DNA of 64,000 bases from a virus: positions 1-64,000 of IMG/VR virus record IMGVR_UViG_3300036801_000102; one strand, given 5' to 3'. Each line of letters begins with the position of its first letter. The stretch's first letter is position 1. A program made the translations under genes and the position numbers. Below the pieces are notes generated by a model. The model was not told where the DNA came from. It ran no database searches and saw only the letters and a list, made by a program, of their open reading frames with translations. This document shows positions 1 to 64,000 of this stretch, one piece after another.

Positions 1-34
1 GCCATTCTCCTATTTGCACATGTGTAGTCGTCAA

Positions 35-310
35 TTACCAGCCTCGACAGTAGCTCATGTTGCCCATGCTGCTGCAATAGGCCTGGGACGGTGCAGGAGT
101 GCTGAGGGACGAGGCGCCTACTGCTGAGACGCCGGCCCACATCGCCCGGTTTTGCTGATCCAGGTCCATGACGTGATGAATGCATGGCCAGTAGTCTGGC
201 GATCCAGGTGGTGCGCCCATGCGGGTACAGGCATTAGCCATGCGCTGTTCATAGGGGGTGCAGGCTGCGAGGATAATCAGCGCTGCTGTGGCGAGTATGG
301 TGCGTTTCAT
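35..310 (-). CDS. Small lipoprotein
   Basis: 91-residue protein with a Met-Lys-Arg start, a hydrophobic run at about residues 5-14 and an L-A-A-C lipobox (Cys17), so it should be exported and lipid-anchored. The mature part (about 75 residues) has several cysteines and no recognised domain. Its start overlaps the stop of the upstream zinc-finger gene by four bases (ATGA), so it is the last of three co-translated genes. A superinfection-exclusion or spanin-like role is possible but nothing in the sequence shows it. At 3-5 on the same strand there is a further ATG preceded by AGGAG, suggesting that the operon continues beyond the left edge. Confidence 0.7.
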   Translation of the reverse strand: MKRTILATAALIILAACTPYEQRMANACTRMGAPPGSPDYWPCIHHVMDLDQQNRAMWAGVSAVGASSLSTPAPSQAYCSSMGNMSYCRGW

Positions 311-492
311 TGGGTGGCTTCTATGACATTGGGATTATAGTATCCATGCAAAGCCGCGGCTGGCTTGCGGATTATCACTGTGCGCAATTTCCCCTTGACC
401 AGCTGTTCCTCGGTCTGGCCGCCGCAGTGACGGCATGCGTTGTTGTTGTCGTTATTATAACCGCACAGATCGCACGTCCAGGTCAGTATCAT
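307..492 (-). CDS. Small RanBP2-like zinc-finger protein
   Basis: 61 residues. The N-terminus holds W-T-C-x2-C, an Asn-rich loop and C-x2-C (Cys7, Cys10, Cys20, Cys23), close to the RanBP2 zinc-finger pattern in which a Trp precedes the first Cys and an Asn follows the second, with the loop one residue shorter than the usual pattern. That family binds RNA or protein. The remaining 35 residues are basic and featureless. Start and stop overlap both neighbours (TAATG upstream, ATGA downstream), supporting a real operon member. Function unknown. Confidence 0.6.
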   Translation of the reverse strand: MILTWTCDLCGYNNDNNNACRHCGGQTEEQLVKGKLRTVIIRKPAAALHGYYNPNVIEATQ

Positions 493-764
493 TATTTCGG
501 GCCCTTCTTCCGGTGTATTGGAGGCTGTGGGAATGTCGCGGGCGGGAGATTTGCTAAGTGCGTGCGCAGACTGTCCATGAGGATCAGAGTGCGTGATCCA
601 GACTTCACGGCATGAATGTCGCCAGTACCAAGGCGTCGATATAGTTCGGACCTTGAAAAGCCAGTCAGCTGCATGGCATCAGAGATCGAAACGGCCAGAG
701 GATCAGGTGTCATCGTCGGCAACCTAAATGTTGTGTCAGTGTTTCCGCAGCCATTGCAGAGCAT
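492..764 (-). CDS. Helix-turn-helix protein, excisionase/AlpA type
   Basis: 90 residues if started at 764. Residues about 27-74 fit the short winged-helix domain of AlpA and excisionase proteins: a first helix (SDAMQLTGF), the S-x-S-x-L-Y-R-R recognition helix, then a G-D-I-x-A-V-K-x-G-S-R-T hairpin. Such proteins regulate transcription or bend DNA for recombinases. An internal Met at 713 would give a 73-residue protein lacking the N-terminal C-x2-C; neither start has a convincing ribosome site. It heads a minus-strand operon facing away from the capsid genes, far from the integrase, so a regulatory role is more likely than excision. Confidence 0.6.
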   Translation of the reverse strand: MLCNGCGNTDTTFRLPTMTPDPLAVSISDAMQLTGFSRSELYRRLGTGDIHAVKSGSRTLILMDSLRTHLANLPPATFPQPPIHRKKGPK

Positions 765-817
765 CTAGATAGATACTTCGAATCCCCAAGTGAAGATCAG
801 GGCTGAGAAAAAATTTA

Positions 818-846
818 TTGACGCCACCGAACTGACTTCGTAGTGA
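818..846 (+). promoter_or_regulatory. Candidate promoter before the capsid operon
   Basis: TTGACG at 818-823, a 17-base spacer and TAGTGA at 841-846, about 107 bases before the first virion gene. The -35 is close to consensus and the -10 is poor. The rest of 765-953 shows only GC-rich imperfect dyads. Confidence 0.3.
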
Positions 847-953
847 TTCCGCCAATCGGCATTCGCGGCGCCCGCGATGGCTGACGTAGGCCGCTACTCC
901 ACCCCCGCGCCGGGGAAACGGATCGGCTCCAGGCTATCGGAGACTGTCGTTTC

Positions 954-1565
954 ATGGCGAATACTCAGGCCCAGTTCGGCTTTTTGCCGTTCGGAGAGGC
1001 AGCGGGCTCTGCCCCCAATTTCGCGCTGCGTACGCGCACCATTGCATACAACTATGGCACAAACCTCTATCGGGGTGATCCGGTGGCCAGCAACAATGCT
1101 GGCAATATCATTGCGGTCAGCTCGCAGACTGCGCCAGTTGCAGGCATCTTCTGGGGCTGCAAGTATTACGACCCTAACCAGAAGATTGTATTCCAGTCGA
1201 AGTACTGGCCGTCTCCTTCTGGACTGAATTCTTCGGCAAGAGTCGAGGCTTATATCATCGATGATCCAAACCAATTGTTCTATGTCGCCGAGCTTGGCTC
1301 GACTGCTGCAATTACTGCAGCGAACATCATGAACAATGTCCAATGGGCTGCCGGCTCTGGCGGAAGTACTACCAGTGGTCTGAGCAGCTATGTGATCGAC
1401 GACGGCAATATAACGACCACGATCACGCTGCCGTTCAAGATCATGGATCTCTACAGCACCTATGCGCCACCTGGCGTGAACGGTGCTGACAATACCACGG
1501 TCTACAACTGGGCCATCGTCAAAATGAACTATTCGGATCGTGCTTACGGCACGATCGGCATTTAA
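954..1565 (+). CDS. Putative virion protein upstream of major capsid
   Basis: 203 residues, rich in Ala, Gly, Thr, Asn and aromatic residues with few charges, as in beta-rich virion proteins. No domain recognised. It lies 15 bases before the major capsid gene, where tailed phages often encode head decoration or scaffold-related proteins, so head decoration is the first guess. GGAG precedes the ATG by about 11 bases. A long open frame on the opposite strand (894-2213) is a shadow. Confidence 0.6.
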   Translation: MANTQAQFGFLPFGEAAGSAPNFALRTRTIAYNYGTNLYRGDPVASNNAGNIIAVSSQTAPVAGIFWGCKYYDPNQKIVFQSKYWPSPSGLNSSARVEAYIIDDPNQLFYVAELGSTAAITAANIMNNVQWAAGSGGSTTSGLSSYVIDDGNITTTITLPFKIMDLYSTYAPPGVNGADNTTVYNWAIVKMNYSDRAYGTIGI

Positions 1566-1580
1566 GGGGAGCGCGGGTAA

Positions 1581-2492
1581 ATGGCTGTCAACGTCGCCGC
1601 ACTCTTCGACCTGACGCGCCCTGGGCTGCGAGGTATCGAAGGCCGATACAAGATGATCCCGCGCCAGTGGGCCAAGGTGTTCCAGCGCGGCGTATCCAAG
1701 ATGGGCGTCGAGCGCACTGCGGTCGTTCGTATGCTGTCGCTGCCACAGCTCAAGTTCGAGGGCGGCGCTACGGCGATGGACAACCAAGCCGGGCAGAGGT
1801 TCATCTACAACCATGAGTCGTTCGAGGTCGGGCTCGGCTACGCGATCACTCGCAAGGCTATTGCTGATAATCTGTACGAGGCGCAGTTCCCGGCGTCCAA
1901 TCTGGACCTTCAGCAGTCGTTTGAGCAGGCCGAGGAAATCTACGCGGCCAACGTGCTCAACACGGCGACCACGTACAATCCGAATGTTGGCGGTGATGGC
2001 GTGGCGCTTTTGTCCACGGCGCACCCGATCGACGGTGGCACGATTGCCAATACAACGTCGACGCAGCAGGATCTGAACGAGGGCTCGCTGCTTCAGTCGT
2101 TGACCAACGTCCGGACCAACTTCAAGGATCAAGCTGGCAAGCGCATCTTTGCGCGCGGTCGCCGCTTGCTTGTTCCTCCGCAGCTTGAGTGGGTTGCGGC
2201 GCGACTGATCCACACGCCTCTTCGGCCGGGCACCGGTGACAACGACATTTCGGCGCTTCAGGCGACGGGCTCGCTGCCCGATAAGTACGAGGTGCTGGAC
2301 TTCCTTACGTCATCATTTGCCTGGTTCATTCAGACCACGATTGATGGGCTGCTGTTCCTGGAGCGCGAGCCGTTCGAGATGAGCATGGAAGTTGATTTTA
2401 TTACAGATAATCTTTTAGTGAAGGGCTACCAAAGGTACTTCGTGGGATACAGTGATCCGCTCTGTCTGTATGGGCAAACTCCGACCAGTTGA
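1581..2492 (+). CDS. Major capsid protein (HK97 fold, gpT-like)
   Basis: 303 residues, the usual size of the mature HK97-type subunit. The order of segments matches Mu gpT-like major head proteins: an N-terminal arm, a 'YAITRKAIADNLY' stretch, the 'LLSTAHP' and 'GRRLLVPPQLEW' blocks typical of the P domain, and a C-terminal region ending in 'FVGYSDPLCLYG'. No cleavable N-terminal delta domain is apparent, because the capsid core begins almost at residue 1. The preceding gene and the separate scaffold near 61100 fit head assembly with a dedicated scaffold. Confidence 0.85.
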   Translation: MAVNVAALFDLTRPGLRGIEGRYKMIPRQWAKVFQRGVSKMGVERTAVVRMLSLPQLKFEGGATAMDNQAGQRFIYNHESFEVGLGYAITRKAIADNLYEAQFPASNLDLQQSFEQAEEIYAANVLNTATTYNPNVGGDGVALLSTAHPIDGGTIANTTSTQQDLNEGSLLQSLTNVRTNFKDQAGKRIFARGRRLLVPPQLEWVAARLIHTPLRPGTGDNDISALQATGSLPDKYEVLDFLTSSFAWFIQTTIDGLLFLEREPFEMSMEVDFITDNLLVKGYQRYFVGYSDPLCLYGQTPTS

Positions 2493-2514
2493 TTGGGAAT
2501 GAGGGAGTAATCCT

Positions 2515-3438
2515 GTGACGATAACCCATCTTGCTGGTCCGCTGTCTGTCCAGGGGCAGACGCTTCCTGGCGGTCCGTCGTCCGTCAGTTACAATGACAC
2601 GCCTGGTCCGAGCAGCTTCGGTGTTGGCTGGGGGCTGCTCGACACTCGGTACACGCTTCCGGCGGCTGGCGATGTGACGAACATCACTCCAGTGCTTTAT
2701 GGCGCTGGCGACATCTGCGTTGTTGATCAGGCGCCGGCCACTCTGAGTGCTACGAATATTTCTGCTGCGGCAGTGCCAGTTGCAGGCACTCCTTTGACGC
2801 TGGCTGGCGCAAGCACGGGCATTACGGTTGTGCCTGCTGGTGGCTTCCAGCTCATGCCGACTATGAACGTGATTCCGGCTAATGCACTGATGATCGATGG
2901 CAATCCGGCGCTCATCCAGCAGGGCACGCTCGGTGGCGGAGTCTCGATGTATGACCCGCGTACCATGATTACTCGATGCCTGCGCTTCACTAGCGTGGGC
3001 AACGATAGCACTGGGACTGCTGCTGTAGTCGGCTATGACTGGTACGGCCAGCTTGTTCATGAGACTGTGACGCTTGCCAACGCGACCATTGCGACGAGCA
3101 AGAAGGCGCTGAAAGCGGTCGTATCGATTACGCCGGCCGGGACGCTCTCTGGCTCCAATCTGAGTGTCGGTACTTCTGATGTGTATGGATTTCAGCTGGC
3201 GTCTTATGAGTGGGCCTTCGTCACTATATACTGGGCTACTCCTCCCGCTCTTCTTACGTCAAATACTGGATATACTGCGGCAGTAGCTACGAACCCGGCA
3301 ACTGGTATTACCGGCGATGTGCGCGGGACATTTTTGGTACCGAATGCTTCTGATGGAACTAAGAAGCTCCAGGTGTTCATCACGCCCCAAGCGTGGAATG
3401 CTACCCAGACTCTTCTTTGGGGAGTACCGAATTTTTGA
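2515..3438 (+). CDS. Putative virion structural protein
   Basis: 307 residues from a GTG start with GAGGGAG six bases upstream. Composition is rich in Gly, Ala, Thr, Ser and Val with no Cys-rich or catalytic motifs, consistent with a beta-sandwich virion protein. It lies directly after the capsid gene and before a homing endonuclease inserted antisense at its 3' end. Candidate roles are head fibre, decoration or vertex protein; the family is not recognised. Confidence 0.65.
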   Translation: MTITHLAGPLSVQGQTLPGGPSSVSYNDTPGPSSFGVGWGLLDTRYTLPAAGDVTNITPVLYGAGDICVVDQAPATLSATNISAAAVPVAGTPLTLAGASTGITVVPAGGFQLMPTMNVIPANALMIDGNPALIQQGTLGGGVSMYDPRTMITRCLRFTSVGNDSTGTAAVVGYDWYGQLVHETVTLANATIATSKKALKAVVSITPAGTLSGSNLSVGTSDVYGFQLASYEWAFVTIYWATPPALLTSNTGYTAAVATNPATGITGDVRGTFLVPNASDGTKKLQVFITPQAWNATQTLLWGVPNF

Positions 3439-3441
3439 TTT

Positions 3442-4071
3442 TCATGACTTACTTTTTGATCCTGGATACCAACCGCGGTGTGGTGTTGTGAGCGCTTTCT
3501 CAACTGACCATCCGAGAATGGTGAGCCTTTGCGACAAGGCATCTGGCAAAAGGCCGATTTCTCGTGCCCACTGTGATGAATTTTGGGTACGTCCGTCGAA
3601 TGTGATGCGTTTGTTTGAACGCTTGTTGTTGTTTTGGGTCGCCCAGTCTGCCCAAACGCAGTTTTCTAAGGAATACGACCCGTCATTGTCTTTCCGCTCA
3701 AGCGTGTGTTCAGTGCTCGGCCGCGGCCCCATATCTCGGAGGAACACTTCAAAATCGTTCCATCGAGGATCGCAGAGTATGCCTCTGCCTCCATATCTGG
3801 AGTATGACTTTGCCTTTGGATTGTTGCAGCGCGTTCGCATGTTGGCCCAGACTCTATATTCGGTTGTTCTTGCTAATCCGTGTGTAGTTGCGCTTTGCGT
3901 TCTCGCTTCTCGCATCACACAAGTGCATCGCTTTGAGCGAGTGATGAGAAGGTTACCCTTCAAAATATTCCAGTGCTTGCCGCACTCGCACTTGCATAGC
4001 CATCGTCCATTTGTTTCCGACGGCTGGATGACTGTTAGTGGTCCGAAGACCATGCCGCTAAGGTTTTCCAT
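3442..4071 (-). CDS. HNH homing endonuclease
   Basis: 209 residues from the ATG at 4071 (the frame stays open to 4143). Order of parts: an N-terminal 'FGPLTVI' strand with C-x-C and Cys pairs (zinc ribbon), a 'YRVWANMRTRC' segment, 'YGGRGI', then an HNH core with 'EHTLERKDNDG' and 'LENCVW', and a C-terminal 'ITFDGRT..SSQWARE' helix domain. This is a common free-standing phage homing endonuclease family. It is the only minus-strand gene inside a 31-kb plus-strand late block and fills the gap between two virion genes, as expected of a mobile gene inserted between essential genes. Confidence 0.88.
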   Translation of the reverse strand: MENLSGMVFGPLTVIQPSETNGRWLCKCECGKHWNILKGNLLITRSKRCTCVMREARTQSATTHGLARTTEYRVWANMRTRCNNPKAKSYSRYGGRGILCDPRWNDFEVFLRDMGPRPSTEHTLERKDNDGSYSLENCVWADWATQNNNKRSNKRITFDGRTQNSSQWAREIGLLPDALSQRLTILGWSVEKALTTPHRGWYPGSKSKS

Positions 4072-4125
4072 AGAACTGCCATACCCCACATGGTCGGTTA
4101 CTTCAAGTAAAGAAGGGGCTTGTGC

Positions 4126-4521
4126 ATGAGCAAGGCACGTCATCTACAGATGCAGATGGGACACGAGGACAACCGCTACGGCGGAAAGCCGGAAGAACAT
4201 CCGAATAAGGGACATCCGATGCATCACAAGCGTGCTCGCGGCGGCGCGATAGGCGACGATGAGAAGAAGACCAAGGAAGAAGTCTATGCGGGCGCGGGTT
4301 CTGATACGCTGAAAGAGGCGGAGCGGCGCAAGCGTGGCGGCAAGGCCCCGATGCATGTTGCTGGGCACGCGTCGAAGCATCACCGGCTCGATCGCCGCGG
4401 GCGCAAGCGCGGTGGCGCGGTAGGGGCCGATAGCTCGCCGTTCACCGGGGCGTCGAAGCTGTCGGCAGCCGAGGGCGAGAACCGCAGCGAGTACAACAAG
4501 CTGGATCGTGAGGACGACTGA
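4126..4521 (+). CDS. Basic Gly/His/Lys-rich head-associated protein
   Basis: 131 residues, very basic and low-complexity, with RGG-type patches and a 'HRLDRRGRKRGG' segment. Start chosen at ATG 4126, seven bases after AAGGGG; an in-frame TTG at 4120 is less likely. Its RLDR patch recurs in the 4875 and 59369 proteins. Probably disordered and nucleic-acid or capsid binding; function unknown. Its stop overlaps the next start (TGATG). Confidence 0.6.
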   Translation: MSKARHLQMQMGHEDNRYGGKPEEHPNKGHPMHHKRARGGAIGDDEKKTKEEVYAGAGSDTLKEAERRKRGGKAPMHVAGHASKHHRLDRRGRKRGGAVGADSSPFTGASKLSAAEGENRSEYNKLDREDD

Positions 4522-4874
4522 TGTCAGCAGATGTCACGGTCGGCGGCGACGCGGTCAATGGCTACATCGTCGAGGTCACGGACGGCGATTCCAGCAACGT
4601 GTTTGGTCTGCACGCGGAGAGCGAAGAGGCGGCCAAGGCCGAGGGGCTGCGGCTGCACATGATGCAGGCTGTTCCGGAGACTGACATGGAAATGCGGCTA
4701 TGTTCGATCGAGGCGATGATTGCCACGATTATGGCGAAGCTAGGCATGTCGCCTGCTGATCCACCTGCTGACCCGCCTGCTGACCCGACACCGGTCGAGC
4801 AGCCTGACGTGCCTCAGCCGGCGGCTCCTTCCGAGGAGCTTGACGCAGCGCCCGCTGCGGTTCGCGAGGTGTGA
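4521..4874 (+). CDS. Hypothetical protein with Pro-Ala-Asp repeats
   Basis: 117 residues. The N-terminal half looks folded (mixed alpha/beta), followed by a helix (about 48-75) and a low-complexity tail with three P-A-D-P repeats and further Pro/Glu/Ala. Translationally coupled to the preceding gene by a TGATG overlap, and its stop abuts the next ATG. No family recognised; position suggests a minor head component. Confidence 0.55.
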   Translation: MSADVTVGGDAVNGYIVEVTDGDSSNVFGLHAESEEAAKAEGLRLHMMQAVPETDMEMRLCSIEAMIATIMAKLGMSPADPPADPPADPTPVEQPDVPQPAAPSEELDAAPAAVREV

Positions 4875-5360
4875 ATGACACACCCGGCCGCCAAAGCAGT
4901 TGAGGCGGCTCGGAAGCTGCGCCATCACCCTGGCGCAGTGGAGGGCAAGCGTGTCTCTCACGGCCGCTTGGACCGGAAGAAAAGCAGTGGTGCACTCGAT
5001 GCATCGAACTGGCGTCCCCCCGTGGCGCACGATCTTCAGCCGCTCAATCAGGAGCCGATTGACGTCAGCTTGGATCGGCCAAGGGGTATGGCGGATGCTC
5101 GGGGAGATATTCCAGAGCGCAAGCAGTACGCCCGTGGCGGGCGTCTGACGGCTGCTGAGAGGCAGTCGCTACCCAAGGGGGACTTTGCTCTGCCAGGTCA
5201 CGGAGCTGGTCCCAAGGGCGCTGGATCGGGTTCCTATCCTATTCCGGATGCGAGTCACGCAAGGAACGCGCTGGCGCGTGTGTCGCAGCACGGTTCCCCG
5301 GTCGAGAAAGCAGCAGTGCGGCGCAAGGTTCATGCGAAGTATCCGGGCATAGGGGAATGA
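4875..5360 (+). CDS. Phage protein with C-terminal HARNALARV-type domain (DUF6582-like)
   Basis: 161 residues. The last 70 residues carry L-P-K-G-D-F-A, then Y-P-I-P-D-A-S-H-A-R-N-A-L and a K-Y-P end, a small domain widespread at the C-termini of phage structural proteins and prohead proteases (DUF6582-like, from memory). The N-terminus has an 'HGRLDRKK' patch like the 4126 and 59369 proteins. Likely a virion-associated small protein; role unknown. Confidence 0.6.
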   Translation: MTHPAAKAVEAARKLRHHPGAVEGKRVSHGRLDRKKSSGALDASNWRPPVAHDLQPLNQEPIDVSLDRPRGMADARGDIPERKQYARGGRLTAAERQSLPKGDFALPGHGAGPKGAGSGSYPIPDASHARNALARVSQHGSPVEKAAVRRKVHAKYPGIGE

Positions 5361-5367
5361 AGGTTCT

Positions 5368-5763
5368 ATGTCTCGGCCATGGAGTGAGGATTTCAGCGCT
5401 GACTTCGGACCGTTTGCGGTAACGCCGATGGCTCAGGCATTTTATCAAGTGATCTCTGCGACTGGCGCAACGGCCGGATTGTACGGGGCGGATTGGCAGC
5501 AGTCGCCATTTAATCTGACCTACGTGGTTGAGGTCCCTGGTGGCACGACTGTGAGTTATTCGGTCCAGTATACGCTTGATGACATGAATGACCTGACGTG
5601 GACGCCGATTTGGATAAATGACTCAGTGAATGGTTCTGCGACTACTGTAACGGGGACCAACACATACAAAGAGCAGCCGATTCGTTGGCTGCGTGTGAAT
5701 GTTGCGTCGATCTCAGGCGGCAACATCCGGTTCGCCGTCCTTCAGGGTTCGAGTGCTCGATAG
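5368..5763 (+). CDS. Putative virion protein, beta-sandwich-like
   Basis: 131 residues, low charge, with alternating hydrophobic strands ('TVSYSVQYTLDD', 'WLRVNVASISGG', 'IRFAVLQG'), suggesting a small jelly-roll or Ig-like fold. It lies in the run of small late genes after the capsid. No family recognised; a head fibre or neck decoration protein is plausible. Confidence 0.55.
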   Translation: MSRPWSEDFSADFGPFAVTPMAQAFYQVISATGATAGLYGADWQQSPFNLTYVVEVPGGTTVSYSVQYTLDDMNDLTWTPIWINDSVNGSATTVTGTNTYKEQPIRWLRVNVASISGGNIRFAVLQGSSAR

Positions 5764-5785
5764 ATGACTTCAAGGGAGACAGTTT

Positions 5786-6259
5786 GTGGCTAACTTTTCC
5801 TGCAATAATGGCCTGGGTGGTTCGCTTCAGACCATCACGTCGGCGTACAAGACTCTCGCTGAAGTTACGGCGCAGACCACTTCTCTAAAGCGCGGCAAGT
5901 TGTACGATGTGACCTTCGGCACGATCGGCACGCCGGCTGATCAGACCTACGAATGGGACATCAGTCGCGCGACGACGGTCGGTACAGGAACGACTGTGAC
6001 GCCGGTTGCCGTGGATTCGGCTGATGCTGCGGCATTTACGGTCGGCTCGGTCAATCATACCGCCGAACCGACATACACCGCGGCCAGCTCGCTGTTCTAT
6101 CTCGGCACCAATCAGCGTGCCAGCTATCGGTGGGTGGCGGCGCCAGGATCAGAGCTGATGTGGCCTGCGACGAACCTGAATGGTCTTGGATTGCGCACGC
6201 GGTCCGTCTCGGGTGGTGCGGCCACGTCCACCGCGCACTTTCTCTTTCAGGAACAGTAA
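5786..6259 (+). CDS. Putative virion protein
   Basis: 157 residues from GTG 5786, seven bases after AAGGGAGA. Thr/Ala/Gly-rich beta-type sequence ending in 'STAHFLFQEQ'. It resembles small capsid or tail proteins by composition only. The stop codon is in frame with the AP2 domain that follows, so read-through would append that domain. Confidence 0.55.
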   Translation: MANFSCNNGLGGSLQTITSAYKTLAEVTAQTTSLKRGKLYDVTFGTIGTPADQTYEWDISRATTVGTGTTVTPVAVDSADAAAFTVGSVNHTAEPTYTAASSLFYLGTNQRASYRWVAAPGSELMWPATNLNGLGLRTRSVSGGAATSTAHFLFQEQ

Positions 6260-6277
6260 GGTTGCGTAACGACCTTC

Positions 6278-6439
6278 GTGTGGAAGGGTGTGAGCTGGCA
6301 CAAGGCTGCGAAGAAGTGGCGGGCCTACATAGGTGCGACTGGAGAGCATCTCGGGCTTTTTGATTGTCCTGTGGCAGCGCATCTTGCGTATGTGACCGAG
6401 GCAGCCAAGAGATACGGAGAATACTCACGCAGTGTATAG
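6278..6439 (+). CDS. Stand-alone AP2 DNA-binding domain
   Basis: A 53-codon frame starting at GTG 6278. It encodes almost exactly one AP2 domain: 'GVSWHKAAKKWRAYI', 'GEHLGLFDCP' and 'AAHLAYVTEAAKRYGEY' correspond to the three strands and the helix of AP2 proteins. In phages AP2 usually accompanies HNH homing endonucleases; here no nuclease domain is attached. It shares the reading frame of the preceding gene, separated by one TAA and a few codons. It could be a remnant of a homing endonuclease, a small DNA-binding protein, or a read-through extension. No clear ribosome site. Confidence 0.6.
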   Translation: MWKGVSWHKAAKKWRAYIGATGEHLGLFDCPVAAHLAYVTEAAKRYGEYSRSV

Positions 6440-6728
6440 AGCTGGCGGATATGGGCAGTTTTTGTGTGATGACGTCACTGCGTTTGATCGCAATGGCAAG
6501 GCGATCGACCGTGAGCACGACACATTTTCTTGTGCGCATTGCTCGGCTGTCGTGTTTGTCAACGCTGGCGAGCGCGGCGCGGATGTTGGTGGATTCTGCC
6601 GGTCGTGCGCGCGGCTGATCTGCGGGCCTTGTGTGGATAGGGATCTTTGCCGGCCGGTGGAGAAGATGTTGGAGGCTATCGAGCGTAACCTTGAGAGGGA
6701 GCGCGTCCGGCTGTCCTACGTAGGATAA
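6432..6728 (+). CDS. Zinc-binding phage protein
   Basis: 98 residues from GTG 6432, overlapping the AP2 frame by eight bases. Cysteine pairs C-x2-C at about 34-37 and a later cluster 'FCRSC..LICGPC..RDLC' form a probable two-site zinc module, followed by a charged helix 'EKMLEAIERNLERER'. Small proteins of this layout are common among tail genes of phages from proteobacteria. Function unknown. Confidence 0.65.
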   Translation: MYRAGGYGQFLCDDVTAFDRNGKAIDREHDTFSCAHCSAVVFVNAGERGADVGGFCRSCARLICGPCVDRDLCRPVEKMLEAIERNLERERVRLSYVG

Positions 6729-6733
6729 ACTAC

Positions 6734-8305
6734 ATGGCGCTTGACTGGTTTCAATCTCTTTCAACGCCATCGGTTCTACGGAAGAAGATAACTGCGGCGG
6801 TTGAGGGCTCGACATTCACGTCGGTCCCTCCGGTGCTGTCGCTGACATCCGGCGGCAATCGGCCGCTCAGCACCGGCGCCTTCAGCAGTGCTTTCAGTTC
6901 GGCATTTTCGTATGCCGCGCTGGACTGGCTTAATCAGCTTTCATTACCGTCCGTTCTGGCGCGGCGCATGACGGCGGCCGTTGCCGTCACAACGACTGGC
7001 GCCATCGCGCTGCAATTGCCGATCGGCAGCGTTCAAGAGCTGATAACAGTCAATAAATGGTATCAGCCGCTGTCGGCGCCGGTGTTTGCGCGTCGCAGCT
7101 TGCTGCCGGCTCTCACTCCGGTTTCTGCCCAGGTTCCGACGACGGCAAAGGAGCCGGTCAGTGCTGATCGCTGGGTTCAGCCGCTCTCGACTCCCGTTAC
7201 GGCTCGCCCTCGACAGCAGCCGCATTACAGTTCTCTGGTGTGGCCGCTCACACTGGTTGCGCCGGAAAGCAGCTGGCATCAGCCATTCAGCCAGCATCCC
7301 GGCCTTCCGCGCAACCTTCATGCTTCTCAACAACAGGCGCATACTGGGCCAGTTTCTCAGAGCTTAGAGCCGGCCACGGTCGATCGCTGGTATTCACCTT
7401 TTCCAGTATCTGTGCCACCAAGACGATGGCTTCTGGTGGCAGATCAAGCAGCTTTTACCTGGCATATCTCGACATCTATTGAGCGAACGAGCCTTGATCG
7501 TTGGTTCAGTCCGCTTTCTCTGCCGCCAGGGAATAAGCGTGCACTTTCGGTTGCTGATCAGATGGCACTGATTGCAGTTACGTCTCAGGCAAAGGAAGTC
7601 ACTACTATTGATCGCTGGTATCAGCCATTTCAGATGGTCGTTCCTTGGCCGCGAAAGCCGCATGCTTCCGAACATCCGGCTTTCACGTGGCACATATCGA
7701 CGGCCAAGGAGGCAACAACCGCCGATCGGTGGTTCTGGCCGTTGTCAATGCCGGTATGGGCAAGGCAGGCTCTCCCTGTAGCAGATCATCAGGCATTCTC
7801 GGCGGTAACGCTGTCGACGACTAGCGTTGCTGCGACTCTTGTTATTACAGAAGCAAGCGATACGCTTCCTGGCATTGCCGGCATTAATATTACCGAGCAA
7901 CCTGATGTTCTCCATGGAATAGTGGCGCTATCATTTAGGTTCAGCGATACGCTTCGTACCAATATAATAGCGCAGACGAATATCACGATCGGTTCCGCTG
8001 GTATACTGAAGCTATTTTCTGGCTCATTACCGGCGACCTGCGAATTGCCAGATCCGTCTGGGCAGCTCTGTGTGATTCCATTGCCTGCAACATTCCTCAC
8101 CAGCTCGCTTGGCACAGCCACTCTTGCTGGTACGTGGGTTGCCACTACATCACAGAGCGGGACCGTGGCGTCCTTCCGTTTCTACGATGGAAGCGGAGTG
8201 TGCCATATTCAGGGAACGGTAGCTGATATCGGGCTGTCTCCCACGTCATTTAATGCCGGTCAAACGCTGAGAATTACCTCATTTTTCGTGGTTGCTCCGG
8301 GGTGA
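6734..8305 (+). CDS. Repeat-built tail fibre-like protein with C-terminal FSG domain
   Basis: 523 residues. Residues 1-365 hold about nine degenerate copies of a 35-45 residue unit with a D-R-W-[YF]-x-P-[LF]-S-x-P-V-x-x-R core. Next come two or three T-E-A-S-D-T-L type units (about 366-410), then a C-terminal domain (about 415-523) containing 'KLFSG', 'LCVIPLPATFLTS' and 'SFRFYDGSGVCHIQG'. That last domain recurs at the start of the 8312 product and as the whole 12158 product. Probably a fibre or adaptor in the tail complex; the function of the repeats is not known. Confidence 0.7.
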   Translation: MALDWFQSLSTPSVLRKKITAAVEGSTFTSVPPVLSLTSGGNRPLSTGAFSSAFSSAFSYAALDWLNQLSLPSVLARRMTAAVAVTTTGAIALQLPIGSVQELITVNKWYQPLSAPVFARRSLLPALTPVSAQVPTTAKEPVSADRWVQPLSTPVTARPRQQPHYSSLVWPLTLVAPESSWHQPFSQHPGLPRNLHASQQQAHTGPVSQSLEPATVDRWYSPFPVSVPPRRWLLVADQAAFTWHISTSIERTSLDRWFSPLSLPPGNKRALSVADQMALIAVTSQAKEVTTIDRWYQPFQMVVPWPRKPHASEHPAFTWHISTAKEATTADRWFWPLSMPVWARQALPVADHQAFSAVTLSTTSVAATLVITEASDTLPGIAGINITEQPDVLHGIVALSFRFSDTLRTNIIAQTNITIGSAGILKLFSGSLPATCELPDPSGQLCVIPLPATFLTSSLGTATLAGTWVATTSQSGTVASFRFYDGSGVCHIQGTVADIGLSPTSFNAGQTLRITSFFVVAPG

Positions 8306-8311
8306 TGTCAA

Positions 8312-11300
8312 ATGACAATTAACTACAGCTACCAGCTCAGGACGAACAAGGTCGCTCAGACTCAGCTGACTATTGGCGGTAGCGGCGTCATGAAAATCTT
8401 CAGTGGTGTTGAGCCGAGTAATTGTGCTGCGGCAGATCCTGCCGGTTTGCTGTGTTCGATCAATTTGCCGGCGACGTTCATGCAGTCTTCTGGCGGCATC
8501 GGCACACTTGTCGGCAGATGGACAGGTGTCGGAATAGCGGTCGGCTCTGCGGCGAGTTTTCGTATTTATGACGGCTCTGGCATCTGTCACATTCAGGGAA
8601 ATGTCGTGACAGACCTTGTGATGGCGTCAACTGCAATCACGGTCGGATTGCCAGTGACAGTCACAGGATTTAGCGTAACTGCCCCTGGTGAGGGGACACC
8701 GATCATTCCCACCACAGCCACATTGGCGGAGACGGAAGCGAGCGATACTCTGGCGCAGCCTGTGCGCGGCAGCCTGATGGCTACAGAGGTCAGCGACACG
8801 ATGGGTGGGCGCCCTGTGACTGGCACCCTTGCGCGGACGGAGGCTGCAGACGTGGTGTCCGCGCAAGGAGGAATCCCGAGCGGGACGCTTGCGAAGTCTT
8901 CGGTGAATATACGGTATCTGTCACTCAACGGTAACTGCGTTTTGGCTTGTGGCTCGCATACATGGGATGCTTTCCAGGTCGAGGCTCCGGCAACGCTGAC
9001 CTATCAGCAGTGGATCGACAATATTATCGTCCCAGAGATCAATCCTGGACCGAATGCCGTCGGACTTGAACGCATTTGGTTCTGGCATACGTCGCATAGT
9101 GATGGAACTCTTGTTGACAGTCAGGTTCCCTTCATACGAACAGGCCCTGGGACCGCGCATGACGGTGGGCCCAAGTGGGATCTAACCAAATATAATGAGG
9201 CACTTTTTACGCAGCTTTTGAACTTGGTTAATTATGCTGCCCCGAAGAATATTCACTGCCAGATAGAGTTCTTCCAGATCAGTTCGATAGATCCCGACAG
9301 TGTATACAACGACGAGAATAATATCAATGGGACCGGAGTGACTGGAGACGGAGAGGCTGACGGATCAAGTACGATTTGCACCAATCTTGAGAAGGCATTT
9401 GTTACGCATGTCGTGACTAAGTTATACAATTCCCCGAACGTGACCTATGAGTTGAACAACGAGACGCATGAGACTGCGGCATCGTTGTCTTGGCTTAACA
9501 CTATTCTTGGCACGGTTCATGCTGTCGAAACTAGCTTAGGCGGCATTAGGCATCTCGTGTGCTGTGGTGCTGGTTCTGCTTACGACGGGTCTTCGTGGGG
9601 CGGATTGAATCCGACATTCCGAATCACTGGCACAGATTATTGTCAGCCGGGCTGGGGCGACTCGTCGCCGTACGATCAGCAGGGAAACTTTGGGGACATT
9701 CCTCTTGGTGGTATGAACGGCAACCAGACTGTCATACTAGACACCGACCACGGGTTGCTTGGGAGCAGCAATACAGATTCGGTGTGGCGTGCGTTGACAC
9801 GCGGCTGGGGTGGCTACCTTCACATGGATGTCGGTGGCGGAAATTCGGTAACTGAACCCGCGCAGGCTCCTCTATATCAATTCCTTCCTAGTGATGTGCC
9901 TACACGCCTTGGCATTCTTGGTGTCACGACTGCCGTCAATCTGATCAGCTCGTTGAATGGCATGCAGCCGGCTGACGCCATATGTAGTACAAGCTTTTGT
10001 CTCGCGGACAACACGCACCTTCAATACATCGCTTATCAGCCAAATGGCGGCTCGTCATTTACACTCAATCTGAGCGCAGCCGCGGGCAACACGCTAGCTG
10101 TGACATGGATCGACGCAGGTACTGGGTTGAAAATCGGCTCGACAACGAACTACGTAGCAACGTCGTCGACCGCGCAGTCGTTCCTTCCGTTGCCGAATAG
10201 TGGATCGGTGGGAATCGTCCTGTCGCGCACCGTTGCGGCTCCGTCAATCGTAGTGGCCAATCCCGGAAGCCAAGTTGTCAATGTTCAATTCAACATCCAA
10301 GCGGCGATCAACGGATACTCAAGCGTTCCTCTGCTCCAGTACAGCTTCAATAACGTCGCATGGAATTCGCTTCCCTCCGGCTCTTCGGTGACATCGACAC
10401 ATGCTACAATTCCTCTGACTCTCACGACGATCAACACGTACACTGTCTATGTGCGTGACACGAATGCCATCACAGTCAAGGGAAATACAGGTGCATTCAG
10501 TGTCGGGAATGTCGTGACGGCTACCGGAACCCCATCGCTCGGATGGGGGGCCATGTACATGGGCGCCGGTGGCGCTTACCCTCTTCCATCTCAAATTACG
10601 ACGACTGCTGGAACACATCGCACTGCCAACATCAACGGAATAGGAGGCGCTTCGTTCAATGGGCCTCCGTCAAATTACAATGTCTACGATCCGACAGTAG
10701 CTGCATCAACTAATATGAGCTACTCGGTTCATCTGCTGACAACAGCCGACTCCAGAGGAGGACCAACTACCCCCGCGTTGTGGGTGTCTGGTTCGATCGA
10801 CTATTATGTGACCAACTGGATTGACAGCATGGCCGCGCAAGGCTTTACGGTCCAGAATGGATACACAGGCAAGCTGTTCATACGGATTATCTGGGAACAG
10901 AATTATCCCGGAACGTGTCCAGGGAATTACTGTTCACAGAATGCTAATGGCAGTCAGGTTGGTGGATATGCTTACTGGTTCAATACAGGAAGGAACTCGG
11001 CAATCGGTGGCAGTCCATCGTTGGCGACCGCGAATTCCGGTAATTTTTGGGCATGGCAGCACATCTACAATTTGATGTCGTACAATGTTCCGACATCCTA
11101 CGCTCGGCAGAAGGGTGTTCCGTGCTATATTGTGTGGAATCCGACCGTCATTAATTCTGGGGTGACGGAGTTCAACGTTCCGCCTGCTGAGATCATCTGC
11201 AATTATCCGGCGTACATGTACCCTGGTGACCAGTACTGCGATATCCATGCTATCGATATCTACACGAACAACTTCTATCTTACCGATGCCACTGGACCTG

Positions 11301-11890
11301 ATGTCTTCTATACTTATCCTGGCTATGCGAGTCAGCCAGCTTTTACAAGAAACTGGCCAAGAGGGGCGGCGCAACCGCTGGATCAATGGGCTTTTAGTGC
11401 TGACAATACCTGGCACGCGTTCGATTTCTACGATGCTTCTGGTTCATTGCAGGATGGCCTTCCTACCAACGGTCAGGCCGATCCGACAGGCGTGAACAGC
11501 AACTGGGGCTGGAGCGTGTCGAAAGCGGTAGACTTCGCATCGGCGACCGGCACATTTGCTGGCGCCATCGACCCGGTCAGCGGGCAGGCTCGGAAGGTGA
11601 AGCCGCTCTGTGTCTGCGAATGTGGTGCGATCAATACAGGAAACTATGGCTGCGACTTCGGGGGAGGCCATGGGCCTCTCGACGATCCGTCTGGAGCACA
11701 GCCGGCGTTCATGGGGGGAACTGGTGGCACCACAGACACAACCTTCTGGCAGTACGTGAACTCGAGGTTTGCAGCCGCCCAGGCCAAGGGCGTCGATGTG
11801 GTCTATTTCATCCCATGGTCATGTGCGACCGGAACCATACAAACCCAGAGAATGTGGACGACGTTTGGACAGGCCTTCCCTGGACTCTGA
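8312..11890 (+). CDS. Tail spike with two glycosidase-like barrels
   Basis: 1192 residues. Order: FSG domain (about 1-125, paralogous to the 6734 C-terminus), T-E-A-S-D-T-L repeats (about 130-190), a first glycoside-hydrolase-like barrel (about 200-540) with a 'LNNETHE' candidate acid/base (Glu384), a collagen-binding-like beta domain (about 545-635, 'LQYIAYQPNGGS'), an Ig-like stretch, and a second barrel (about 740-1192) resembling GH26 with candidate acid/base in 'IRIIWEQNY' (Glu862) and nucleophile in 'CVCECGA' (Glu1103). In the first barrel the expected nucleophile strand reads 'VILDTDHG', with Asp. Probably a receptor-binding depolymerase for host polysaccharide. Confidence 0.7.
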   Translation: MTINYSYQLRTNKVAQTQLTIGGSGVMKIFSGVEPSNCAAADPAGLLCSINLPATFMQSSGGIGTLVGRWTGVGIAVGSAASFRIYDGSGICHIQGNVVTDLVMASTAITVGLPVTVTGFSVTAPGEGTPIIPTTATLAETEASDTLAQPVRGSLMATEVSDTMGGRPVTGTLARTEAADVVSAQGGIPSGTLAKSSVNIRYLSLNGNCVLACGSHTWDAFQVEAPATLTYQQWIDNIIVPEINPGPNAVGLERIWFWHTSHSDGTLVDSQVPFIRTGPGTAHDGGPKWDLTKYNEALFTQLLNLVNYAAPKNIHCQIEFFQISSIDPDSVYNDENNINGTGVTGDGEADGSSTICTNLEKAFVTHVVTKLYNSPNVTYELNNETHETAASLSWLNTILGTVHAVETSLGGIRHLVCCGAGSAYDGSSWGGLNPTFRITGTDYCQPGWGDSSPYDQQGNFGDIPLGGMNGNQTVILDTDHGLLGSSNTDSVWRALTRGWGGYLHMDVGGGNSVTEPAQAPLYQFLPSDVPTRLGILGVTTAVNLISSLNGMQPADAICSTSFCLADNTHLQYIAYQPNGGSSFTLNLSAAAGNTLAVTWIDAGTGLKIGSTTNYVATSSTAQSFLPLPNSGSVGIVLSRTVAAPSIVVANPGSQVVNVQFNIQAAINGYSSVPLLQYSFNNVAWNSLPSGSSVTSTHATIPLTLTTINTYTVYVRDTNAITVKGNTGAFSVGNVVTATGTPSLGWGAMYMGAGGAYPLPSQITTTAGTHRTANINGIGGASFNGPPSNYNVYDPTVAASTNMSYSVHLLTTADSRGGPTTPALWVSGSIDYYVTNWIDSMAAQGFTVQNGYTGKLFIRIIWEQNYPGTCPGNYCSQNANGSQVGGYAYWFNTGRNSAIGGSPSLATANSGNFWAWQHIYNLMSYNVPTSYARQKGVPCYIVWNPTVINSGVTEFNVPPAEIICNYPAYMYPGDQYCDIHAIDIYTNNFYLTDATGPDVFYTYPGYASQPAFTRNWPRGAAQPLDQWAFSADNTWHAFDFYDASGSLQDGLPTNGQADPTGVNSNWGWSVSKAVDFASATGTFAGAIDPVSGQARKVKPLCVCECGAINTGNYGCDFGGGHGPLDDPSGAQPAFMGGTGGTTDTTFWQYVNSRFAAAQAKGVDVVYFIPWSCATGTIQTQRMWTTFGQAFPGL

Positions 11891-11893
11891 AAC

Positions 11894-12094
11894 ATGCCCC
11901 CACGCGACGCCTTCTTATCCACTGTGACGCTGTACATCCACAACTGCGAGACGGCCAGTAAAGTCGGATTACACGCCGCAAGAACACTGGATGCCGACGC
12001 GGAAGGCTGCGTCCGATGTTGTGCTTGTAAGAGGCATGCGCCGCTGAGCGAGTGGAGGGTATTCAAGGGATCGACATCAGAAACACCCCGTTGA
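11894..12094 (+). CDS. Doubtful small Cys-containing ORF
   Basis: 66 codons, four bases after the spike gene. The C-terminal part 'CVRCCACKRHAPLSEWRVF' resembles the zinc-knuckle start of phage endonucleases, but there is no ribosome site and the rest is unremarkable. It may be a gene remnant in the 267-base gap before the next tail gene. Confidence 0.25.
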   Translation: MPPRDAFLSTVTLYIHNCETASKVGLHAARTLDADAEGCVRCCACKRHAPLSEWRVFKGSTSETPR

Positions 12095-12140
12095 ACACCA
12101 ACGAATCGTTGTGCTAGCCGCACCTTTCGGGTGTAGCGTA
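12093..12140 (+). promoter_or_regulatory. Repeated late-gene leader element, copy 1
   Basis: A 25-base block (12093-12117) from GAACACC to GTGCTAG contains the perfect dyad CAACGA-A-TCGTTG and is followed by a CACC-TTTC-GGTG hairpin. It matches copy 2 at 18999 in 24 of 25 positions and copy 3 at 54580 in 18 of 25 without gaps. It ends 40 bases before the start of the next tail gene. Promoter, operator or processing site cannot be told apart from sequence. Confidence 0.6.
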
Positions 12141-12157
12141 CTCTGTTGGAGGATTGA

Positions 12158-12541
12158 ATGACTTATCAGTATGGCGTGACCCTGCGCACAAACAAGGTTG
12201 CACAGATTCAACAAACGATCGGCAGCTCGGGCACGCTCAAGATTTTCAGTGGTGCTGAGCCTGCGAACTGTGCAGCCGCAGACCCCGCTGGGCTTCTCTG
12301 CACGATCACGCTGCCTGCGACGTTTCTGACCAGCGCGGCTGGAGTGACGACGATCGCCGGCTCTTGGGCAGCGAATGCGTCGGCGACGGGGACTGCGGCA
12401 TCCTTCCGGATGTATGACGGTTCATCTGTTTGCCACGTGCAGGGCAACGTCACGACCGACCTTGTGCTGAACAGCACGAGCTTGACGAACGGTCAGCAGG
12501 TTTCGGTGACCTCATTCAGTGTGACAGCCGGCAACGCGTAA
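12158..12541 (+). CDS. Single-domain FSG paralogue (tail)
   Basis: 127 residues, consisting of one copy of the domain found at the C-terminus of the 6734 product and the N-terminus of the 8312 product: shared 'RTNKVAQ', 'KIFSG', 'CAAADPAGLLC', 'LPATF', 'SFRMYDGS' and 'CHVQGNV'. A typical ribosome site (GTTGGAGG) precedes the ATG. Three copies across neighbouring genes suggest a docking or oligomerisation module of the tail tip. Confidence 0.7.
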   Translation: MTYQYGVTLRTNKVAQIQQTIGSSGTLKIFSGAEPANCAAADPAGLLCTITLPATFLTSAAGVTTIAGSWAANASATGTAASFRMYDGSSVCHVQGNVTTDLVLNSTSLTNGQQVSVTSFSVTAGNA

Positions 12542-12572
12542 GGAATCCGACAACGGCACGTAGGGGCTCCCA

Positions 12573-14618
12573 GTGCCTGTAGTCTATCTGATTGGCAACG
12601 TTGCTAGCGCAACATGGATGCCGACTAGCACCGGCCCGGCTGTCGTCGAGTATTGGGGCGCAGGAGGGTCTGGAACCTTCGATACTGGTGGTCCTGCCGG
12701 CACATACGGTCGACTGAATGCTTTCAGCCTAACCTCTGGCACTCCGGTCACCTTCAGCCTTGGGACGCCTGGAGCGTCCAATGGAGCGGCTGGCGGTGAT
12801 ACGTGGTGGTCAAGCCCATCGACTGCCATAGCTCCTGGTGGCGGTTCTGGAACCGTCGCTATCGGCAATCTGGTCAATCCGGGTGGCGCGGGAGGTATCT
12901 CCGCAGCGGCAGGCATTGCGGGCGGTGGTGGTGCTGGCGGCCCCAATGGGGCGGGTGCACCGGGCGGTGCGAGTTCAGACGCCTTTCATTCAGGATCTGG
13001 CGGCGGCGGTTCAAATGGAGGTGGTGCTGGTGGCGTAGCTACGTCTGGCCTGAGCGGCGCTGGCGGCACGAACTTTGCTGGCCAGTCTGGAGGCGCAGCA
13101 TCGAATAGCAACGGCAATCCAGGCGTCAACAATGGCACCGGCGGTAGTGGTGGCTTCTCTGACGGCTCGCTTGCGACTAGCGGCGGTAACGGCGCTGCGG
13201 ATTTTGACCTTGGCGGCGGTGGCGGCGGTGCGGGCGGCAACGATGGGTTTGATGCGTCAGGACCTGCCGGTGCTGGCGGAACGCCAGGCGGTGGCTCGTC
13301 AGCTGCATATTCTGCAGGCGGGACTTCAGGCTCCTTTGCGTCAGGTGGCTGGGCCGAAATCAAGATCACGACGCCTGGCGGTGGCGCGCAGTTCTTCTAC
13401 TACGGAACATACGTTCCCAACGTAGATACTGGTTTCCTGATTGAGCCCGAGGGCAACGAGGCAGTTGTTGCCACGGCTACAAGTTTCATTGGCGGTGCTC
13501 TATCTCAGAGCGAAGCAAACGACACGCTTATTTCAGCTGCTAGATCGCTTGTTGCTGGATCGCTTGTTGCTGCCGAAGTGGCCGATGCTCTGGTTTCAGC
13601 CGGCGCTGTTACCGGAAACTTCCTTGTCATTACTGAAGTTGATGATGCGCTTTCGGCCACTGCCGGAGTTCTGATCACTGGTGCTTTTGGTCAGACGGAA
13701 ATTCCCGATGCATTGTCGGCCATTGGCCTGCTCATTGGTGCGAACCTTGTCGAGACCGAGGCGTCAGACACGCTGGTAGCAGCTGGTGCTCTGACGATCA
13801 GCGGCGGCTCTCTTGTCGCTCAAGAGGGTGACGACTCGTTATCAGCAACAGCATTGTTGACTGGCATTGTCGCCAATTTCTCGATCACTGAAGTTGATGA
13901 TGCGGTCTTCATTGTCGGGCAGATCACCGGCTCTATTCCAACGACCTCTTTCAATCCATCGACTGCCGACATTGGGTTGTATGTCCTGCATCGTGTTGGC
14001 ATCGCGCGTACGATGGTGACTGCTGATCACCTTGCTGACGTGCAGATGGCAGCAAACTTCGTTTTGTCCGACATGGCGACCACGCAGCCTAACCTGTGGA
14101 GTGTCCAGGCCGAGCAACTGCCACTTTTGCAGGGTGTTCCTACCTACATCCTGCCCTCCAACGTTCTTTTGGTCATGAACGCTTTCATTCGGACGACAAT
14201 CGGAGGTATCGAGAACGACCGTGTGATCTTCGGCGTGAGCCGGGATGACTATGCGGCGTATCCTAACAAGCTGCTGCAACAGCCGCCGACCGTCTATTGG
14301 GCAGATCGGTCGGAGCCGATCAAGCTAAACGTGTATCCTGCGCCAGACGGAGAAGGGCCATACACGCTGATCTACTATGCAGTCGAGAGGGACAGCGACG
14401 CGGCTGTCGGTGCTGATACGATCACGTCGCTGCCGTATCGTTTTTTGGCGGCCTTTAAGGATATGCTCGTGGCGGAACTAGCGCCGACATACGCAATGCC
14501 AAAATCAGCTATGTTTACGCAGATTGCCAAAGAATCTCGGGCACGAGCCATGATGCAAGATCGTGAAATTGTGCCTTTGCATATCACGCCGGGGATATCG
14601 AGGTACTATCGTGGGTAG
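12573..14618 (+). CDS. Gly-rich/TEAxDTL fibre fused to gp4-like head-tail adaptor
   Basis: 681 residues from GTG 12573. Residues 1-270 are extremely Gly/Ala/Ser-rich with many GG motifs, resembling the Gly-rich tips of phage fibres. Residues about 290-450 carry seven or eight units of the form L-x-x-T-E-x-x-D-A-L-S-A. Residues about 465-681 resemble P22 gp4-type connector proteins ('LHRVGIARTMVTADHLADVQMA', 'LWSVQAEQLP', 'YRFLAAFKDMLV'). A fusion of fibre-like repeats to an internal connector is unexpected; the frame is open throughout. Confidence 0.7.
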   Translation: MPVVYLIGNVASATWMPTSTGPAVVEYWGAGGSGTFDTGGPAGTYGRLNAFSLTSGTPVTFSLGTPGASNGAAGGDTWWSSPSTAIAPGGGSGTVAIGNLVNPGGAGGISAAAGIAGGGGAGGPNGAGAPGGASSDAFHSGSGGGGSNGGGAGGVATSGLSGAGGTNFAGQSGGAASNSNGNPGVNNGTGGSGGFSDGSLATSGGNGAADFDLGGGGGGAGGNDGFDASGPAGAGGTPGGGSSAAYSAGGTSGSFASGGWAEIKITTPGGGAQFFYYGTYVPNVDTGFLIEPEGNEAVVATATSFIGGALSQSEANDTLISAARSLVAGSLVAAEVADALVSAGAVTGNFLVITEVDDALSATAGVLITGAFGQTEIPDALSAIGLLIGANLVETEASDTLVAAGALTISGGSLVAQEGDDSLSATALLTGIVANFSITEVDDAVFIVGQITGSIPTTSFNPSTADIGLYVLHRVGIARTMVTADHLADVQMAANFVLSDMATTQPNLWSVQAEQLPLLQGVPTYILPSNVLLVMNAFIRTTIGGIENDRVIFGVSRDDYAAYPNKLLQQPPTVYWADRSEPIKLNVYPAPDGEGPYTLIYYAVERDSDAAVGADTITSLPYRFLAAFKDMLVAELAPTYAMPKSAMFTQIAKESRARAMMQDREIVPLHITPGISRYYRG

Positions 14619-14970
14619 TTTCCCTAGAATGGCAAATGGGTTTGCGCGAGTTGATCCTCGAAACCCAATAGCATTTGCTATTTGTGATCGGTGTGGGCAG
14701 CGTTACAACAGAACTGACTTGGTATTTCAATTTGAGTGGCAGGGTGCGCAGCTTCAGAATCTACGTAGGCTGGTTTGTACGCGCAAATGCCTGGATGAAC
14801 CGAACGAGCAGCTTCGCTCGTACTCACCTCCGGCCGATCCGGTTCCTGTCCTGAATCCGCGGCCCGACTTGTCCGTGATGACCGGCAGCCATCCAATCTA
14901 CGAGACCGATGTGAACGGCGAGATCATTCTCGATCATCTGGGCAATCCAATCTCTCTCGTGAGACCGTAG
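14611..14970 (+). CDS. Zinc-ribbon phage protein of the connector region
   Basis: 119 residues from GTG 14611, which overlaps the preceding stop and has GAGG eight bases upstream; ATG 14629 is an alternative. 'FAICDRCGQRYNRTDLVFQFEW' and 'LRRLVCTRKCLDEPNEQLR' give two Cys pairs typical of a widespread phage family encoded next to head-tail connector genes. The C-terminus is Pro-rich, ending in 'DHLGNPIS'. Function unknown. Confidence 0.65.
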   Translation: MGSFPRMANGFARVDPRNPIAFAICDRCGQRYNRTDLVFQFEWQGAQLQNLRRLVCTRKCLDEPNEQLRSYSPPADPVPVLNPRPDLSVMTGSHPIYETDVNGEIILDHLGNPISLVRP

Positions 14971-14971
14971 A

Positions 14972-15709
14972 ATGGCAACAGGGTTCAACTATCAGACCTA
15001 CCGGACAGCGCTGGTGACGCAAATACCATCGCTGGTCACTGATCCGAACTTCCAGACCATTCTGCCAGCCTGCATTGATTATGCCGAGTTGTCAATTCTT
15101 CGCGATCTGGACTTTCTTGTGCTGCATGGTCCGTTCTCGTTGGGGAATACTATAATCAGCAGTGCGACGCTGCCATTGCCGACGAACTGCATTGTTCTCG
15201 AGACGCTGGGCTACGTGCAACAAGGAACGGTTTCGCCTCTGCCTGCGCCTATTACGCCAGTGAGTCGTGAGTTCATCACAGCCGCTTTCTATGGGGCCAT
15301 TCCGGGAAAGCCACGGTACTTTGCTGTCATCGGCGCGGCGTCAGGCAGTGCAGCTCTGACGGGGTGGACGCCTGCGCTCCAGGTGCTCCTGGGACCGACG
15401 CCGGATAACACCTATGCGATCAGCGGCTATGGGACGGTACGGCCTGATCCTTTATCCTCGTCCAATGTCCAGACGTTCATATCGTTCTATCTACCTGATC
15501 TGTTCTGGGCGGCATCGATGATTTTTCTTGCTGGCTACAATCGGAACTTTGGGGCTCAGAGTGACGATCCCAGACAGGCGATCAGCTGGGAGTCCGAGTA
15601 TCAGCGGTTGCTAAAGGGCGCTTCGGTCGAAGAGGCCCGCCGGAAGTACCAAGCGCAGGCGTGGACTGCACAGCAGCCGTCTGCTGTCGCAACTCCACCG
15701 AGGGCCTAG
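14972..15709 (+). CDS. Head-tail adaptor protein (SU10-like)
   Basis: 245 residues. 'DPNFQTILPACIDYAELSILRDLDFL' near residues 24-49 and the ordering of helices with a beta insertion resemble the SU10-like phage adaptor family that sits under the portal. The gene starts one base after the previous stop and lies beside the gp4-like and gp10-like genes, as expected of the podovirus neck. The C-terminus is Ala/Gln/Pro-rich. Confidence 0.65.
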   Translation: MATGFNYQTYRTALVTQIPSLVTDPNFQTILPACIDYAELSILRDLDFLVLHGPFSLGNTIISSATLPLPTNCIVLETLGYVQQGTVSPLPAPITPVSREFITAAFYGAIPGKPRYFAVIGAASGSAALTGWTPALQVLLGPTPDNTYAISGYGTVRPDPLSSSNVQTFISFYLPDLFWAASMIFLAGYNRNFGAQSDDPRQAISWESEYQRLLKGASVEEARRKYQAQAWTAQQPSAVATPPRA

Positions 15710-15712
15710 CCG

Positions 15713-16894
15713 ATGGTGGACACATTCACACCTTCTGGGCGGCTCCAGCTACAGACCTTTGGGGGCAATAACCAGACATGGGGCGGCATTGCTGACACGC
15801 AGTACCAGTTGATTGAATCCATGATAACTGGTGTTGTCACAATCGATCTGACTGGCCTTACCTCTTACTCATTGACCGCAAATAACGGTATTCCGGATCA
15901 AGCTCGTCAGTTGGTCTATGTATTCACTGGCGTATTAGCTGACTCGTGCACCGTGACGATTCCTGGTGTTGTCAAGATTGGCTACGCTCAGAATGATACT
16001 TCTGGTGGTTTTAGTGTAATCTTGCAGGTCAGCGGAATTGGCCAGAATATTGTTATCTCGGCTTCGGACCCAGGTGGCACATGGGTACCGTTTTATTGCG
16101 ATGGAACCAACGTTCTTGTGCCCCCGCTCGTCAGCAAACCGATTCCAGGATTCCTGTTTGGTCTAGGTCTATCCAACAACAGTTCTTTCCCAGGAACGTC
16201 TATAAACATCGCTGGCGGTACCGCTACCGACTCGAATGCCATTTATACTATTAGGCTTCCGTCGAGTGGTATTACCAAAACCCTCACCGGACAATGGACG
16301 GCCGGGAGCGGCCCAGGGATGGGGAATGGCGTTACATTACAGCCGTCTACATGGTACGGTGTTTTTCTAATGCTGACCGCTCAGGGCTTCCCTGACGTAT
16401 ACATTGACACATCGACCGTTGCTAATAACTCTCCTCCTGGCACGATAGCGACGCGCCGCATCGGAATGATAAAGGCAGATACAACTTCTAACATAATACA
16501 GTTCTATCAAAATGGAGATTCATTTGATTGGGTCGCGCCAGTTGATGATTTCGACTTCGAAGGTGGTACAACTGCAACGTGGCAGGATCTGCTGATTACG
16601 CTTCCCAGGACCCCTCCTATACAATGCATCGGGAAATACAGGGCGTTCTTTCAGTATTCCCTCACAAGCCCCGGCGTGGGAACATTCTATCTTTACCGGG
16701 CTGGAGAGCAGATTATCAATAATGTCCCTAGTGCGATTGCACAAACTGCAGGTGTCCCTACTGCAATGGGATTGGCTCAAATTACAATTGACAATACCAA
16801 TCAACAAATTAGAGCACATGCTCAGTTTCCCACAGCAAACAGACTTGGAATATCCACTATCGGATGGATCGATACACGAGGTAGGCTGGGCTAA
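15713..16894 (+). CDS. Tail fibre-like protein
   Basis: 393 residues. The N-terminal 'SGRLQLQTFGGNNQTWGGIADTQ' resembles the anchor of many phage fibres ('RL.LQ..G.N..TWG...N'), followed by Thr/Gly/Ser-rich beta sequence without catalytic motifs. The stop overlaps the start of the stabilisation protein gene (16894). Likely a fibre or fibre adaptor attached to the neck. Confidence 0.65.
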   Translation: MVDTFTPSGRLQLQTFGGNNQTWGGIADTQYQLIESMITGVVTIDLTGLTSYSLTANNGIPDQARQLVYVFTGVLADSCTVTIPGVVKIGYAQNDTSGGFSVILQVSGIGQNIVISASDPGGTWVPFYCDGTNVLVPPLVSKPIPGFLFGLGLSNNSSFPGTSINIAGGTATDSNAIYTIRLPSSGITKTLTGQWTAGSGPGMGNGVTLQPSTWYGVFLMLTAQGFPDVYIDTSTVANNSPPGTIATRRIGMIKADTTSNIIQFYQNGDSFDWVAPVDDFDFEGGTTATWQDLLITLPRTPPIQCIGKYRAFFQYSLTSPGVGTFYLYRAGEQIINNVPSAIAQTAGVPTAMGLAQITIDNTNQQIRAHAQFPTANRLGISTIGWIDTRGRLG

Positions 16895-18687
16895 TGCCTT
16901 TCAGAAAACTGACTCTCCGGCCGGGTGTCAATGTTCAGCGCACACAGACATTGAATCAAGGCGGGTGGTCGTTCTCTAATCTGATTAGGTTCAAGGAAGG
17001 GCTGCCAGAAACTGTTGGAGGATGGACTGCTTTTCTTCAGTCTGCGTTACAAGGTGCAATTCGTGCACTGCACGCATGGGCAACCCTAGCTTCGACGGCA
17101 TCACTTGGTATTGGCACTAATCTGCGGCTATACGTGGTGCAAGGCGACCAGAGTTATGATATTACTCCTATAGTGGCGCAGACAACACCGTCCAGTCCAA
17201 TTACTACCATCTCTGGTCAAAGCATTGTCACGATCACAGACCCTAGCATCGCTGGTTTAGGTCTAACTGTTGGTAGTTTCGTTGAATGGGTGGGTGGGTC
17301 TCCGATAAATGCAGTTTCGCTTTCTGGTGAATACACCGTCCTGTCCGTTCCTACGTCAGGTACTTACACAATTGATTCAGGAATCATCGCAAGTGGCTCT
17401 GGTGTAGGTGGTGGTACACCTACCATCTCCTATCTTCTCCCGATCGGCACTATAGATGCTGGAAGCGCGAACGGATGGGGTTCTGGAGCTTGGGGCGAAG
17501 GAACGTGGGGTACGCCACGCGCTGGCGGATCAACGGGCATCACATTGCCGCGGCTGTGGTCTCTCGACAACTGGGGCGAGAACCTGATTGCCAATCCGCG
17601 TGGCCGCGGTATTTATCAGTGGGTCGCTGCCACTGGAACATCTGTGCGTTCGGCTGTTCTGACGAATGCACCGACGATCAGCAATCAGATCGCGGTCGCC
17701 TCGCCGCTTCAGATGCTGCTGGCTTTTGGATGCAGTCCGCCGGCCGGAGGGGCGCAAGATCCGATGCTGGTTGCCTGGTCGGACGTGGGCAACAATACAA
17801 ACTGGACACCGACTGCCGCGAATCAGGCCGGAAGCTTCCGGCTGACGAACGGCTCGCAAATTATGCAAGCGGTTGTGTCACAGCAGCAGGTGCTGGTTTG
17901 GACAGACACAACGCTATACGGCATGCAATACCTTGGGGCGCCGCTGGTCTGGGGGTTTACTCAGCTCGGCGCGTCCTGCGGCGCCATTTCGCCAAACGCT
18001 GTTGGTATCTTCGGCGGCTTCCCTTACTGGATGTCAAATTTCGAGTTCTGGATGTATAACGGAACGGTGCAACAAATAGACTGTTCGCTGAGAGACCAGG
18101 TTTTCAAGAATCTGAATGTTGCGCAAGCATCGAAGATTATCACCTTTGTTAATACCCAACATAGTGAGGTGTCTTGGTTCTATCCTTCGGCTCAATCGAC
18201 TGAGAATGATAGTTATGTGACTATAAATCTGGATCAGCAGCCGCCCATCTGGTACGGTGGATCTCTCTCGCGCACGGCTGCGATCGATAACAATGTCTTT
18301 GGTGGCCCACTGGCGGCAGATGCCACTGGAAATATCTGGAGCCACGAGGTTGGCTATGCAGCGGCCGGGGCTGCAATGCCATGGAAGATTCTTAGTGGTT
18401 TCGTGGACTTAGCAGAGGGCGAGGAATACATATTCGTGGATATGCTGATCCCGGATCAAATAATGACGAATGGTCCGGTTGCCTACACTGTATTTACAAC
18501 CAACTTCCCCGGCGATACGCCACAGCAATATGGTCCGTTCATCGTCAATTCCAGCACAGAGATTGTGCCGTTGCGGGCGCGGGCACGGCAGATCGCCTTT
18601 CAGGTGGACAACAGTCTCGCTGTCGTTGGCTCGTTTTGGCGGCATGGCGCTGTGCGTGCCAGGGCGACCGCTGACGGGAGACAGTAG
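16894..18687 (+). CDS. Tail needle/stabilisation protein (P22 gp10-like)
   Basis: 597 residues. The N-terminus 'LRPGVNVQRTQTLNQGGWSFSNLIRFKEGLPETVGGW' is diagnostic of the phage stabilisation family that includes P22 gp10 and SU10 relatives, which close the portal channel below the adaptor. The rest is a beta-propeller-like run of hydrophobic strands. It supports short-tailed morphology. Confidence 0.8.
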   Translation: MPFRKLTLRPGVNVQRTQTLNQGGWSFSNLIRFKEGLPETVGGWTAFLQSALQGAIRALHAWATLASTASLGIGTNLRLYVVQGDQSYDITPIVAQTTPSSPITTISGQSIVTITDPSIAGLGLTVGSFVEWVGGSPINAVSLSGEYTVLSVPTSGTYTIDSGIIASGSGVGGGTPTISYLLPIGTIDAGSANGWGSGAWGEGTWGTPRAGGSTGITLPRLWSLDNWGENLIANPRGRGIYQWVAATGTSVRSAVLTNAPTISNQIAVASPLQMLLAFGCSPPAGGAQDPMLVAWSDVGNNTNWTPTAANQAGSFRLTNGSQIMQAVVSQQQVLVWTDTTLYGMQYLGAPLVWGFTQLGASCGAISPNAVGIFGGFPYWMSNFEFWMYNGTVQQIDCSLRDQVFKNLNVAQASKIITFVNTQHSEVSWFYPSAQSTENDSYVTINLDQQPPIWYGGSLSRTAAIDNNVFGGPLAADATGNIWSHEVGYAAAGAAMPWKILSGFVDLAEGEEYIFVDMLIPDQIMTNGPVAYTVFTTNFPGDTPQQYGPFIVNSSTEIVPLRARARQIAFQVDNSLAVVGSFWRHGAVRARATADGRQ

Positions 18688-18689
18688 CC

Positions 18690-18953
18690 ATGGGTGCTGT
18701 GCCGCTTCCGCCGTTGCCGCGCTATCAGGGAACTGACCCCATGATGCAGCTCTGGTCGCAGCAGATGATCTACACACTGGAAACCTGGGCACGCTCACTT
18801 CGAGCGCCGGTCGGCGAGAGCTGGACTGTCAACGGGACCACTACAGCTCGGGATGTCGATCCGGCGGTCATAACCACCGTTGCCGGCGTTGTGAATGCTC
18901 TGGGCACGTTGGTCCAGGATCTGGCTCTCGGGGCTCCGGTGAAGGTGACGTGA
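18690..18953 (+). CDS. Small tail-associated protein
   Basis: 87 residues, beginning 'MGAVPLPPLPRY', with a helix around 'QLWSQQMIYTLETWARSL' and a C-terminal 'ESWTVNGTTTARDVDP...VVNALGTLVQDL' segment. This C-terminal pattern is common in small proteins at the end of phage tail modules. Two bases separate it from the stabilisation gene. Confidence 0.6.
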   Translation: MGAVPLPPLPRYQGTDPMMQLWSQQMIYTLETWARSLRAPVGESWTVNGTTTARDVDPAVITTVAGVVNALGTLVQDLALGAPVKVT

Positions 18954-18998
18954 GGTCCACAAAAATGGCGTCAAAACAGCCACGACCATTCGCCCATG

Positions 18999-19036
18999 GA
19001 ACACCAACGAATCATTGTGCTAGTGCCATGGCACTA
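18999..19036 (+). promoter_or_regulatory. Repeated late-gene leader element, copy 2
   Basis: GAACACC to GTGCTAG (18999-19023) is identical to copy 1 except for one A in place of G. It runs straight into a perfect 16-base palindrome, TAGTGCCATGGCACTA (19021-19036). The start codon of the next gene is at 19051, preceded by GTGGAG. Confidence 0.6.
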
Positions 19037-19050
19037 CAGTGGAGCAAACG

Positions 19051-20061
19051 ATGCCGCTTGTTCAGTCGGCCAGTAGGCAAGCAATAGGCGATAATATTCG
19101 TCGAGAAGAAGCTGCAAAAAAACCTTTCCGCCAAGCTCTGGCCATAGCGCTCAGCACGCAGGACCGGAATCGGCGGCGTGCCGCTGGTGGGCCTGCACCG
19201 CAAGCTCCGACCTATCAGACAGCTGGAACGAACATAACCCCGGCTGGGCTTGTTTTAGTTCCGCAGGCCGGCAGTTACAATCTCGACCTGAACTCAGGCG
19301 CCATGACGCCCTCCTCCATGGCAACGCTTTCCAATGTCGCCCAGCGCGGCATGCCGATCGCCGGCACGATTCAAGGTGGACCATATCCGTCTAATTCCGT
19401 AGCTCCACCCCCGCCACCACCAGCTCCGCCGGGGCCGTCACCACAAGCATTGCAGGCAATGATGGACGCTCAGGCATCGCAAGACTGGTTCTCGCAGTTC
19501 GGGCAGGGCGGGACCATGGCAGGCTCACAGCGCTATGGCGGAGCAATTCGCAGAGCTGTCGGTGGCATGACGCCGGCAATGCCCTGGTGGACGAAGAGCG
19601 AGGCTCGTGGCGAGGAGCACGTTCCGGCCGGCCTTATCCACGGCATCACCGGCGGTCGAGCTGATAAGGTGGCGATGAATCTGGCGCCGAATAGTCACGT
19701 CATCCCGTCAGATGTCGTGTCTGGCTGGGGGCAGGGCAACACTGCATCTGGAGCAGCGAACCTCGAGCATGCGTTTCATACTGGTCCCTTTGGCGTTTCG
19801 ATGCCGAAGCCGCCATCTCGAGGGCCGTCCTTTCGCGCGCCTCCAGCGCCACGGCTTGCTCGTGGTGGGGTGCCATCCGAGCGTGGTGGCATTCATACGA
19901 TGGTATCGGACGGCGAGCTGATTGTTCCGCCTGCGGATGTGCATCGGATCGGCGATGGCGATCATGACCGGGGGCATGACTGGCTTGACCGGTTCATTGT
20001 CCATTCACGCAAGCATATCGTTGCACAGACGAAGAAACTAAAGGGACCAGTGCGTGATTAA
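19051..20061 (+). CDS. Phage virion-associated protein with DNIRRE motif
   Basis: 336 residues from ATG 19051 (GTGGAG six bases upstream). The N-terminal 'RQAIGDNIRREEAAKKPFRQALAIAL' matches a short helix motif found at the termini of many phage structural proteins. A Pro-rich linker follows, then a Gly-rich basic middle and a C-terminal 'GIHTMVSDGELIVPPADVHRIGDGD' segment. The same C-terminal motif occurs beside ejection-protein genes in other podoviruses. Exact role unknown. Confidence 0.6.
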   Translation: MPLVQSASRQAIGDNIRREEAAKKPFRQALAIALSTQDRNRRRAAGGPAPQAPTYQTAGTNITPAGLVLVPQAGSYNLDLNSGAMTPSSMATLSNVAQRGMPIAGTIQGGPYPSNSVAPPPPPPAPPGPSPQALQAMMDAQASQDWFSQFGQGGTMAGSQRYGGAIRRAVGGMTPAMPWWTKSEARGEEHVPAGLIHGITGGRADKVAMNLAPNSHVIPSDVVSGWGQGNTASGAANLEHAFHTGPFGVSMPKPPSRGPSFRAPPAPRLARGGVPSERGGIHTMVSDGELIVPPADVHRIGDGDHDRGHDWLDRFIVHSRKHIVAQTKKLKGPVRD

Positions 20062-20557
20062 GCCTTCCAGTGTCAGAATAGCTCGGGCAGATGATTCCGA
20101 AGGGATGTTCTCGCTGATCGTTGCATCTGGCCGCGAATGGGCACTCGGAAGCCAAAACCATGACAAGGTGCGTGCAGTCATAGCCTTGGGAGTTGACACG
20201 ACATCGCTGCATGATCCGGACGGTGGACCACTCATGCGGCCAATCTTCGGTGTCATAGACGGCCCGATGGGAATCGAAGGGATGTGCGGTCTTTACCCAA
20301 TGCAGCAGTGGGATTCAGATGACCTCTATCTGCGTGGTTTTTTCTTCTTTGTCCGTGTGGAGTGTCGTAGGAGTACCCATGCGAAGAGCCTTCTGCAGTT
20401 CGGCAATTGGTTCTCTGATCGCTCAGAAATGCCGCTCGTATGGGAGATGCTAAATCCCCAGCACACTGTCGAGAAGGCTAAGCTGTTCGCGCGCCATGCT
20501 AATCTTGCTGGGTATCTGTTTATGCATCAGCCAATGAAGCAGGCAGTCGCTGCATGA
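20054..20557 (+). CDS. GNAT-like phage protein 1
   Basis: 167 residues from GTG 20054, seven bases after AAGGGA and overlapping the previous stop by eight bases. The pattern 'VRIARADDSEGMFSLI', a central 'DDLYLRGFFFFVRVECRRSTHAKSLLQF' and 'LARHANLAGYLFMHQP' follows the strand order of GNAT N-acetyltransferases. Such proteins occur next to ejection proteins in podoviruses. Acceptor and activity are unknown. Paralogue of the next gene. Confidence 0.6.
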   Translation: MIKPSSVRIARADDSEGMFSLIVASGREWALGSQNHDKVRAVIALGVDTTSLHDPDGGPLMRPIFGVIDGPMGIEGMCGLYPMQQWDSDDLYLRGFFFFVRVECRRSTHAKSLLQFGNWFSDRSEMPLVWEMLNPQHTVEKAKLFARHANLAGYLFMHQPMKQAVAA

Positions 20558-21057
20558 CTGAATTCCCCAAAGGGGTGCGACTGGCACAAGCAGGTGACGA
20601 AAAGCGCCTCTTCGATTTGTGCTTCATCGCGCATGAAGAAAATGGCTGGGGAAGCATGGACCCAGAGACGGTCAATGCGACCATCCGCAAGGCTACGCAG
20701 CGTGAGGGCTGCGTTATTGCTATCATCGATGGGCCTGAGAGGGTTGAGGCAGCCATTGGACTGCAGCCAACTGTCCCCTGGTTCTGCAAGAGTGATATTG
20801 CTACCAATTGGTACTGGTGCGAACTCTTCTGGTACGTGCACCCCCTGCATCGACGATCTCGGCATGCAGTCAAGCTGTTCAGGTTTACGCAGTGGTGGGA
20901 GGAGCAAATCCATGCTCCCGTGCTGATTTCGTTGATGCCTCGCGAGGATCTTGAAAAGAAGGAGAAGCTGTGCGCGCGGTTTGGCACGCACATTGGTTCG
21001 ACCTTCCTGATCGGGAACGGCAAGAAGACGTACGCTGAGGTAGCCAGCAATGTCTAG
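20554..21057 (+). CDS. GNAT-like phage protein 2
   Basis: 167 residues, the same length as the preceding gene and similarly built: 'VRLAQAGDEKRLFDLC', a central 'WYWCELFWYVHPLHRRSRHAVKLFRF' and 'KLCARFGTHIGSTFLIGNGKK'. It overlaps its neighbour by four bases and the ejection gene by eight, so all are translated together. Tandem duplication followed by divergence is the simplest origin. Confidence 0.6.
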   Translation: MTEFPKGVRLAQAGDEKRLFDLCFIAHEENGWGSMDPETVNATIRKATQREGCVIAIIDGPERVEAAIGLQPTVPWFCKSDIATNWYWCELFWYVHPLHRRSRHAVKLFRFTQWWEEQIHAPVLISLMPREDLEKKEKLCARFGTHIGSTFLIGNGKKTYAEVASNV

Positions 21058-23842
21058 CGGCGGTGGCGGCACAAATACAATTCAGCAATCAGGACCGCCG
21101 CCAGCGGTTCTTTTGAACTATCAGGATGTCTACAACCAAGCCAAGCAGGTAGCTTCAAATCCGTATCCGAACTATAACAGCCAGTTGGTTGCGGGATTTC
21201 AGCCGCAGCAGATAGCCGGCTTCAATAATATCAACACGGCGATCAACGCTGCTACGCCGTTTCTAAATCAGGCATCGAATTACACAGCCAATGCGGCTGG
21301 CCTAATGGACCCGGCAAACTTCGCCGGTAATCAGCAGCCGTTCCAGGACCAGCAGCTTGCAAGTTGGCTCAACACTGGGCTGGGCGACGTTAATACGGCA
21401 ATGGGGACTTCGGGTAGGGCCTCGGGGACTTCATTGACGGCAGCGGGGATGTCAGCCGCGGCAGCGGGCGCCCTGAATGCACGGAATTTCGGCTCGACGG
21501 TCGGCAACTACTACAACCCGTATGCAAATGCCGTCATTGCGCCGACTCAGGCTTTGTTCAATCAGCAGAACGCCACACAGCTCAATCAGGTCAGAGGGAA
21601 CGCAGCATCTCAAGGCGCGTTTGGCGGTGATCGAGAGGCTGTAGCAGAAGCACAGACAGCGCAGCAGCAGCAGCTCGCCGAGGCCCCGACGCTGGCTGGT
21701 CTGCAAAGTGCCGGGTACGCGCAAGCTGTACAGAATGCACTCGCTGCAGCAGGACAGCAGCAACAGGCAGCATCACAGCTGCAACAGACAGCGGCACAGC
21801 AGCAACAGACAGCAGGGCTCCAGAGCCAGGTTGGCGCTCAGACAGCTGGCATGGGCGCCACCCAGCTATCAGGCTTCAATGCCGCGACTGGCGCGCTCCA
21901 GGGTGATGCATGGCTCAATTCGCAAGCCGGCTTCGGCATGGGCAACCTTGGCAATGAAGCGCAGAGCCTCGGGCTACAAGGGGCACAGGCTCAAATCGGA
22001 GCCGGGGCGCTTCAGCAGCAACTTGCGCAGGAAGAGCTGACCGTCCCGTACCAGCAGTTTCAGGCCGCAGAGGCGTATCCTTACCAGACCACCGGATATC
22101 TTGAAGGCTTGGCTACCGGAACGGGCAGCCTGTCTGGGCAGCAAGGAACCACAACAGGGCCTAGCCCCTCGTCACTGTCACAGATCGCAGGATTAGGACT
22201 TACCGGCGTTGGCGTGCTCGGGGCAACTGGGGCCTTTGGTGCAGGAGGATGGCTGACCGGGGCTGGAGCAGCCGGCGCGGCTGGTATGACAGCTGCTGAG
22301 GCAGCATCTGCGGCTGCTGCGGCAGACGCGACATGGGGCGGTGCTCTTGCTGCTGGTGCTCTTGCTGCTGCTCGGGGCGGGCGCGTTGGTCCGCAAGACG
22401 TAGTTCGTGCCTTACGCGGGCTTCACGTACCGCATCGGGATGATGGGGGTGGCGTCACACCCAATCCGGCGATGACGGCGATGTTCGGCGGCAATCCACT
22501 CAACACTAACCTCTATTCGATGTATCAGAGACTGCCGACCGAGAAGCTGCAGGAGCTTGCTGCACGCTCGCCAGGCAATTCTATGCTGTCTCGTGCTTTG
22601 CAGATGCGACGAATGGCGCCGCAAGCTGATCCGGCTATGCAGCCTCAGTCGCAGCCTGGATTGAGTACTGCACAACTGCAGGCAAGTGGGCCGCAGTCTC
22701 AGTCAGCGCCGGCTGGATTTGCGGAAGGTGGCGACGTTGGAGACCCGACTGGAGGCTTCCAGATTCAGAACGATTCATGGACGCCTCCCCCGATTGTTGG
22801 CGGCGATGTGCGTCAAGAACAATTGCCTCCGCTGCCGACTGCTGGAGCAGCGCCGATTGCTGGCCTGTCGCCACAGATGCCGCGGTCGCCGACTGGGATG
22901 CAGGACACTGGTGAACCGATAACTGGCGCGCCTCACTCAATCAGGACGCCTGACACCAACATTGAGTCGCATCGGGAGCAGGTCGGCGGTCTTGGTCCAT
23001 CTCATTCGGATTTCATGTCTGGCCCATGGGGCACGTTGCTTGCTGCTGGACTCGGCATCATGGGCGGCAGATCGCCATACCCAGGAGTCAATATCGGCGC
23101 AGGTGGGCTCGAGGGACTTCAGGTCGCGGAGCAGGCGAAAATGCGTCAGGCTCAGATGGACTCGAACAACCTGTATCGTTCGGCGTTGATTGGCAACCGC
23201 CAGCAAGGTCTAGATATTCAACAGGAGCGCGCCAGCACCTATGGCACCGCGGTTAACAACCGTCAGGACTACCAGAACCAGACGCTTGCTTTGCGAGGTG
23301 CAATTGCTGACCGAGCAGCTCAGCTTCGGTCCCAAGGGCTCGACCAGAACCAAGCCAATGCGCAGGCAAGGCTGGACATCGCACGAACCAATTCTGGTAT
23401 CAGCCAGCAGCGCGCCGATCAGCAAGGCACATATCAGGGAATCCGAGCCGGCCAGACTGACCAAGGGCTTGCATTGAGGGCACAGGCTATCGCGCAGAGC
23501 CAGCAAGCATCCGACGCGCGGCTGGCTCTAACCAAAAGTGGCCAAGATTCAACAGGTGCCAATCGTGACATTGCCTCCGCGGCACAGTTGGCAGCATCTG
23601 GAGCGTACAAGGACTTCCCGACAGCGTTACAGGCAGTACAGAAAGGACGTTCGACGCAGCCCAAGCCAGTCCAAGCGGTTACTCCATCAGCTAATCAGCC
23701 GCAGTCGCAGGAAACGTGGCCGAATTTGCCTCGTGGTGCTCCGACTCCAGAAGCGATCCAATTCCTCAAGGCGCATCCTGATCTAGCGCCACAATTCAAG
23801 CAGTACTACGGCGCTGACCCTGCCCAATTCTTGGGACAGTAA
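21050..23842 (+). CDS. DNA ejection / internal virion protein, Gln-rich
   Basis: 930 residues. Residues about 50-350 are helical and Gln/Ala-rich, predicted coiled coil. About 375-425 is a Gly/Ala hydrophobic stretch that could insert into membrane. The rest is Gln/Pro-rich, with helices such as 'QQGLDIQQERASTYGTAVNN'. Composition and position (before the transglycosylase-bearing giant) match P22 gp16/gp20-type or T7 gp15-type proteins that leave the capsid with the DNA. No enzymatic motif seen. Confidence 0.65.
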   Translation: MSSGGGGTNTIQQSGPPPAVLLNYQDVYNQAKQVASNPYPNYNSQLVAGFQPQQIAGFNNINTAINAATPFLNQASNYTANAAGLMDPANFAGNQQPFQDQQLASWLNTGLGDVNTAMGTSGRASGTSLTAAGMSAAAAGALNARNFGSTVGNYYNPYANAVIAPTQALFNQQNATQLNQVRGNAASQGAFGGDREAVAEAQTAQQQQLAEAPTLAGLQSAGYAQAVQNALAAAGQQQQAASQLQQTAAQQQQTAGLQSQVGAQTAGMGATQLSGFNAATGALQGDAWLNSQAGFGMGNLGNEAQSLGLQGAQAQIGAGALQQQLAQEELTVPYQQFQAAEAYPYQTTGYLEGLATGTGSLSGQQGTTTGPSPSSLSQIAGLGLTGVGVLGATGAFGAGGWLTGAGAAGAAGMTAAEAASAAAAADATWGGALAAGALAAARGGRVGPQDVVRALRGLHVPHRDDGGGVTPNPAMTAMFGGNPLNTNLYSMYQRLPTEKLQELAARSPGNSMLSRALQMRRMAPQADPAMQPQSQPGLSTAQLQASGPQSQSAPAGFAEGGDVGDPTGGFQIQNDSWTPPPIVGGDVRQEQLPPLPTAGAAPIAGLSPQMPRSPTGMQDTGEPITGAPHSIRTPDTNIESHREQVGGLGPSHSDFMSGPWGTLLAAGLGIMGGRSPYPGVNIGAGGLEGLQVAEQAKMRQAQMDSNNLYRSALIGNRQQGLDIQQERASTYGTAVNNRQDYQNQTLALRGAIADRAAQLRSQGLDQNQANAQARLDIARTNSGISQQRADQQGTYQGIRAGQTDQGLALRAQAIAQSQQASDARLALTKSGQDSTGANRDIASAAQLAASGAYKDFPTALQAVQKGRSTQPKPVQAVTPSANQPQSQETWPNLPRGAPTPEAIQFLKAHPDLAPQFKQYYGADPAQFLGQ

Positions 23843-26800
23843 ATGGCCGAAGATGCCAACCCATTTGCTCAGTTCGACTCAGGGGATGCTAGACCGTCAC
23901 CTGCAGTGCTCGCTGCTGCAGTTGACCATGCTGGGCAGCAGCACGACGTAGACCCGGACCTCATCCATTTGTTCATTAATCAGGAAAGTGGTGGTGATCC
24001 ACGAGCGGTCTCAACTCAGGGTGCGGCTGGGCTAATGCAGCTCATGCCGGAAACAGCTGCCACACTTGGTGTGCGCGATCTTTTCAACTGGCGCCAGAGT
24101 TTGGACGCTGGGACTCGTTATCTGAAGCAAGGGCTGAACACTTACAACGGGCGCGTCGATCTGGCCGCTGCCTATTACCATGGTGGTCCTGATGTGGATC
24201 AGTGGGGACCGAAGACCGCAGATTACTCTGACCGCGTTATGCAGGCATACCAGGCGAGGAAGGCTGCTCAACAGCAACAGAGACCAACTCAGGAGACGAA
24301 TCCATTTGCTCAGTTCGATAAGTCTCCGCCGCAGCAGGTCAATCCGTTTGCTCAGTTCGACAAGCCAGCGCCGGCTACTGGCACGACGAGCGATGCCGGT
24401 AGACCGCTCACAAGTCGACAGACCGTGTCACAGATGCCGATGGCCAAGACTGAGGCAGAGGCTCCGGTGCCTCCTGGGCAGCAGGCACAAACGCCGCTTG
24501 TTGGCGGACCTACACCCGAAGGGAAGGCGATCATTGAGGCGGCCAAAGAGGGCTGGCAGAACACGCCTGACCTTCTTACCCCGATGGCCCAGCAGTGGGC
24601 TGATGCGCACGGCCTGGGCGGCGATGCCCGAGCGCTGGGGTGGGTGTTAAAGGGCTTCAACGCAGCGTGGTCTGGCGCCACAGAGACGGCCAATCAGATC
24701 GGCACAGCATTCGGACAGCCGCTTCTGGGTCGCGATGCCGCTGCTATGATCGAAACCGCCGGCATGACTGGTGCACCTCACGTGCCGCTCAGAGAGGCAT
24801 TGCGTGGGATGCCGGAGTCTGCTGCTCCAGCGGAAGTTTCACGTGAAGCATTGGCCGACATCGCGACCGGTAAGCCAGAGGCTACGCCGAACGCAGGGCT
24901 ACCGACATTGCAGCGGATGGCGGCGGAGGCGACTGAACGTCAGAAGGCTGCAGAAAACGCGGCAGTGGAGGATACGCCGAAGCCACCAGTAACGCCCGAG
25001 GCGCGAGCTACGGAGGAGTTGCAGGCGGTCGCGGAGCCCGCTCAGGCTGCTGCTCCAGAACCAGTAAAGCCGGCTCCAGTGTCACCTCCACCAGAGGTGC
25101 TCGCCACGCCACCGCAGGAGTCGACCGCAGAAGCAGCGCGGGCAGCAGGAGTTACGGAGCCAGAGATTGCCGCCAATCCATTTGCGCGGTTCGACGAGCC
25201 AGCCGTTTCGGAAAATACCTCCCTTTTCCCGGAAGCTGAGCCGTTAACCCCTGCACCTAAGCTAGGCAACGTCACGCCATATGAGCCGATTCCGCGGGAG
25301 CCAACGCGGCTGATAAATTTCCTGCGCCAGCCGACCGTGCTCAACCAGGGAACCGTTCACGAAACCACGCTACCAGGCGGCTTACAGGATGCTGGCGGCG
25401 ATCTGAAAGCCATCCTCGGTGGCACCAAGGGTCGGCCGGGGCTGATAAGCAAAAATGGCCGAACACTGGATGATGCAGCATTGATGGCCTGGGAATCCGG
25501 CTATCTACCAGGCGCGGAGCGGCCAGACACGAACATGCTGCTGGACGCGATCCGCGACGATCACAACGGCGTGCCACGGTACTCTGAGCATGATCTGGAT
25601 CGGGTGGAAGCCTATCACGCCGCTACCGAGAGAAATGCCGAGATTGACCGGCTATCGACTGAACACGAAAATCCTACGGCTGGGCGCACGCGTGATCAGT
25701 TTTTCGATGACCTTGCCGATCGTATGTCTACGGATGACTTTGCACGCGAGATTGCTGCGCAAGATGATGCTGGTGCTGCGGCATACGCCGAGTTCGAGAA
25801 GCAGGCGAAGTCAGTTGCGTCGGAAGCACGGAATGCGCGAGACTTCTATGGCCAGTCGCAGGCGCGATCCTTGGAGGATCTGGAACGTGAATATGCATCG
25901 GAGACTGCGGCTCCAGCGCTGGGCCAACATGAAGCGAGCGGCGAGCAACCCGGACTTGCCGGAGAGCCTTCGGCAGCTGGCCAGGAAAGCAATGCACCAC
26001 GCGGAGGTGTCACTAGGGATGCTGGACGCACAGCGGCGGCGGACCATGCGGAAACTGACATCCTCGGGAAAGAAGTAGTCCAACCGCGCGCCAAGGCTAC
26101 GCCGGAACCTACGATCCGCAACGACACGCGTCAGGATGTGATGCCCGGCATGGAGCCATCAGCTCGCCAGGCACAGGAGGCGCGCGATGCCCAGGGCCGG
26201 GGGGCGCTGCAATCTGACGTGCCGCAGAAAAAGGCGGACGAAGGGCTGTTCGCACCAGATACCACCGGACAGGGTACGCTCTACAGCTTCCCAGGCGCGT
26301 TGTTCGATCCGGCCGCCTGGCGGCGGGCGTTCGGAAACCTGGGGCACCAGGTGCAGACCAATCCGCAATTTGAACTATTGCGTGACAAGCGGGGCATAGC
26401 CTTCGCTGCAGGCGAGATTAGAGCAGGATTGGCACCCACGTCCTACCGTGGCGCCAAGCCGATGGAGTACGCATTGCGGCAGCACAATGCTGCTTCGGCA
26501 CATGCTTACGACCAATCATTCCATGCACTCGAACAAGTTCGTGCCGCAGTAGACAAGTTGCCCAAGGATGCGCAGATCGAATTCACCGATCGTATGGAGC
26601 GCGGAGTTGCACAGCCGACGCCAGAGTTACAGACGATTGCGGATGCGCTGCGCAGCCAGCTTGATGGCTGGGCAACGAAGATTCAGGGCCTTGGCAAAGG
26701 CTATCTTGCGAACGCCGTTGAAAACTACATAGGCCACATCTGGGGCAACTATGCTGACTGGGCTGCGCAGCGACAGACAACGCTTCCACAAACCGCAATG

Positions 26801-28615
26801 GAGGCACAGGCAAGATCGGCCGGCATGCGGCGGCAGCCTTTGCGTGGGTCAGGTAGCTTCCTGAAGCAGCGATCGTTTCCGACTCAACTTGAAGGCATTG
26901 CCGCCGGCCTTGAGCCAGTGACGTTCAATCCGGTCGATCTGCAACTCATCAAGTTGCATGAGATGCAGAAATTCTACCACGGAACTGTGTTGGCCGATCG
27001 GATGAAGGCTGAGCGTCTGGCAACCTGGGTGCCTGCTACGGCTCAAGCGGAGCGCGATGCAGCGATCGATGGCTACAAAAAGCTAGACGACACGATCTTC
27101 AAGCCTCGTATGATGGGACAAGCGAACAATGCTGGGTTTGGCCGCCTCGAGCCCGGCAACTACTGGGCGCCAGAGCCTATTGCGCGTGTCTTCAACAACT
27201 ATATGAGCCAGGGATGGCATGGTCAGTCCGTCATCTACGACGGTGTGCGCCGCGGCAATAATGCGCTGAATACGATGCAGCTCGGGTTTTCTGGCTTCCA
27301 TGCGGCATTCGTCACGGCCGACACCGCCATCAGCAAGGTAGCACTTGGGCTCCAGCAGGCAGCTGCTGGGCATCCGATCCGCGGGTTGGGCAATATGTTC
27401 TCAGGCGCGACGATCGGCCATGCGATGGTCAGCACGGTTCGGAAGGGATCTGAACTGCGGCGGGCGTGGTTAGATCCAGCGAATGCTACGCCAGAAATGC
27501 AGCAGGTGGTGAAGGCTCTGGAAGCCGGTGGTGGCCGGATCGGAATGCCTGAATTTTATCAGACTAGTGCATCGGGTTCGTTCTTCCGGAACCTTTCGGA
27601 CCTAAAGAATCCACAGTCTGTCTTCTATCAGGCTGCGCAGATGTTCCGTGATTCGCCAGGTGTGCTGAACAAGGCGATCATGGTGCCGCTGCGGCTGGCT
27701 GGCCGAGCAATTGACACGCTAAATCAACCGCTCATGGGCACACTTGTGCCGCGAGCGAAACTTGGCGTCTTCGCCGACATGGCGCAGAACTGGCTGCGTG
27801 ACAATCCCTCAGCGACAAGAGAACGGGTGGCTGAGGCCATGACCAAGTTTCAGGACAGCGTTGATAATCGACTGGGACAATTGAACTACGACAATCTGTT
27901 TTGGAATAAGACAGCGAAAGACATTGCATTCATCACTACCAGATCTGTTGGCTGGAATCTTGGCACAGTGCGCGAGATAGGTGGTTCATTTGTCGATAGC
28001 ACATCAGCTCTTAAGGCAATTGCAAATGGCAAAGCTCCACAGTTTTCTACGCGGATGGCCTATACAATTGCATTGCCAATTGTCACTGCTGAAATTGGCG
28101 CAATTATGACGTATCTATCAACCGGCCAAGCTCCACAATCCATGTTGGATTACTTCTACCCTCCGACTGGAGGCCAAGATGATAAAGGCAATGTCGAGCG
28201 TCGGATGATTCCTGGCTATATGAAAGATGTAATTGCTGCTTGGAAGGACCTGGTACAGACCGCTCTCAACAAGACATCGCCACTGCTGGAAACTCTGGCA
28301 GAGCTGCGCCAGAATAAGGATTACTATGGAGGGATTATCTATGATCCACAGCATGATAGGCCGCTCCAGGCATATGGCGATTATCTGCTGAACCAGACTG
28401 CACCATTTTCACTCCGGTCTTTCAATAAGTTGCATGGCGAGGACGCTCCGATGATCGACCAGGCGCTAAGTTTTTGGGGCTTCCAGGCAGCTCCAAAATC
28501 GATCACGAATCCAGAGCGCGGAGAAATGTTCCAGAAGAGAGAGAACCTTAAGGGATATCGCAAGCGGATGAGAGAGCCTGGCAGATTGAACGTGTTCAAT
28601 GCGCCGGAATCGTGA
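23843..28615 (+). CDS. Giant ejection protein with lytic transglycosylase domain
   Basis: 1590 residues. Residues about 20-135 form an SLT-type lytic transglycosylase domain: 'NQESGGDP' with catalytic Glu48, 'GLMQLMPETA' and 'AAYYHGG'. The motif N-P-F-A-[QR]-F-D appears four times (near residues 6, 152, 166 and 445) as linker repeats. A Pro/Glu/Ala-rich middle is followed by a helical C-terminal region of about 800 residues. This matches T7 gp16-like internal proteins that digest peptidoglycan during DNA entry. It starts immediately after the previous stop; a terminator-like hairpin follows. Confidence 0.8.
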   Translation: MAEDANPFAQFDSGDARPSPAVLAAAVDHAGQQHDVDPDLIHLFINQESGGDPRAVSTQGAAGLMQLMPETAATLGVRDLFNWRQSLDAGTRYLKQGLNTYNGRVDLAAAYYHGGPDVDQWGPKTADYSDRVMQAYQARKAAQQQQRPTQETNPFAQFDKSPPQQVNPFAQFDKPAPATGTTSDAGRPLTSRQTVSQMPMAKTEAEAPVPPGQQAQTPLVGGPTPEGKAIIEAAKEGWQNTPDLLTPMAQQWADAHGLGGDARALGWVLKGFNAAWSGATETANQIGTAFGQPLLGRDAAAMIETAGMTGAPHVPLREALRGMPESAAPAEVSREALADIATGKPEATPNAGLPTLQRMAAEATERQKAAENAAVEDTPKPPVTPEARATEELQAVAEPAQAAAPEPVKPAPVSPPPEVLATPPQESTAEAARAAGVTEPEIAANPFARFDEPAVSENTSLFPEAEPLTPAPKLGNVTPYEPIPREPTRLINFLRQPTVLNQGTVHETTLPGGLQDAGGDLKAILGGTKGRPGLISKNGRTLDDAALMAWESGYLPGAERPDTNMLLDAIRDDHNGVPRYSEHDLDRVEAYHAATERNAEIDRLSTEHENPTAGRTRDQFFDDLADRMSTDDFAREIAAQDDAGAAAYAEFEKQAKSVASEARNARDFYGQSQARSLEDLEREYASETAAPALGQHEASGEQPGLAGEPSAAGQESNAPRGGVTRDAGRTAAADHAETDILGKEVVQPRAKATPEPTIRNDTRQDVMPGMEPSARQAQEARDAQGRGALQSDVPQKKADEGLFAPDTTGQGTLYSFPGALFDPAAWRRAFGNLGHQVQTNPQFELLRDKRGIAFAAGEIRAGLAPTSYRGAKPMEYALRQHNAASAHAYDQSFHALEQVRAAVDKLPKDAQIEFTDRMERGVAQPTPELQTIADALRSQLDGWATKIQGLGKGYLANAVENYIGHIWGNYADWAAQRQTTLPQTAMEAQARSAGMRRQPLRGSGSFLKQRSFPTQLEGIAAGLEPVTFNPVDLQLIKLHEMQKFYHGTVLADRMKAERLATWVPATAQAERDAAIDGYKKLDDTIFKPRMMGQANNAGFGRLEPGNYWAPEPIARVFNNYMSQGWHGQSVIYDGVRRGNNALNTMQLGFSGFHAAFVTADTAISKVALGLQQAAAGHPIRGLGNMFSGATIGHAMVSTVRKGSELRRAWLDPANATPEMQQVVKALEAGGGRIGMPEFYQTSASGSFFRNLSDLKNPQSVFYQAAQMFRDSPGVLNKAIMVPLRLAGRAIDTLNQPLMGTLVPRAKLGVFADMAQNWLRDNPSATRERVAEAMTKFQDSVDNRLGQLNYDNLFWNKTAKDIAFITTRSVGWNLGTVREIGGSFVDSTSALKAIANGKAPQFSTRMAYTIALPIVTAEIGAIMTYLSTGQAPQSMLDYFYPPTGGQDDKGNVERRMIPGYMKDVIAAWKDLVQTALNKTSPLLETLAELRQNKDYYGGIIYDPQHDRPLQAYGDYLLNQTAPFSLRSFNKLHGEDAPMIDQALSFWGFQAAPKSITNPERGEMFQKRENLKGYRKRMREPGRLNVFNAPES

Positions 28616-28621
28616 GCTTGA

Positions 28622-28651
28622 GGCGGCACTGATTGCCGCCGTTGCGCTTTT
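28622..28651 (+). terminator. Rho-independent terminator
   Basis: GGCGGC (28622-28627), a seven-base loop, GCCGCC (28635-28640), then GTTGCGC and four T. It lies seven bases after the giant ejection gene and separates the virion block from the lysis cassette. Confidence 0.55.
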
Positions 28652-28812
28652 CCATATTTGGCGAGCATTGGCTGGCTTCTTCTGAACTGGTTGCCACCCC
28701 AAGTAGCAACGATGTATAAGGCTACCGCCGACTGGCGCGCCGCCAGCGTGGTCTGTAGCGGTCTCTCTCCCTGACGCGCGCCGCTGACTGGAATCGGCGA
28801 AAGGACGCTTTC

Positions 28813-29187
28813 ATGACAGCAGTCCCGGGCTCAGGTGATGACGTAAGCGTGTGGCAGCCGCTTGGCGCGTTCGCACTTTCCCTGTTTGGAATCGGGTTTG
28901 GTATTTTTCGTTGGTTCCTGGGGAAAATCAAGGAAATACGTTTGGAAAATGAACAAGCCATTCTAGCGCTGCGGACTGAGGTGATTGCTCGGCTTGACAG
29001 ACAATATTCTGAGAGTCGCGAAGATCGCGAACAAATAGGTAAATTTCGTGAGCTTATCCTGCAAACAATGGCGACGCGCACAGAAGTAGAGAGAGCATTG
29101 GACCGGCAGACTCAGCAGATTGTCGAACGATTGGATGCTAGGTTCTCGCCATTTGAACCGCCGCGGAAGTCTCGCAGTGACGGCTAG
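28813..29187 (+). CDS. Small membrane protein with coiled coil, lysis cassette
   Basis: 124 residues: a short N-terminus, one transmembrane segment (about 17-36) and a charged helix to about residue 110. This is the topology of inner-membrane spanins or phage proteins such as XhlA. It overlaps the endolysin start by 11 bases, so a lysis role is likely. No outer-membrane spanin partner was identified nested within it. Confidence 0.55.
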   Translation: MTAVPGSGDDVSVWQPLGAFALSLFGIGFGIFRWFLGKIKEIRLENEQAILALRTEVIARLDRQYSESREDREQIGKFRELILQTMATRTEVERALDRQTQQIVERLDARFSPFEPPRKSRSDG

Positions 29188-29710
29188 TAGTTTCCAGGCA
29201 TCGCTAGATTTTATCTGGGCGCCTGACCGCGACGGAAGCCAGGATGACTCGGCGCCCGGCGAACCCTTCCAGACAGCATGGGGTATCACACAGACGACAT
29301 GGGACTCGTCTGTTACGGATGGGATTGTCATCGGCGATCTGACGAGCGCAACTGAAGATCAGTGTGCTGCTATCTACCGAGTGCGCTACTGGAACGCCAT
29401 GCATGCATCGTCGCTGCCGACTGGCGTTGACCTGATGTGCTTCAACGACGCGACGCTCACCGGCCCGGGTCATACCGCCAGGCTGCTTCAACGAACGGTC
29501 GGCGCGGTGCAGGATGGCGCGATTGGACCTGACACACTACGCCGCGTCGGCAGCTTCGGCGTCAAGGCGCTGATCGACACGCTTGCCGCAGCTGACGCTC
29601 TTTACCTCATGACACTCGCCAACGCTCCGAAGTTTCTGAATGGCTGGACGCGGCGTGAGAACGCATGTCGTGCTGCAGCCTACAAGATCGCGAGAATACA
29701 GGCGTCATGA
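29177..29710 (+). CDS. Endolysin, GH108-like muramidase
   Basis: 177 residues from GTG 29177, overlapping the upstream gene; GCGGAAG lies about eight bases upstream. 'FQASLDFIWAPDRDGSQDD' and 'TAWGITQTTWD' match the start of GH108 N-acetylmuramidases, and the C-terminal 'GAVQDGAIGPDTLRRV' resembles a PG_binding_3 domain. The position where GH108 enzymes have a catalytic Glu in E-G-G is occupied here by 'DRDGS', a variant seen from memory in some alphaproteobacterial phages; activity should be checked. The next gene, a holin candidate, overlaps its stop (ATGA). Confidence 0.75.
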   Translation: MTASSFQASLDFIWAPDRDGSQDDSAPGEPFQTAWGITQTTWDSSVTDGIVIGDLTSATEDQCAAIYRVRYWNAMHASSLPTGVDLMCFNDATLTGPGHTARLLQRTVGAVQDGAIGPDTLRRVGSFGVKALIDTLAAADALYLMTLANAPKFLNGWTRRENACRAAAYKIARIQAS

Positions 29711-29925
29711 ACCCATCTCCAGTCGTAACAGGTGGCTTGGTCGTCAGCGGTGCGATGCTTGCTGGCTTGGTCACTTACGTCTTCTCGCTGACCCATTTGC
29801 CGGCTCTATCGGTTGAGCAGGCTGGCACGATTGCCGCGCTCCTGATGGGTGCAGGGCACGGTATCGGCAAAGCCTTCATGTGGTTTATCAATCGGCGTTG
29901 GCCGCCGCAGAAAGGGTCAGCGTGA
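29707..29925 (+). CDS. Holin candidate, two transmembrane segments
   Basis: 72 residues from ATG 29707, overlapping the endolysin stop. Two hydrophobic segments (about 6-27 and 36-58), separated by a short polar loop and followed by the basic tail 'NRRWPPQKG', fit a class II holin. Position after a GH108 endolysin is typical. Confidence 0.65.
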   Translation: MNPSPVVTGGLVVSGAMLAGLVTYVFSLTHLPALSVEQAGTIAALLMGAGHGIGKAFMWFINRRWPPQKGSA

Positions 29926-29971
29926 CGCCCCAGGCGCGGGGGAGCCGCGCACATCACAATCGGAGACTTAC

Positions 29972-30499
29972 ATGGACTTCAACATGAATCGCCGCCGTGC
30001 GCTCGGCGCTGCTGGCTTCTTGGCGGCCGGTGCTGCACTGACTCTCGCTGGCTGCAAGAATCAGACAACAGATCAGCTGACAGCCGACGTGAATCTGCTG
30101 TCCAGCGGTCTGAGTGGCATTGTCACTCAGCTGAGTGATCCCGCTTTGAAGGTGCCACCCAATGTGATCGCTCAGGTGCAGAAGGCCCTCACTGACCTGC
30201 AGATGAACGCAGCACAGATCGGCACGTCATTGACGCCAAATGCCAATGCGATTCAGACCATTTCAACTGCTGTATCCACGATTGCGTCGCTGGCTATGCC
30301 GTTCTTTGCGGCTGCTCCGCAATTCGCTCCTGTCGTTGCAATCGTTCAGGCGGCTTTGGCACTCTTGCCGGCGATCGTAGCGTTTGTTGGTGCTCCTACT
30401 CCAGCGCCAGCTGCCAAAGCAGCACGAAGCATGACACCAGATCAGGCTCGCCTCGTTCTGCAAGATGCTCCTGCGACGATGACACGTCGCAGCTTCTAG
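29972..30499 (+). CDS. Tat-like lipoprotein
   Basis: 175 residues from ATG 29972, with CGGAG seven bases upstream. 'NRRRALGAAGFLAAGAALTLAGC' combines a twin-arginine-like motif with an L-A-G-C lipobox (Cys about 29). The mature part is helical and Ala/Pro-rich with a hydrophobic stretch near residues 100-140. Proteins of this type occur after lysis genes in related phages; function unknown. A short GCGCGG/CCGCGC hairpin lies at about 29936-29951. Confidence 0.65.
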   Translation: MDFNMNRRRALGAAGFLAAGAALTLAGCKNQTTDQLTADVNLLSSGLSGIVTQLSDPALKVPPNVIAQVQKALTDLQMNAAQIGTSLTPNANAIQTISTAVSTIASLAMPFFAAAPQFAPVVAIVQAALALLPAIVAFVGAPTPAPAAKAARSMTPDQARLVLQDAPATMTRRSF

Positions 30500-30520
30500 C
30501 GATGAAAGGAGAACGGCAGG

Positions 30521-31300
30521 ATGGACAATAATCGGCAGCTTGGGAGACTTCCTGCCGTTCTCGATGAGCGTGTGCCGGCAATGGCTGTACATATGCCATT
30601 TGCATCGTTGCCGCCGCCGCCGCGCAACATCAACTGGTATGCAGATGTTGGCGACTGGCCGATGCTCATGAACAATATTCGTGGTAACTGCGTCATTGCC
30701 GCAGCTGGCCACTATGTGCAGCAGGTCACGACCTATCAAGATGCTCCTCGGATCATGACCGACGCCGAGGCTGATACGGCCTATCAGGCAGTGAACAACT
30801 GGACGCCGACCGCTGCCGATACGGTTGGTCCTGGAACTTACGTGCTGGGACCGAATGGACTGCTGCAGTACTGGCGCACCAAGGGGCTCATGATCGGTGG
30901 TGCGCTGCATCGCTGCGGCCCTGCAGCGCGAGTGGACATTCGCGACGAAGAGCAGATCGCCCAGGCCATTGATGTGTTCGGCGGTCTCTTAGTCGGCGTC
31001 ACTCTCCGAGAGGACGCCTACAACGCTGACTTCCTCATGGACAGCCCGGGTGGCCGTGTCATCAGCGGGCATGAGGTCTGGGTCAACGGGCTTGAGACGC
31101 TGGCCAGCGGCTACCGCGTCTATGACATCGTGAGCTGGGGCATGCGCATGCGGATAACCGGACCGGTGCTGCAAGCGCTGATCGAAGAAGCCCAGATCAT
31201 CATTGATACCGACGATATGGCTGCGCGCGGGCATGATCCTGCCGACGTGCCTATTGCAACACTCGAGGCGACGATGGCGACGAATTTCCCGAGTGCGTAA
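30521..31300 (+). CDS. Papain-like fold protein, probable cysteine peptidase
   Basis: 259 residues. 'GNCVIAAAGHYVQQV' places Cys57 at the N-terminus of a helix, 'VISGHEVWVNG' gives His184, and 'YDIVSWG' supplies Asp202/Trp206. This is the Cys-His-Asp order and spacing of papain-like and C39-like folds. Lys, Ser and Thr are notably scarce around the core. There is no signal peptide. The substrate is unknown; its place after the lysis genes suggests a cargo or host-interaction protein rather than assembly. Confidence 0.55.
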   Translation: MDNNRQLGRLPAVLDERVPAMAVHMPFASLPPPPRNINWYADVGDWPMLMNNIRGNCVIAAAGHYVQQVTTYQDAPRIMTDAEADTAYQAVNNWTPTAADTVGPGTYVLGPNGLLQYWRTKGLMIGGALHRCGPAARVDIRDEEQIAQAIDVFGGLLVGVTLREDAYNADFLMDSPGGRVISGHEVWVNGLETLASGYRVYDIVSWGMRMRITGPVLQALIEEAQIIIDTDDMAARGHDPADVPIATLEATMATNFPSA

Positions 31301-31430
31301 GCTGGCTGGTTGGCCGCAGCCCGACCACCTTCATCACGTAGCTGTGATTCTCTGTACTGTGTGACCTAAATCACTTCCCAGACGAATCCACTTCGCCCTA
31401 GATTAATACGGAAGTAAGGGAGGAGTGGCA

Positions 31431-32081
31431 ATGATCAACGTTGTCAATGGCCGCATTATCAGTGGCCCCTATAGCGTCAATGGCGATTACGTCTTCACTG
31501 CCTCGAGCCAGGTCGAGAATGCTAGCATAAGCGCTGGCTACACCATGGTGACAGGGTACCATGGCCCAGGCATTCAGTCTCCGTTTGCTGATGTAACTGT
31601 TCACGGCACGATCGGGGCGAATGACACTTTCACCGTCGGAATGGCGTCTCTCACTGCCGTGCAGTACCCATCCAAGCTCGAGCTGGCCAGCAATCCCACA
31701 TCAGCGACTGACACGATCAACGTCAACTACGGTATGCTCCAGCTTGATACGCCGATCAGCTTCCTCGATCCGCCGCCAGAGAAAATCAACGTCAATTGGG
31801 CTCAGGAGAGCGGCAGCGCCGCGCCGGCACCGAAGGTGACCGGAGCTCTCTTCAGCTTCCTGACGCCATGGGCGCCTTTCGCACCGACATGGACGGCGCA
31901 CGACATGAACTTCAGCTACTACCACCACAACTGGTCGATCCACATCAACGAGCCGATGATAGCGGTTAAGCCAGAGATGATCGTCTCGGCGGCGGCCGGC
32001 GGCAATTTCCTGGTGACGATCGCCTTCCCAGGTGCGCCAGTCCCAGCCGGCGGAACCGTGATGCATCCGACCTTCGCATAA
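31431..32081 (+). CDS. Hypothetical late protein
   Basis: 216 residues from ATG 31431, eight bases after AAGGGAGG; an in-frame GTG at 31425 is too close to that site. The first half is beta-type ('VNGDYVFTASSQVENASIS'), and the second contains 'PPPEKINVNWAQESGS' and many aromatics and His. No family recognised. It is the last plus-strand gene before a strong inverted repeat. Confidence 0.6.
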   Translation: MINVVNGRIISGPYSVNGDYVFTASSQVENASISAGYTMVTGYHGPGIQSPFADVTVHGTIGANDTFTVGMASLTAVQYPSKLELASNPTSATDTINVNYGMLQLDTPISFLDPPPEKINVNWAQESGSAAPAPKVTGALFSFLTPWAPFAPTWTAHDMNFSYYHHNWSIHINEPMIAVKPEMIVSAAAGGNFLVTIAFPGAPVPAGGTVMHPTFA

Positions 32082-32089
32082 GGCAGCGA

Positions 32090-32159
32090 CGAGCCGATAA
32101 ATTCTGCCGATAAATCCCCCTCCCCAATTTATAGTTTATCGGGAGGATTTATCGGCTCG
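32090..32159. terminator. Large inverted repeat at convergent gene ends
   Basis: CGAGCCGATAAAT (32090-32102) is matched perfectly by ATTTATCGGCTCG (32147-32159). Inside, a second CCGATAAAT at 32107 followed by C-rich sequence can pair alternatively with GGGAGG and TTTATCGG near 32136-32155. The dyad lies between a plus-strand gene ending at 32081 and a minus-strand gene whose last ten codons lie inside it. A bidirectional terminator is the likely role. Confidence 0.6.
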
Positions 32160-32932
32160 CGGGAGCGCTGTATGGGGGTGGCAATCATCTGCTGATAATT
32201 CTCGGAGATTTGTTCGAGTGTGATCTGCTCAGGATCGAACCCGAGCAGACGATTCCGTGTCTCCGGATCCGCCTTGGCTAGCACCAGCAGCGCGTCTGCA
32301 ATCTTCTGGAAATCTGGATGCGTCATGACGTGGTTCGCTATGTCTGATGCCGACCAAGACTCGCCAGAGCGTTGCCGTCTGATAGTCTCCATCTGACTAA
32401 GTGCTCCGCATGCGGCCATGAAGGCTCGTCCTTTTGCCGTTTGTGGCTGGAACATCCACGTCGGCTGTCTGTGATCGCCGTCGTAGGAGTCGAGCACACC
32501 GAACAGCGCATAGAGACGGCAGTCATATTGTCGGCAGGCATTGGGGCGATACTCGTAGACCGTGCAACCGCCTGGACCGAGGTGGACACAAGCGCCATCC
32601 GCACGCTTGCGCAGGAACCATCCTTGTGAATCCTCTCGCCACTCAAGATCGAGATGCGCAAGCCGTTCAGGTGGCTCCATGGTTGGGTGCACATCGACGC
32701 CACTATGATAACAGCACTCGGTGCATCCGGCGCATGGCACGGTGGCGGTAGGGACTGGGTTGCCGCGCAATACCGTTTCGGCAGAAGCCAGGAGCTGCTC
32801 GCGCCAGACCATCGGATCGCCTGCTGCTCTAGCAGTCTCAATATTCCCTGTGGCGATGTTCCTAAACGGCACCAAAGCACCGATAGGCTTTGGATATGTG
32901 CCGGCTAGCTTCCGGCGGCGGGCTTCGCCCAT
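32129..32932 (-). CDS. YkgJ-type zinc/iron-chelating protein
   Basis: 267 residues. The core has C-x2-C-x2-C-C (Cys67, 70, 73, 74) and, about 45 residues on, 'CVHLGPGGCTVYEYRPNACRQYDC', the full cysteine pattern of the CxxCxxCC (YkgJ) family. It begins 'MGEARRRKLAG', a motif seen in SEC-C-like metal-binding proteins. Biochemistry of the family is poorly known. Its 3' end runs into the inverted repeat at 32090-32159. Last gene of the minus-strand early block. Confidence 0.75.
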   Translation of the reverse strand: MGEARRRKLAGTYPKPIGALVPFRNIATGNIETARAAGDPMVWREQLLASAETVLRGNPVPTATVPCAGCTECCYHSGVDVHPTMEPPERLAHLDLEWREDSQGWFLRKRADGACVHLGPGGCTVYEYRPNACRQYDCRLYALFGVLDSYDGDHRQPTWMFQPQTAKGRAFMAACGALSQMETIRRQRSGESWSASDIANHVMTHPDFQKIADALLVLAKADPETRNRLLGFDPEQITLEQISENYQQMIATPIQRSREPINPPDKL

Positions 32933-32958
32933 AGTCGGCTGTATCCTTTTGTGTTGGG

Positions 32959-33234
32959 TCAGAGGCCCAGCGCCTTAACAATCTCGTCGCGTTGAAACTC
33001 GATTGTGGTGCTGTCCAGCAGCGGATGAGACGTGTTCCTCATGTATGTGGTCCGGTTCTGGGCCACCATATACATGGCAAGATATACCAATCGCACAGTC
33101 CTCGGCAGATCCTGCCAGGAAATCTCGTAGGAGTTGGAAGCCACCTCGGAAGGGAAAAGCGAATCGTCCAAAGCGGAAACGCCCGCCTCAATCATCTCTG
33201 GCGTGACCTCTATTTCGTCGTTAGCTGCGTTCAT
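32959..33234 (-). CDS. Hypothetical phage protein
   Basis: 91 residues from the ATG at 33234, seven bases after GGGAG. The frame is open further upstream, but that part overlaps the integrase and lacks coding character. 'VTPEMIEAGVSAL' is a common start of small phage and proteobacterial proteins; a helix-rich remainder follows. Function unknown. Confidence 0.6.
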   Translation of the reverse strand: MNAANDEIEVTPEMIEAGVSALDDSLFPSEVASNSYEISWQDLPRTVRLVYLAMYMVAQNRTTYMRNTSHPLLDSTTIEFQRDEIVKALGL

Positions 33235-33364
33235 CTTTAGTCTCCCAGGCATGGGTTGGAATTCGGATCCAGGAGAATCTTGTCCCGAGATTCTCAATGA
33301 TTCCAGTCTAACGATTTCCCTGCTGAATATGTGCCGCCACTTTTTCTCGTGTTGTTTCAGCAAG
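33235..33364. other. Gap after the integrase, candidate attP
   Basis: 130 bases between the integrase stop and the next gene. A perfect dyad GAGAATCT-N7-AGATTCTC (33273-33295) lies here. Tyrosine integrases are usually encoded beside their attachment site, so this gap is the best place for attP, but no core can be assigned without a host junction. The dyad could instead be a terminator; no T-run follows it. Confidence 0.35.
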
Positions 33365-34345
33365 TTAGCAGGGCAGCTTTCTATTTTCCCTGAGCTTGTC
33401 TCGAGTTTGCAGACGCACGATCGCTGCGCTTGCCAGGCGCTCCTGGTCAGCGCCACGGGTGTAGAGCGCCACCATGGCAAGCGTCCGGTGCCCAGTAACT
33501 GCGGCGATCTCGTGCGGTGTGCAGCCGGCGTCAGCCAAGCTTGTGGCTGCCAGCTTCCGTAGTCCATGGACGTTGAGACCGGCCGGCATCTCGAGACGAG
33601 CGAGCGCAACGGGCAGCTCGTGGCTCAGGTGCACGGGCCGCCATGGTCGGCCAAGCGTGTTGGTCAGGATGCTGACTGAGGTTGCCTCTTCCCGCCACCG
33701 GGCCAGTTCAGCTCGCAGGGCCGGATGACAGGGGATGACCAGCTCCTCGCCGGTCTTCTGTTGCTTGACACGGATGCTCTCGCCGTCGAATGCCGACCAG
33801 GTCATGGCGCACAGATCCCCGCGGCGCTGCCCGGTGTAGCGCGCCAGAACAACCACACGGCGTAGGTGCTCCGGCAGCTCGGCCTGCGCTTTGTCTGCTT
33901 CCTGTGCGCTCCAGGCCCGGAGGTGACCGCCGCTGAGCGCCTTGATTCGGTTGGCTGGACTGTAGTCGATCCACTCTCGGTCAACGGCCCAGCTCAGCAA
34001 CGCCGAAACCGACCGGATGAATCCCTGGGCAGCGCCCCGGCCGCGCGACTGCATAATGGCGTCGCGGGCAATCAAGAGATCACGCCGGCGCACCTCGGCG
34101 ACACGAATGTGTCCAACCTTCTCGATCTCGCGAAGGTAAGTGGCATATGTTCTGCGGCTGTTCTCGGCCAGCGTGTGCCACTCGGGGCTACGTCGATATG
34201 CCTCGATCAGTGCGTCGATGGTGTCGGCCGGTCTCTCGCGACGCTTGGGTTTGTGAGGAGCATAGCGGTACTCCTTGACAGTGCCGTCAGCGAGTGTGTG
34301 TCGAACGACGCGCTGTGCTCGGCGCCCCTTTGGCCGCGATCTCAT
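33365..34345 (-). CDS. int: Tyrosine integrase
   Basis: 326 residues. A core-binding SAM-like domain (about 40-130) is followed by a catalytic domain with Arg174 in 'GQRRGD', Lys197 in 'QKTG', His260/Arg263 in 'HGLRK', His286 in 'GHRT' and the nucleophile Tyr295 in 'VALYTRG'. All catalytic positions of the family are present. It catalyses site-specific integration and excision. The start overlaps the excisionase-like gene by 59 bases. Confidence 0.9.
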   Translation of the reverse strand: MRSRPKGRRAQRVVRHTLADGTVKEYRYAPHKPKRRERPADTIDALIEAYRRSPEWHTLAENSRRTYATYLREIEKVGHIRVAEVRRRDLLIARDAIMQSRGRGAAQGFIRSVSALLSWAVDREWIDYSPANRIKALSGGHLRAWSAQEADKAQAELPEHLRRVVVLARYTGQRRGDLCAMTWSAFDGESIRVKQQKTGEELVIPCHPALRAELARWREEATSVSILTNTLGRPWRPVHLSHELPVALARLEMPAGLNVHGLRKLAATSLADAGCTPHEIAAVTGHRTLAMVALYTRGADQERLASAAIVRLQTRDKLRENRKLPC

Positions 34346-34571
34346 TGGCTAGCCCCTGAAATGCATGTCGCGCATCCGCCGATGCTGGGCCGCCGTCGAA
34401 AGCAGCGTCAAGTGCTAGGCGGTCCCAGCGCGGCGAGCGCTGCCCCAGCGTGTAGTCGGGCTTGGGTATGCGGCCTTGCCGCACTAGCCGCGGTATCGCG
34501 TCAACTCGAACGCTGATGTAGGCAGCCGCAGCTTCGACGTTGAGCCAGCGCGGCTCAGATCGTTCGGACAT
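34287..34571 (-). CDS. xis: Excisionase-like helix-turn-helix protein
   Basis: 94 residues from ATG 34571; upstream in-frame codons lack coding character. 'RWLNVEAAAAYISVRVDAIPRLVRQGRIPKP..TLGQRSPRWD' fits the short winged helix of excisionases and AlpA proteins. Direct overlap with int makes it the probable recombination directionality factor. The C-terminal 40 residues are encoded within the int overlap and look poorly conserved. Confidence 0.65.
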   Translation of the reverse strand: MSERSEPRWLNVEAAAAYISVRVDAIPRLVRQGRIPKPDYTLGQRSPRWDRLALDAAFDGGPASADARHAFQGLANEIAAKGAPSTARRSTHTR

Positions 34572-34572
34572 T

Positions 34573-34971
34573 TTAAATCCCAGCAACCCGCCCACGGGCT
34601 TTATAGGACGGACGCGGGGTGCCACTTGCCGCAAGCTCAGACAGTCGCTTTAACGCTTGTCCCCGATTTAGCATTTTTCTTTTGGGACTGATGTATTTCT
34701 GATCAATCTTCTGAACCTCGAAGGTAAATGGCACTACAGGATCACCAGCATCGAATCTAATTATGGCCTTAGCTGCTTTCGTCGGAACCGCCCAATGCTC
34801 ACGTAAATTGCCACCATTTCTTGTACGCCTAGTTACGGTGATGCCGTTTGTGCGAACTGCGACATAAGAAATAGTAGTGTCCATCTCCTTGATAGCGGTG
34901 GCTATCATGCATCGTTGAGGGGACCGACAATGCCCTTCGATTACGTGCTGTCTTTTGACTACGACTCTCAT
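34573..34971 (-). CDS. Conserved phage protein of unknown function
   Basis: 132 residues from ATG 34971, eight bases after AGGA. The pattern V-x-x-x-H-I-x-x-G, 'C..PQRCMIATAIKE', then beta strands and 'AAKAIIRFDAGDPVVPFTFEV' recurs in small proteins of many phages infecting Rhizobiales (from memory). No enzymatic motif. It abuts xis (one base). Confidence 0.55.
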   Translation of the reverse strand: MRVVVKRQHVIEGHCRSPQRCMIATAIKEMDTTISYVAVRTNGITVTRRTRNGGNLREHWAVPTKAAKAIIRFDAGDPVVPFTFEVQKIDQKYISPKRKMLNRGQALKRLSELAASGTPRPSYKARGRVAGI

Positions 34972-34987
34972 TACTATGATCCTGTCT

Positions 34988-35440
34988 CTAGAATGGGATA
35001 ACATCATCTAGATCATCAGCCGCAGCCTTAGTTCTTTTTGATGCTGGCGTAGCAACACCAGGCGCCTTGATGTAATCCTGAATGATGTTCTTGGCTGCGT
35101 ATTCCTGTGTCGCCTTCTGCGTTGTGATCTTGCACAACCCAGTGCGGCCGATCATCTCATTGCTAATCAGGGTGCCCGTCTGATATTGCGGCAGCAGGCC
35201 GCACGAGGCAGCAAATCGGTGGACCTTCCATGCGGCTTTGTCAGTATTCACGAGGTAATCAAACACTAAGCGTCGGTTGCCAGTTTTGTCGAAAATCCAC
35301 ACCTCCAGCTCAGCCATATCGTTGCCTTGGCTGCTCTCCTTCTCAGTCGCATTGCGCACTTCGAAGTCGTAGGTCCCATCTGGCCATAGGTCGAGGGATC
35401 TGGCATTGGCTTCTTCTTCAGAAATGGGTATGAACCTCAG
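34988..35440 (-). CDS. DUF669-like recombination accessory protein with CTG start
   Basis: 150 residues if started at CTG 35440. The conserved N-terminal part typical of DUF669 ('RFIPISEEEA', 'WPDGTYDFEV', 'EKESSQGNDMAELEV', 'VFDYLV') is only included with this start. The first ATG/GTG-type start (GTG 35359) would cut it off. The CTG overlaps the TGA of the Sak4-like gene (CTGA), and AAGGA lies seven bases upstream. DUF669 proteins accompany phage single-strand annealing and RecA-like genes and may bind ssDNA. The acidic C-terminus 'DDLDDVIPF' resembles SSB tails. Confidence 0.7.
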   Translation of the reverse strand: MRFIPISEEEANARSLDLWPDGTYDFEVRNATEKESSQGNDMAELEVWIFDKTGNRRLVFDYLVNTDKAAWKVHRFAASCGLLPQYQTGTLISNEMIGRTGLCKITTQKATQEYAAKNIIQDYIKAPGVATPASKRTKAAADDLDDVIPF

Positions 35441-36351
35441 GACACGATCCTTTCTTGCATTTGCTTGATCATCGCTGCGACATGTTCAGTATGCATGTCC
35501 TCTATCTGTTCTGATTTGCCCTTCTTGAGACATGAGTCCAGCCATCCGTCTGGCATTTTTATACGTTCGTAAAGTTTGCTGAACTCAGTGAGTTGCTCCT
35601 CAGTAGCAGCGTCAAATACCTTTGCATCGCTTTCCATGATAGCTCGCCCATATCGATTAGCGAATTCCTCGTACGACCATGGGAAGGTTTCATTTTCAGG
35701 AAATCCCTTGAGACGTGTTTTTTTGATCCTAGCTAAGCGTTCCGGACCTGGGGTTGGTTTTGTAATATGCAGAGCAAGATTAAGAATGTACTCCAATTTT
35801 ATCCAACAATCGAATGTCTTCCCGATTGCTTCTCGTTTGCCATTAACAAAGCCGTACTCGTCTCGTTCATGAGCTATGAGAACAACATTCATATCTATTT
35901 TCTCTAGCCAATTCAAAATACGGCGCAGTTTGCGAGTTGCTGGTTTGTTTGATGCTCCGTATTCGTCTCGTTCATGAGCATTGTCCAGGCGTTCTTGCTC
36001 GTAAGAAACTTCGGTCCCAAAGAGATGAGAAACGCTGTCGATTACAAGTGTCTTGTACGGGTGTGGTTCTGCTGCTAGAGCTTGTATTTGCTCTAGCACT
36101 ACGGAAAAGTCATTACTACCTTGCTTTGGTCCAAGATATGCGCCGCCAGAATTGACTAGCTTGTCAATGTAATGCTTCTGATTTGCTCCTGCTTCGGTGT
36201 CAATGTAATAGCATTTTGGGAATTCCAAAGATGTCCAGGTTTTGCCTGCATTTGGACGCCCATATATTAGAATAACTGGTTTGCTGGGCTCTACAGAAGC
36301 AGGCTGAATAGCTTTCAGCCTACTTCGTGGCTTAATTAAACCATCAGGCAT
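35437..36351 (-). CDS. Sak4-like RecA-fold ATPase
   Basis: 304 residues. Walker A is 'GRPNAGKT' (31-38) and Walker B is within 'KTLVIDSVSHL'; the fold is a compact RecA core without the DNA repair domains of host RecA. Phage Sak4 proteins act in single-strand annealing, usually with an SSB partner, and the adjacent DUF669-like gene may be that partner. Lies in the early leftward block under the operator-controlled promoter. Confidence 0.75.
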   Translation of the reverse strand: MPDGLIKPRSRLKAIQPASVEPSKPVILIYGRPNAGKTWTSLEFPKCYYIDTEAGANQKHYIDKLVNSGGAYLGPKQGSNDFSVVLEQIQALAAEPHPYKTLVIDSVSHLFGTEVSYEQERLDNAHERDEYGASNKPATRKLRRILNWLEKIDMNVVLIAHERDEYGFVNGKREAIGKTFDCWIKLEYILNLALHITKPTPGPERLARIKKTRLKGFPENETFPWSYEEFANRYGRAIMESDAKVFDAATEEQLTEFSKLYERIKMPDGWLDSCLKKGKSEQIEDMHTEHVAAMIKQMQERIVS

Positions 36352-36388
36352 CGTCCTCCTCCCTCTCCTGCAACTGCAGAGACGACGG

Positions 36389-36907
36389 CTAGATCAGATC
36401 ACGCACAGAGCCGGACAGCCCCTGAATTCTGGCCAATGCGATACGCACACTTGTCAGCTTGCCGGCCTGCTTGACCTGTTCGGGCGTCATCTTCTGCGCT
36501 GTCTCCAGCGCCTCCGTTCCGATCGCTGCCTTGTCGACCTTCAGGCCGTCCTTCCGGGCACGATCGGTCAAATCCGCGGCAACCACTGCAGCAATAGCTT
36601 GCATCAGTAGCGTGGGCTCGCGGGACGATTTTGTTGCCGAATGCGGAGGCGCGCGCTTTGGAATTACAGCGCCGGTAAGAATATCACTCATAGAGGCACC
36701 ACGAACCAACAATGTGACCAATCCCTCCACTGCCAGATTACGCATTGGCAGTCGCTCGTCACTGAGGTAGATTAGTACAGTATCAGAGCCTTCCTCGCGC
36801 TCGATCAGTTTGTCTTCCACCACATAGTAGCGCCGCATGGGGGCGCGCTTTGCGGGCTCCGGAGCCGGTGTAGCCGGCGCATCTGCGTCTAGTGTTACGT
36901 CACTCAT
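36389..36907 (-). CDS. Hypothetical phage early protein
   Basis: 172 residues with AAAGGA eight bases before the ATG. The N-terminal 23 residues are Ala/Pro/Asp-rich. A folded part follows ('RRYYVVEDKLIEREEGSDTVLIYLSDERLPMRNLAVEGLVTLLVRG'), then basic helices. No family recognised. It precedes the Sak4-like gene and may belong to the recombination module. Confidence 0.55.
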   Translation of the reverse strand: MSDVTLDADAPATPAPEPAKRAPMRRYYVVEDKLIEREEGSDTVLIYLSDERLPMRNLAVEGLVTLLVRGASMSDILTGAVIPKRAPPHSATKSSREPTLLMQAIAAVVAADLTDRARKDGLKVDKAAIGTEALETAQKMTPEQVKQAGKLTSVRIALARIQGLSGSVRDLI

Positions 36908-36920
36908 TTTGGTATTCCTT

Positions 36921-37103
36921 TCAGTATATTAGTGCGACGGCAACGATGATCGCGCCGATCGCAAAGATGAGAAGATGCGCCATCCACAGTGGCGTTTGCT
37001 TGAACCGATAGGATTTCTTATCTTCCTCCCTGGCAATTAGCGCAACTGCACTGCTGACACGTAGTGATGCGCGCGGTACGTTGTCTTCAGCAGGTACGGT
37101 CAT
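36921..37103 (-). CDS. Small membrane protein
   Basis: 60 residues: a soluble N-terminus, then a single transmembrane segment at about 40-59 ('WMAHLLIFAIGAIIVAVALI'). Its start overlaps the upstream stop (ATGA). Function unknown; small early membrane proteins of temperate phages often act in superinfection exclusion, which cannot be shown here. Confidence 0.5.
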   Translation of the reverse strand: MTVPAEDNVPRASLRVSSAVALIAREEDKKSYRFKQTPLWMAHLLIFAIGAIIVAVALIY

Positions 37104-37294
37104 GCGATGAACGAGCAGACCAAATGATCAGTCCACCGATCGGCTGAGAGAGCGAGGTAGAACTCGTCTGCTGCCTCGCTGATCTGGAACATGCGGGATG
37201 CGACAATATCGTCGCCTCGCTCCAGTGCATCTTCAGCGTGCCTTTCAGCTATCGCCGCAATATACGGGATTTCATCTAGTATTTTGCAAAGCAT
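37100..37294 (-). CDS. Hypothetical early protein
   Basis: 64 residues from ATG 37294, whose codon overlaps the previous stop (TGATG); an earlier in-frame codon exists but coupling favours this start. Helical, with 'HAEDALERGDDIVASRMFQISEAADEFYLAL'. No family recognised. Confidence 0.5.
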   Translation of the reverse strand: MLCKILDEIPYIAAIAERHAEDALERGDDIVASRMFQISEAADEFYLALSADRWTDHLVCSFIA

Positions 37295-37518
37295 CAGTTG
37301 GGCTCCTTGTCCAGCCACTTGTTCATTTGGATAAACCACGTCCTACGATCTGGCCGGGCATCGTCGTCTAGATATAATGATGGCGGTTTCGGTGGGGTGA
37401 AGAACCACCACAACCACCGCAGCGACCACCACCGGAAGCTCTTGATATGAGCAAAGGACAGTGCCAGCCGTTTCACTTCGTAATCCTCAGCCTCTCCCCT
37501 CAGCATTCGTGACAGCAT
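37294..37518 (-). CDS. Hypothetical Trp-rich protein
   Basis: 74 residues with an aromatic cluster 'FRWWSLRWLWWFF' flanked by Pro, then 'YLDDDARPDRRTWFIQMNKWLDKEP'. The cluster could be an amphipathic or membrane-associated helix. Translationally coupled to the following gene. No family recognised. Confidence 0.5.
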   Translation of the reverse strand: MLSRMLRGEAEDYEVKRLALSFAHIKSFRWWSLRWLWWFFTPPKPPSLYLDDDARPDRRTWFIQMNKWLDKEPN

Positions 37519-37583
37519 GACAACCCCCTAAACGAGATGGAGCACGGCAGTGCAATGCGTGGTGTAGCGCGGGCGACAGTATT

Positions 37584-37691
37584 TCAGGACAAAATCCCAA
37601 CGAGATGGAGGGCGCCGTAAAGCGCAAACCAACATACAGCGCTGAGAAGGAGTGCAAGCATTACATCTCGCCAGAGCCAGTGATGAAACAT
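37584..37691 (-). CDS. Candidate 35-residue membrane peptide
   Basis: ATG 37691 is preceded by GGGAG at eight bases. The product is one hydrophobic helix ('VMLALLLSAVCWFALYGALHLVG') after a short His/Trp-rich start. The spacing between flanking genes and the ribosome site argue for a real microprotein. Confidence 0.45.
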   Translation of the reverse strand: MFHHWLWRDVMLALLLSAVCWFALYGALHLVGILS

Positions 37692-37727
37692 CACACGCTA
37701 CTCCCACCATGTCGGAATGAACTTCAT

Positions 37728-38561
37728 TTATACTGCGCTCCGTGCCGCTTCGATCATGGAAACTAGTCTGGTGTTTTGTGCGACCCTTGCGGCGGCGTAT
37801 GCGGCGGCCCATGCGACGGCGCTTGCGGCGTCCCATGAGGCGTCCCTCGCGGCGGCATCTGCGGCGGCGTATGCGGCGGCGTATGCGGCGGCCCCTGCGG
37901 CGGCCCGTACGGCGACACGTGCGGCGACCCCTGCGGCGTCTGCGGCGGCCTGTGCGGCGTCTGCGGCGGCCTGTGCGGTGACACGTGCGGCGGCTGCGGT
38001 GGCCCGTGCGGCGGCGTATGCGACGGCGTCTGCGGCGGCCCATGCGGTGACACGTGCGGCGGCTGCGGTGGCCCGTGCGGCGACACGTGCGGCGACCCCT
38101 GCGGCGTCTACGGCGGCCTGTGCGGCCCATGTGGCGGCCCATGTGGCGTCTGCGGCGGTCCCTGCGGTCCGTGCTGCGACGAGCGCCGCGAATCTTTTAG
38201 ATTCGTCACCTGTTTCTAAATACTTCCGCATCACATCTGGCATGTTCCACAAATGCGCTACATCTAGCGCGCACTGGCGAGCGAATTGGCGCAGAACATC
38301 CGTTGCATCGAAACGCCAGAGAATGCGGCGCCTTGTGGAAACAAGCTTGTCGTCTCTCTCGATAATCTCTCCATCACATTCGACGTAACAGAGCGTGGTT
38401 CCTGGAGCGTATTGCAGCGCATCGATTAAGCGGCGCGATCCATGAAAGCCTCGCTCGCAAGGCACAATCGGTGGTTCAATCTCTAGCCACTCGCCATCTG
38501 GCGGAATTGGATCGCCATTGCGTAGTATTTCGCCGACAAAGTGCCACGCTAGAATTGACAT
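37728..38561 (-). CDS. Alanine-rich repeat protein with N-terminal DUF7666-like domain
   Basis: 277 residues from ATG 38561, whose codon overlaps the upstream stop (TAATG). Residues about 1-125 form a folded domain: 'LAWHFVGEILRNGDPIPP', 'PPIVPCERGFHGS', 'ALQYAPGTTLCYVE', 'LWRFDATDVLRQFARQCALDVAHLW' and 'YLETGDESKR'. The rest (about 130-265) is over half Ala in A-A-x-A-A steps, a continuous helix. The order 'folded domain plus Ala helix' occurs in phage and bacterial proteins annotated DUF7666 (from memory). Function unknown. The repetitive DNA gives long arginine-rich shadow frames. Confidence 0.7.
   Translation of the reverse strand: MSILAWHFVGEILRNGDPIPPDGEWLEIEPPIVPCERGFHGSRRLIDALQYAPGTTLCYVECDGEIIERDDKLVSTRRRILWRFDATDVLRQFARQCALDVAHLWNMPDVMRKYLETGDESKRFAALVAARTAGTAADATWAATWAAQAAVDAAGVAARVAARATAAAARVTAWAAADAVAYAAARATAAAARVTAQAAADAAQAAADAAGVAARVAVRAAAGAAAYAAAYAAADAAARDASWDAASAVAWAAAYAAARVAQNTRLVSMIEAARSAV
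37790..38170. repeat. GCG-rich imperfect tandem repeats inside the alanine-rich gene
   Basis: Successive short units built on GCGGCG and TGCGGC run through the C-terminal half of the gene. The longest exact copy is 40 bases (37974-38013 and 38043-38082), with a 69-base (23-codon) period, so repeats preserve frame. Slippage or unequal recombination should change the number of units. Confidence 0.7.
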
Positions 38562-38845
38562 TATCCTGTGCCCCACCATGTCGGGATGAACTTCAGCGCT
38601 GCCTCAAGCCGCTCGCGCGACGAGCGCTGCTCTTCCCATTGGCGCCACTCGATCGTCAGCAGCTCATTGTGCTGCCGTCGCAACTGACGCAGGATAGCCA
38701 GCACACTGGTCCGTCGCTCTATATACTGAGCTTGAGTGCAGGCGCCGTGGTTTCGCAGCCGCCACTCCATCGCCGCACAGTCCTGTGCACGATCCAGAGC
38801 GGCGCCACATTGCGCGAGGCGGAGATGGCGCTGAGAGGCGTTCAG
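38561..38845 (-). CDS. Small helical early protein, start uncertain
   Basis: 94 residues if started at CTG 38845, which overlaps the TGA of the upstream gene (CTGA); otherwise 69 residues from ATG 38770. Sequence between the two starts is helical and amphipathic ('LAQCGAALDRAQDCAAMEW'), favouring the longer form. The rest is charged helix. Its stop overlaps the start of the alanine-rich gene. No family recognised. Confidence 0.45.
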   Translation of the reverse strand: MNASQRHLRLAQCGAALDRAQDCAAMEWRLRNHGACTQAQYIERRTSVLAILRQLRRQHNELLTIEWRQWEEQRSSRERLEAALKFIPTWWGTG

Positions 38846-39126
38846 GAGCTTCGGCGATTGCGATATCCGCCCGCCGCAGCTGCCGTTCGCTCCATCATAT
38901 TTATGAGATTCCTCAATATTTCCTTCGCAGCCGGTGGTAATCTCGGCGTCTCTGCTGCCATTTTGGCCATTCGTAATGCATCCTGATACGATTCTACTAA
39001 ACTGCGCCATGTCATCGCGCGCTGGGGACCTCTGGCCATCTTGATGTTCTCTTTGCGAATGCACCCGCTCACTGGCGGAATTTGCGTTTGATGAATTTTT
39101 ACCGGCGTTGTCTCTTGCGCCGTCAT
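38842..39126 (-). CDS. First leftward early gene, small helical protein
   Basis: 94 residues from ATG 39126; ATG 39039 (65 residues, beginning 'MARGPQRAMTWRSL') is an alternative. 'WRSLVESYQDALRMAKMAA' and 'AAKEILRNLINMMERTAAAAG' are helices. Neither start has a strong ribosome site. It is the first gene downstream of the operator-controlled leftward promoter. Confidence 0.5.
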   Translation of the reverse strand: MTAQETTPVKIHQTQIPPVSGCIRKENIKMARGPQRAMTWRSLVESYQDALRMAKMAAETPRLPPAAKEILRNLINMMERTAAAAGGYRNRRSS

Positions 39127-39250
39127 GGCATGTTACCGCTATATGAACGCTGCCGTTCGCGTCCCATGAGCGGTCGCCAAAATGATCCGTGCCGTTCGAA
39201 GGAAAGGCGAAGTGCCTATGTGTCACGACAGTTCCTCCAGATCGGAGGAG

Positions 39251-39304
39251 ATATTGGGGGCTATTAGCCCCCGTGTCAATGACAAATCGGGGCGCATTGC
39301 CCCC
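39251..39304 (-). promoter_or_regulatory. Leftward early promoter with two operators
   Basis: Read on the minus strand: TTGACA (39274-39279), a 17-base spacer and CAATAT (39251-39256). The spacer is almost entirely the inverted repeat GGGGGC-TAATA-GCCCCC (39256-39272). A second copy, GGGGGC-AATGC-GCCCCG on the same strand, lies just upstream at 39288-39304. A bound repressor would occlude the promoter directly, as in lambda OL/PL. Confidence 0.7.
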
Positions 39305-39356
39305 GCCGAGAGAATTATCCTGCTGAAAGTGCCTTAGATGGCAGTTACAAAGAGGC

Positions 39357-39749
39357 CTAGGCTTTCTTGTGAGAACGTCCGAGTTTCGTGGGCATCCGAG
39401 ATGTGCTCTCGGGATCGTCCCTGCCATGAATGTGTGAGGAAGGCTCGGGTCCTATCAATTCAGGATGCAGGTGTCCTAGCAATGCTGCCAGTTCTCCATC
39501 TATACCTCGCATACGGCCAAGAAGTATGTAGTCTGGTGTTATCCGTAGTCTGTGACTAATCTCAAGGATGCTAAAGATAGAAGGCGGCCTGCGGCCACTT
39601 TCAATGTCGCGAATAGTGGAGCGATCCACACCCATGCTTCGTGCGAACTCAGCTCTATTAGGCTCAACCAGCTCACGAGCCCAACGAATGCGTCGGCCAA
39701 CTCCCCGCGCGATCTCTGAATAAGCGTCAGGTCGAGGTCGGTTGGCCAT
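39357..39749 (-). CDS. CI-like repressor, XRE family
   Basis: 130 residues from ATG 39749. An XRE helix-turn-helix spans about 18-77 ('IRWARELVEPNRAEFARSMGVDRSTIRDIESGRRPPSIFSILEIS'). The C-terminus is short, with no S24 peptidase motif, so induction by RecA-mediated self-cleavage is not expected. The ATG lies six bases after the candidate -10 TATACC, so the mRNA is probably leaderless, as with lambda PRM-cI. Operators flank it on both sides. Confidence 0.75.
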   Translation of the reverse strand: MANRPRPDAYSEIARGVGRRIRWARELVEPNRAEFARSMGVDRSTIRDIESGRRPPSIFSILEISHRLRITPDYILLGRMRGIDGELAALLGHLHPELIGPEPSSHIHGRDDPESTSRMPTKLGRSHKKA

Positions 39750-39755
39750 GCTCCT

Positions 39756-39784
39756 GGTATAGGGGCGAGAACACCCCTCCTGCG
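39756..39784 (-). promoter_or_regulatory. Repressor maintenance promoter with degenerate operator
   Basis: Minus strand: -10 TATACC (39756-39761) preceded by a 17-base spacer holding AGGGGTG-TTCTC-GCCCC, a weaker match to the 17-base operator. The -35 position (CGCAGG) is poor, as in lambda PRM. The ATG of the repressor follows six bases after the -10, implying a leaderless transcript. Confidence 0.5.
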
Positions 39785-39800
39785 CGGGGCGAATTCCAAC

Positions 39801-39829
39801 TTGACTTGGGGGCGTAGTGCCCCCACCAT
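39801..39829 (+). promoter_or_regulatory. Rightward early promoter with operator
   Basis: TTGACT (39801-39806), a 17-base spacer and CACCAT (39824-39829). The spacer contains the operator GGGGGC-GTAGT-GCCCCC (39808-39824), in the same register as in the leftward promoter. Transcription starting six or seven bases past the -10 would begin at or next to ATG 39837. Confidence 0.6.
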
Positions 39830-39836
39830 GTTGGAT

Positions 39837-40064
39837 ATGGACAACCTGCACGCTGAGGTTATTCGGCAGATCGGAGGCAGAGCCTATCTCGCCGGAGTCC
39901 TTTGTCTCCAGGTTGAGACCGTCAAGAGCTGGCAAAAGCGGGGCATCCCGGCGCGCTACTGGCATCGAGTCATAGAACTTGCTGCTCTCAAGCTCCCCAA
40001 TCTAACTTTTGATGATCTGGATCGCACGAAGCCAACCGCCGTCAGAAACGAGACTGTGGTGTGA
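39837..40064 (+). CDS. Cro-like helix-turn-helix protein
   Basis: 75 residues from ATG 39837; an in-frame ATG at 39828 lies inside the predicted -10. 'HAEVIRQIGGRAYLAGVLCLQVETVKSWQKRGIPARYWHRVIELA' is a YdaS/Cro-type DNA-binding domain. First gene of the rightward early operon, divergent from the repressor and probably translated from a leaderless mRNA, since no ribosome site fits between the operator and the ATG. Confidence 0.7.
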   Translation: MDNLHAEVIRQIGGRAYLAGVLCLQVETVKSWQKRGIPARYWHRVIELAALKLPNLTFDDLDRTKPTAVRNETVV

Positions 40065-40117
40065 TGATCCATCCAACCCCATGCTGCTTCTTCGCCCCCC
40101 GAGGAGGCACATCCGCG

Positions 40118-40197
40118 GCGTCACGCGGAACTGTGACGCAAGGTTCCTCCCGAACCTACAAACTCGGCGACAGGAAGCCTCACCTGTCGCCGCTTTT
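40118..40197 (+). terminator. Early leader with three hairpins ending in a terminator
   Basis: In the 195-base gap after cro: GCGTCAC-N8-GTGACGC (40118-40139), AGGTTC-N5-GAACCT (40141-40157) and GGCGACAGG-N8-CCTGTCGCC (40166-40191) followed by GCTTTTG. The last is a classical intrinsic terminator. The upstream hairpins could serve an antitermination or attenuation mechanism like lambda tR1/nut; no antiterminator gene was recognised. Confidence 0.65.
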
Positions 40198-40259
40198 GTT
40201 CTCCCTTCCGGTCGATCCTCGCGCTTCCTCGACAGCCAACATGGGAGAAACACCTTACA

Positions 40260-40640
40260 ATGTCTTGGAATAAGACACTCCAAATCGAAAATGATACGGC
40301 GCGAGAGGCGGTCCTGGTCGGGCTACTGGAGTTACGCAGGGCCGGGTTCAATACCGAAGCGGCAATTGAGACCATTGCACCACTATACGGCATATCGAAA
40401 CGTAAAATCAGATCAATTGTGTTCAAAGAGCCATTCATACTGCATGCGGACCAACTAGAGGGCATCAAATGGGGCAAAATCAGAACACTCCGATGGCTCT
40501 CTGAGCATTACCGAAGGCTTGCCGACTGTTGGGAGTCGGCGGCGGATATCGACGCAATGGAAAAGCATGGGCAAAAGCAATTCCGGGAAACAATGAAATG
40601 GCCAAGGATGCACTGGACCACGCAAGAGAATGCCGCCTGA
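40260..40640 (+). CDS. Early protein with possible helix-turn-helix
   Basis: 126 residues. 'NTEAAIETIAPLYGISKRKIRSIVFKEPF' resembles a helix-turn-helix; the rest is helical and basic. First gene after the early terminator, a place where delayed-early regulators are found, but no known antiterminator family is recognised. Overlaps the next gene by 43 bases. Confidence 0.55.
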   Translation: MSWNKTLQIENDTAREAVLVGLLELRRAGFNTEAAIETIAPLYGISKRKIRSIVFKEPFILHADQLEGIKWGKIRTLRWLSEHYRRLADCWESAADIDAMEKHGQKQFRETMKWPRMHWTTQENAA

Positions 40641-40792
40641 AGGCTGCTGAACTAGACACTATCTGCGACGCAGAAGAAACCAAGCTACGCAAAGACGAGA
40701 GGCAACGCCTGACGCAGGGTGTGCTGGTGGGTCTCGCTATTGTTGTCGGCCTTTGGGCGCTGTTTGCCGGCCTGGTCTGGCTAGGCATCTAG
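40598..40792 (+). CDS. Small tail-anchored membrane protein
   Basis: 64 residues from ATG 40598; GGGA lies about ten bases upstream. A charged helix (about 1-38, 'ARECRLKAAELDTICDAEETKLRKDERQRL') is followed by one transmembrane segment to the C-terminus. Function unknown. Confidence 0.55.
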   Translation: MAKDALDHARECRLKAAELDTICDAEETKLRKDERQRLTQGVLVGLAIVVGLWALFAGLVWLGI

Positions 40793-40871
40793 AAAATGCA
40801 CTGGTACAAACGTCTTTGCCTATGGCTTGTACACCGGCGTGCACTGCGGTACGTGCGAAAGCTGTTGCGCC

Positions 40872-41330
40872 GTGGGTAACGGTCGCCGTGTATGGACCCC
40901 CGAAGGGGATGCACAGCTAACCAAGTTGTGGAATCTGACCGGCTCTGAAAAGTTGTCGTGCGATCAGATTGGCAAACGTCTCGGCAGAACCAAAAGCATG
41001 GTGGTCGGTCGAGCCCATCGTCTCAATCTGCCGAAGCGGCCATCGCCCATCATTTACAAGAATGGCAAGCCACCAGGACCAAAAGCAGCAAGGGTTCATT
41101 CGTCATCGAAGTCCTTGCCACAACTCACCAGTCTCATTGCCGCCGCTCCGCCTCGTCCATCTCCACCTCCACCTCGTCTGTCTAGCGGTCGTGTTATCTC
41201 CTGCTGCTGGCCGATAGGCCAGCCTGGAGCAGACGACTTCCGTTTTTGCGAGATCCCATCAGAGCCTAATGGCGTCTACTGCACAACTCACGCCACCCTA
41301 GCGTACATACGGGCGCACATACGCAAGTGA
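40872..41330 (+). CDS. gcrA: GcrA-family cell-cycle regulator
   Basis: 152 residues from GTG 40872; the frame is open back to a TTG at 40827, which would add a Cys-rich stretch not typical of GcrA. 'WTPEGDAQLTKLWN' and 'LSCDQIGKRLGRTKSMVVGRAHRLNLPKRPSPI' are the conserved GcrA DNA-binding domain. A Pro/Ser linker leads to the C-terminal 'CCWPIGQPG..DFRFCEI...GVYCTTHATLAY', the sigma70-contact domain with its Cys/His pattern. Chromosomal GcrA activates promoters at GANTC sites methylated by CcrM in alphaproteobacteria. No CcrM-like methyltransferase was found in the window. Confidence 0.85.
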   Translation: MGNGRRVWTPEGDAQLTKLWNLTGSEKLSCDQIGKRLGRTKSMVVGRAHRLNLPKRPSPIIYKNGKPPGPKAARVHSSSKSLPQLTSLIAAAPPRPSPPPPRLSSGRVISCCWPIGQPGADDFRFCEIPSEPNGVYCTTHATLAYIRAHIRK

Positions 41331-41569
41331 GATGCAACATGAAGCGAAGTCACGATGTAAAACGCGACGCCCTTTGCAAAACAATGCGTGCCGAACGCGC
41401 CGCACGAGGGGCAGCAACTGTCATCTATATCCGAAAAGGCATTGCAGTTGAAGCTGCTCCACGCAGCCTACGAGACGCGATCCCACCAGAAGTCCTGCAC
41501 CGAGGGCGCGAACTCAACGAAATGATGCACACGCCCTTTTGCATGTGGCCCAAAGAATGGACAAAGTGA
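41327..41569 (+). CDS. Hypothetical early protein
   Basis: 80 residues from GTG 41327 (overlapping the gcrA stop) or 76 from ATG 41339. Basic N-terminal half, then 'GIAVEAAPRSLRDAIPPEVLHRGRELNEM'. No family recognised. Overlaps the rusA start. Confidence 0.5.
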   Translation: MRCNMKRSHDVKRDALCKTMRAERAARGAATVIYIRKGIAVEAAPRSLRDAIPPEVLHRGRELNEMMHTPFCMWPKEWTK

Positions 41570-42033
41570 CACAACAACCTACTATCGTCCTGCATCTGCC
41601 TATTCCGCCCAGTATCAATAAGCTCTGGGCGAATAGTCCAGGCAAACCGCGAGTTCGTAGCTCAGCATATCGCGCGTGGATCATCGAAGCAGGCTGGGAA
41701 GCGCGAACGCAACTAGTCGGCGTTCCAACTATCGCCGGCACATTCGATGCCCTGATCTCAGTGCCAGTATCATCGCGCCGAGATCGCGACTCATGGTCCA
41801 AATCACTGTTCGATCTATGTCAACACGTCGGTGCGATCCGTAATGATAGCGGATTGCGAAGCTATTCAGTGATTGGTGACGATCGTACCGACTGCATGGT
41901 GGCATTATGGGATACAGGCGGCCCCGAACAACGCGCACCAAAAATATTCCGAATGTCAGCTAAGCCACGATCGAGTCAGCCAACGCTTTCGCAGATCACC
42001 CGCGCAGAAGCCGCTCGCAGGCTGCCGCGATGA
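41557..42033 (+). CDS. rusA: RusA-like Holliday junction resolvase
   Basis: 158 residues from ATG 41557. 'LHLPIPPSINKLWANSPGKPRVRSSAYRAW' is the RusA start. Metal-binding Asp residues are expected at 'RRDRDSWSKSLFDLC' (Asp76, Asp78, Lys82, Asp86) and 'RNDSGL' (Asp97), in the family order. RusA cleaves four-way junctions during phage recombination and replication. Shares four bases with the next gene. Confidence 0.75.
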   Translation: MDKVTQQPTIVLHLPIPPSINKLWANSPGKPRVRSSAYRAWIIEAGWEARTQLVGVPTIAGTFDALISVPVSSRRDRDSWSKSLFDLCQHVGAIRNDSGLRSYSVIGDDRTDCMVALWDTGGPEQRAPKIFRMSAKPRSSQPTLSQITRAEAARRLPR

Positions 42034-42677
42034 GCAGCACCGAATTGATTCGCTATGACACGATGTGTCGGGCCGTTGTTGCACTGGATGCGCAGCAACA
42101 TCATTGCTTTCAGTACCCTGAATCTCCCGGCGTCTATGTCTTCGATCGATTGGGCACGACGCTCTATGTTGGAGAAAGCAAAAACCTTCGACACCGGCTC
42201 ACACATCACCCTCGTGGTTATCTTCGCCGCTCTGTTGCGGTGCGGTGCCGCATCTTGCCGTGCCTTAACCACAAGCAGGTCGAGAAATGGCTAATTGAAG
42301 CCCTCCGGCCCACTATGAACGGTGTGTCAGAGGAGAAGCGGAAGCGACTGCTGCACAGGCCCGCCAAGAGCCAGGCTCAGATAGACGACGAAATTGGTTC
42401 AATATGGCGCGATCTGTTTGGTGAACGTACTGATCCAAACGACCAAATAGCAGCAAGCGTTGCCGGAGAAGACAATCTGTTCCCTGAAACTCTGCAAGAG
42501 CGTTACCCGCGACAACCAAAGCGAGACGATGCCGAGCGGGTCTATGCATTGCGTGACGCGCTGACAGAAGATGACGTTCAGCACAACATCCTTCGCATGC
42601 GTCAGGGAGGCAGGGCGCTACTGAAGCACGCAGATGCTCTTGACGCGTGGAATCGCAATCGACACACGGCGGCGTAA
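42030..42677 (+). CDS. GIY-YIG nuclease domain protein
   Basis: 215 residues. 'GVYVF' (34-38) and 'LYVGESKNLRHRLTHH' (45-60), with Arg54 and the later Glu in 'VEKWLIEALRPTMN' (about 84-97), are the GIY-YIG catalytic core. The C-terminal 90 residues are a charged helical region. The position in the replication block and the four-base overlap with rusA argue for a DNA-processing role rather than a selfish homing element, though both occur in phages. Confidence 0.75.
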   Translation: MSSTELIRYDTMCRAVVALDAQQHHCFQYPESPGVYVFDRLGTTLYVGESKNLRHRLTHHPRGYLRRSVAVRCRILPCLNHKQVEKWLIEALRPTMNGVSEEKRKRLLHRPAKSQAQIDDEIGSIWRDLFGERTDPNDQIAASVAGEDNLFPETLQERYPRQPKRDDAERVYALRDALTEDDVQHNILRMRQGGRALLKHADALDAWNRNRHTAA

Positions 42678-42682
42678 ATGTA

Positions 42683-42904
42683 ATGAGCTATTCAGCAGTT
42701 CGAATATCGCCTGACGGATGCATTAGCCATTATACCTCAGACGAATGGGCACTCGCCGCAGTGTGGCTGCGTTCAATGATGCTATTCGACACTCGCTCCG
42801 TGGCAAAGCTGCTGCCAGATTGCGAATGTACCATCACTGTCCGTGGCCATTGGTACTCGATCAAAGCTGAATCCGCGTCCTGCGTAGCGGCAAGGAGCGA
42901 GTAA
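42683..42904 (+). CDS. Hypothetical early protein
   Basis: 73 residues from ATG 42683. 'SYSAVRISPDGCISHYTSDEWALAAVWLRSMMLF' followed by beta strands 'CECTITVRGHWYSIKAES'. No family recognised and no clear ribosome site. Confidence 0.45.
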   Translation: MSYSAVRISPDGCISHYTSDEWALAAVWLRSMMLFDTRSVAKLLPDCECTITVRGHWYSIKAESASCVAARSE

Positions 42905-42927
42905 TGCTCCGCGACGATGCATAGGAG

Positions 42928-43194
42928 ATGCAGTCCACAGTCGCATTCGTGTCCTCAGTGCGCGCTCGCCTATGGGGCGCAGGCTACCGACCAGTTCAGG
43001 TCTCAACTGACGCCCTGACGCCGTCCGCCGCTTCCCTGATCGCCAAGGCACTCAACGCCGGTAGGCCCGCCGGCAGGCCCGCCGGGAGGCTCCACAGGGA
43101 GGCCGGCGTCACCTGGGGAGAGATCATCGTCCCGGCGCTCCCGCCGCCCGTACGGCCTCTACAGCCCCGGCACGGGCCATCCCCATGGCCCTAA
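42928..43194 (+). CDS. Small protein upstream of helicase, possible primase-like remnant
   Basis: 88 residues from ATG 42928, overlapping the helicase start by ten bases. 'VRARLWGAGYRPVQV' resembles the first strand of phage primase-polymerase domains, but the catalytic part is absent. 'RPAGRPAGR' reflects a short direct repeat in the DNA. It may be a truncated domain or an unrelated small protein. Confidence 0.4.
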   Translation: MQSTVAFVSSVRARLWGAGYRPVQVSTDALTPSAASLIAKALNAGRPAGRPAGRLHREAGVTWGEIIVPALPPPVRPLQPRHGPSPWP

Positions 43195-44702
43195 CGTCAG
43201 ACCAGAGCGCAGGACGGCGAGGCAGCAACGGCGCCTGGCACAACCCGTTCGAAGACGAGCAGGTCAGGGCCACGTGGGATGCGGTCCACAAAGCGCGCCC
43301 CGAAGTCATCAGCCACGTGAACGGCACAGAAGCGTCCGACGTACTCGACATCCCGCTCGCGGAAGTGGTCGACGCCTTCTACACCACAGCGGCCAAGATC
43401 CCGACCGCGCTGATCCCCCCGCAGCTCGCTGCCATGCTCGGACACTTCGAGCGCGGCGCATTCGCTGGCCGCGCAGGATCTAAACAGTTCCTCGAAGACG
43501 TCACCACGCTATGGGCCGAATGCCGCGACAAAGCGACAGCCGAGGCTCGCGAGCGCCAGCAAGAAGCTAAGTATCGCGAGGCGCTGCTGAGCCGGACATC
43601 GGTCACCGCGCTGCTGAGCCGAGAGTTTCCGCCCGAAGTCGAGTTCCTCGGCTCGCTGGTAACACCCACCACCCGCACGTTCCTCGTCGGCCCAACTGGC
43701 GCCGGTAAGACCATGGTCGCAATGGCAATGGCCGGCGGCATAGCGTCAGGGTTGGGCCTCCTCGGCTGGAGAACCCAAAGACCCGGTCGCGTCCTGTGGT
43801 TCGACGGCGAAATGCCGCTAGTCGTCATGCAACAACGGTTCAGGGAACTCGCCAGGAGCTACGGCTACAACGGCGAGTTTCCGGGCATTCACTTCGTGTC
43901 ATGGCAGGAAGCCGACGGCCTGCTGCCCGACGCGAAATGGGCACCCCTGAACACCGCCGAGGGCCAGGAATTCATCCTAAAGCTCTGCGACCTAATCAAA
44001 CCTGACGTGGTAATGTTCGATAACGTCCAATCCCTGATCGTCGGGGACATGAAAGACGAAGTGCCGTGGAACGATACCATGCCGCTGGTAATGGCGTTGA
44101 CCGCACGGAACATAGGCCAGGTCTGGTGCGACCACACCGGACACGACAGAACCCACCAATATGGCAGCAGCCGGAAGGCGTGGCCGTTCGATATCGTCGC
44201 CATGATCATGCCGCTCACTGCGCCGGAAGGCGAGCTGGCGCTAACTCTGTCATTCGATCCACCAGGCGGTAAGGCGCGCCAACGCACTCCGAGCAACTGG
44301 CGAGAATACGCACCCAAGACCATCCGCCTGCGAGATGGTGAATGGTCCTGGCTGCCAGCCGAACCCGGCGCCGAACAACCAAGCAAAGGTGGCCGGCCAA
44401 TAAAGGACGCCACCGAACTGCTGCGTCGGACAATCTTCACCCTCGCCAGCGCTCCCGAAGTGCGCCCAACCGTCGTCCAAACCGGTATGCCAGCCGTGCA
44501 CGCAATTTGGCTGGGAAACCTCAAACAGACACTTGTCGCCGAAGGATGGTTCACAGAGGACGTTGATTACGTGGCTGGGAAACTATCCAAGGGGTTTCCC
44601 AGCCTTACGAAAGGCGGTCGAAACCGGCTGGCAGAAGCTCTCAAGACATTGAAAAGACAGGGAATATGTGGCTACAACATAGAGCTAGTATGGCCAGCAT
44701 AA
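43185..44702 (+). CDS. RepA-like replicative helicase
   Basis: 505 residues. The N-terminal 150 residues are a charged helical domain. The AAA_25/RecA core has Walker A 'GPTGAGKT' (169-176), 'LWFDGEMP', Walker B 'VVMFDN' and 'WCDHTGHDRTHQYGSS', as in hexameric RepA helicases. The C-terminus (about 400-505) is a winged-helix-like tail and is crossed by copies of the GGCTGGGAAAC repeat. Together these suggest origin binding and helicase loading in one module. Confidence 0.75.
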   Translation: MALTSDQSAGRRGSNGAWHNPFEDEQVRATWDAVHKARPEVISHVNGTEASDVLDIPLAEVVDAFYTTAAKIPTALIPPQLAAMLGHFERGAFAGRAGSKQFLEDVTTLWAECRDKATAEARERQQEAKYREALLSRTSVTALLSREFPPEVEFLGSLVTPTTRTFLVGPTGAGKTMVAMAMAGGIASGLGLLGWRTQRPGRVLWFDGEMPLVVMQQRFRELARSYGYNGEFPGIHFVSWQEADGLLPDAKWAPLNTAEGQEFILKLCDLIKPDVVMFDNVQSLIVGDMKDEVPWNDTMPLVMALTARNIGQVWCDHTGHDRTHQYGSSRKAWPFDIVAMIMPLTAPEGELALTLSFDPPGGKARQRTPSNWREYAPKTIRLRDGEWSWLPAEPGAEQPSKGGRPIKDATELLRRTIFTLASAPEVRPTVVQTGMPAVHAIWLGNLKQTLVAEGWFTEDVDYVAGKLSKGFPSLTKGGRNRLAEALKTLKRQGICGYNIELVWPA

Positions 44703-44800
44703 AGCATTGGCTGGGAAACCCCCATATAGTTTCCCAGCCAAATTTGCACCAGAGGCTGGAATTGGTTTGGGAAACCCCCCTAAAGGGGGGTTTCCCAGCC
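44509..44800. repeat. GGCTGGGAAAC repeat array, probable replication origin
   Basis: Seven copies of GGCTGGGAAAC or a near variant lie at 44509 (+), 44573 (+), 44594 (-), 44709 (+), 44729 (-), 44769 (+, shortened) and 44790 (-). Six of them form three inverted pairs able to make hairpins: 44573-44604, 44709-44739 and 44768-44797, the last with a 13-base stem and four-base loop. They span the last 60 codons of the helicase gene and the 216-base gap after it, as iterons do in origins located in or beside initiator genes. Confidence 0.7.
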
Positions 44801-44918
44801 GAATCCCAGCCAAGCCAGAAAACCCAGGCCCAGCCAGTAGCCCGATACCGTCTGAACCCTTCCCCCCCGAACCAGGAACCGATTCACCAAAACCAGAACC
44901 CGTGAAAGGAACCCCCTA

Positions 44919-45374
44919 ATGACCAATGACAACCCGATGCGCCGGCAACGCCGAAAGCTTCCTAGCAAAACGTCCGTCGCACCGTTCCCAGAGCTGATCG
45001 CTGAAATCGTCGATCATGCCCGCGCCGGGGACAACGTGTCAGACCACGTCCTGATCGGGCCAATCGTCCGTGGCGATGGCAGCGGGATGACTGCCGCAAA
45101 TTATTTCATCATCACGACCGGCGACGGCGCTACCGCTCGCTTCGACTGCGTCGGCGCTGATGATCGCGAGACCGTCGAGCAAATGCGGAACAGCGTCCTC
45201 GTCTGCCTGATCGAACGCCGCCCGATAGTCATCCACGACTTCGACGACGAATTGCGGATGGCCGAAATGACCAGCACGCTGTGGCCATCCGACAAGGTCA
45301 CCAGGATTATTAACAGGCTCATCGCCGAACGCGCGCAATGGGAAGCAGACGGGATCGATCGCTTCCGCGACTGA
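44919..45374 (+). CDS. Hypothetical early protein
   Basis: 151 residues with AAAGGA upstream. Basic N-terminus, then alpha/beta sequence ('TAANYFIITTGDGATARFDCVGADDRETVEQMRN', 'RPIVIHDFDDELRMAEMTSTLWPSDKVTRIINRL'). No family recognised. First gene after the repeat array. Confidence 0.55.
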   Translation: MTNDNPMRRQRRKLPSKTSVAPFPELIAEIVDHARAGDNVSDHVLIGPIVRGDGSGMTAANYFIITTGDGATARFDCVGADDRETVEQMRNSVLVCLIERRPIVIHDFDDELRMAEMTSTLWPSDKVTRIINRLIAERAQWEADGIDRFRD

Positions 45375-45401
45375 CATCACGCAATGGGAAAGGAAACACG
45401 C

Positions 45402-45476
45402 ATGCGTGATCGGGCGTGGAATGTGCCGCAGGTCTGGTGCACAATGCCGCAAGGCGCTCAGCGCACTAAGGCATGA
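45402..45476 (+). CDS. Possible 24-residue microprotein
   Basis: ATG 45402 follows AAAGGA by seven bases. The product is 24 residues, basic, without recognisable features. It could be a leader peptide for 45480, since the stop lies three bases before that start. Confidence 0.3.
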   Translation: MRDRAWNVPQVWCTMPQGAQRTKA

Positions 45477-45479
45477 CCA

Positions 45480-45734
45480 ATGATCACAACCACAACCGAA
45501 GCCCCAAGCCTCGAAGCCATAGGTCAGGACTGGATCGTCGTCGGCTACAGAATCCTGCCCCACGCGCCAGCTCAGATGGCTACATGGCAATACACCTTCG
45601 GCCCCAGCAAAGCGGCCATCGCAGCCTTCCACCACGCCCGCGACAGAGGCAACATCGTCACCGTCCAGGGACCAGGCGCAATCCTCTACGCCAAGATCGC
45701 CGCATCCCAGCGGCTGGGAGGCAGCAAGAAGTGA
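45480..45734 (+). CDS. Hypothetical protein
   Basis: 84 residues. 'DWIVVGYRILPHAPAQMATWQYTFGPSKAAIAAFHHARDRGNIVTVQGPGAILYAKIAA' looks like a small alpha/beta fold. A longer overlapping frame from 45473 is discounted because its N-terminal part is Arg/Pro-rich shadow sequence. No family recognised. Confidence 0.5.
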   Translation: MITTTTEAPSLEAIGQDWIVVGYRILPHAPAQMATWQYTFGPSKAAIAAFHHARDRGNIVTVQGPGAILYAKIAASQRLGGSKK

Positions 45735-45976
45735 CCAACCGTGTCGCAGGCCATGAGTTCGAAGGCGTCGCTTCCGATCGACGCTGCATGCGCGCCCTCA
45801 ACGACGGCTCAGTGTGCGGCAAAGCGTGGTACGATGTGCGCACCGCAACCGCCGAAGATATCGGCAAACCAGAAAAAGCCTGCCATCCAAACCTTACCGC
45901 AGGGGAATTGAGCGAAATCCATGCCGAGCTGAAGCGCGAAGAGGTTCTGGCAACGATAATGGTGGGCAGATGGTAA
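45731..45976 (+). CDS. Hypothetical protein
   Basis: 81 residues from GTG 45731, overlapping the previous stop (GTGA). Three cysteines in 'CMRALNDGSVCGKAW' and 'CHPN' could bind metal. C-terminal helix 'LSEIHAELKREEVLATIM'. No family recognised. Confidence 0.5.
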   Translation: MTNRVAGHEFEGVASDRRCMRALNDGSVCGKAWYDVRTATAEDIGKPEKACHPNLTAGELSEIHAELKREEVLATIMVGRW

Positions 45977-46410
45977 GTGTTGTCATTGATAATACGCCGA
46001 CAACTGTAGTCAGTTGGATCAAGGTTCCAACATCCGGTCCGTGGGATCTTGCAACGCAAAGCAATCCAATTGGTGTCAGTATTAACGGAAATGTCTATCA
46101 CGTCATTGGAACTCAGTCCGATGGCAATATCGCTTCTGGTGGACGTATGCTGTTAACCAGCACGCCAGTGGCCGCTGCTGATAATAGGTGGGGATTGGTC
46201 GCCACTTTGGTAGCTCCTTTAGGGACGGTGGTAAAGGGCTCGCTTTCATTGACGGAGCCAGCGGAAATAGCGCTGGCAAGCTTGGCATTGGATCAGCAAA
46301 TAGTAATACTGGAGGGGCCAGATGTTCTGCATGCGCGAGGTCGGGTAAGGCCACAGAGGGTTAGGGAAAGGGCAGATATTCTCCGTGCGCGAGCTATAAT
46401 TGGTACATAG
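45970..46410 (+). CDS. Beta-rich protein with C-terminal LxxARxRVR repeats
   Basis: 146 residues from ATG 45970 (overlap of seven bases). The first 100 residues are beta-type; the C-terminus has 'EPAEIALASLALDQQIVILEGPDVLHARGRVRPQRVRERADILRARAIIG', reminiscent of the T-E-x-x-D-x-L-x-A-x-G units in the tail proteins. Located just before the terminase genes; function unknown. Confidence 0.5.
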   Translation: MVSVVIDNTPTTVVSWIKVPTSGPWDLATQSNPIGVSINGNVYHVIGTQSDGNIASGGRMLLTSTPVAAADNRWGLVATLVAPLGTVVKGSLSLTEPAEIALASLALDQQIVILEGPDVLHARGRVRPQRVRERADILRARAIIGT

Positions 46411-46420
46411 GGAGAGTTGC

Positions 46421-46486
46421 ATGGACCAACGAGTTCGTGGAATGACTACAGTCGATGAGTTTCTGGGAATTGGACACTGGAAGTGA
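46421..46486 (+). CDS. Possible 21-residue leader peptide of terS
   Basis: ATG 46421 follows GGGAGAG by about five bases, and a TATAAT-like hexamer lies at 46395-46400 without a good -35. Its TGA overlaps the GTG start of the small terminase (GTGA), so translation of the terminase may depend on it. Confidence 0.4.
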   Translation: MDQRVRGMTTVDEFLGIGHWK

Positions 46487-47022
46487 GCGAAAGTCCTAAT
46501 CGTGGTGGTCGCCCTACTCGGTACACGCCGATTCAAGCAGAAAGGATCTGCTGGCAGCTCACTGAGGGTCTGTCATTATACCAAATCTGTGCTAAGGATG
46601 AATTTCCATGCGTCGCAACCGTATTCAATTGGTTGAATAAATATCCAAAGTTTGTAGAGCAATACGCGCGCGCGAGAGAGATTCAGGCGCATTATTATGC
46701 TGGGAAACAGTTAGAAGTTGCAAACGAAGCGTATGATAGTGACAGTGCTTCTGCGGCTCGCGTTAAGGCAGAGGCACTGCGCTGGATGGCCGGCAAGCTA
46801 TTACCAAAGGTGTATGGCGACAAACTGTTGCATACTGGAGCTGATGGGACTGGGCCTATTCAGCATCATATGAAGCTGGATCTGTCGTTGTTGAGCGAGG
46901 CTGACTTGGTGGCGTGGAGGCAGCTGGTTGACAAGGCGACGCCGCGGAAGTTGGCAGCGCCTGGCGTGGAGATCGAGGGCGATGTAGTGGAGGCAGGCGT
47001 TACGGAGGTTGATGATGACTGA
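46483..47022 (+). CDS. terS: Terminase small subunit (Sf6 gp1-like)
   Basis: 179 residues from GTG 46483. 'GGRPTRYTPIQAERICWQLTEGLSLYQIC', 'VATVFNWLNKYPKFVEQYARAREIQA' and 'ASAARVKAEALRWMAGKLLPKVYGDK' match the DNA-recognition and oligomerisation regions of Sf6 gp1-type small terminases, which recognise pac sites for headful packaging. Acidic C-terminus. About 1.9 kb before the large subunit. Confidence 0.8.
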   Translation: MSESPNRGGRPTRYTPIQAERICWQLTEGLSLYQICAKDEFPCVATVFNWLNKYPKFVEQYARAREIQAHYYAGKQLEVANEAYDSDSASAARVKAEALRWMAGKLLPKVYGDKLLHTGADGTGPIQHHMKLDLSLLSEADLVAWRQLVDKATPRKLAAPGVEIEGDVVEAGVTEVDDD

Positions 47023-47473
47023 AATGATCCCTCTGACAGTAGGTTGGTGCTACAGCACTAAGTGTGGTGCTGGAGGTGTGGTTTTCATCGGCGAGCTGCC
47101 GACCAATTGTACGGTCTGCGGGAGTCCTTTGTGGAGACTGCCAATACTCCAGCGCTGGTCTCCGGAGCCTGCCTGGCCAGATCAGCCGCAGGGCGGCGTG
47201 GTGATGAACGCTCCTACCAGTTACCACATCAAGCGCTGGCCTGTGGCGGAAGAGAGCGTGGTGACCGGGCCAGTTCAGGGCGACGTGGAGGACGCTCCAG
47301 GAGGCGGGCCAGATCCGGTCGACGTGGTGATCGAGCAGCTTGGCAAGCGCATTGTCCCGCCGCCCGCGCGCACGAGGCTGCGTGACGCTCTGGACCGGGC
47401 TGACAAGCCTCTGGGCGGGCGTGAGGCTGCTGACGAGGCGATGGGTCGGGCCATCCGGCTGGGACGCCCATGA
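47015..47473 (+). CDS. Zinc-ribbon hypothetical protein
   Basis: 152 residues from ATG 47015 (ACGGAGG six bases upstream). 'VGWCYSTKCGAGGVVFIGELPTNCTVCGSP' has four Cys arranged as a zinc ribbon. The C-terminal half, with 'VVIEQLGKRIVPPPARTRLRDALDRAD', is helical. Shares eight bases with terS. Role in packaging possible but unproven. Confidence 0.55.
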   Translation: MTEMIPLTVGWCYSTKCGAGGVVFIGELPTNCTVCGSPLWRLPILQRWSPEPAWPDQPQGGVVMNAPTSYHIKRWPVAEESVVTGPVQGDVEDAPGGGPDPVDVVIEQLGKRIVPPPARTRLRDALDRADKPLGGREAADEAMGRAIRLGRP

Positions 47474-47697
47474 CAACCGTCGAAGATGCGCTGCGTGACT
47501 TGTTGGCAAATTTGGTGGCGGCTGTCAGCTTGCTTGAACGCGGATCAAAGAAAGCTGCGCCATCTGACAAAATGTTTGATCAGATGATCGTTGACTACAA
47601 ACGTTCGATAGCGCGCGGGCGTGTATTTCTGGGTATGGGAAGTCAGGATGATCCTGCTGACCGCGGAGATTTAGATGACCATTCTTACACGTCCTGA
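47470..47697 (+). CDS. Hypothetical small protein
   Basis: 75 residues, helical N-terminus 'VEDALRDLLANLVAAVSLLERGSKKAAP'. Overlaps both neighbours (ATGA upstream). No family recognised. Confidence 0.5.
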   Translation: MTTVEDALRDLLANLVAAVSLLERGSKKAAPSDKMFDQMIVDYKRSIARGRVFLGMGSQDDPADRGDLDDHSYTS

Positions 47698-48010
47698 CGA
47701 CGGCCTGGCCAAGCCGGAGACCAAGCCAGACGACGAATGGAAAACAGCGCCAGTCCGGATGTCGGTGCAGCTGGCCAATGCGCTTGTCACCAGTGCGCCG
47801 CTGAGTGTCGAGGAGATGCATGTGATGCGCGTGCATTTCATAGCACTGGTAGCGCTGCTCGACGTGAGCGGTCCAATGTTCTCCTCGATGCGTCGGCAGG
47901 CGGTTGACATGCACAATAAAGTGGTGCGTCGGATTAACGGCGTGGCGGACGAGGTTCGTCGGCGGGCGCTGATGGAAGATCCTGATCGGCTGCTGGAGAT
48001 AGATCGGTGA
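47675..48010 (+). CDS. Hypothetical helical protein
   Basis: 111 residues. Helices 'MSVQLANALVTSAPLSVEEMHVMRVHFIALVALLDVSG' and 'RRQAVDMHNKVVRRINGVADEVRRRALMED'. The segment 'ALVALLDVSG' recurs in the degenerate stretch at 48343-48472. No family recognised. Confidence 0.5.
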   Translation: MTILTRPDDGLAKPETKPDDEWKTAPVRMSVQLANALVTSAPLSVEEMHVMRVHFIALVALLDVSGPMFSSMRRQAVDMHNKVVRRINGVADEVRRRALMEDPDRLLEIDR

Positions 48011-48342
48011 GAAATAAGGGATTGGGCAAAAAGCGGGCCGTTAAGCAGTCATCTGGTGATACTGTCAGCCGTCGCTTGAGTCCTCGTTTGATGAAGACTC
48101 CAGCGATAGACCCATCTAGTTTGGATGCACGTAATCGTAGAATTGCTTTTCTGGAGCGCGAGGTTCTGAAGTTGGAAGCCGAGAATGCCAGAATGAAGGT
48201 AATGATCGAAGAGATGGGAACGGATTCGGCTGAGAAGGCAATTATATCTGCGGTCAAGGCGTCTGGATTGATTGATAAGCTACGTGATGCTCTCAAATTT
48301 GGTGAGGAATTTTCTGCGCAGATATCCGCGCGACTCACCTGA
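48007..48342 (+). CDS. Coiled-coil hypothetical protein
   Basis: 111 residues from GTG 48007 (GTGA overlap). Basic N-terminus with 'SSGDTVSRRLSP', then a coiled coil 'RNRRIAFLEREVLKLEAENARMKVMIEEMG'. The DTVSR segment recurs downstream in the 48343-48472 remnant. No family recognised. Confidence 0.5.
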   Translation: MRNKGLGKKRAVKQSSGDTVSRRLSPRLMKTPAIDPSSLDARNRRIAFLEREVLKLEAENARMKVMIEEMGTDSAEKAIISAVKASGLIDKLRDALKFGEEFSAQISARLT

Positions 48343-48472
48343 TGATACTGTCAGTCGCTTAGCGCTGGTAGCGCTGCTCGATGTGAGTGGTTACCTTTTC
48401 CACCGCGGAAGCGGAAGCGGGATTGGTGGGATTGGCTGGATTGGCTGCCTCGTCTTCGCTCTTGAGCCGTGA
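48343..48472 (+). pseudogene. Chimeric duplicated fragments of the two preceding genes
   Basis: The stretch joins a copy of the 'GATACTGTCAG..CGCTT' region of 48007-48342 (48344-48360, source near 48057) to a copy of the 'CTGGTAGCGCTGCTCGA.GTGAG.GG' region of 47675-48010 (48364-48391, source near 47847). Translated, it reads 'SPDDTVSRLALVALLDVSGYLF', a fusion of segments from both proteins. It has no start of its own. It looks like the product of recombination between short repeats. Confidence 0.55.
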
Positions 48473-48834
48473 GGTTTCTCCGCTTGGTAGTTGTCATTGT
48501 CGTAGTCCTGCTGGGTTTCGCTCTATCCTACGCAGCGCTTGCTGCTCCGCCTCCCGGTGCAGACCCGAACTCGCCACAAGCTCAATGGTATGAGGGCCTA
48601 AGACAACCTGACAGCGGTGCTTCGTGCTGCTCGATCGCGGACTGTCGGCCGGTTCAGCAATGGCGTATGGTCGGGGATCATTACCAGATTTGGTATCACA
48701 ACGGGTGGCTCGATGTTCCGCCGACCAAGGTAGTGCATGGTCATGACAACCCAACTGGCGAGGCGGTTGCGTGCGTCATGAGTCTGGCAGGCAATGACTA
48801 CGTGCTGTGCTTTGTGAAGGGAAGTGAGACGTGA
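48469..48834 (+). CDS. Exported small protein
   Basis: 121 residues from GTG 48469. Signal peptide about residues 1-25 ('FLRLVVVIVVVLLGFALSYAALA'), then 'PPPGADPNSPQAQWYEGLRQPDSGASCCSIADCRPVQQWR'. This conserved mature motif with a Cys pair is known from small secreted proteins of rhizobia, methylobacteria and their phages (from memory). Function unknown; a moron-type gene inserted just before terL. Confidence 0.65.
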   Translation: MRFLRLVVVIVVVLLGFALSYAALAAPPPGADPNSPQAQWYEGLRQPDSGASCCSIADCRPVQQWRMVGDHYQIWYHNGWLDVPPTKVVHGHDNPTGEAVACVMSLAGNDYVLCFVKGSET

Positions 48835-48929
48835 TGTCGATGGTTGCAGCGACGTTTTTAGGGCTTGCATTGATTGGCGGTTGCGCGTGGATCATCATGT
48901 GGATTCACCGGCTTCAATGGCCTAAATGA
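48834..48929 (+). CDS. 31-residue membrane microprotein before terL
   Basis: ATG 48834 overlaps the previous stop (TGATG), and its own TGA overlaps the terL start (ATGA). Sequence: a single transmembrane helix ('FLGLALIGGCAWIIMWIH') with a short basic end. The double coupling makes it very likely to be translated. Confidence 0.6.
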   Translation: MSMVAATFLGLALIGGCAWIIMWIHRLQWPK

Positions 48930-50485
48930 ACCGTCCGGACTTCACAGAGCAGTTTGGCGATGTGCTCGACAAGGAGTTGGCCGAGCGGAGCCTGTATGCG
49001 TTCGTCAAGTTGTTGTGGCATGCGGTTGAGCCGGAGACGCCGTTCATTGATGGGTGGGTGATCTATGCAATCTGCAAGCATTTGCAGGCGGTATCAGAAA
49101 GGAAGATTCGCCGACTATTAATAAACGTGCCGCCAGGCTTCTCGAAAAGTCTCTGTTCAAATGTCTTCTATCCGGCGTGGGAATGGGGACCACGCCGTCG
49201 TCCGCATTTGCGATATGTCACAGCGTCATATTCGTCTGGGCTGACCGAGCGCGACAATACCAGGATGCAGCAGGTTGCTCTGAGTGAACTGTATCAGCGC
49301 TACTGGGGCGATGCGTTCAATGGTAAACCGAACATCGTCAAATTCTCGAACAATCGCACTGGCTGGAAGCTAGCAACGTCTGTCGGTGGTATTGGAACCG
49401 GGGAACGTGGTGATCGGGTAATAATCGATGATCCTAATAACGTGAAGGTTACTGAGTCCAAGATTGTTCGCGAATCGACAAATCAATGGCTTCGCGAGGT
49501 TATGCCAACGCGTCTGAACTCGCCGACAAAGTCAGCGGTTATTTGCATTCAGCAGAGGACGCATGAGGAGGATGCAAGCGGGACGTTGTTGAGCGGCAAG
49601 CGTCATTGGTGTCACGTCATGGTACCGATGCGGTATGATCCGGATCGGCATTGCACGACGTACACGGATGATGGGACGCCGTTTTGGTCTGATCCGCGGC
49701 GAGTGCCTGGCGAATTGGCGTGGCCCGAGCGCTTCCCGATGCGAGAGGTGCAGCTGCTTGAGGGCGACCTGGGCGAGTATGCGACTGCCGGGCAGTTCGC
49801 GCAGATGCCGATGCCTAGAGGCGGCGGCATCATCAAGCGGGATTGGTGGCAGATTTATGGGCCAGATGACCCGATTGCTGCTGCGCTGAAATTCCCAGCA
49901 TTCTCGTTCGTGCTTGCTTCGCTTGATACGGCCTATACGGCGCAGGAGGAGAACGATCCTAGCGCGCTAGTGGTCATGGGCGTCTGGACCCATCCGGACA
50001 CAGGCTATCAGCAGGTGATGCTGATCTATGCTTGGCATGAGCGGCTGGCGCTGCATGATCTGGTTCAGCGGGTGGCGTATACGTGCGACAAGTATCGAGT
50101 GGATCGGCTGTTGATTGAGAACAAGGCTGCGGGGCATTCGGTGCAGCAGGAGCTACGGCGTTTGTTTGCCGGGGCGCAATGGGGTGTGCAATTCACTGAT
50201 CCGACGCGGCTTGGTGAGAAGGAAGCGCGGGCGCATTCAGTGAGCCACATTTTCGAGGAGAAGATGGTTTACCGACCGAATACTGAATGGGGCCTCATGG
50301 TCGAAGACGAGATATCCATTTTCCCGCGAGGCTCGCATGACGATTTTTGTGACGCTGTATTTCAGGGGCTGCGGATGCTGCGTGACAACGGGTTGCTGAG
50401 TCGCAAGCAAGAGCAGCGAGAGCAGGAGCGTAGCTTGGCGGAGTATCGGTCGAAGGGGCAGCGTCGGGCGCTGTATGCAGCATAG
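48926..50485 (+). CDS. terL: Terminase large subunit
   Basis: 519 residues. ATPase domain with an atypical Walker A 'NVPPGFSKS' (68-76), 'YVTASYSSGL', and Walker B 'DRVIIDDP'. Nuclease domain with 'ASLDTAYT', 'LLIENKAAGHSV' and 'HDDFCDA' supplying the metal-binding acids. The P-P-G-x-S-K-S form is typical of one family of phage terminases. Motor and endonuclease for DNA packaging. Confidence 0.9.
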   Translation: MNRPDFTEQFGDVLDKELAERSLYAFVKLLWHAVEPETPFIDGWVIYAICKHLQAVSERKIRRLLINVPPGFSKSLCSNVFYPAWEWGPRRRPHLRYVTASYSSGLTERDNTRMQQVALSELYQRYWGDAFNGKPNIVKFSNNRTGWKLATSVGGIGTGERGDRVIIDDPNNVKVTESKIVRESTNQWLREVMPTRLNSPTKSAVICIQQRTHEEDASGTLLSGKRHWCHVMVPMRYDPDRHCTTYTDDGTPFWSDPRRVPGELAWPERFPMREVQLLEGDLGEYATAGQFAQMPMPRGGGIIKRDWWQIYGPDDPIAAALKFPAFSFVLASLDTAYTAQEENDPSALVVMGVWTHPDTGYQQVMLIYAWHERLALHDLVQRVAYTCDKYRVDRLLIENKAAGHSVQQELRRLFAGAQWGVQFTDPTRLGEKEARAHSVSHIFEEKMVYRPNTEWGLMVEDEISIFPRGSHDDFCDAVFQGLRMLRDNGLLSRKQEQREQERSLAEYRSKGQRRALYAA

Positions 50486-50493
50486 ATCGGGGT

Positions 50494-50829
50494 TTAGGAG
50501 TGTTCGCCGTAGCGAGCTAAAATGGCTCGCGCCATGGCAAGTGCTTCTATACGGTTCCTTGCTTCGGTGATCTCTTCTCGTGTTAGCCGCTCCTCGCATT
50601 CCGCCGGGGTCTCAGGCCGCCAGTAAGAAATCCTTAGAGTCATGTCGCCATCGCCATTGCTGTCGATATCGCACCTTGCCTTATCTCGATATTCTGCGGG
50701 AATTTCCGCCAGCTTTGCATTGAACCAATGGACAACATCCTTGAGTTTTGTGTCATAGTTGAACGGCCAATCCGGATCATACTGCTCTGAGTTGAACACC
50801 GTGACCTTAACTGTAGATTGCTTGGTCAT
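50494..50829 (-). CDS. Hypothetical protein, convergent with terL
   Basis: 111 residues from ATG 50829, with CGGAG six bases upstream. 'VTVFNSEQYDPDWPFNYDTKLKDVVHWFNAKLAEIPAEYRDKARCDID', then beta strands and 'YWRPETPAECEERLTREE'. Similar small proteins occur in phages of gram-negative hosts (from memory). Its 3' end lies eight bases from the terL stop. Confidence 0.6.
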   Translation of the reverse strand: MTKQSTVKVTVFNSEQYDPDWPFNYDTKLKDVVHWFNAKLAEIPAEYRDKARCDIDSNGDGDMTLRISYWRPETPAECEERLTREEITEARNRIEALAMARAILARYGEHS

Positions 50830-51276
50830 GTTTGTCTCCGGGGGATCATCCATTGGATTCAAGTGATCGAGTGAGCGGGGGGACTTTTCCCGATATGTAG
50901 TCGGGCCATAGAGGGCGTGGTCTGGCACCACCCATACTGACCTCGGGACGCGCTGAGTCCCCGTTAACGCGCAGCAACCGATTTGCATCGCCGCTCGCTC
51001 CATCACGTGTGGCCGTCTCTCATCGGCGCGAAGATAGAAGAAGGTTATGTACCGGCTGCATAGTCTACCGCACAGTCTTCGCAGCAGAAATGACGGTTCC
51101 CCTCAGTGAACCACCCAGCATGCATCATTCTAGATGATAAAAGCCGATTGTCTCATGTGCCTCTGGCCAGAGGAGTCATGCTGAATGCCTCACTATGCTG
51201 GCATTGATCGCATTCAACCGGCTGTATAGGATCTAGAATCATGGTTCCGCCTCCGACTCATGTTCTGAAGACTGTT
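50830..51276. other. 447-base gap with one possible microORF
   Basis: No strong gene is seen. It contains a perfect 14-base palindrome CCTCTGGCCAGAGG (51160-51173) and the weak microORF at 51045-51125. No tRNA fold or promoter of good quality was recognised by eye. Confidence 0.4.
51045..51125 (-). CDS. Possible Cys-rich microprotein
   Basis: 26 residues from ATG 51125 (or 27 from ATG 51128): 'MHAGWFTEGNRHFCCEDCAVDY' has three Cys in a C-C-x2-C arrangement. No ribosome site is visible, so translation is uncertain. Confidence 0.3.
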   Translation of the reverse strand: MHAGWFTEGNRHFCCEDCAVDYAAGT

Positions 51277-51465
51277 TCACTGTCGATACGCCGGGTTGAT
51301 GACGCCAGCCTTCAAAAGCTCGATCATCACTACATCAACTGCAACACGCGCAAATGTCTCCGGCGTAATCGATCCTGGTGCTGCATCCACTGCTATCGCT
51401 TTTATGGTCTTCCACACAGCAGTGTATAGCGCATTTCGTTCAACGATGTCCTGTGTATCAGCCAT
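51277..51465 (-). CDS. Hypothetical small helical protein
   Basis: 62 residues with AAAGG nine bases before the ATG. Helices 'TQDIVERNALYTAVWKTIKAIAVDAAPG' and 'PETFARVAVDVVMIELLKAGVIN'. No family recognised. Isolated on the minus strand between divergent genes. Confidence 0.5.
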   Translation of the reverse strand: MADTQDIVERNALYTAVWKTIKAIAVDAAPGSITPETFARVAVDVVMIELLKAGVINPAYRQ

Positions 51466-51552
51466 TTTATGTTGCCTTTCAGTTCTGCGTTGGTTGCCTC
51501 ATGTCCGTCTCCGGAGTTTCAGTGCCACGCTGGTAATCCACCCCAAGCACTG

Positions 51553-51627
51553 ATTGACACACCTTGCCGCCCCCGCGGTGCTGGTGTCAACAACAATGTT
51601 GACATTTGTTGTCGCTTCCCTTATTTG
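51553..51627 (+). promoter_or_regulatory. Promoter with repeated TTGACA half-sites
   Basis: TTGACA (51599-51604), a 17-base spacer and TATTTG (51622-51627). Around it, TTGACA/TGTCAA occurs three times: 51554, 51585 (inverted) and 51599, the last two forming TGTCAAC-N6-GTTGACA. The repeated half-sites may be an operator for a local regulator, perhaps the ribbon-helix-helix protein encoded 300 bases downstream. Confidence 0.4.
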
Positions 51628-51679
51628 GAGGCTGCTGGATCGATCTCGGTGTCTCGCGGTGTGTGGAAATGGTGACCCT

Positions 51680-51898
51680 ATGAACGATCTAACGTCAAAT
51701 GACATGCTCGCATTGGCCCACCTGTTCAGCTTGGCCGTAACCGACGGTGTGAGGCCGCGTCTGTCTCCTGATAAAGTCTTTGTGCTCGTCCCGGTGGACC
51801 TTTGTGGACAGTTGGCGCGCTTCCTTTTTGCTGAAAGCATTCGCGCCGGAGACCGCATCATCGGGAAGCTGAACGTCGTTGAAGAGGATGACCGCTGA
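51680..51898 (+). CDS. Hypothetical small protein
   Basis: 72 residues from ATG 51680, with GGTGA eight bases upstream. 'NDMLALAHLFSLAVTDGVRPRLSPDKVFVLVPVDLCGQLARFLFAES' is a compact alpha/beta sequence; acidic C-terminus. No family recognised. First gene of the accessory operon 51680-54581. Confidence 0.5.
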   Translation: MNDLTSNDMLALAHLFSLAVTDGVRPRLSPDKVFVLVPVDLCGQLARFLFAESIRAGDRIIGKLNVVEEDDR

Positions 51899-51910
51899 GG
51901 CGAGGTCACT

Positions 51911-52087
51911 ATGGCAAAGAGTGATCATATTGGGTTCCGGCTGGAGTCCAAAGAGCTAGAAGCTCTGAAGCGCGCGGCGCAAGCGGACCACCGTAGTGTG
52001 TCTTCTTTGGCCAGGATGGTGCTGGTGGAATGGCTACGTAAGAACGGAATGCTTGAGGCTGAGCGGCGGCAGGAAGGAGCAGGTTGA
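51911..52087 (+). CDS. Ribbon-helix-helix DNA-binding protein
   Basis: 58 residues. 'HIGFRLESKELEALKRAAQADHRSVSSLARMVLVEWLRKNG' is a strand followed by two helices, the Arc/MetJ-type fold, with 'SVSSLARMVL' as the second helix. Probable dimeric repressor of its own operon. Starts 12 bases after the previous gene; no toxin partner was recognised beside it. Confidence 0.65.
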   Translation: MAKSDHIGFRLESKELEALKRAAQADHRSVSSLARMVLVEWLRKNGMLEAERRQEGAG

Positions 52088-52125
52088 AAATGAACGTTAA
52101 AGGAGCAGGTTGAAAATGAACGTTA
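52075..52125 (+). repeat. 25-base tandem duplication of a ribosome site and start codon
   Basis: AGGAGCAGGTTGAAAATGAACG and three more bases occur at 52075-52099 and again at 52101-52125. Each copy holds a ribosome site, a TGA stop and an ATG. The first ATG opens only a seven-codon frame; the second starts the membrane protein gene. Recent tandem duplication is the simplest explanation. Confidence 0.85.
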
Positions 52126-52283
52126 TGACCCTTGTCGGCTGGTCGCTCTATGGAATTTCCACTCTTTGTTTTGTGATATTTGCAGCTCTGAGTGAAACGC
52201 CCCACGTCGCATTTTTGGTATTCGGTTTGTTTGCAGGTTTTGCAGCTGTGATTGTCGGCATTAATAAGGGCTGGCCAATATGA
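52116..52283 (+). CDS. Small two-helix membrane protein
   Basis: 55 residues from ATG 52116, seven bases after AGGAG-type sequence in the second repeat copy. Two transmembrane segments ('LVGWSLYGISTLCFVIFAAL' and 'FLVFGLFAGFAAVIVGI'). The stop overlaps the next start (ATGA). Function unknown. Confidence 0.55.
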   Translation: MNVMTLVGWSLYGISTLCFVIFAALSETPHVAFLVFGLFAGFAAVIVGINKGWPI

Positions 52284-52486
52284 GTGAAGATCAGCCCCAG
52301 CGTCCCGAGACGGCCGGAGTGAATATCGTTGTCACCAAAAATCCTGATGGGTACGTGACTGTAGACCTGACTATTGAGGACAAGACATTCTATGTCGAAA
52401 TCGGAGAGACGAAATACAGCGGTTATCTGAAAGGCATGCAACCAGAGACGGTCTACTTTGAAGGTGATACTGATGCAGCAGAATGA
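52280..52486 (+). CDS. Hypothetical small protein
   Basis: 68 residues. Beta-rich 'NIVVTKNPDGYVTVDLTIEDKTFYVEIGE', acidic. Coupled to the preceding gene (ATGA). No family recognised. Confidence 0.5.
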   Translation: MSEDQPQRPETAGVNIVVTKNPDGYVTVDLTIEDKTFYVEIGETKYSGYLKGMQPETVYFEGDTDAAE

Positions 52487-52838
52487 AAACCCAACCGCCA
52501 AGGCAGAGGCTGCCGTAAGACGTTGGATAGAATGGGCCGGCAACGGTCCTGTGCCGTGCGACCAAGTGGTCGCCGACGTGGTGGAAGCATACGCTAGTGC
52601 CCTGATCCCGCAAGGCTCTTGGTTCCCAATAGCATCATTGCCGGAAGGCAGACACGTCATGCTCTATTGGCCACACGGAGAGCGAGGCGGTGGTGGGGTT
52701 GAGTGTGCGACGGTCTTTCGCGATGGCGACACATGGAGCTACTGGACGCATGGCGGCCCGAACGCGGGGAGCGACTGGGAACCGCGTGATGACGAGAAGC
52801 CGACTCTCTGGAAGCCCATTCAGGAACCTCCGAAATGA
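52473..52838 (+). CDS. DUF551-like protein
   Basis: 121 residues from ATG 52473, six bases after AAGGTGA. The C-terminal 70 residues, 'WFPIASLPEGRHVMLYWPHG' through 'WEPRDDEKPTLWKPIQEPP', match the W-x-P-I ... P-T-x-W-x-P pattern of DUF551 proteins, common in phages. The N-terminus is helical. Function unknown. Confidence 0.65.
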   Translation: MQQNENPTAKAEAAVRRWIEWAGNGPVPCDQVVADVVEAYASALIPQGSWFPIASLPEGRHVMLYWPHGERGGGGVECATVFRDGDTWSYWTHGGPNAGSDWEPRDDEKPTLWKPIQEPPK

Positions 52839-53167
52839 CCCAGAATGACGGATGGATAGGTCCCGCGCCGCGCATCGTCAGCGATGAAGTGGCGCATACC
52901 CTGGTCGAGGGCGTGATCATGATCGCAAAGCGGCACGGATGGCTTGACCAGGATCGCAATATCTTTGACTGGCTGGAAGCAAGGCTGTCAGGAAACAAAG
53001 CCATTACTGATACCACCGACGAGGCTGCGGAGTTCATGGAGAAGAGCCTGAAGGCATTGGAAGAAAGCCTCGCGCGGCATGGGTTATCTTGGGAGCAATA
53101 TATGCGGTGTGCCAGGAGACACTTTGAGGAACAGATGAAGCGGGAGGAGAATCAGAGTGACCGATGA
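52835..53167 (+). CDS. Hypothetical acidic helical protein
   Basis: 110 residues; 'IMIAKRHGWLDQDRNIFDWLEARL' and 'AAEFMEKSLKALEESLARHGLSWEQYMRCARRHFEEQMKREE' are helices. ATGA overlap upstream; 11-base overlap downstream. No family recognised. Confidence 0.5.
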   Translation: MTQNDGWIGPAPRIVSDEVAHTLVEGVIMIAKRHGWLDQDRNIFDWLEARLSGNKAITDTTDEAAEFMEKSLKALEESLARHGLSWEQYMRCARRHFEEQMKREENQSDR

Positions 53168-53432
53168 TTCCAAGATTACCAAAGCTGACATAGAATTCGC
53201 CGAACATCTTCAGAGAATCAATAAGGCCGTGTGTCCATCATGTGGACACACTATGGATCGTGGCGATGTTTCGTGGAATTCCGGTGATACTACTGGCGAA
53301 GGGACTCCTCTTACATGGGCACAGATTGTATGTCAGTCGTGCGGAACGGAGGTTGCGTACTGGAGATCCTGGTATTTTGACGTCGATGATTTTGATGAGT
53401 TTGTGGCTCATGTGTTGGAGGATCTGGAATGA
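53157..53432 (+). CDS. Zinc-ribbon protein
   Basis: 91 residues from GTG 53157. C-x2-C in 'VCPSCGHTM' and a second C-x2-C in 'IVCQSCGTEVAYWRS', separated by about 35 residues, form a zinc ribbon. Acidic C-terminus. No family recognised. Confidence 0.55.
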   Translation: MTDDSKITKADIEFAEHLQRINKAVCPSCGHTMDRGDVSWNSGDTTGEGTPLTWAQIVCQSCGTEVAYWRSWYFDVDDFDEFVAHVLEDLE

Positions 53433-53614
53433 GTGACAAAACCGCCCTTCTAAAATTGGTATTAGATATTATTGAATATCGCTTGTGTGATGATCATTGT
53501 TCCCCATGGACAAACGAAGGGCAGTGGCAAGCTCGCACTAATTGCACATGCCTAACAACCGCTCGGGAAATTCTGGTAGAAATAGGGCATTGGTATGAAC
53601 GAGGGGGTCGATAG
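53429..53614 (+). CDS. Hypothetical small Cys-containing protein
   Basis: 61 residues; 'LVLDIIEYRLCDDHCSPWTNEGQWQARTNCTCLTTAREILVEIGHWYE'. Four Cys could bind metal. ATGA overlap with the preceding gene. Confidence 0.5.
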   Translation: MSDKTALLKLVLDIIEYRLCDDHCSPWTNEGQWQARTNCTCLTTAREILVEIGHWYERGGR

Positions 53615-54079
53615 TTGTTGAACCAAATTACCAAATTTGCCCGCCGCCTCTTGGCGGACCCCGTGTTGTTGCGGCCTGTTACCGTCAATGAAGTTGCTTC
53701 GACTGAGTTGACGATTCTATCCATAGATAGACTGCTGCTCGCGCGTGTAGATCTCGCTGGGACCACATGGGAATTGGGGCGCGGTCCCGGGCGCTTATTT
53801 ACCAATACGGTTGACGTCTATACACCGGTGTTGGCGACCGGGACGGTTGGCTACGGATATATTGGTGGGAAGCCGAAGACGATAGACACTGATCTAATCG
53901 GGAGGAAGTGCTGTCGCGGCGAGACTATTTGCTTTCATAGGGGAGGATTGACTATTGGCACCTTGTCTGATTGGCCTGATGATGTGGGGAGCGAGAGCGA
54001 TAGACGCCGATTGGAAGTGGAATCGAAGGGCCTGTCGATTATGACCGATGATTCCAGCCGAAGGAGGCGAAATCCGTGA
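53615..54079 (+). CDS. Hypothetical protein, TTG start
   Basis: 154 residues from TTG 53615, one base after the previous stop and seven bases after GAGGGGG. Beta-rich middle ('STELTILSIDRLLLARVDLAGTTWELG'). Two adjacent Cys in 'GRKCCRGETICF'. No family recognised. Confidence 0.5.
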   Translation: MLNQITKFARRLLADPVLLRPVTVNEVASTELTILSIDRLLLARVDLAGTTWELGRGPGRLFTNTVDVYTPVLATGTVGYGYIGGKPKTIDTDLIGRKCCRGETICFHRGGLTIGTLSDWPDDVGSESDRRRLEVESKGLSIMTDDSSRRRRNP

Positions 54080-54327
54080 TGACTGAAGAACCAGACTTTA
54101 TCTATAGTGGAGTCGTCAATGAAGACGATGCTCTTAACAAGGACTTCCTATGGATCCGCATTCAGAGGAGCATCGATGATGGCAGGACACTGTTAATTCA
54201 ATCCAGCTCTCATCTGCCAGTGAAATTTGAAGTGCGACTGACCGAGAAGCAGACCGATAGCTTATACCGCTGTTTGCATAACGCCATCAGGTGCTTGGCC
54301 GAGCAAGGAACCATAATTCCTGTATGA
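54076..54327 (+). CDS. Hypothetical protein
   Basis: 83 residues from GTG 54076, eight bases after AAGGAGG. 'SSHLPVKFEVRLTEKQTDSLYRCLHNAIRCLAEQ' is the clearest helix. Overlaps both neighbours. No family recognised. Confidence 0.5.
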   Translation: MMTEEPDFIYSGVVNEDDALNKDFLWIRIQRSIDDGRTLLIQSSSHLPVKFEVRLTEKQTDSLYRCLHNAIRCLAEQGTIIPV

Positions 54328-54581
54328 AACGTCTGCCGTATGAGCCGATAGTTGTAATAGAGCCGGGTGATTATTTGGACGCTCGGAGTGAGCGCGAATA
54401 CGGGATACAGAAAGAGGCTGCTGAGGTTCGGATGGAGCGGTACGACGCTGCTCCCCAGGCTTTGCGTCGGGTGTGGGATGCGGTTGGTAACGAGGCGATG
54501 GCGCGATGGCTCTACACGCTCGGTGTGCGGGATTTCGCTACGGCCGAGCGGATGAAGCGGGCGTTGACGAAAACCAATTGA
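54324..54581 (+). CDS. Hypothetical protein
   Basis: 85 residues from ATG 54324 (ATGA overlap). 'RMERYDAAPQALRRVWDAVGNEAMARWLYTLGVRDFATAERMKRAL' is helical. Last gene of the accessory operon, immediately before the third copy of the late leader element. Confidence 0.5.
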   Translation: MKRLPYEPIVVIEPGDYLDARSEREYGIQKEAAEVRMERYDAAPQALRRVWDAVGNEAMARWLYTLGVRDFATAERMKRALTKTN

Positions 54582-54633
54582 ACACTCACGGAATGATGTG
54601 GTAGCGGCCTGGCCTATGATGAGCCATAGGCCA
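54580..54633 (+). promoter_or_regulatory. Repeated late-gene leader element, copy 3
   Basis: GAACACTCACGG to TGTGGTAG (54580-54604) matches copy 1 in 18 of 25 positions without gaps; GAACAC and TGTG-S-TAG are fully kept. It is followed by GGCCTATG-N5-CATAGGCC (54611-54632), a perfect eight-base hairpin. The start of the next gene is at 54642. Confidence 0.5.
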
Positions 54634-54641
54634 AGTGTGTC

Positions 54642-55025
54642 ATGTCGGGTACGCTGAAATCGGACACAGCCCTTTTAGCTGAATTGCCTGACAACACCAC
54701 CGGACAGATTATCGCGTCCAATATACGCGACGTCGTCGTCTCGAAACTGAGCGTCAATCCGGCTCTGGTATCCGCCGCAGGCACGACCCAAGGGACGGCC
54801 ACGGTTCTGACGGCGATGTTCAATGTGGTCACCGGTGGAACCGGCGGTGTTGTGGCAACGGCCAGTTATACGCGGGTTTGGAATACGTTGGCTGTTCCGA
54901 TCAACGTCTATCCCGTAACCAGTGCGCAGTTCGATGCGTTTGGCACCAATATTCCGGTTGCGGTCGATCCCGCCTCAGATGTGGAGGTAATAATGACCAG
55001 CGCGAGCCAAGGCTACGCGCGATGA
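54642..55025 (+). CDS. Putative virion protein
   Basis: 127 residues. 'LKSDTALLAELPDNTTGQIIASNIRDVVVS' is a segment shared by small phage fibre and spike-base proteins (from memory). The rest is beta-type. Its 3' end overlaps the next gene by four bases. Probably part of a fibre or spike cluster with the two genes that follow. Confidence 0.55.
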   Translation: MSGTLKSDTALLAELPDNTTGQIIASNIRDVVVSKLSVNPALVSAAGTTQGTATVLTAMFNVVTGGTGGVVATASYTRVWNTLAVPINVYPVTSAQFDAFGTNIPVAVDPASDVEVIMTSASQGYAR

Positions 55026-55642
55026 TCAATCGTATTCTCCTATCGGTTCTGATTGTCGGTCTTTGGTTTCAGGCGTCGGCGCAGAATTTTCCGTCGCGGC
55101 AGGTGGTAATCCAGAAGCCCGGCGATGCGGATTATACCATTCCCGTAAAGACATCGAATATCTGGACAACGGCACTGACGGCGAATCGGACGTGGACATT
55201 GCCTGCGGCGAATACCAGCGTTGGCGGCGATACGGTTACAATTACTGATATGGGCGGTGCGGTTTCCAGCCCTGGCAATAACATTACTGTGGCAGCTGCC
55301 GGAAGCGATACAATTAATGGTGCGAGCAATCTGACGTTAATGCAACCATATTCATCGGTGACGTTCACCAGCAACGGTACGAATGGCTGGGCTGCGTCGT
55401 CGGTGGCGGCATCGACATTGCCGGCAGCCGCCAATCTGGCGCCGATCTCGCCCTATGGGGTAGTGCAGGGTCCACTGACACTTCTCAAGTTTACGCCGTC
55501 TATCGCAGCAGCGCCAGGTGCTGGGTTGGTAACTCTATACGCGGAAAAGGGCTCAACCTCTGGCACTTGCAAGATCGTCGCCGTAGCAGGAACAAGCGGA
55601 ACCGAAGCGGTAATCATCGACAACATCGGAGCGGCCTGCTGA
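55022..55642 (+). CDS. Fibre-like protein with signal peptide
   Basis: 206 residues. Residues 1-20 ('NRILLSVLIVGLWFQASAQ') look like a Sec signal peptide with A-S-A cleavage. The mature part ('TWTLPAANTSVGGDTVTITDMGGAVSS') has the beta repeats of phage tail fibres. An exported fibre-like protein is unusual. Overlaps both neighbours (TGATG downstream). Confidence 0.6.
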   Translation: MINRILLSVLIVGLWFQASAQNFPSRQVVIQKPGDADYTIPVKTSNIWTTALTANRTWTLPAANTSVGGDTVTITDMGGAVSSPGNNITVAAAGSDTINGASNLTLMQPYSSVTFTSNGTNGWAASSVAASTLPAAANLAPISPYGVVQGPLTLLKFTPSIAAAPGAGLVTLYAEKGSTSGTCKIVAVAGTSGTEAVIIDNIGAAC

Positions 55643-57033
55643 TGCGCCGGTTCATCCTGTACCTTCTGCTACTGATTCTTCTTCCACTGACAGTAGCCAA
55701 CGCTCAGTACTACGTGTGCAACACCACATGCGTAAATGGTGCTACGGGTAATGACTCCAACGCCGGCACCTTTGCCGCGCCATTTCTGACTCTGCTCCAT
55801 GCCCAGGCGGCGATGTCTGGCGGCAGCACAAAGAAGACGATCATAGAGGCCGGGACCTTCACTCTGGGAGCGAACTGGGCGTTTACGTCCGCAGACGCCG
55901 GGGAGACCTGGGTCTCATATCCGGGAGCGACTGTCGTCATTTCCGGTGGGGCTTCTCCTGCTACAACCAACAAGACTATCTCGATCGCGTCAGGCGCCAC
56001 AGGCATGGTGTTCAAAGGGCTTACGTTTCAGAACCTAGGAACCGTGTCCGGGAATAATGGTGGGTTCGTAGTAACCGGCAACGGTACGATATATAACGAC
56101 GTCTTCCAGTACAACTCTTTTACCAATTGCGAAGACTACTGCATTGCCTTCAATCATATGGGTGGCGTTCTAGTAGACAGCAACACGTTTAACAACGTTT
56201 TGTCAGCCCTCCCCGGCAGCACCGGCTCCGCAGTGATTGCGTTTACCGGGGCTAACAATATGACATTTAGCCACAACACGTGCTCGAATACGGCTTATGC
56301 TTGTCTCGATACAGACAACGGAGTGGGAGCGCCAGCTACATCGAATGTCATCTACGATGCGAATATCGTGATAAACGCCTGCAATGCCGGGACACCTGAT
56401 TGCGGTGCCCTTTATATGATGGATCGTACCATTACATCAACTGGCTATATCATGCGCAATAATGTCATCAATGGCGTCGGCGACGGAAGCCATACTGATG
56501 AAACCAAGTGCTTATATTTGGATGATGATGTATCGAATGTCACGGTAACGGGTAATCTTTGTTTTAATGATCCAGGGGCATACGGAATGATGTACCATGG
56601 GACCACCAATGCTCACGTGACGAATAATGTGTTCGTTCTGGCTCCAGGAGGTCTCGCCGGGTTTTATCAGATACAAACGGCCTACGGCGCCACTGGCACG
56701 ACGATGAGCGGCAATACGTTTCAAAATAACGTGGTGCGATACACTGGAACTCCGACAAACCCGATGTGGCGACTGTCTGGATCACCAACCAACTTCCCGG
56801 CTGTCAGCGGTAACCTATTCTATTCCGCAACCGGCACCACTATTCAAAATAGCCAGACGAACTTTATCGACTCTAGCCCTATCTTCTGCGGGCCCTCCAT
56901 GGGGCCCAGCCCAGCGGCTCTTGCTGCGGCAACCGCCCTCTGGGGGTCTATCGCCAACGGTGTGGTTGGAAACTGGGCGCAACTTGCGGTCAACCAAGGG
57001 ACAACGTTCCGGAATTGCTCGGCTGGATTCTGA
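55642..57033 (+). CDS. Secreted right-handed beta-helix protein
   Basis: 463 residues from ATG 55642. Signal peptide about 1-21 ('RRFILYLLLLILLPLTVANAQ'). Then 'TGNDSNAGTFAAPFLTLLHAQAAM' and many N-x-x-N/G-rich coils ('VTGNGTIYNDVFQYNSFTNCEDYCIAFNHMGG', 'VTVTGNLCFND') characteristic of parallel beta-helices such as pectate lyases and tailspikes. Fits a polysaccharide-binding or -cleaving protein. A signal peptide is not expected of a virion spike, so release into the periplasm or display on the lysogen is possible. Confidence 0.65.
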   Translation: MRRFILYLLLLILLPLTVANAQYYVCNTTCVNGATGNDSNAGTFAAPFLTLLHAQAAMSGGSTKKTIIEAGTFTLGANWAFTSADAGETWVSYPGATVVISGGASPATTNKTISIASGATGMVFKGLTFQNLGTVSGNNGGFVVTGNGTIYNDVFQYNSFTNCEDYCIAFNHMGGVLVDSNTFNNVLSALPGSTGSAVIAFTGANNMTFSHNTCSNTAYACLDTDNGVGAPATSNVIYDANIVINACNAGTPDCGALYMMDRTITSTGYIMRNNVINGVGDGSHTDETKCLYLDDDVSNVTVTGNLCFNDPGAYGMMYHGTTNAHVTNNVFVLAPGGLAGFYQIQTAYGATGTTMSGNTFQNNVVRYTGTPTNPMWRLSGSPTNFPAVSGNLFYSATGTTIQNSQTNFIDSSPIFCGPSMGPSPAALAAATALWGSIANGVVGNWAQLAVNQGTTFRNCSAGF

Positions 57034-57036
57034 CCG

Positions 57037-59358
57037 GTGAGCGCTACACTTCGCCAGATTGACACGGAGGACGGACCCGGCACGGTGGACGACCGGGGAC
57101 GGCTGCATATCGAGACGCCGGACGGCGGCCTGATAATTCGCTCCCAGTGGAAGGGAGCGGACAATACCGAGAGCAAGAAACATACCGCCAATCTGGCGGA
57201 CGGCATGAGCAAGATGCAGCTTGCGGTGCTGGCTGATGAGCTGCTCCGCGGTATTCAGGCGGACGAGCTGTCGCGCCGTGAGTGGCTCGAGGGATTGGCC
57301 ACGTCGGTCGAAATGCTCGGCTTGCAGCTCAAGCGCTCAGGTGCAGCCGCGGATGATAGCGCGGCTCCGCTGGAGGGGATGAGCAGCTTCGACCATCCCC
57401 TGTTGCTCCAGGCTGTTATTAGGTTTCAGGCTGACTTTGTCAGCGAAATGCTGCCTTCTGACGGACCGGTGAAGGTTCGCAGCGATGAGACTGAAGCGCC
57501 GACCGGGATGGACAATCAGCCGCAGTCTCAGACTAAAGATGACTTGTCAGCTGATCTCGAAATAGACATGAACCATTACTTGACGACGACAGCCACCGAA
57601 TATTATTCCGATACAACGCGCATGGCGTTCCGCATTGGTTTGTTCGGTGGAGGATTCAAGAAGGTCTACGATTGTCCTTTGCGCAAGCGGCCGGTGTCGG
57701 AATCAATTCAGATCAATGACATGATCGTCGATCACAGCGCGACTGATATTCAGAACGCTTCGCTCATGGGGCGGGTAACGCACCGTATTCGCATGAGTGG
57801 TCCGATGGTGCGCCGGATGGTAAAGGCTGGCGTCTACCGCGACGTCGATCTGGTTGAGCCAAAGGACAATCCGGACCCGCTGGAGCAGGCGGAGCGGCGT
57901 GCGCAGGGGCAGACGATCCATTCGCCGCTTACGGCAGATCATCCCCATACGGTCTTCGAGTGCTCGACTGGGCTTGACCCAGCCGATGTCAGTGATGGGG
58001 CGAGTGACGAGGGATACCGGCCATACAAGGTGACGATTGAGGAGACCAGCCGAGAGATTCTCTCGGTTCGCCGGAATTGGACTGAGGGTGATCCGCTCCG
58101 CATGCCTCGGGGGGAGTATGTGAAGTACTCGTACATTGACGGGTTGGGTTTCTACCCCATTGGACTGATTCACATCCTGGGGAACACGGTGCGGGCGCTG
58201 ACTGCGGCATTTCGGGAGTTTCTGGATGCTGGGATGTTCGCCAATTTCCCTGGCTTCCTCTATGCGGATACCGGCGGACGGCAGCTGACGAATGAATTCC
58301 GCGTTGCGCCAGGCTCTGGGGCGCCGGTGCAGACCGGCGGGCAGCCGATTGGGCAGATGGTGATGCCGCTGCCCTACAAGTCACCAGACCAAGCGTTCAT
58401 GGCCTTTATCCAGCATCTCGAGCAGTCTGGGAAGGCGCTTGGCGGTGAGGTTTCGGCCCCGCTGTCCGAGGGCCGCGCTAACATGCCGGTCGGCACGATG
58501 CTTGCCGCGATTGAGCAGGCTGTGAAGCCACTCAAGGGTGTGTTCAAGGGGCTCCATCGGTCGCAGGCAGAAGAGTTCCAGTTGCTGCGAGATCGGTTCA
58601 AGGAGAACCCTACGGCTCTTTGGCGGTGGAATGAGAAGCCGGCGCGGGAGTGGCAGGAGGAGGAGTTTCTGCAGGCATTGGCCGATGTCAATCTTGTGCC
58701 GATGGCTGATCCAAACACCTCGAGTCAGGTGCAGCGGATTGCCATTGCTGGGGCGCTGTTCCAGCTTGCGCAGGCTGCGCCAATGCTGTTCGAGCTTCGG
58801 GATACTGCGTTGCGGCTGATGCGCATGATCGGGGTGCCTGATCCCGAGGCTCTGCTGAGTTCGGAAGAGGCGATTCAGGCGAAGCAGGCGGCGCAGGCGC
58901 AAGGGCAGCAGCCGCGAGGTGGTGCGGCCCAAGATCCGGCCCTGAATGCGGCCAAGACGCAGCTGGCGCAGGCGCAGGCCGGGCAGGCTGGAGCGCAGAC
59001 GAAGAAGCTGCTGGCAGAGGCGCAGACGACCGGATCAGACCTAGCAAACGATGCGGCGGATCGGCAGGCAAAGGCGGCGTCACAGGTTGTCGAAAGCCAG
59101 GACCGAGAGGCTGATCGGCAGTCGCATCTGGCGATTGCGCAGATGAAGGAACGCACTGAGCAGGTTAAGACCGGCGCCGGTATGGTGCAGGGTGCAGTTC
59201 AGGCGCATGGCGATGCTGTCGAGGCTGAGAAGGAGCGCAGTCATGAGGCTACGCAGACGGCGAAGACAGCGGTCAATGATGCGGCAGAGGGCGATGCGCA
59301 GCGGGTGCACCAGACGCAGATAGCCGGACTTGGCGCGGCGAGAAATACCCAGCCTTAG
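57037..59358 (+). CDS. Portal protein
   Basis: 773 residues from GTG 57037. The central region ('EYYSDTTRMAFRIGLFGGGFKKVYDCPLRKRPVSESI', 'TLEE'-type loops and 'YPIGLIHILGNTVRALTAAFREFLDAG') matches large podovirus portal proteins. The C-terminal 130 residues are a Gln/Ala-rich helical tail ('KQAAQAQGQQPRGG', 'AAKTQLAQAQAGQAG'), the barrel expected of P22-like portals. First gene of the head module. Confidence 0.8.
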   Translation: MSATLRQIDTEDGPGTVDDRGRLHIETPDGGLIIRSQWKGADNTESKKHTANLADGMSKMQLAVLADELLRGIQADELSRREWLEGLATSVEMLGLQLKRSGAAADDSAAPLEGMSSFDHPLLLQAVIRFQADFVSEMLPSDGPVKVRSDETEAPTGMDNQPQSQTKDDLSADLEIDMNHYLTTTATEYYSDTTRMAFRIGLFGGGFKKVYDCPLRKRPVSESIQINDMIVDHSATDIQNASLMGRVTHRIRMSGPMVRRMVKAGVYRDVDLVEPKDNPDPLEQAERRAQGQTIHSPLTADHPHTVFECSTGLDPADVSDGASDEGYRPYKVTIEETSREILSVRRNWTEGDPLRMPRGEYVKYSYIDGLGFYPIGLIHILGNTVRALTAAFREFLDAGMFANFPGFLYADTGGRQLTNEFRVAPGSGAPVQTGGQPIGQMVMPLPYKSPDQAFMAFIQHLEQSGKALGGEVSAPLSEGRANMPVGTMLAAIEQAVKPLKGVFKGLHRSQAEEFQLLRDRFKENPTALWRWNEKPAREWQEEEFLQALADVNLVPMADPNTSSQVQRIAIAGALFQLAQAAPMLFELRDTALRLMRMIGVPDPEALLSSEEAIQAKQAAQAQGQQPRGGAAQDPALNAAKTQLAQAQAGQAGAQTKKLLAEAQTTGSDLANDAADRQAKAASQVVESQDREADRQSHLAIAQMKERTEQVKTGAGMVQGAVQAHGDAVEAEKERSHEATQTAKTAVNDAAEGDAQRVHQTQIAGLGAARNTQP

Positions 59359-59368
59359 GAGTTGGATC

Positions 59369-59914
59369 ATGGCTAACTATCGGGCGTTGCGTGACGAGGC
59401 ACATGAGAGTCACCAAGCGCGGCAGCGTCGCTGGGGCGGTCGCATGGATAGTGACGAGAAGCAGGACCGCAAGGAGGTTGCTTCTGGCGTTCATAAGCAT
59501 GAGCGCAACATGCACCGCGGCGAAAAGGAGACGAAGCTCGCTGCTGGCGGCAAGGTCGAGGGGCGTGCTGCTGGTGGCTCGAGGCTAGATCGCAAGGGCG
59601 GCAAGAAGGGCACGACGGTCAACATCATTCTTGGTGGCGGTCAGCAGCAGCCTCCGCAGGTGCGGCCGGTTCCGGTGCCTGTGCGTGTTCCTCCGCCAGG
59701 TGCGGGTGGAGCGATGCCGCCTCCTGGTGCTGGAGGTTTGCCGCCTGGGGTGATGCCACCGCGGCCGCCGATAGCTGGGATGGGGCCCGGAGTTCCTCCT
59801 GGCGGAATGCCACCTGGTGCCATGATGCCGCGGAAGCGCGGTGGTTCGGTGAAGATGACAGCAGGCGCGCATTCGGGGGAGGGAAGGCTGGAGAAGACGA
59901 GGATGGTTGAATGA
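59369..59914 (+). CDS. Basic Pro-rich head protein
   Basis: 181 residues from ATG 59369, with AGGAG eight bases upstream. Charged N-terminal half with 'GGKVEGRAAGGSRLDRKGGKKGTTVNIILGGG', then a Pro/Gly-rich tail of P-P-G-A-G-G steps. RLDR links it to the 4126 and 4875 products. Possibly a disordered capsid or scaffold-associated protein. Confidence 0.55.
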   Translation: MANYRALRDEAHESHQARQRRWGGRMDSDEKQDRKEVASGVHKHERNMHRGEKETKLAAGGKVEGRAAGGSRLDRKGGKKGTTVNIILGGGQQQPPQVRPVPVPVRVPPPGAGGAMPPPGAGGLPPGVMPPRPPIAGMGPGVPPGGMPPGAMMPRKRGGSVKMTAGAHSGEGRLEKTRMVE

Positions 59915-60126
59915 CCACCTTCGCCGACAGTTACTTTCAGGCCAAGCTCTATGAGCGGATGGACGAGGAGCACCAGACTCGAGGCTTCCAGCTCATTGAG
60001 GGATTCTACAAGACCTACGAGGAGTATCGGGAGCGCGTCGGGTATCTGCGCGCGCTTCGTGACGTGCGCGCCTGGGGCGACGAGATAATGACGGCTGTAC
60101 AGGACAATGGGAGGCGCGACGCGTGA
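59911..60126 (+). CDS. Hypothetical small head protein
   Basis: 71 residues, helical: 'SYFQAKLYERMDEEHQTRGFQLIEGFYKTYEEYRERVGYLRALRDV'. ATGA overlaps on both sides. No family recognised. Confidence 0.55.
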   Translation: MTTFADSYFQAKLYERMDEEHQTRGFQLIEGFYKTYEEYRERVGYLRALRDVRAWGDEIMTAVQDNGRRDA

Positions 60127-60578
60127 CGGATGTGACGGAACGTGTGAGACAGAGCCGATTGCTGGGGTACGTTGAAAACCCGGTGCAGTTCTTCGAGCGC
60201 GAGAAGCGGCGCGTTCTTGATCAGGTCGGCGACCTCTACGACATTCGTGTGCCGCTCAACCGAATCTTGGTGGCCATATGGACTACCAAAGAGGAGCGGC
60301 GGACTGAAGGCGGGCTTATCATTCATACGTCGGACAAGTCCAAGGACGAGAACAAGTGGCAGGGCGTCAGTGGTCTGGTGCTCAAGATGGGGCCTGCCGC
60401 TTATGCGGAGAATGATGCCATTACGTTCTGCGAGAACGACAAGTGTCAGGTCGGCGATTGGGTGCTTTTCCGCAAGGGCGAAGGCTTCCGTGTTGAGGTG
60501 TGGCAGCAGGAGTGCGTGATGCTGGAGTCAGAACGCGCCATCAAGGCGATACTCGATCGGCCGGATGCTGTGTTTTGA
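60123..60578 (+). CDS. GroES-like (Cpn10-fold) protein
   Basis: 151 residues. 'VPLNRILVAIWTTKEERRTEGGLIIH', 'GLVLKMGPAAYAENDAITFCENDKCQVGDWVLFRKGEG' and 'CVMLESERAIKAILDRP' follow the strand order of GroES, including the loop before the GGLIIH strand where the mobile loop would lie. Phage GroES-like proteins can pair with host GroEL for folding large capsid proteins. About 45 residues longer at the N-terminus than host GroES. Confidence 0.7.
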   Translation: MTDVTERVRQSRLLGYVENPVQFFEREKRRVLDQVGDLYDIRVPLNRILVAIWTTKEERRTEGGLIIHTSDKSKDENKWQGVSGLVLKMGPAAYAENDAITFCENDKCQVGDWVLFRKGEGFRVEVWQQECVMLESERAIKAILDRPDAVF

Positions 60579-60892
60579 GCCTCGAAGCCCCGGAAGGTCT
60601 GCGCCTCGAAATACCTAGTCGTATGGATGCGCAAGAGCTGGCTGCTGAGGTGTGCGCTCTCGTCGACCAAAATAATGTTAGTCTGGTGGCAGAGGCTATT
60701 CGTCATGTTAAGGCAACGTCGGCTGATTATTTCTGCATTGGTGTCGAACTAGTTGCTGGTATTATAGCTCTTCTTCCGAAAGAGGATAGGCTCCGAATGA
60801 TGGAGGTAGCTGCGATTTTGATTGGAAAGGTGGTGGTTATCCATCTGCACGACAGTGCGGCGAAGGAAGTAGCAGGGAGTACGAAGCATTGA
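60575..60892 (+). CDS. Hypothetical protein, probable TTG start
   Basis: 105 residues from TTG 60575 (TTGA overlap with the previous stop); ATG 60623 would give 89 residues and has no ribosome site. Helical, with 'MDAQELAAEVCALVDQNNVSLVAEAIRHVKATSADYFCIGVELVAGIIALLPKEDRLR'. No family recognised. Confidence 0.45.
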   Translation: MSLEAPEGLRLEIPSRMDAQELAAEVCALVDQNNVSLVAEAIRHVKATSADYFCIGVELVAGIIALLPKEDRLRMMEVAAILIGKVVVIHLHDSAAKEVAGSTKH

Positions 60893-61104
60893 GCGACAAT
60901 GTCGCATTTCCTGTTGTGGAGTATGATGTTCCAACAACTAGGGATGGTGGCCATAAGATCGCGGTAGACCTTCTGTCTGTATGCATGGCAGAAGAGTGGA
61001 CTGGATCGACAACCAGGATTGTCGTAGCCGGCGGAGGCGGAGGTTTCATTATTTTGAAATATTATAAGGACTTCATTGATGATTGGATGAGGGCGCGAGC
61101 ATGA
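60889..61104 (+). CDS. Hypothetical protein, TTG start
   Basis: 71 residues from TTG 60889 (TTGA overlap). 'STTRIVVAGGGGGFIILKYYKDFIDDWM' has a Gly-rich turn between strands. No family recognised. Two successive TTG starts with TTGA overlaps are notable. Confidence 0.45.
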   Translation: MSDNVAFPVVEYDVPTTRDGGHKIAVDLLSVCMAEEWTGSTTRIVVAGGGGGFIILKYYKDFIDDWMRARA

Positions 61105-62114
61105 GCGATAGTCCTGGCACAGTCGACCGCGAGCCGGCCGGCATTGCCGACATCATGGCGCGCCGGGAGGGCGACCTGCCGCCCGATATGCTCCGGCCAG
61201 AGCCGGATGAACTGCAGCCGGAGCGTCAGAAGCCGGAGGCCAGCCCGCAGGACGATGCGGAGGCGGTTGTTGAGCAACTGAAGCGTGATGCTGAGCAGCT
61301 CCGGTCGCGGACCGTGCAGGCAGAGGCGCATGCTGCTGCAGAGGCGCGGCGTGCACGCGAGGTGCATGCGGAGCTACAGCGCACGCGTGCTGGGGCCGAC
61401 GATGCGAACTACAATACGATTGCCAACGCACTCGAGGCCAGGAGCAGCGAGGCAGAACGTCTCAAAGCGCAGATGAAGAGTGCCGGCGAGGCTGGGGACT
61501 TTGCCCAGGTTGCCGACATCAGTCAGAGGCTCGGTGAGATCGGTGCTGAGCTGTCCAATTTGCGCGCCGGCAAAGAGCAGTACGAGGCTGAGCGCAATGC
61601 CCGGCTACGCGAGCCACCGCAGCCGCAGCGCGAGGCGCCGGCTCATACTGAGTGGACGACAGTTGGTGTGCCGCGGGATCAGTTCCTGGCTGGGCGGACA
61701 CCCAAAACGCAGGAATGGCTTCGAACGAACGACAAGTTTTTCACCGATCAGTCGTTCTTCAATATGGTCACTGGTGCCGATGCTTTGGCCCGCGGCCGTG
61801 GCATGCAGGTCGACACACCAGAATATTTTCGGTTCATCGAGGAGCAGACTGGTATGAGTACCCCTCCGCGCAACACGCAATCGAGGGGCTCGGCTGCGCC
61901 ACCTGCAACACCTCCGAGCCGGGATGCGCCGACGCCGACCGGGCGTCCTTCACCGCGGGCCGGGGACGTGTATGTCTCGCCGGAGCAGCGCAGGATTGCC
62001 GAGTGGATGTTCAGTAAAATGCCGGGCGGGTATAAGCCAGAAGACGCTGAACAGTATGCGCGTGAGGAACGGGAATTGACTGCACGTGGGGAAACCCCCC
62101 ATCGGAGGCGGTAA
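61101..62114 (+). CDS. Scaffold protein candidate
   Basis: 337 residues from ATG 61101 (ATGA overlap). Acidic and highly charged, with a coiled coil at about 45-170 ('EAVVEQLKRDAEQLRSR', 'AEARRAREVHAELQRT', 'ARSSEAERLKAQMKSAGEAG'), then a basic Pro-rich C-terminus ending in 'EQRRIAEWMFSKMPGGY'. Composition and position between portal and capsid genes fit an internal scaffold. Confidence 0.65.
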   Translation: MSDSPGTVDREPAGIADIMARREGDLPPDMLRPEPDELQPERQKPEASPQDDAEAVVEQLKRDAEQLRSRTVQAEAHAAAEARRAREVHAELQRTRAGADDANYNTIANALEARSSEAERLKAQMKSAGEAGDFAQVADISQRLGEIGAELSNLRAGKEQYEAERNARLREPPQPQREAPAHTEWTTVGVPRDQFLAGRTPKTQEWLRTNDKFFTDQSFFNMVTGADALARGRGMQVDTPEYFRFIEEQTGMSTPPRNTQSRGSAAPPATPPSRDAPTPTGRPSPRAGDVYVSPEQRRIAEWMFSKMPGGYKPEDAEQYAREERELTARGETPHRRR

Positions 62115-62342
62115 ATGGGCTGTTTCCCAGCTGCCTTGTTGGTACAGGCGCTGATCACTTTAATTGTAATCTGCGCGGCCATGGCAATTATGCAAGTGTG
62201 CGTTGGGTTGCTGAGCTCGGAACTTGGCGGCACGATACTTACTGTGCTCAGGATTATTTTGTGGGCAGTAGTTGCGATATTTCTGGTGTATCTTTTCTAT
62301 GATCTAATTACATGTGCATGGCCTAGGCCTTTGATGCGATAG
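62115..62342 (+). CDS. Small two-helix membrane protein
   Basis: 75 residues beginning directly after the scaffold stop. Two hydrophobic segments ('LLVQALITLIVICAAMAIMQVC' and 'LTVLRIILWAVVAIFLVYLF'). A membrane protein in the head module is odd; a remote GGGAAAC/GTTTCCC pair (62089-62128) lies at its start. Confidence 0.5.
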   Translation: MGCFPAALLVQALITLIVICAAMAIMQVCVGLLSSELGGTILTVLRIILWAVVAIFLVYLFYDLITCAWPRPLMR

Positions 62343-62355
62343 AAGGATAATCGAA

Positions 62356-62877
62356 GTGGCACTAACTAAGGGACTACATGAACCAATCCACGAGCCGGTG
62401 CATGAGCCGGTGAGGGCAGCGCTGCCTGATTTCGCCAACATGAGTGAGGACGAGCTGTTGGCATATGTCCAGCAGCAGGAGAGCGGAGATCAGTACACCA
62501 TTCCGTATGGAATCGAACCGGACGGGATGAGCTATCAGTGGAAGCGTCACGAAGTCTATGGCAAGCCGGATTACGCGAACATGTCTGACCTTGAGCAGAA
62601 GGGCTGGCGCGCTGTCCCGCAGTCTCGGCATGATGGGCGTTGGATGCCGCCTGGCACCAGTGGGCCGACCCTTCGTGATGGGCTGATGTTGATGGAGATT
62701 CCGACGCCCCTGCTGCGTGCGAAGGAGACGATGCGGAATCGCTCGGCTGTCCAGCAGGTTGATTCGATGACCGAGCGGCTGTCCTACACGGCGCCTGGTG
62801 CTGCGCCGCGGACCGCACACCCCAAGACGATGCCGGTGGTGCGGCGCGAGATGGTGCAGATTGAGGTGGCGCCATAG
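62356..62877 (+). CDS. Head-associated phage protein
   Basis: 173 residues from GTG 62356. N-terminal 'HEPIHEPVHEPV' repeats, then 'DGMSYQWKRHEVYGKPDYANMSDLEQKGWRAVPQSRHDGRWMPPGTSGPTLRDGLMLME', a pattern I recall from phage head modules. Helical C-terminus. Function unknown. Confidence 0.55.
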   Translation: MALTKGLHEPIHEPVHEPVRAALPDFANMSEDELLAYVQQQESGDQYTIPYGIEPDGMSYQWKRHEVYGKPDYANMSDLEQKGWRAVPQSRHDGRWMPPGTSGPTLRDGLMLMEIPTPLLRAKETMRNRSAVQQVDSMTERLSYTAPGAAPRTAHPKTMPVVRREMVQIEVAP

Positions 62878-62909
62878 GGCTCGTCGCTGGAGATCGAGGA
62901 GTAAGTAGA

Positions 62910-63983
62910 TTGACGCACATTCACAATACAAATTATCTGCGGAATGCAATTCATCCGTATACGAAGCTTTTTGATAATCGCAGGCATCCATTGCCTCCGA
63001 GAAGTTGGACAATACCGGTTCTTGCGGCGGCTTATGGTTGTCCGACTGGATCGCTTGGTGGAGGTACCATTGCGATTGTCGAGCTTGGTGGTGGATGGAA
63101 TGCTGCGGATGTTGCTGCGGCATTCTCTGCGATGAATTTGCCAGAGCCGGTAATTGTTGATGTGAGTGTGGATGGAACGGCAAACAGCCCAGGCGCCGAT
63201 GCTGATGCTGAGGTAGCTTTGGATATTCAGGTCGCTGGTGGTGTTTACGCCTACATGACAGGGCACGCGGCGCTGATCCGCATCTACTGGTCGCAGGATA
63301 TCGGCACGGCGGTGGCTGCAGCTGCGGCAGACGGCTGTGATGTATGCTCGATCTCTTGGGGCGCTGACGAAGCTGTGTGGGGACAGGCTGCTGGGGAAGC
63401 GATGGAAATCACAGCTGCAGCTGCTACAGAAGCTGGTATGGCGGTATTTGCCGCATCTGGGGACAATGATTCTAGCGATGGCGGTCGGACGCCTGCCAAT
63501 GTGGACCTGCCTGCTGGGTGTCCGCATGTTGTTGGTTGTGGTGGTACTTCTTGGGTTCCTGGTTCATCTGACTTGAGCGAGGTTGTTTGGAACAACAATC
63601 CGCACCATCCAGATGGGAGCGGAACGGGTGGTGGATTTAGCTCTCTGTTTCCTGTGCAAGCGTGGCAGGTTGGTGTACCGCACGGCAGAGGGCGTATGGT
63701 GCCTGATGTTGCGGCCGTTGCGGACCCCAACACCGGGTACGATATTATCCTGAATGGCATGTCTGGTGTGATTGGTGGGACAAGTGCTGTTGCGCCATTC
63801 TATGCAGGTATGGTTGCTGCATATGGAATGAAGCCTGGCTGGATTACGCCAAAGATGTTTCAGCACTCCACTGACTTTCACGACATTACCAGTGGTGATA
63901 ATGGGCACTACAAAGCAAGGGTTGGGCCTGATGCGTGTACTGGTCTTGGTTCGCCGACAGCTCAGCTGGCGAATGTTTTCTAG
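62910..63983 (+). CDS. Sedolisin-like (S53) serine peptidase
   Basis: 357 residues from TTG 62910, about nine bases after GAGGAG. Catalytic set: Glu101 and Asp105 in 'DADAEVALDIQVAGG', oxyanion Asp185 in 'ASGDND', nucleophile Ser292 in 'GGTSAVAP', and C-terminal calcium ligands around 'HDIT' and 'GPDACTGLGSP'. There is no propeptide, unlike secreted sedolisins. It lies between the scaffold and capsid genes, where phages encode prohead proteases, so scaffold processing is a reasonable hypothesis. S53 enzymes are typically active at acidic pH. Confidence 0.75.
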   Translation: MTHIHNTNYLRNAIHPYTKLFDNRRHPLPPRSWTIPVLAAAYGCPTGSLGGGTIAIVELGGGWNAADVAAAFSAMNLPEPVIVDVSVDGTANSPGADADAEVALDIQVAGGVYAYMTGHAALIRIYWSQDIGTAVAAAAADGCDVCSISWGADEAVWGQAAGEAMEITAAAATEAGMAVFAASGDNDSSDGGRTPANVDLPAGCPHVVGCGGTSWVPGSSDLSEVVWNNNPHHPDGSGTGGGFSSLFPVQAWQVGVPHGRGRMVPDVAAVADPNTGYDIILNGMSGVIGGTSAVAPFYAGMVAAYGMKPGWITPKMFQHSTDFHDITSGDNGHYKARVGPDACTGLGSPTAQLANVF

Positions 63984-64000
63984 AGCATTGAATTGGGGGC

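Follow-up and report, generated by a model that had tools for sequence, protein, structure and literature searches.

In lambda-like switches, repressor and Cro share operators; in lambda itself these operators overlap the promoter hexamers, and an S24 domain is required for RecA-driven self-cleavage. A different organization is known from Cluster A mycobacteriophages, in which up to about 30 stoperators of 13 bp occur genome-wide, and repressor and site motif diverge together, giving distinct immune specificities (PMC6550527). The window analyzed here, a 64-kb stretch of a 64,210-bp IMG/VR phage record, contains a locus that is very probably the immunity region of a temperate phage, in which a dimer of a 130-aa repressor would act on shared 17-bp operators as part of a lambda-like CI/Cro switch. 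Judged from its sequence, the locus can be assigned to a new immunity family that joins lambda-like CI/Cro switch logic to operators filling the promoter spacer. Such a spacer-filling layout was not found in a limited literature search covering mainly abstracts and hit lists.

The locus resembles lambda, 434 and P22 (c2) in that the repressor gene lies between divergent early operons and a Cro-like gene comes first in the rightward one. As in lambdoid switches, common palindromic operators are present at the leftward (PL), rightward (PR) and repressor (PRM) promoters, recombination and integration genes lie leftward and replication genes rightward, and the predicted HTH fold is like that of P22 c2. 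Unlike lambdoid switches, the window has a short repressor lacking the S24 domain of CI, one operator rather than a triplet at PR, and a PL placed directly behind the repressor gene; its operators fill the spacer, whereas those of lambda overlap the hexamers. With Cluster A the locus shares the joint divergence of repressor and site, but its four sites are symmetric, 17 bp long and gathered in one locus.

The flanking genes support the lambda-like logic proposed in the first-pass annotation. Leftward are a Sak4-like ATPase for ssDNA annealing (35437-36351, minus strand; phrog_124, 1.9e-20; AAA_24) and a tyrosine integrase (33365-34345, minus strand; PF00589, 2.2e-15). Rightward of the Cro-like gene, the early genes at 40827-44702 (plus strand; PF07750, 2.2e-20; AAA_25, 7.7e-14; phrog_34, 3.2e-12) include a GcrA-like cell-cycle regulator on the PR-transcribed side (40827-41330, plus strand, the PF07750 match), a RusA-like protein (41539-42033, plus strand) and an AAA ATPase (43185-44702, plus strand), and the terminase is also on this side. 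The host is probably an alphaproteobacterium, as suggested by the GcrA-like gene and by the distant relatives in Bradyrhizobium described below. A Bacteroidetes MAG was considered as a host link and rejected, as it offered a single 20-residue repressor match and the 2 kb examined in it contained no operator pairs. The leftward side also encodes a DUF7666 protein (37728-38579, minus strand; 6.3e-11) with a long alanine-rich, low-complexity tail.

The predicted PL (39251-39279, minus strand) consists of a -35 box TTGACA (39274-39279), a 17-nt spacer and a -10 box CAATAT (39251-39256), in a register shared with related switches. The predicted PR (39801-39829, plus strand), whose hexamers were aligned to the operator over 17 switches, has TTGACT (39801-39806), a spacer of 17 and a poor -10 box, CACCAT (39824-39829). 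Operator OL1 (39256-39272, GGGGGCTATTAGCCCCC) in PL and operator OR (39808-39824, GGGGGCGTAGTGCCCCC) in PR each fill the 17-bp spacer in identical register. The -10 box of PRM, TATACC (39756-39761, minus strand), abuts a degenerate operator, ORM (39761-39777, AGGGGCGAGAACACCCC), again in the register seen in relatives. The first-pass annotation had placed an operator in the spacer of all three promoters, which was borne out for PL and PR; at PRM, the TATACC box and the adjoining degenerate site stood, but we infer the spacer placement of that site, since no -35 box is recognizable there in the window sequence. All three switch promoters were missed by a generic sigma-70 scan, because their -10 boxes stray too far from consensus. 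When hexamers at the operator edges were scored over 17 PR regions, which between them use seven half-sites, a mean of 7.7 matches out of 12 was obtained, compared with 4.3 for random placement; the corresponding values were 7.1 for PL and a weaker 5.8 for PRM.

The palindrome GGGGGC-N5-GCCCC was found with no mismatch on at least one strand at just three positions of the 64 kb (39256, 39288 and 39808), and all three perfect copies lie inside 570 bp. The core GGGGC-N5-GCCCC was likewise observed three times, against a mean of 0.105 and a maximum of 2 in simulated 64-kb sequences (Markov-1). A scoring matrix built from 17 conserved sites gave 22.0 bits for OL1, 18.1 bits for OR and 16.8 bits for the copy at 39288 (operator OL2, 39288-39304, CGGGGCGCATTGCCCCC), which lies 32 bp from OL1, upstream of the PL -35 box. 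ORM, with 2 mismatches in 11 (match at 39762-39777), scored 6.9 bits. Seven positions in the 64 kb exceeded 6 bits, including these four. The proposed consensus, degenerate at the repressor promoter, was thus recovered as three perfect copies and one with two mismatches.

An IMG/VR search with the repressor first yielded L001, which has matching sites at all three promoters, and searches with repressor and Cro alignments added further relatives. Altogether, seven related IMG/VR switches, with repressors approximately 39-52% identical, share the GC-rich palindrome and its positions, forming with the window a GC-rich group of eight distinct switches (the window, L001, L036, L037, L038, L041, L045 and L046). 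This comparison, which the first-pass annotation had asked for, revealed common sites at the same places in all seven: the palindrome is present at PL, beside the PRM -10 box and at PR in 8 of 8 switches, with OL1 kept throughout. The PR copy scores poorly in L041, L045 and L046 (4.6-8.8 bits), and in L037 it is degenerate. Seven of the eight, L037 being the exception, also have a second PL site, which lies upstream of the leftward operator at a distance of 32-34 bp and is poor in L001; the copy at 39288 therefore exists as annotated but is not the spare that it was called, because it is kept in relatives. In each of the group's ten records, perfect GGGGC-N5-GCCCC occurs only inside the switch, and a reversed control pattern does not occur at all. 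No isolate phage of this operator group was found in the phage collection searched.

The same operator thus marks the leftward, rightward and repressor promoters, the PRM copy being degenerate in the window and, unlike there, strong in most relatives. Graded affinity would follow from motif scores only: these do differ within the window (6.9 bits at ORM vs 16.8-22.0 bits at OL1, OL2 and OR), but the order of site strength is not kept, since L037, L041, L045 and L046 combine a strong PRM site with a weak PR site. As the order varies, grading of affinity, which these motif scores would imply, should be read for each phage and not as a rule.

The repressor gene (39357-39749, minus strand) encodes an XRE/HTH_3 protein of 130 aa (Pfam HTH_3, 3.3e-10; 40.3 bits against a Pfam cut-off of 23), and only HTH families matched it. 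The AlphaFold2 model (mean pLDDT 81.7, above 90 over residues 11-90) predicts a confident five-helix HTH fold like those of P22 c2 and 434, a sixth helix at residues 85-94 and a low-confidence tail predicted to be disordered. Its best PDB matches include ImmR, C.AhdI and P22 c2; ImmR was best for the DNA-binding domain (Z 10.3, rmsd 1.5, 65 residues), and P22 c2 matched over 66 residues (Z 9.2, rmsd 1.7). Like ImmR of ICEBs1 and the arbitrium phage repressors (7t8i, 9iaq, 9sf2), the protein is a short HTH_3 repressor with no peptidase domain, as the first-pass annotation had recognized; it is set apart in this comparison by the predicted disorder of its C-terminal tail. Peptidase_S24 (PF00717) was absent from the whole window record and from all nine records searched, and, unlike in the ImmR/ImmA system, no Peptidase_M78 gene (PF06114, ImmA-type) was found in the window record and eight related records, giving no sign of lambda-type self-cleavage or of an ImmA-type protease. 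A scan for SOS boxes (GTTC-N7-GTTC) returned one site, at chance level and far from the switch. Following the HTH, the stretch G(V/I)DxELAAxLxxxHPEL (residues 82-98) is conserved in both the GC-rich and the GATGGC groups and is possibly a dimerization or antirepressor surface.

The Cro-like protein (39837-40064, plus strand, about 75 aa) matched phrog_8008 (4.8e-9) and gave weak matches to solved Cro proteins and to YdaS_toxin (PF15943, 18.8 bits against a cut-off of 30). Its start, ATG 39837, was picked from the alignment of relatives; another in-frame ATG lies upstream at 39828. Because ATG 39837 coincides with the predicted PR start point, the cro message is probably leaderless.

In relatives without the GC-rich word, 6-N5-6 palindromes were sought with no preset motif. 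The half-site is GATGGC in L034/L035. More distant relatives, two Bradyrhizobium prophages among them, have other half-sites in an unchanged layout: GTTGCC in L056, L059 and L071-L073, ATTCAC in Bradyrhizobium phage ppBeUSDA76-1 and TTACAC in ppBdUSDA122-1; in addition, L079 has a TTCATG pair and L047 one AATGCC site. Both Bradyrhizobium phages resemble the window in the order of repressor, divergent small gene and leftward operon with integrase, and in the placement of 6-N5-6 palindromes, which lie in the gap separating the divergent genes and also behind the repressor (there as a pair 32 bp apart in ppBeUSDA76-1); they differ in their half-sites, and their repressors share about 28% identity with the one from L036, which belongs to the window's group.

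In the tree, the sister of the window's repressor is that of L035 (support 90/92), which is also the nearest to it when the recognition helix is set aside (65% identity). The recognition helix is STIRDIES in the window and TTLQKIED in L035, and the L035 operators read GATGGC-N5-GCCATC. Two loci, L087 and L083, were examined after this pattern had been noted. L087 repeated the L035 pattern, with helix TTLHKIED and GATGGC sites; its PL site pair is 44 bp apart, as in L035, and PL sites of the GATGGC group do not cleanly fill a spacer. In L083, whose repressor retains arginine, the PL spacer contains a GGGCGC-type site, but the L083 sites are only partly clear and it was left out of the counts. 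The recognition helix of Cro differs as well, being ETVKSW in all eight GC-rich switches and NSITRW with GATGGC sites. Two GATGGC repressor lineages carry the joint change, so the link between repressor residue 47 and the half-site amounts to a pattern and falls short of proof. Since helix and half-site change together, the phage's own regulators are indicated as binders: the data argue for the repressor as the predicted operator binder and suggest that Cro is probably a further one. Control of all three promoters by a single repressor, as originally proposed, is supported by this joint change, the kept sites and the restriction of perfect copies to the switch.

The change in the Cro helix would also fit a switch whose palindromes are occupied chiefly by the divergent Cro-like protein, with the repressor relying on other contacts or other sites. 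We consider this unlikely, as the repressor helix changes with the half-site in the same way and autoregulation usually sits at the site beside the repressor promoter; moreover, both proteins share operators in lambda-like switches, so that binding by Cro is more a complement than a rival. A host transcription factor whose site is exploited by phage promoters is a very unlikely source of the palindrome. It could account for TTGACNN-GGGGGC-N5-GCCCC in unrelated phage contigs, often followed directly by a TATA-like -10 box; in ten of these records no HTH_3 repressor above the cut-off was found. However, perfect sites in the window's group occur only at the repressor locus, the operator word in L035 and L087 shifts together with the phage's own regulators, and the other records bearing the palindrome are fragments or unrelated phages.

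That the inverted repeats form RNA hairpins (terminators or attenuators) and are not operators appears least probable, almost negligibly so. A terminator scan did list OL2 as read on the minus strand, where a T-containing stretch comes next, but this stretch is not retained in L038 or L046. Transcripts from the predicted PL and PR start points would not include OL1 and OR, which are located further upstream, and a DNA-binding helix changes along with the half-sites.

Under the preferred reading, that of an operator-binding repressor, an XRE repressor dimer would bind the 17-bp 6-N5-6 palindromes (GGGGGC-N5-GCCCCC). Because the palindrome fills the spacer of PL and PR, the bound dimer should directly block RNA polymerase. 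OL2, at 32 bp or approximately three helical turns from OL1, would be on the same face of the DNA and probably aids PL occupancy, perhaps through cooperativity. The weak ORM would allow the repressor to be made until it is abundant and then to regulate itself at PRM, and the divergent Cro-like protein would probably compete for the same sites and oppose the repressor.

A wider reading, which we put forward tentatively and regard as somewhat doubtful, is that of a large phage superfamily with operators filling the 17-bp promoter spacer, in which immunity groups diversify around a fixed switch. RNA polymerase reads the hexamers and hardly the spacer, and repressor specificity could therefore change without harm to the promoter. 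If this is true, half-sites such as GGGGGC, GATGGC, GTTGCC, ATTCAC, TTACAC and others would be free to diversify around one switch. Independently of this wider reading, the switch provides a testable immunity code for a group of uncultivated phages that had no close isolate relative among the phages of the collection searched, with one layout retained as operator word and repressor recognition helix change in step. Natural repressor/operator pairs such as those of the window and L035 also resemble ready-made orthogonal repressor systems and could allow superinfection immunity to be predicted from sequence.

Across IMG/VR, TTGACNN-GGGGGC-N5-GCCCC occurs in 31 stretches. They were rejected as members of this switch family and treated as separate systems, because none of them encodes a window-type repressor. 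In the 27-kb contig IMGVR_UViG_3300042475_002819 (L009, L011 and L027; also L010 and L016), no HTH_3 regulator was found. It carries four promoters of the form TTGACNN-GGGGGC-N5-GCCCC followed by a TATA-like box, each then followed by a GC-rich hairpin sequence just upstream of a possible start codon. Another seven stretches (L004, L005, L012, L013, L021, L024 and L025) have in common the promoter TTGACAAGGGGGCATAATGCCCCCTATACTTTCC, or one close to it, in which the palindrome fills the spacer.
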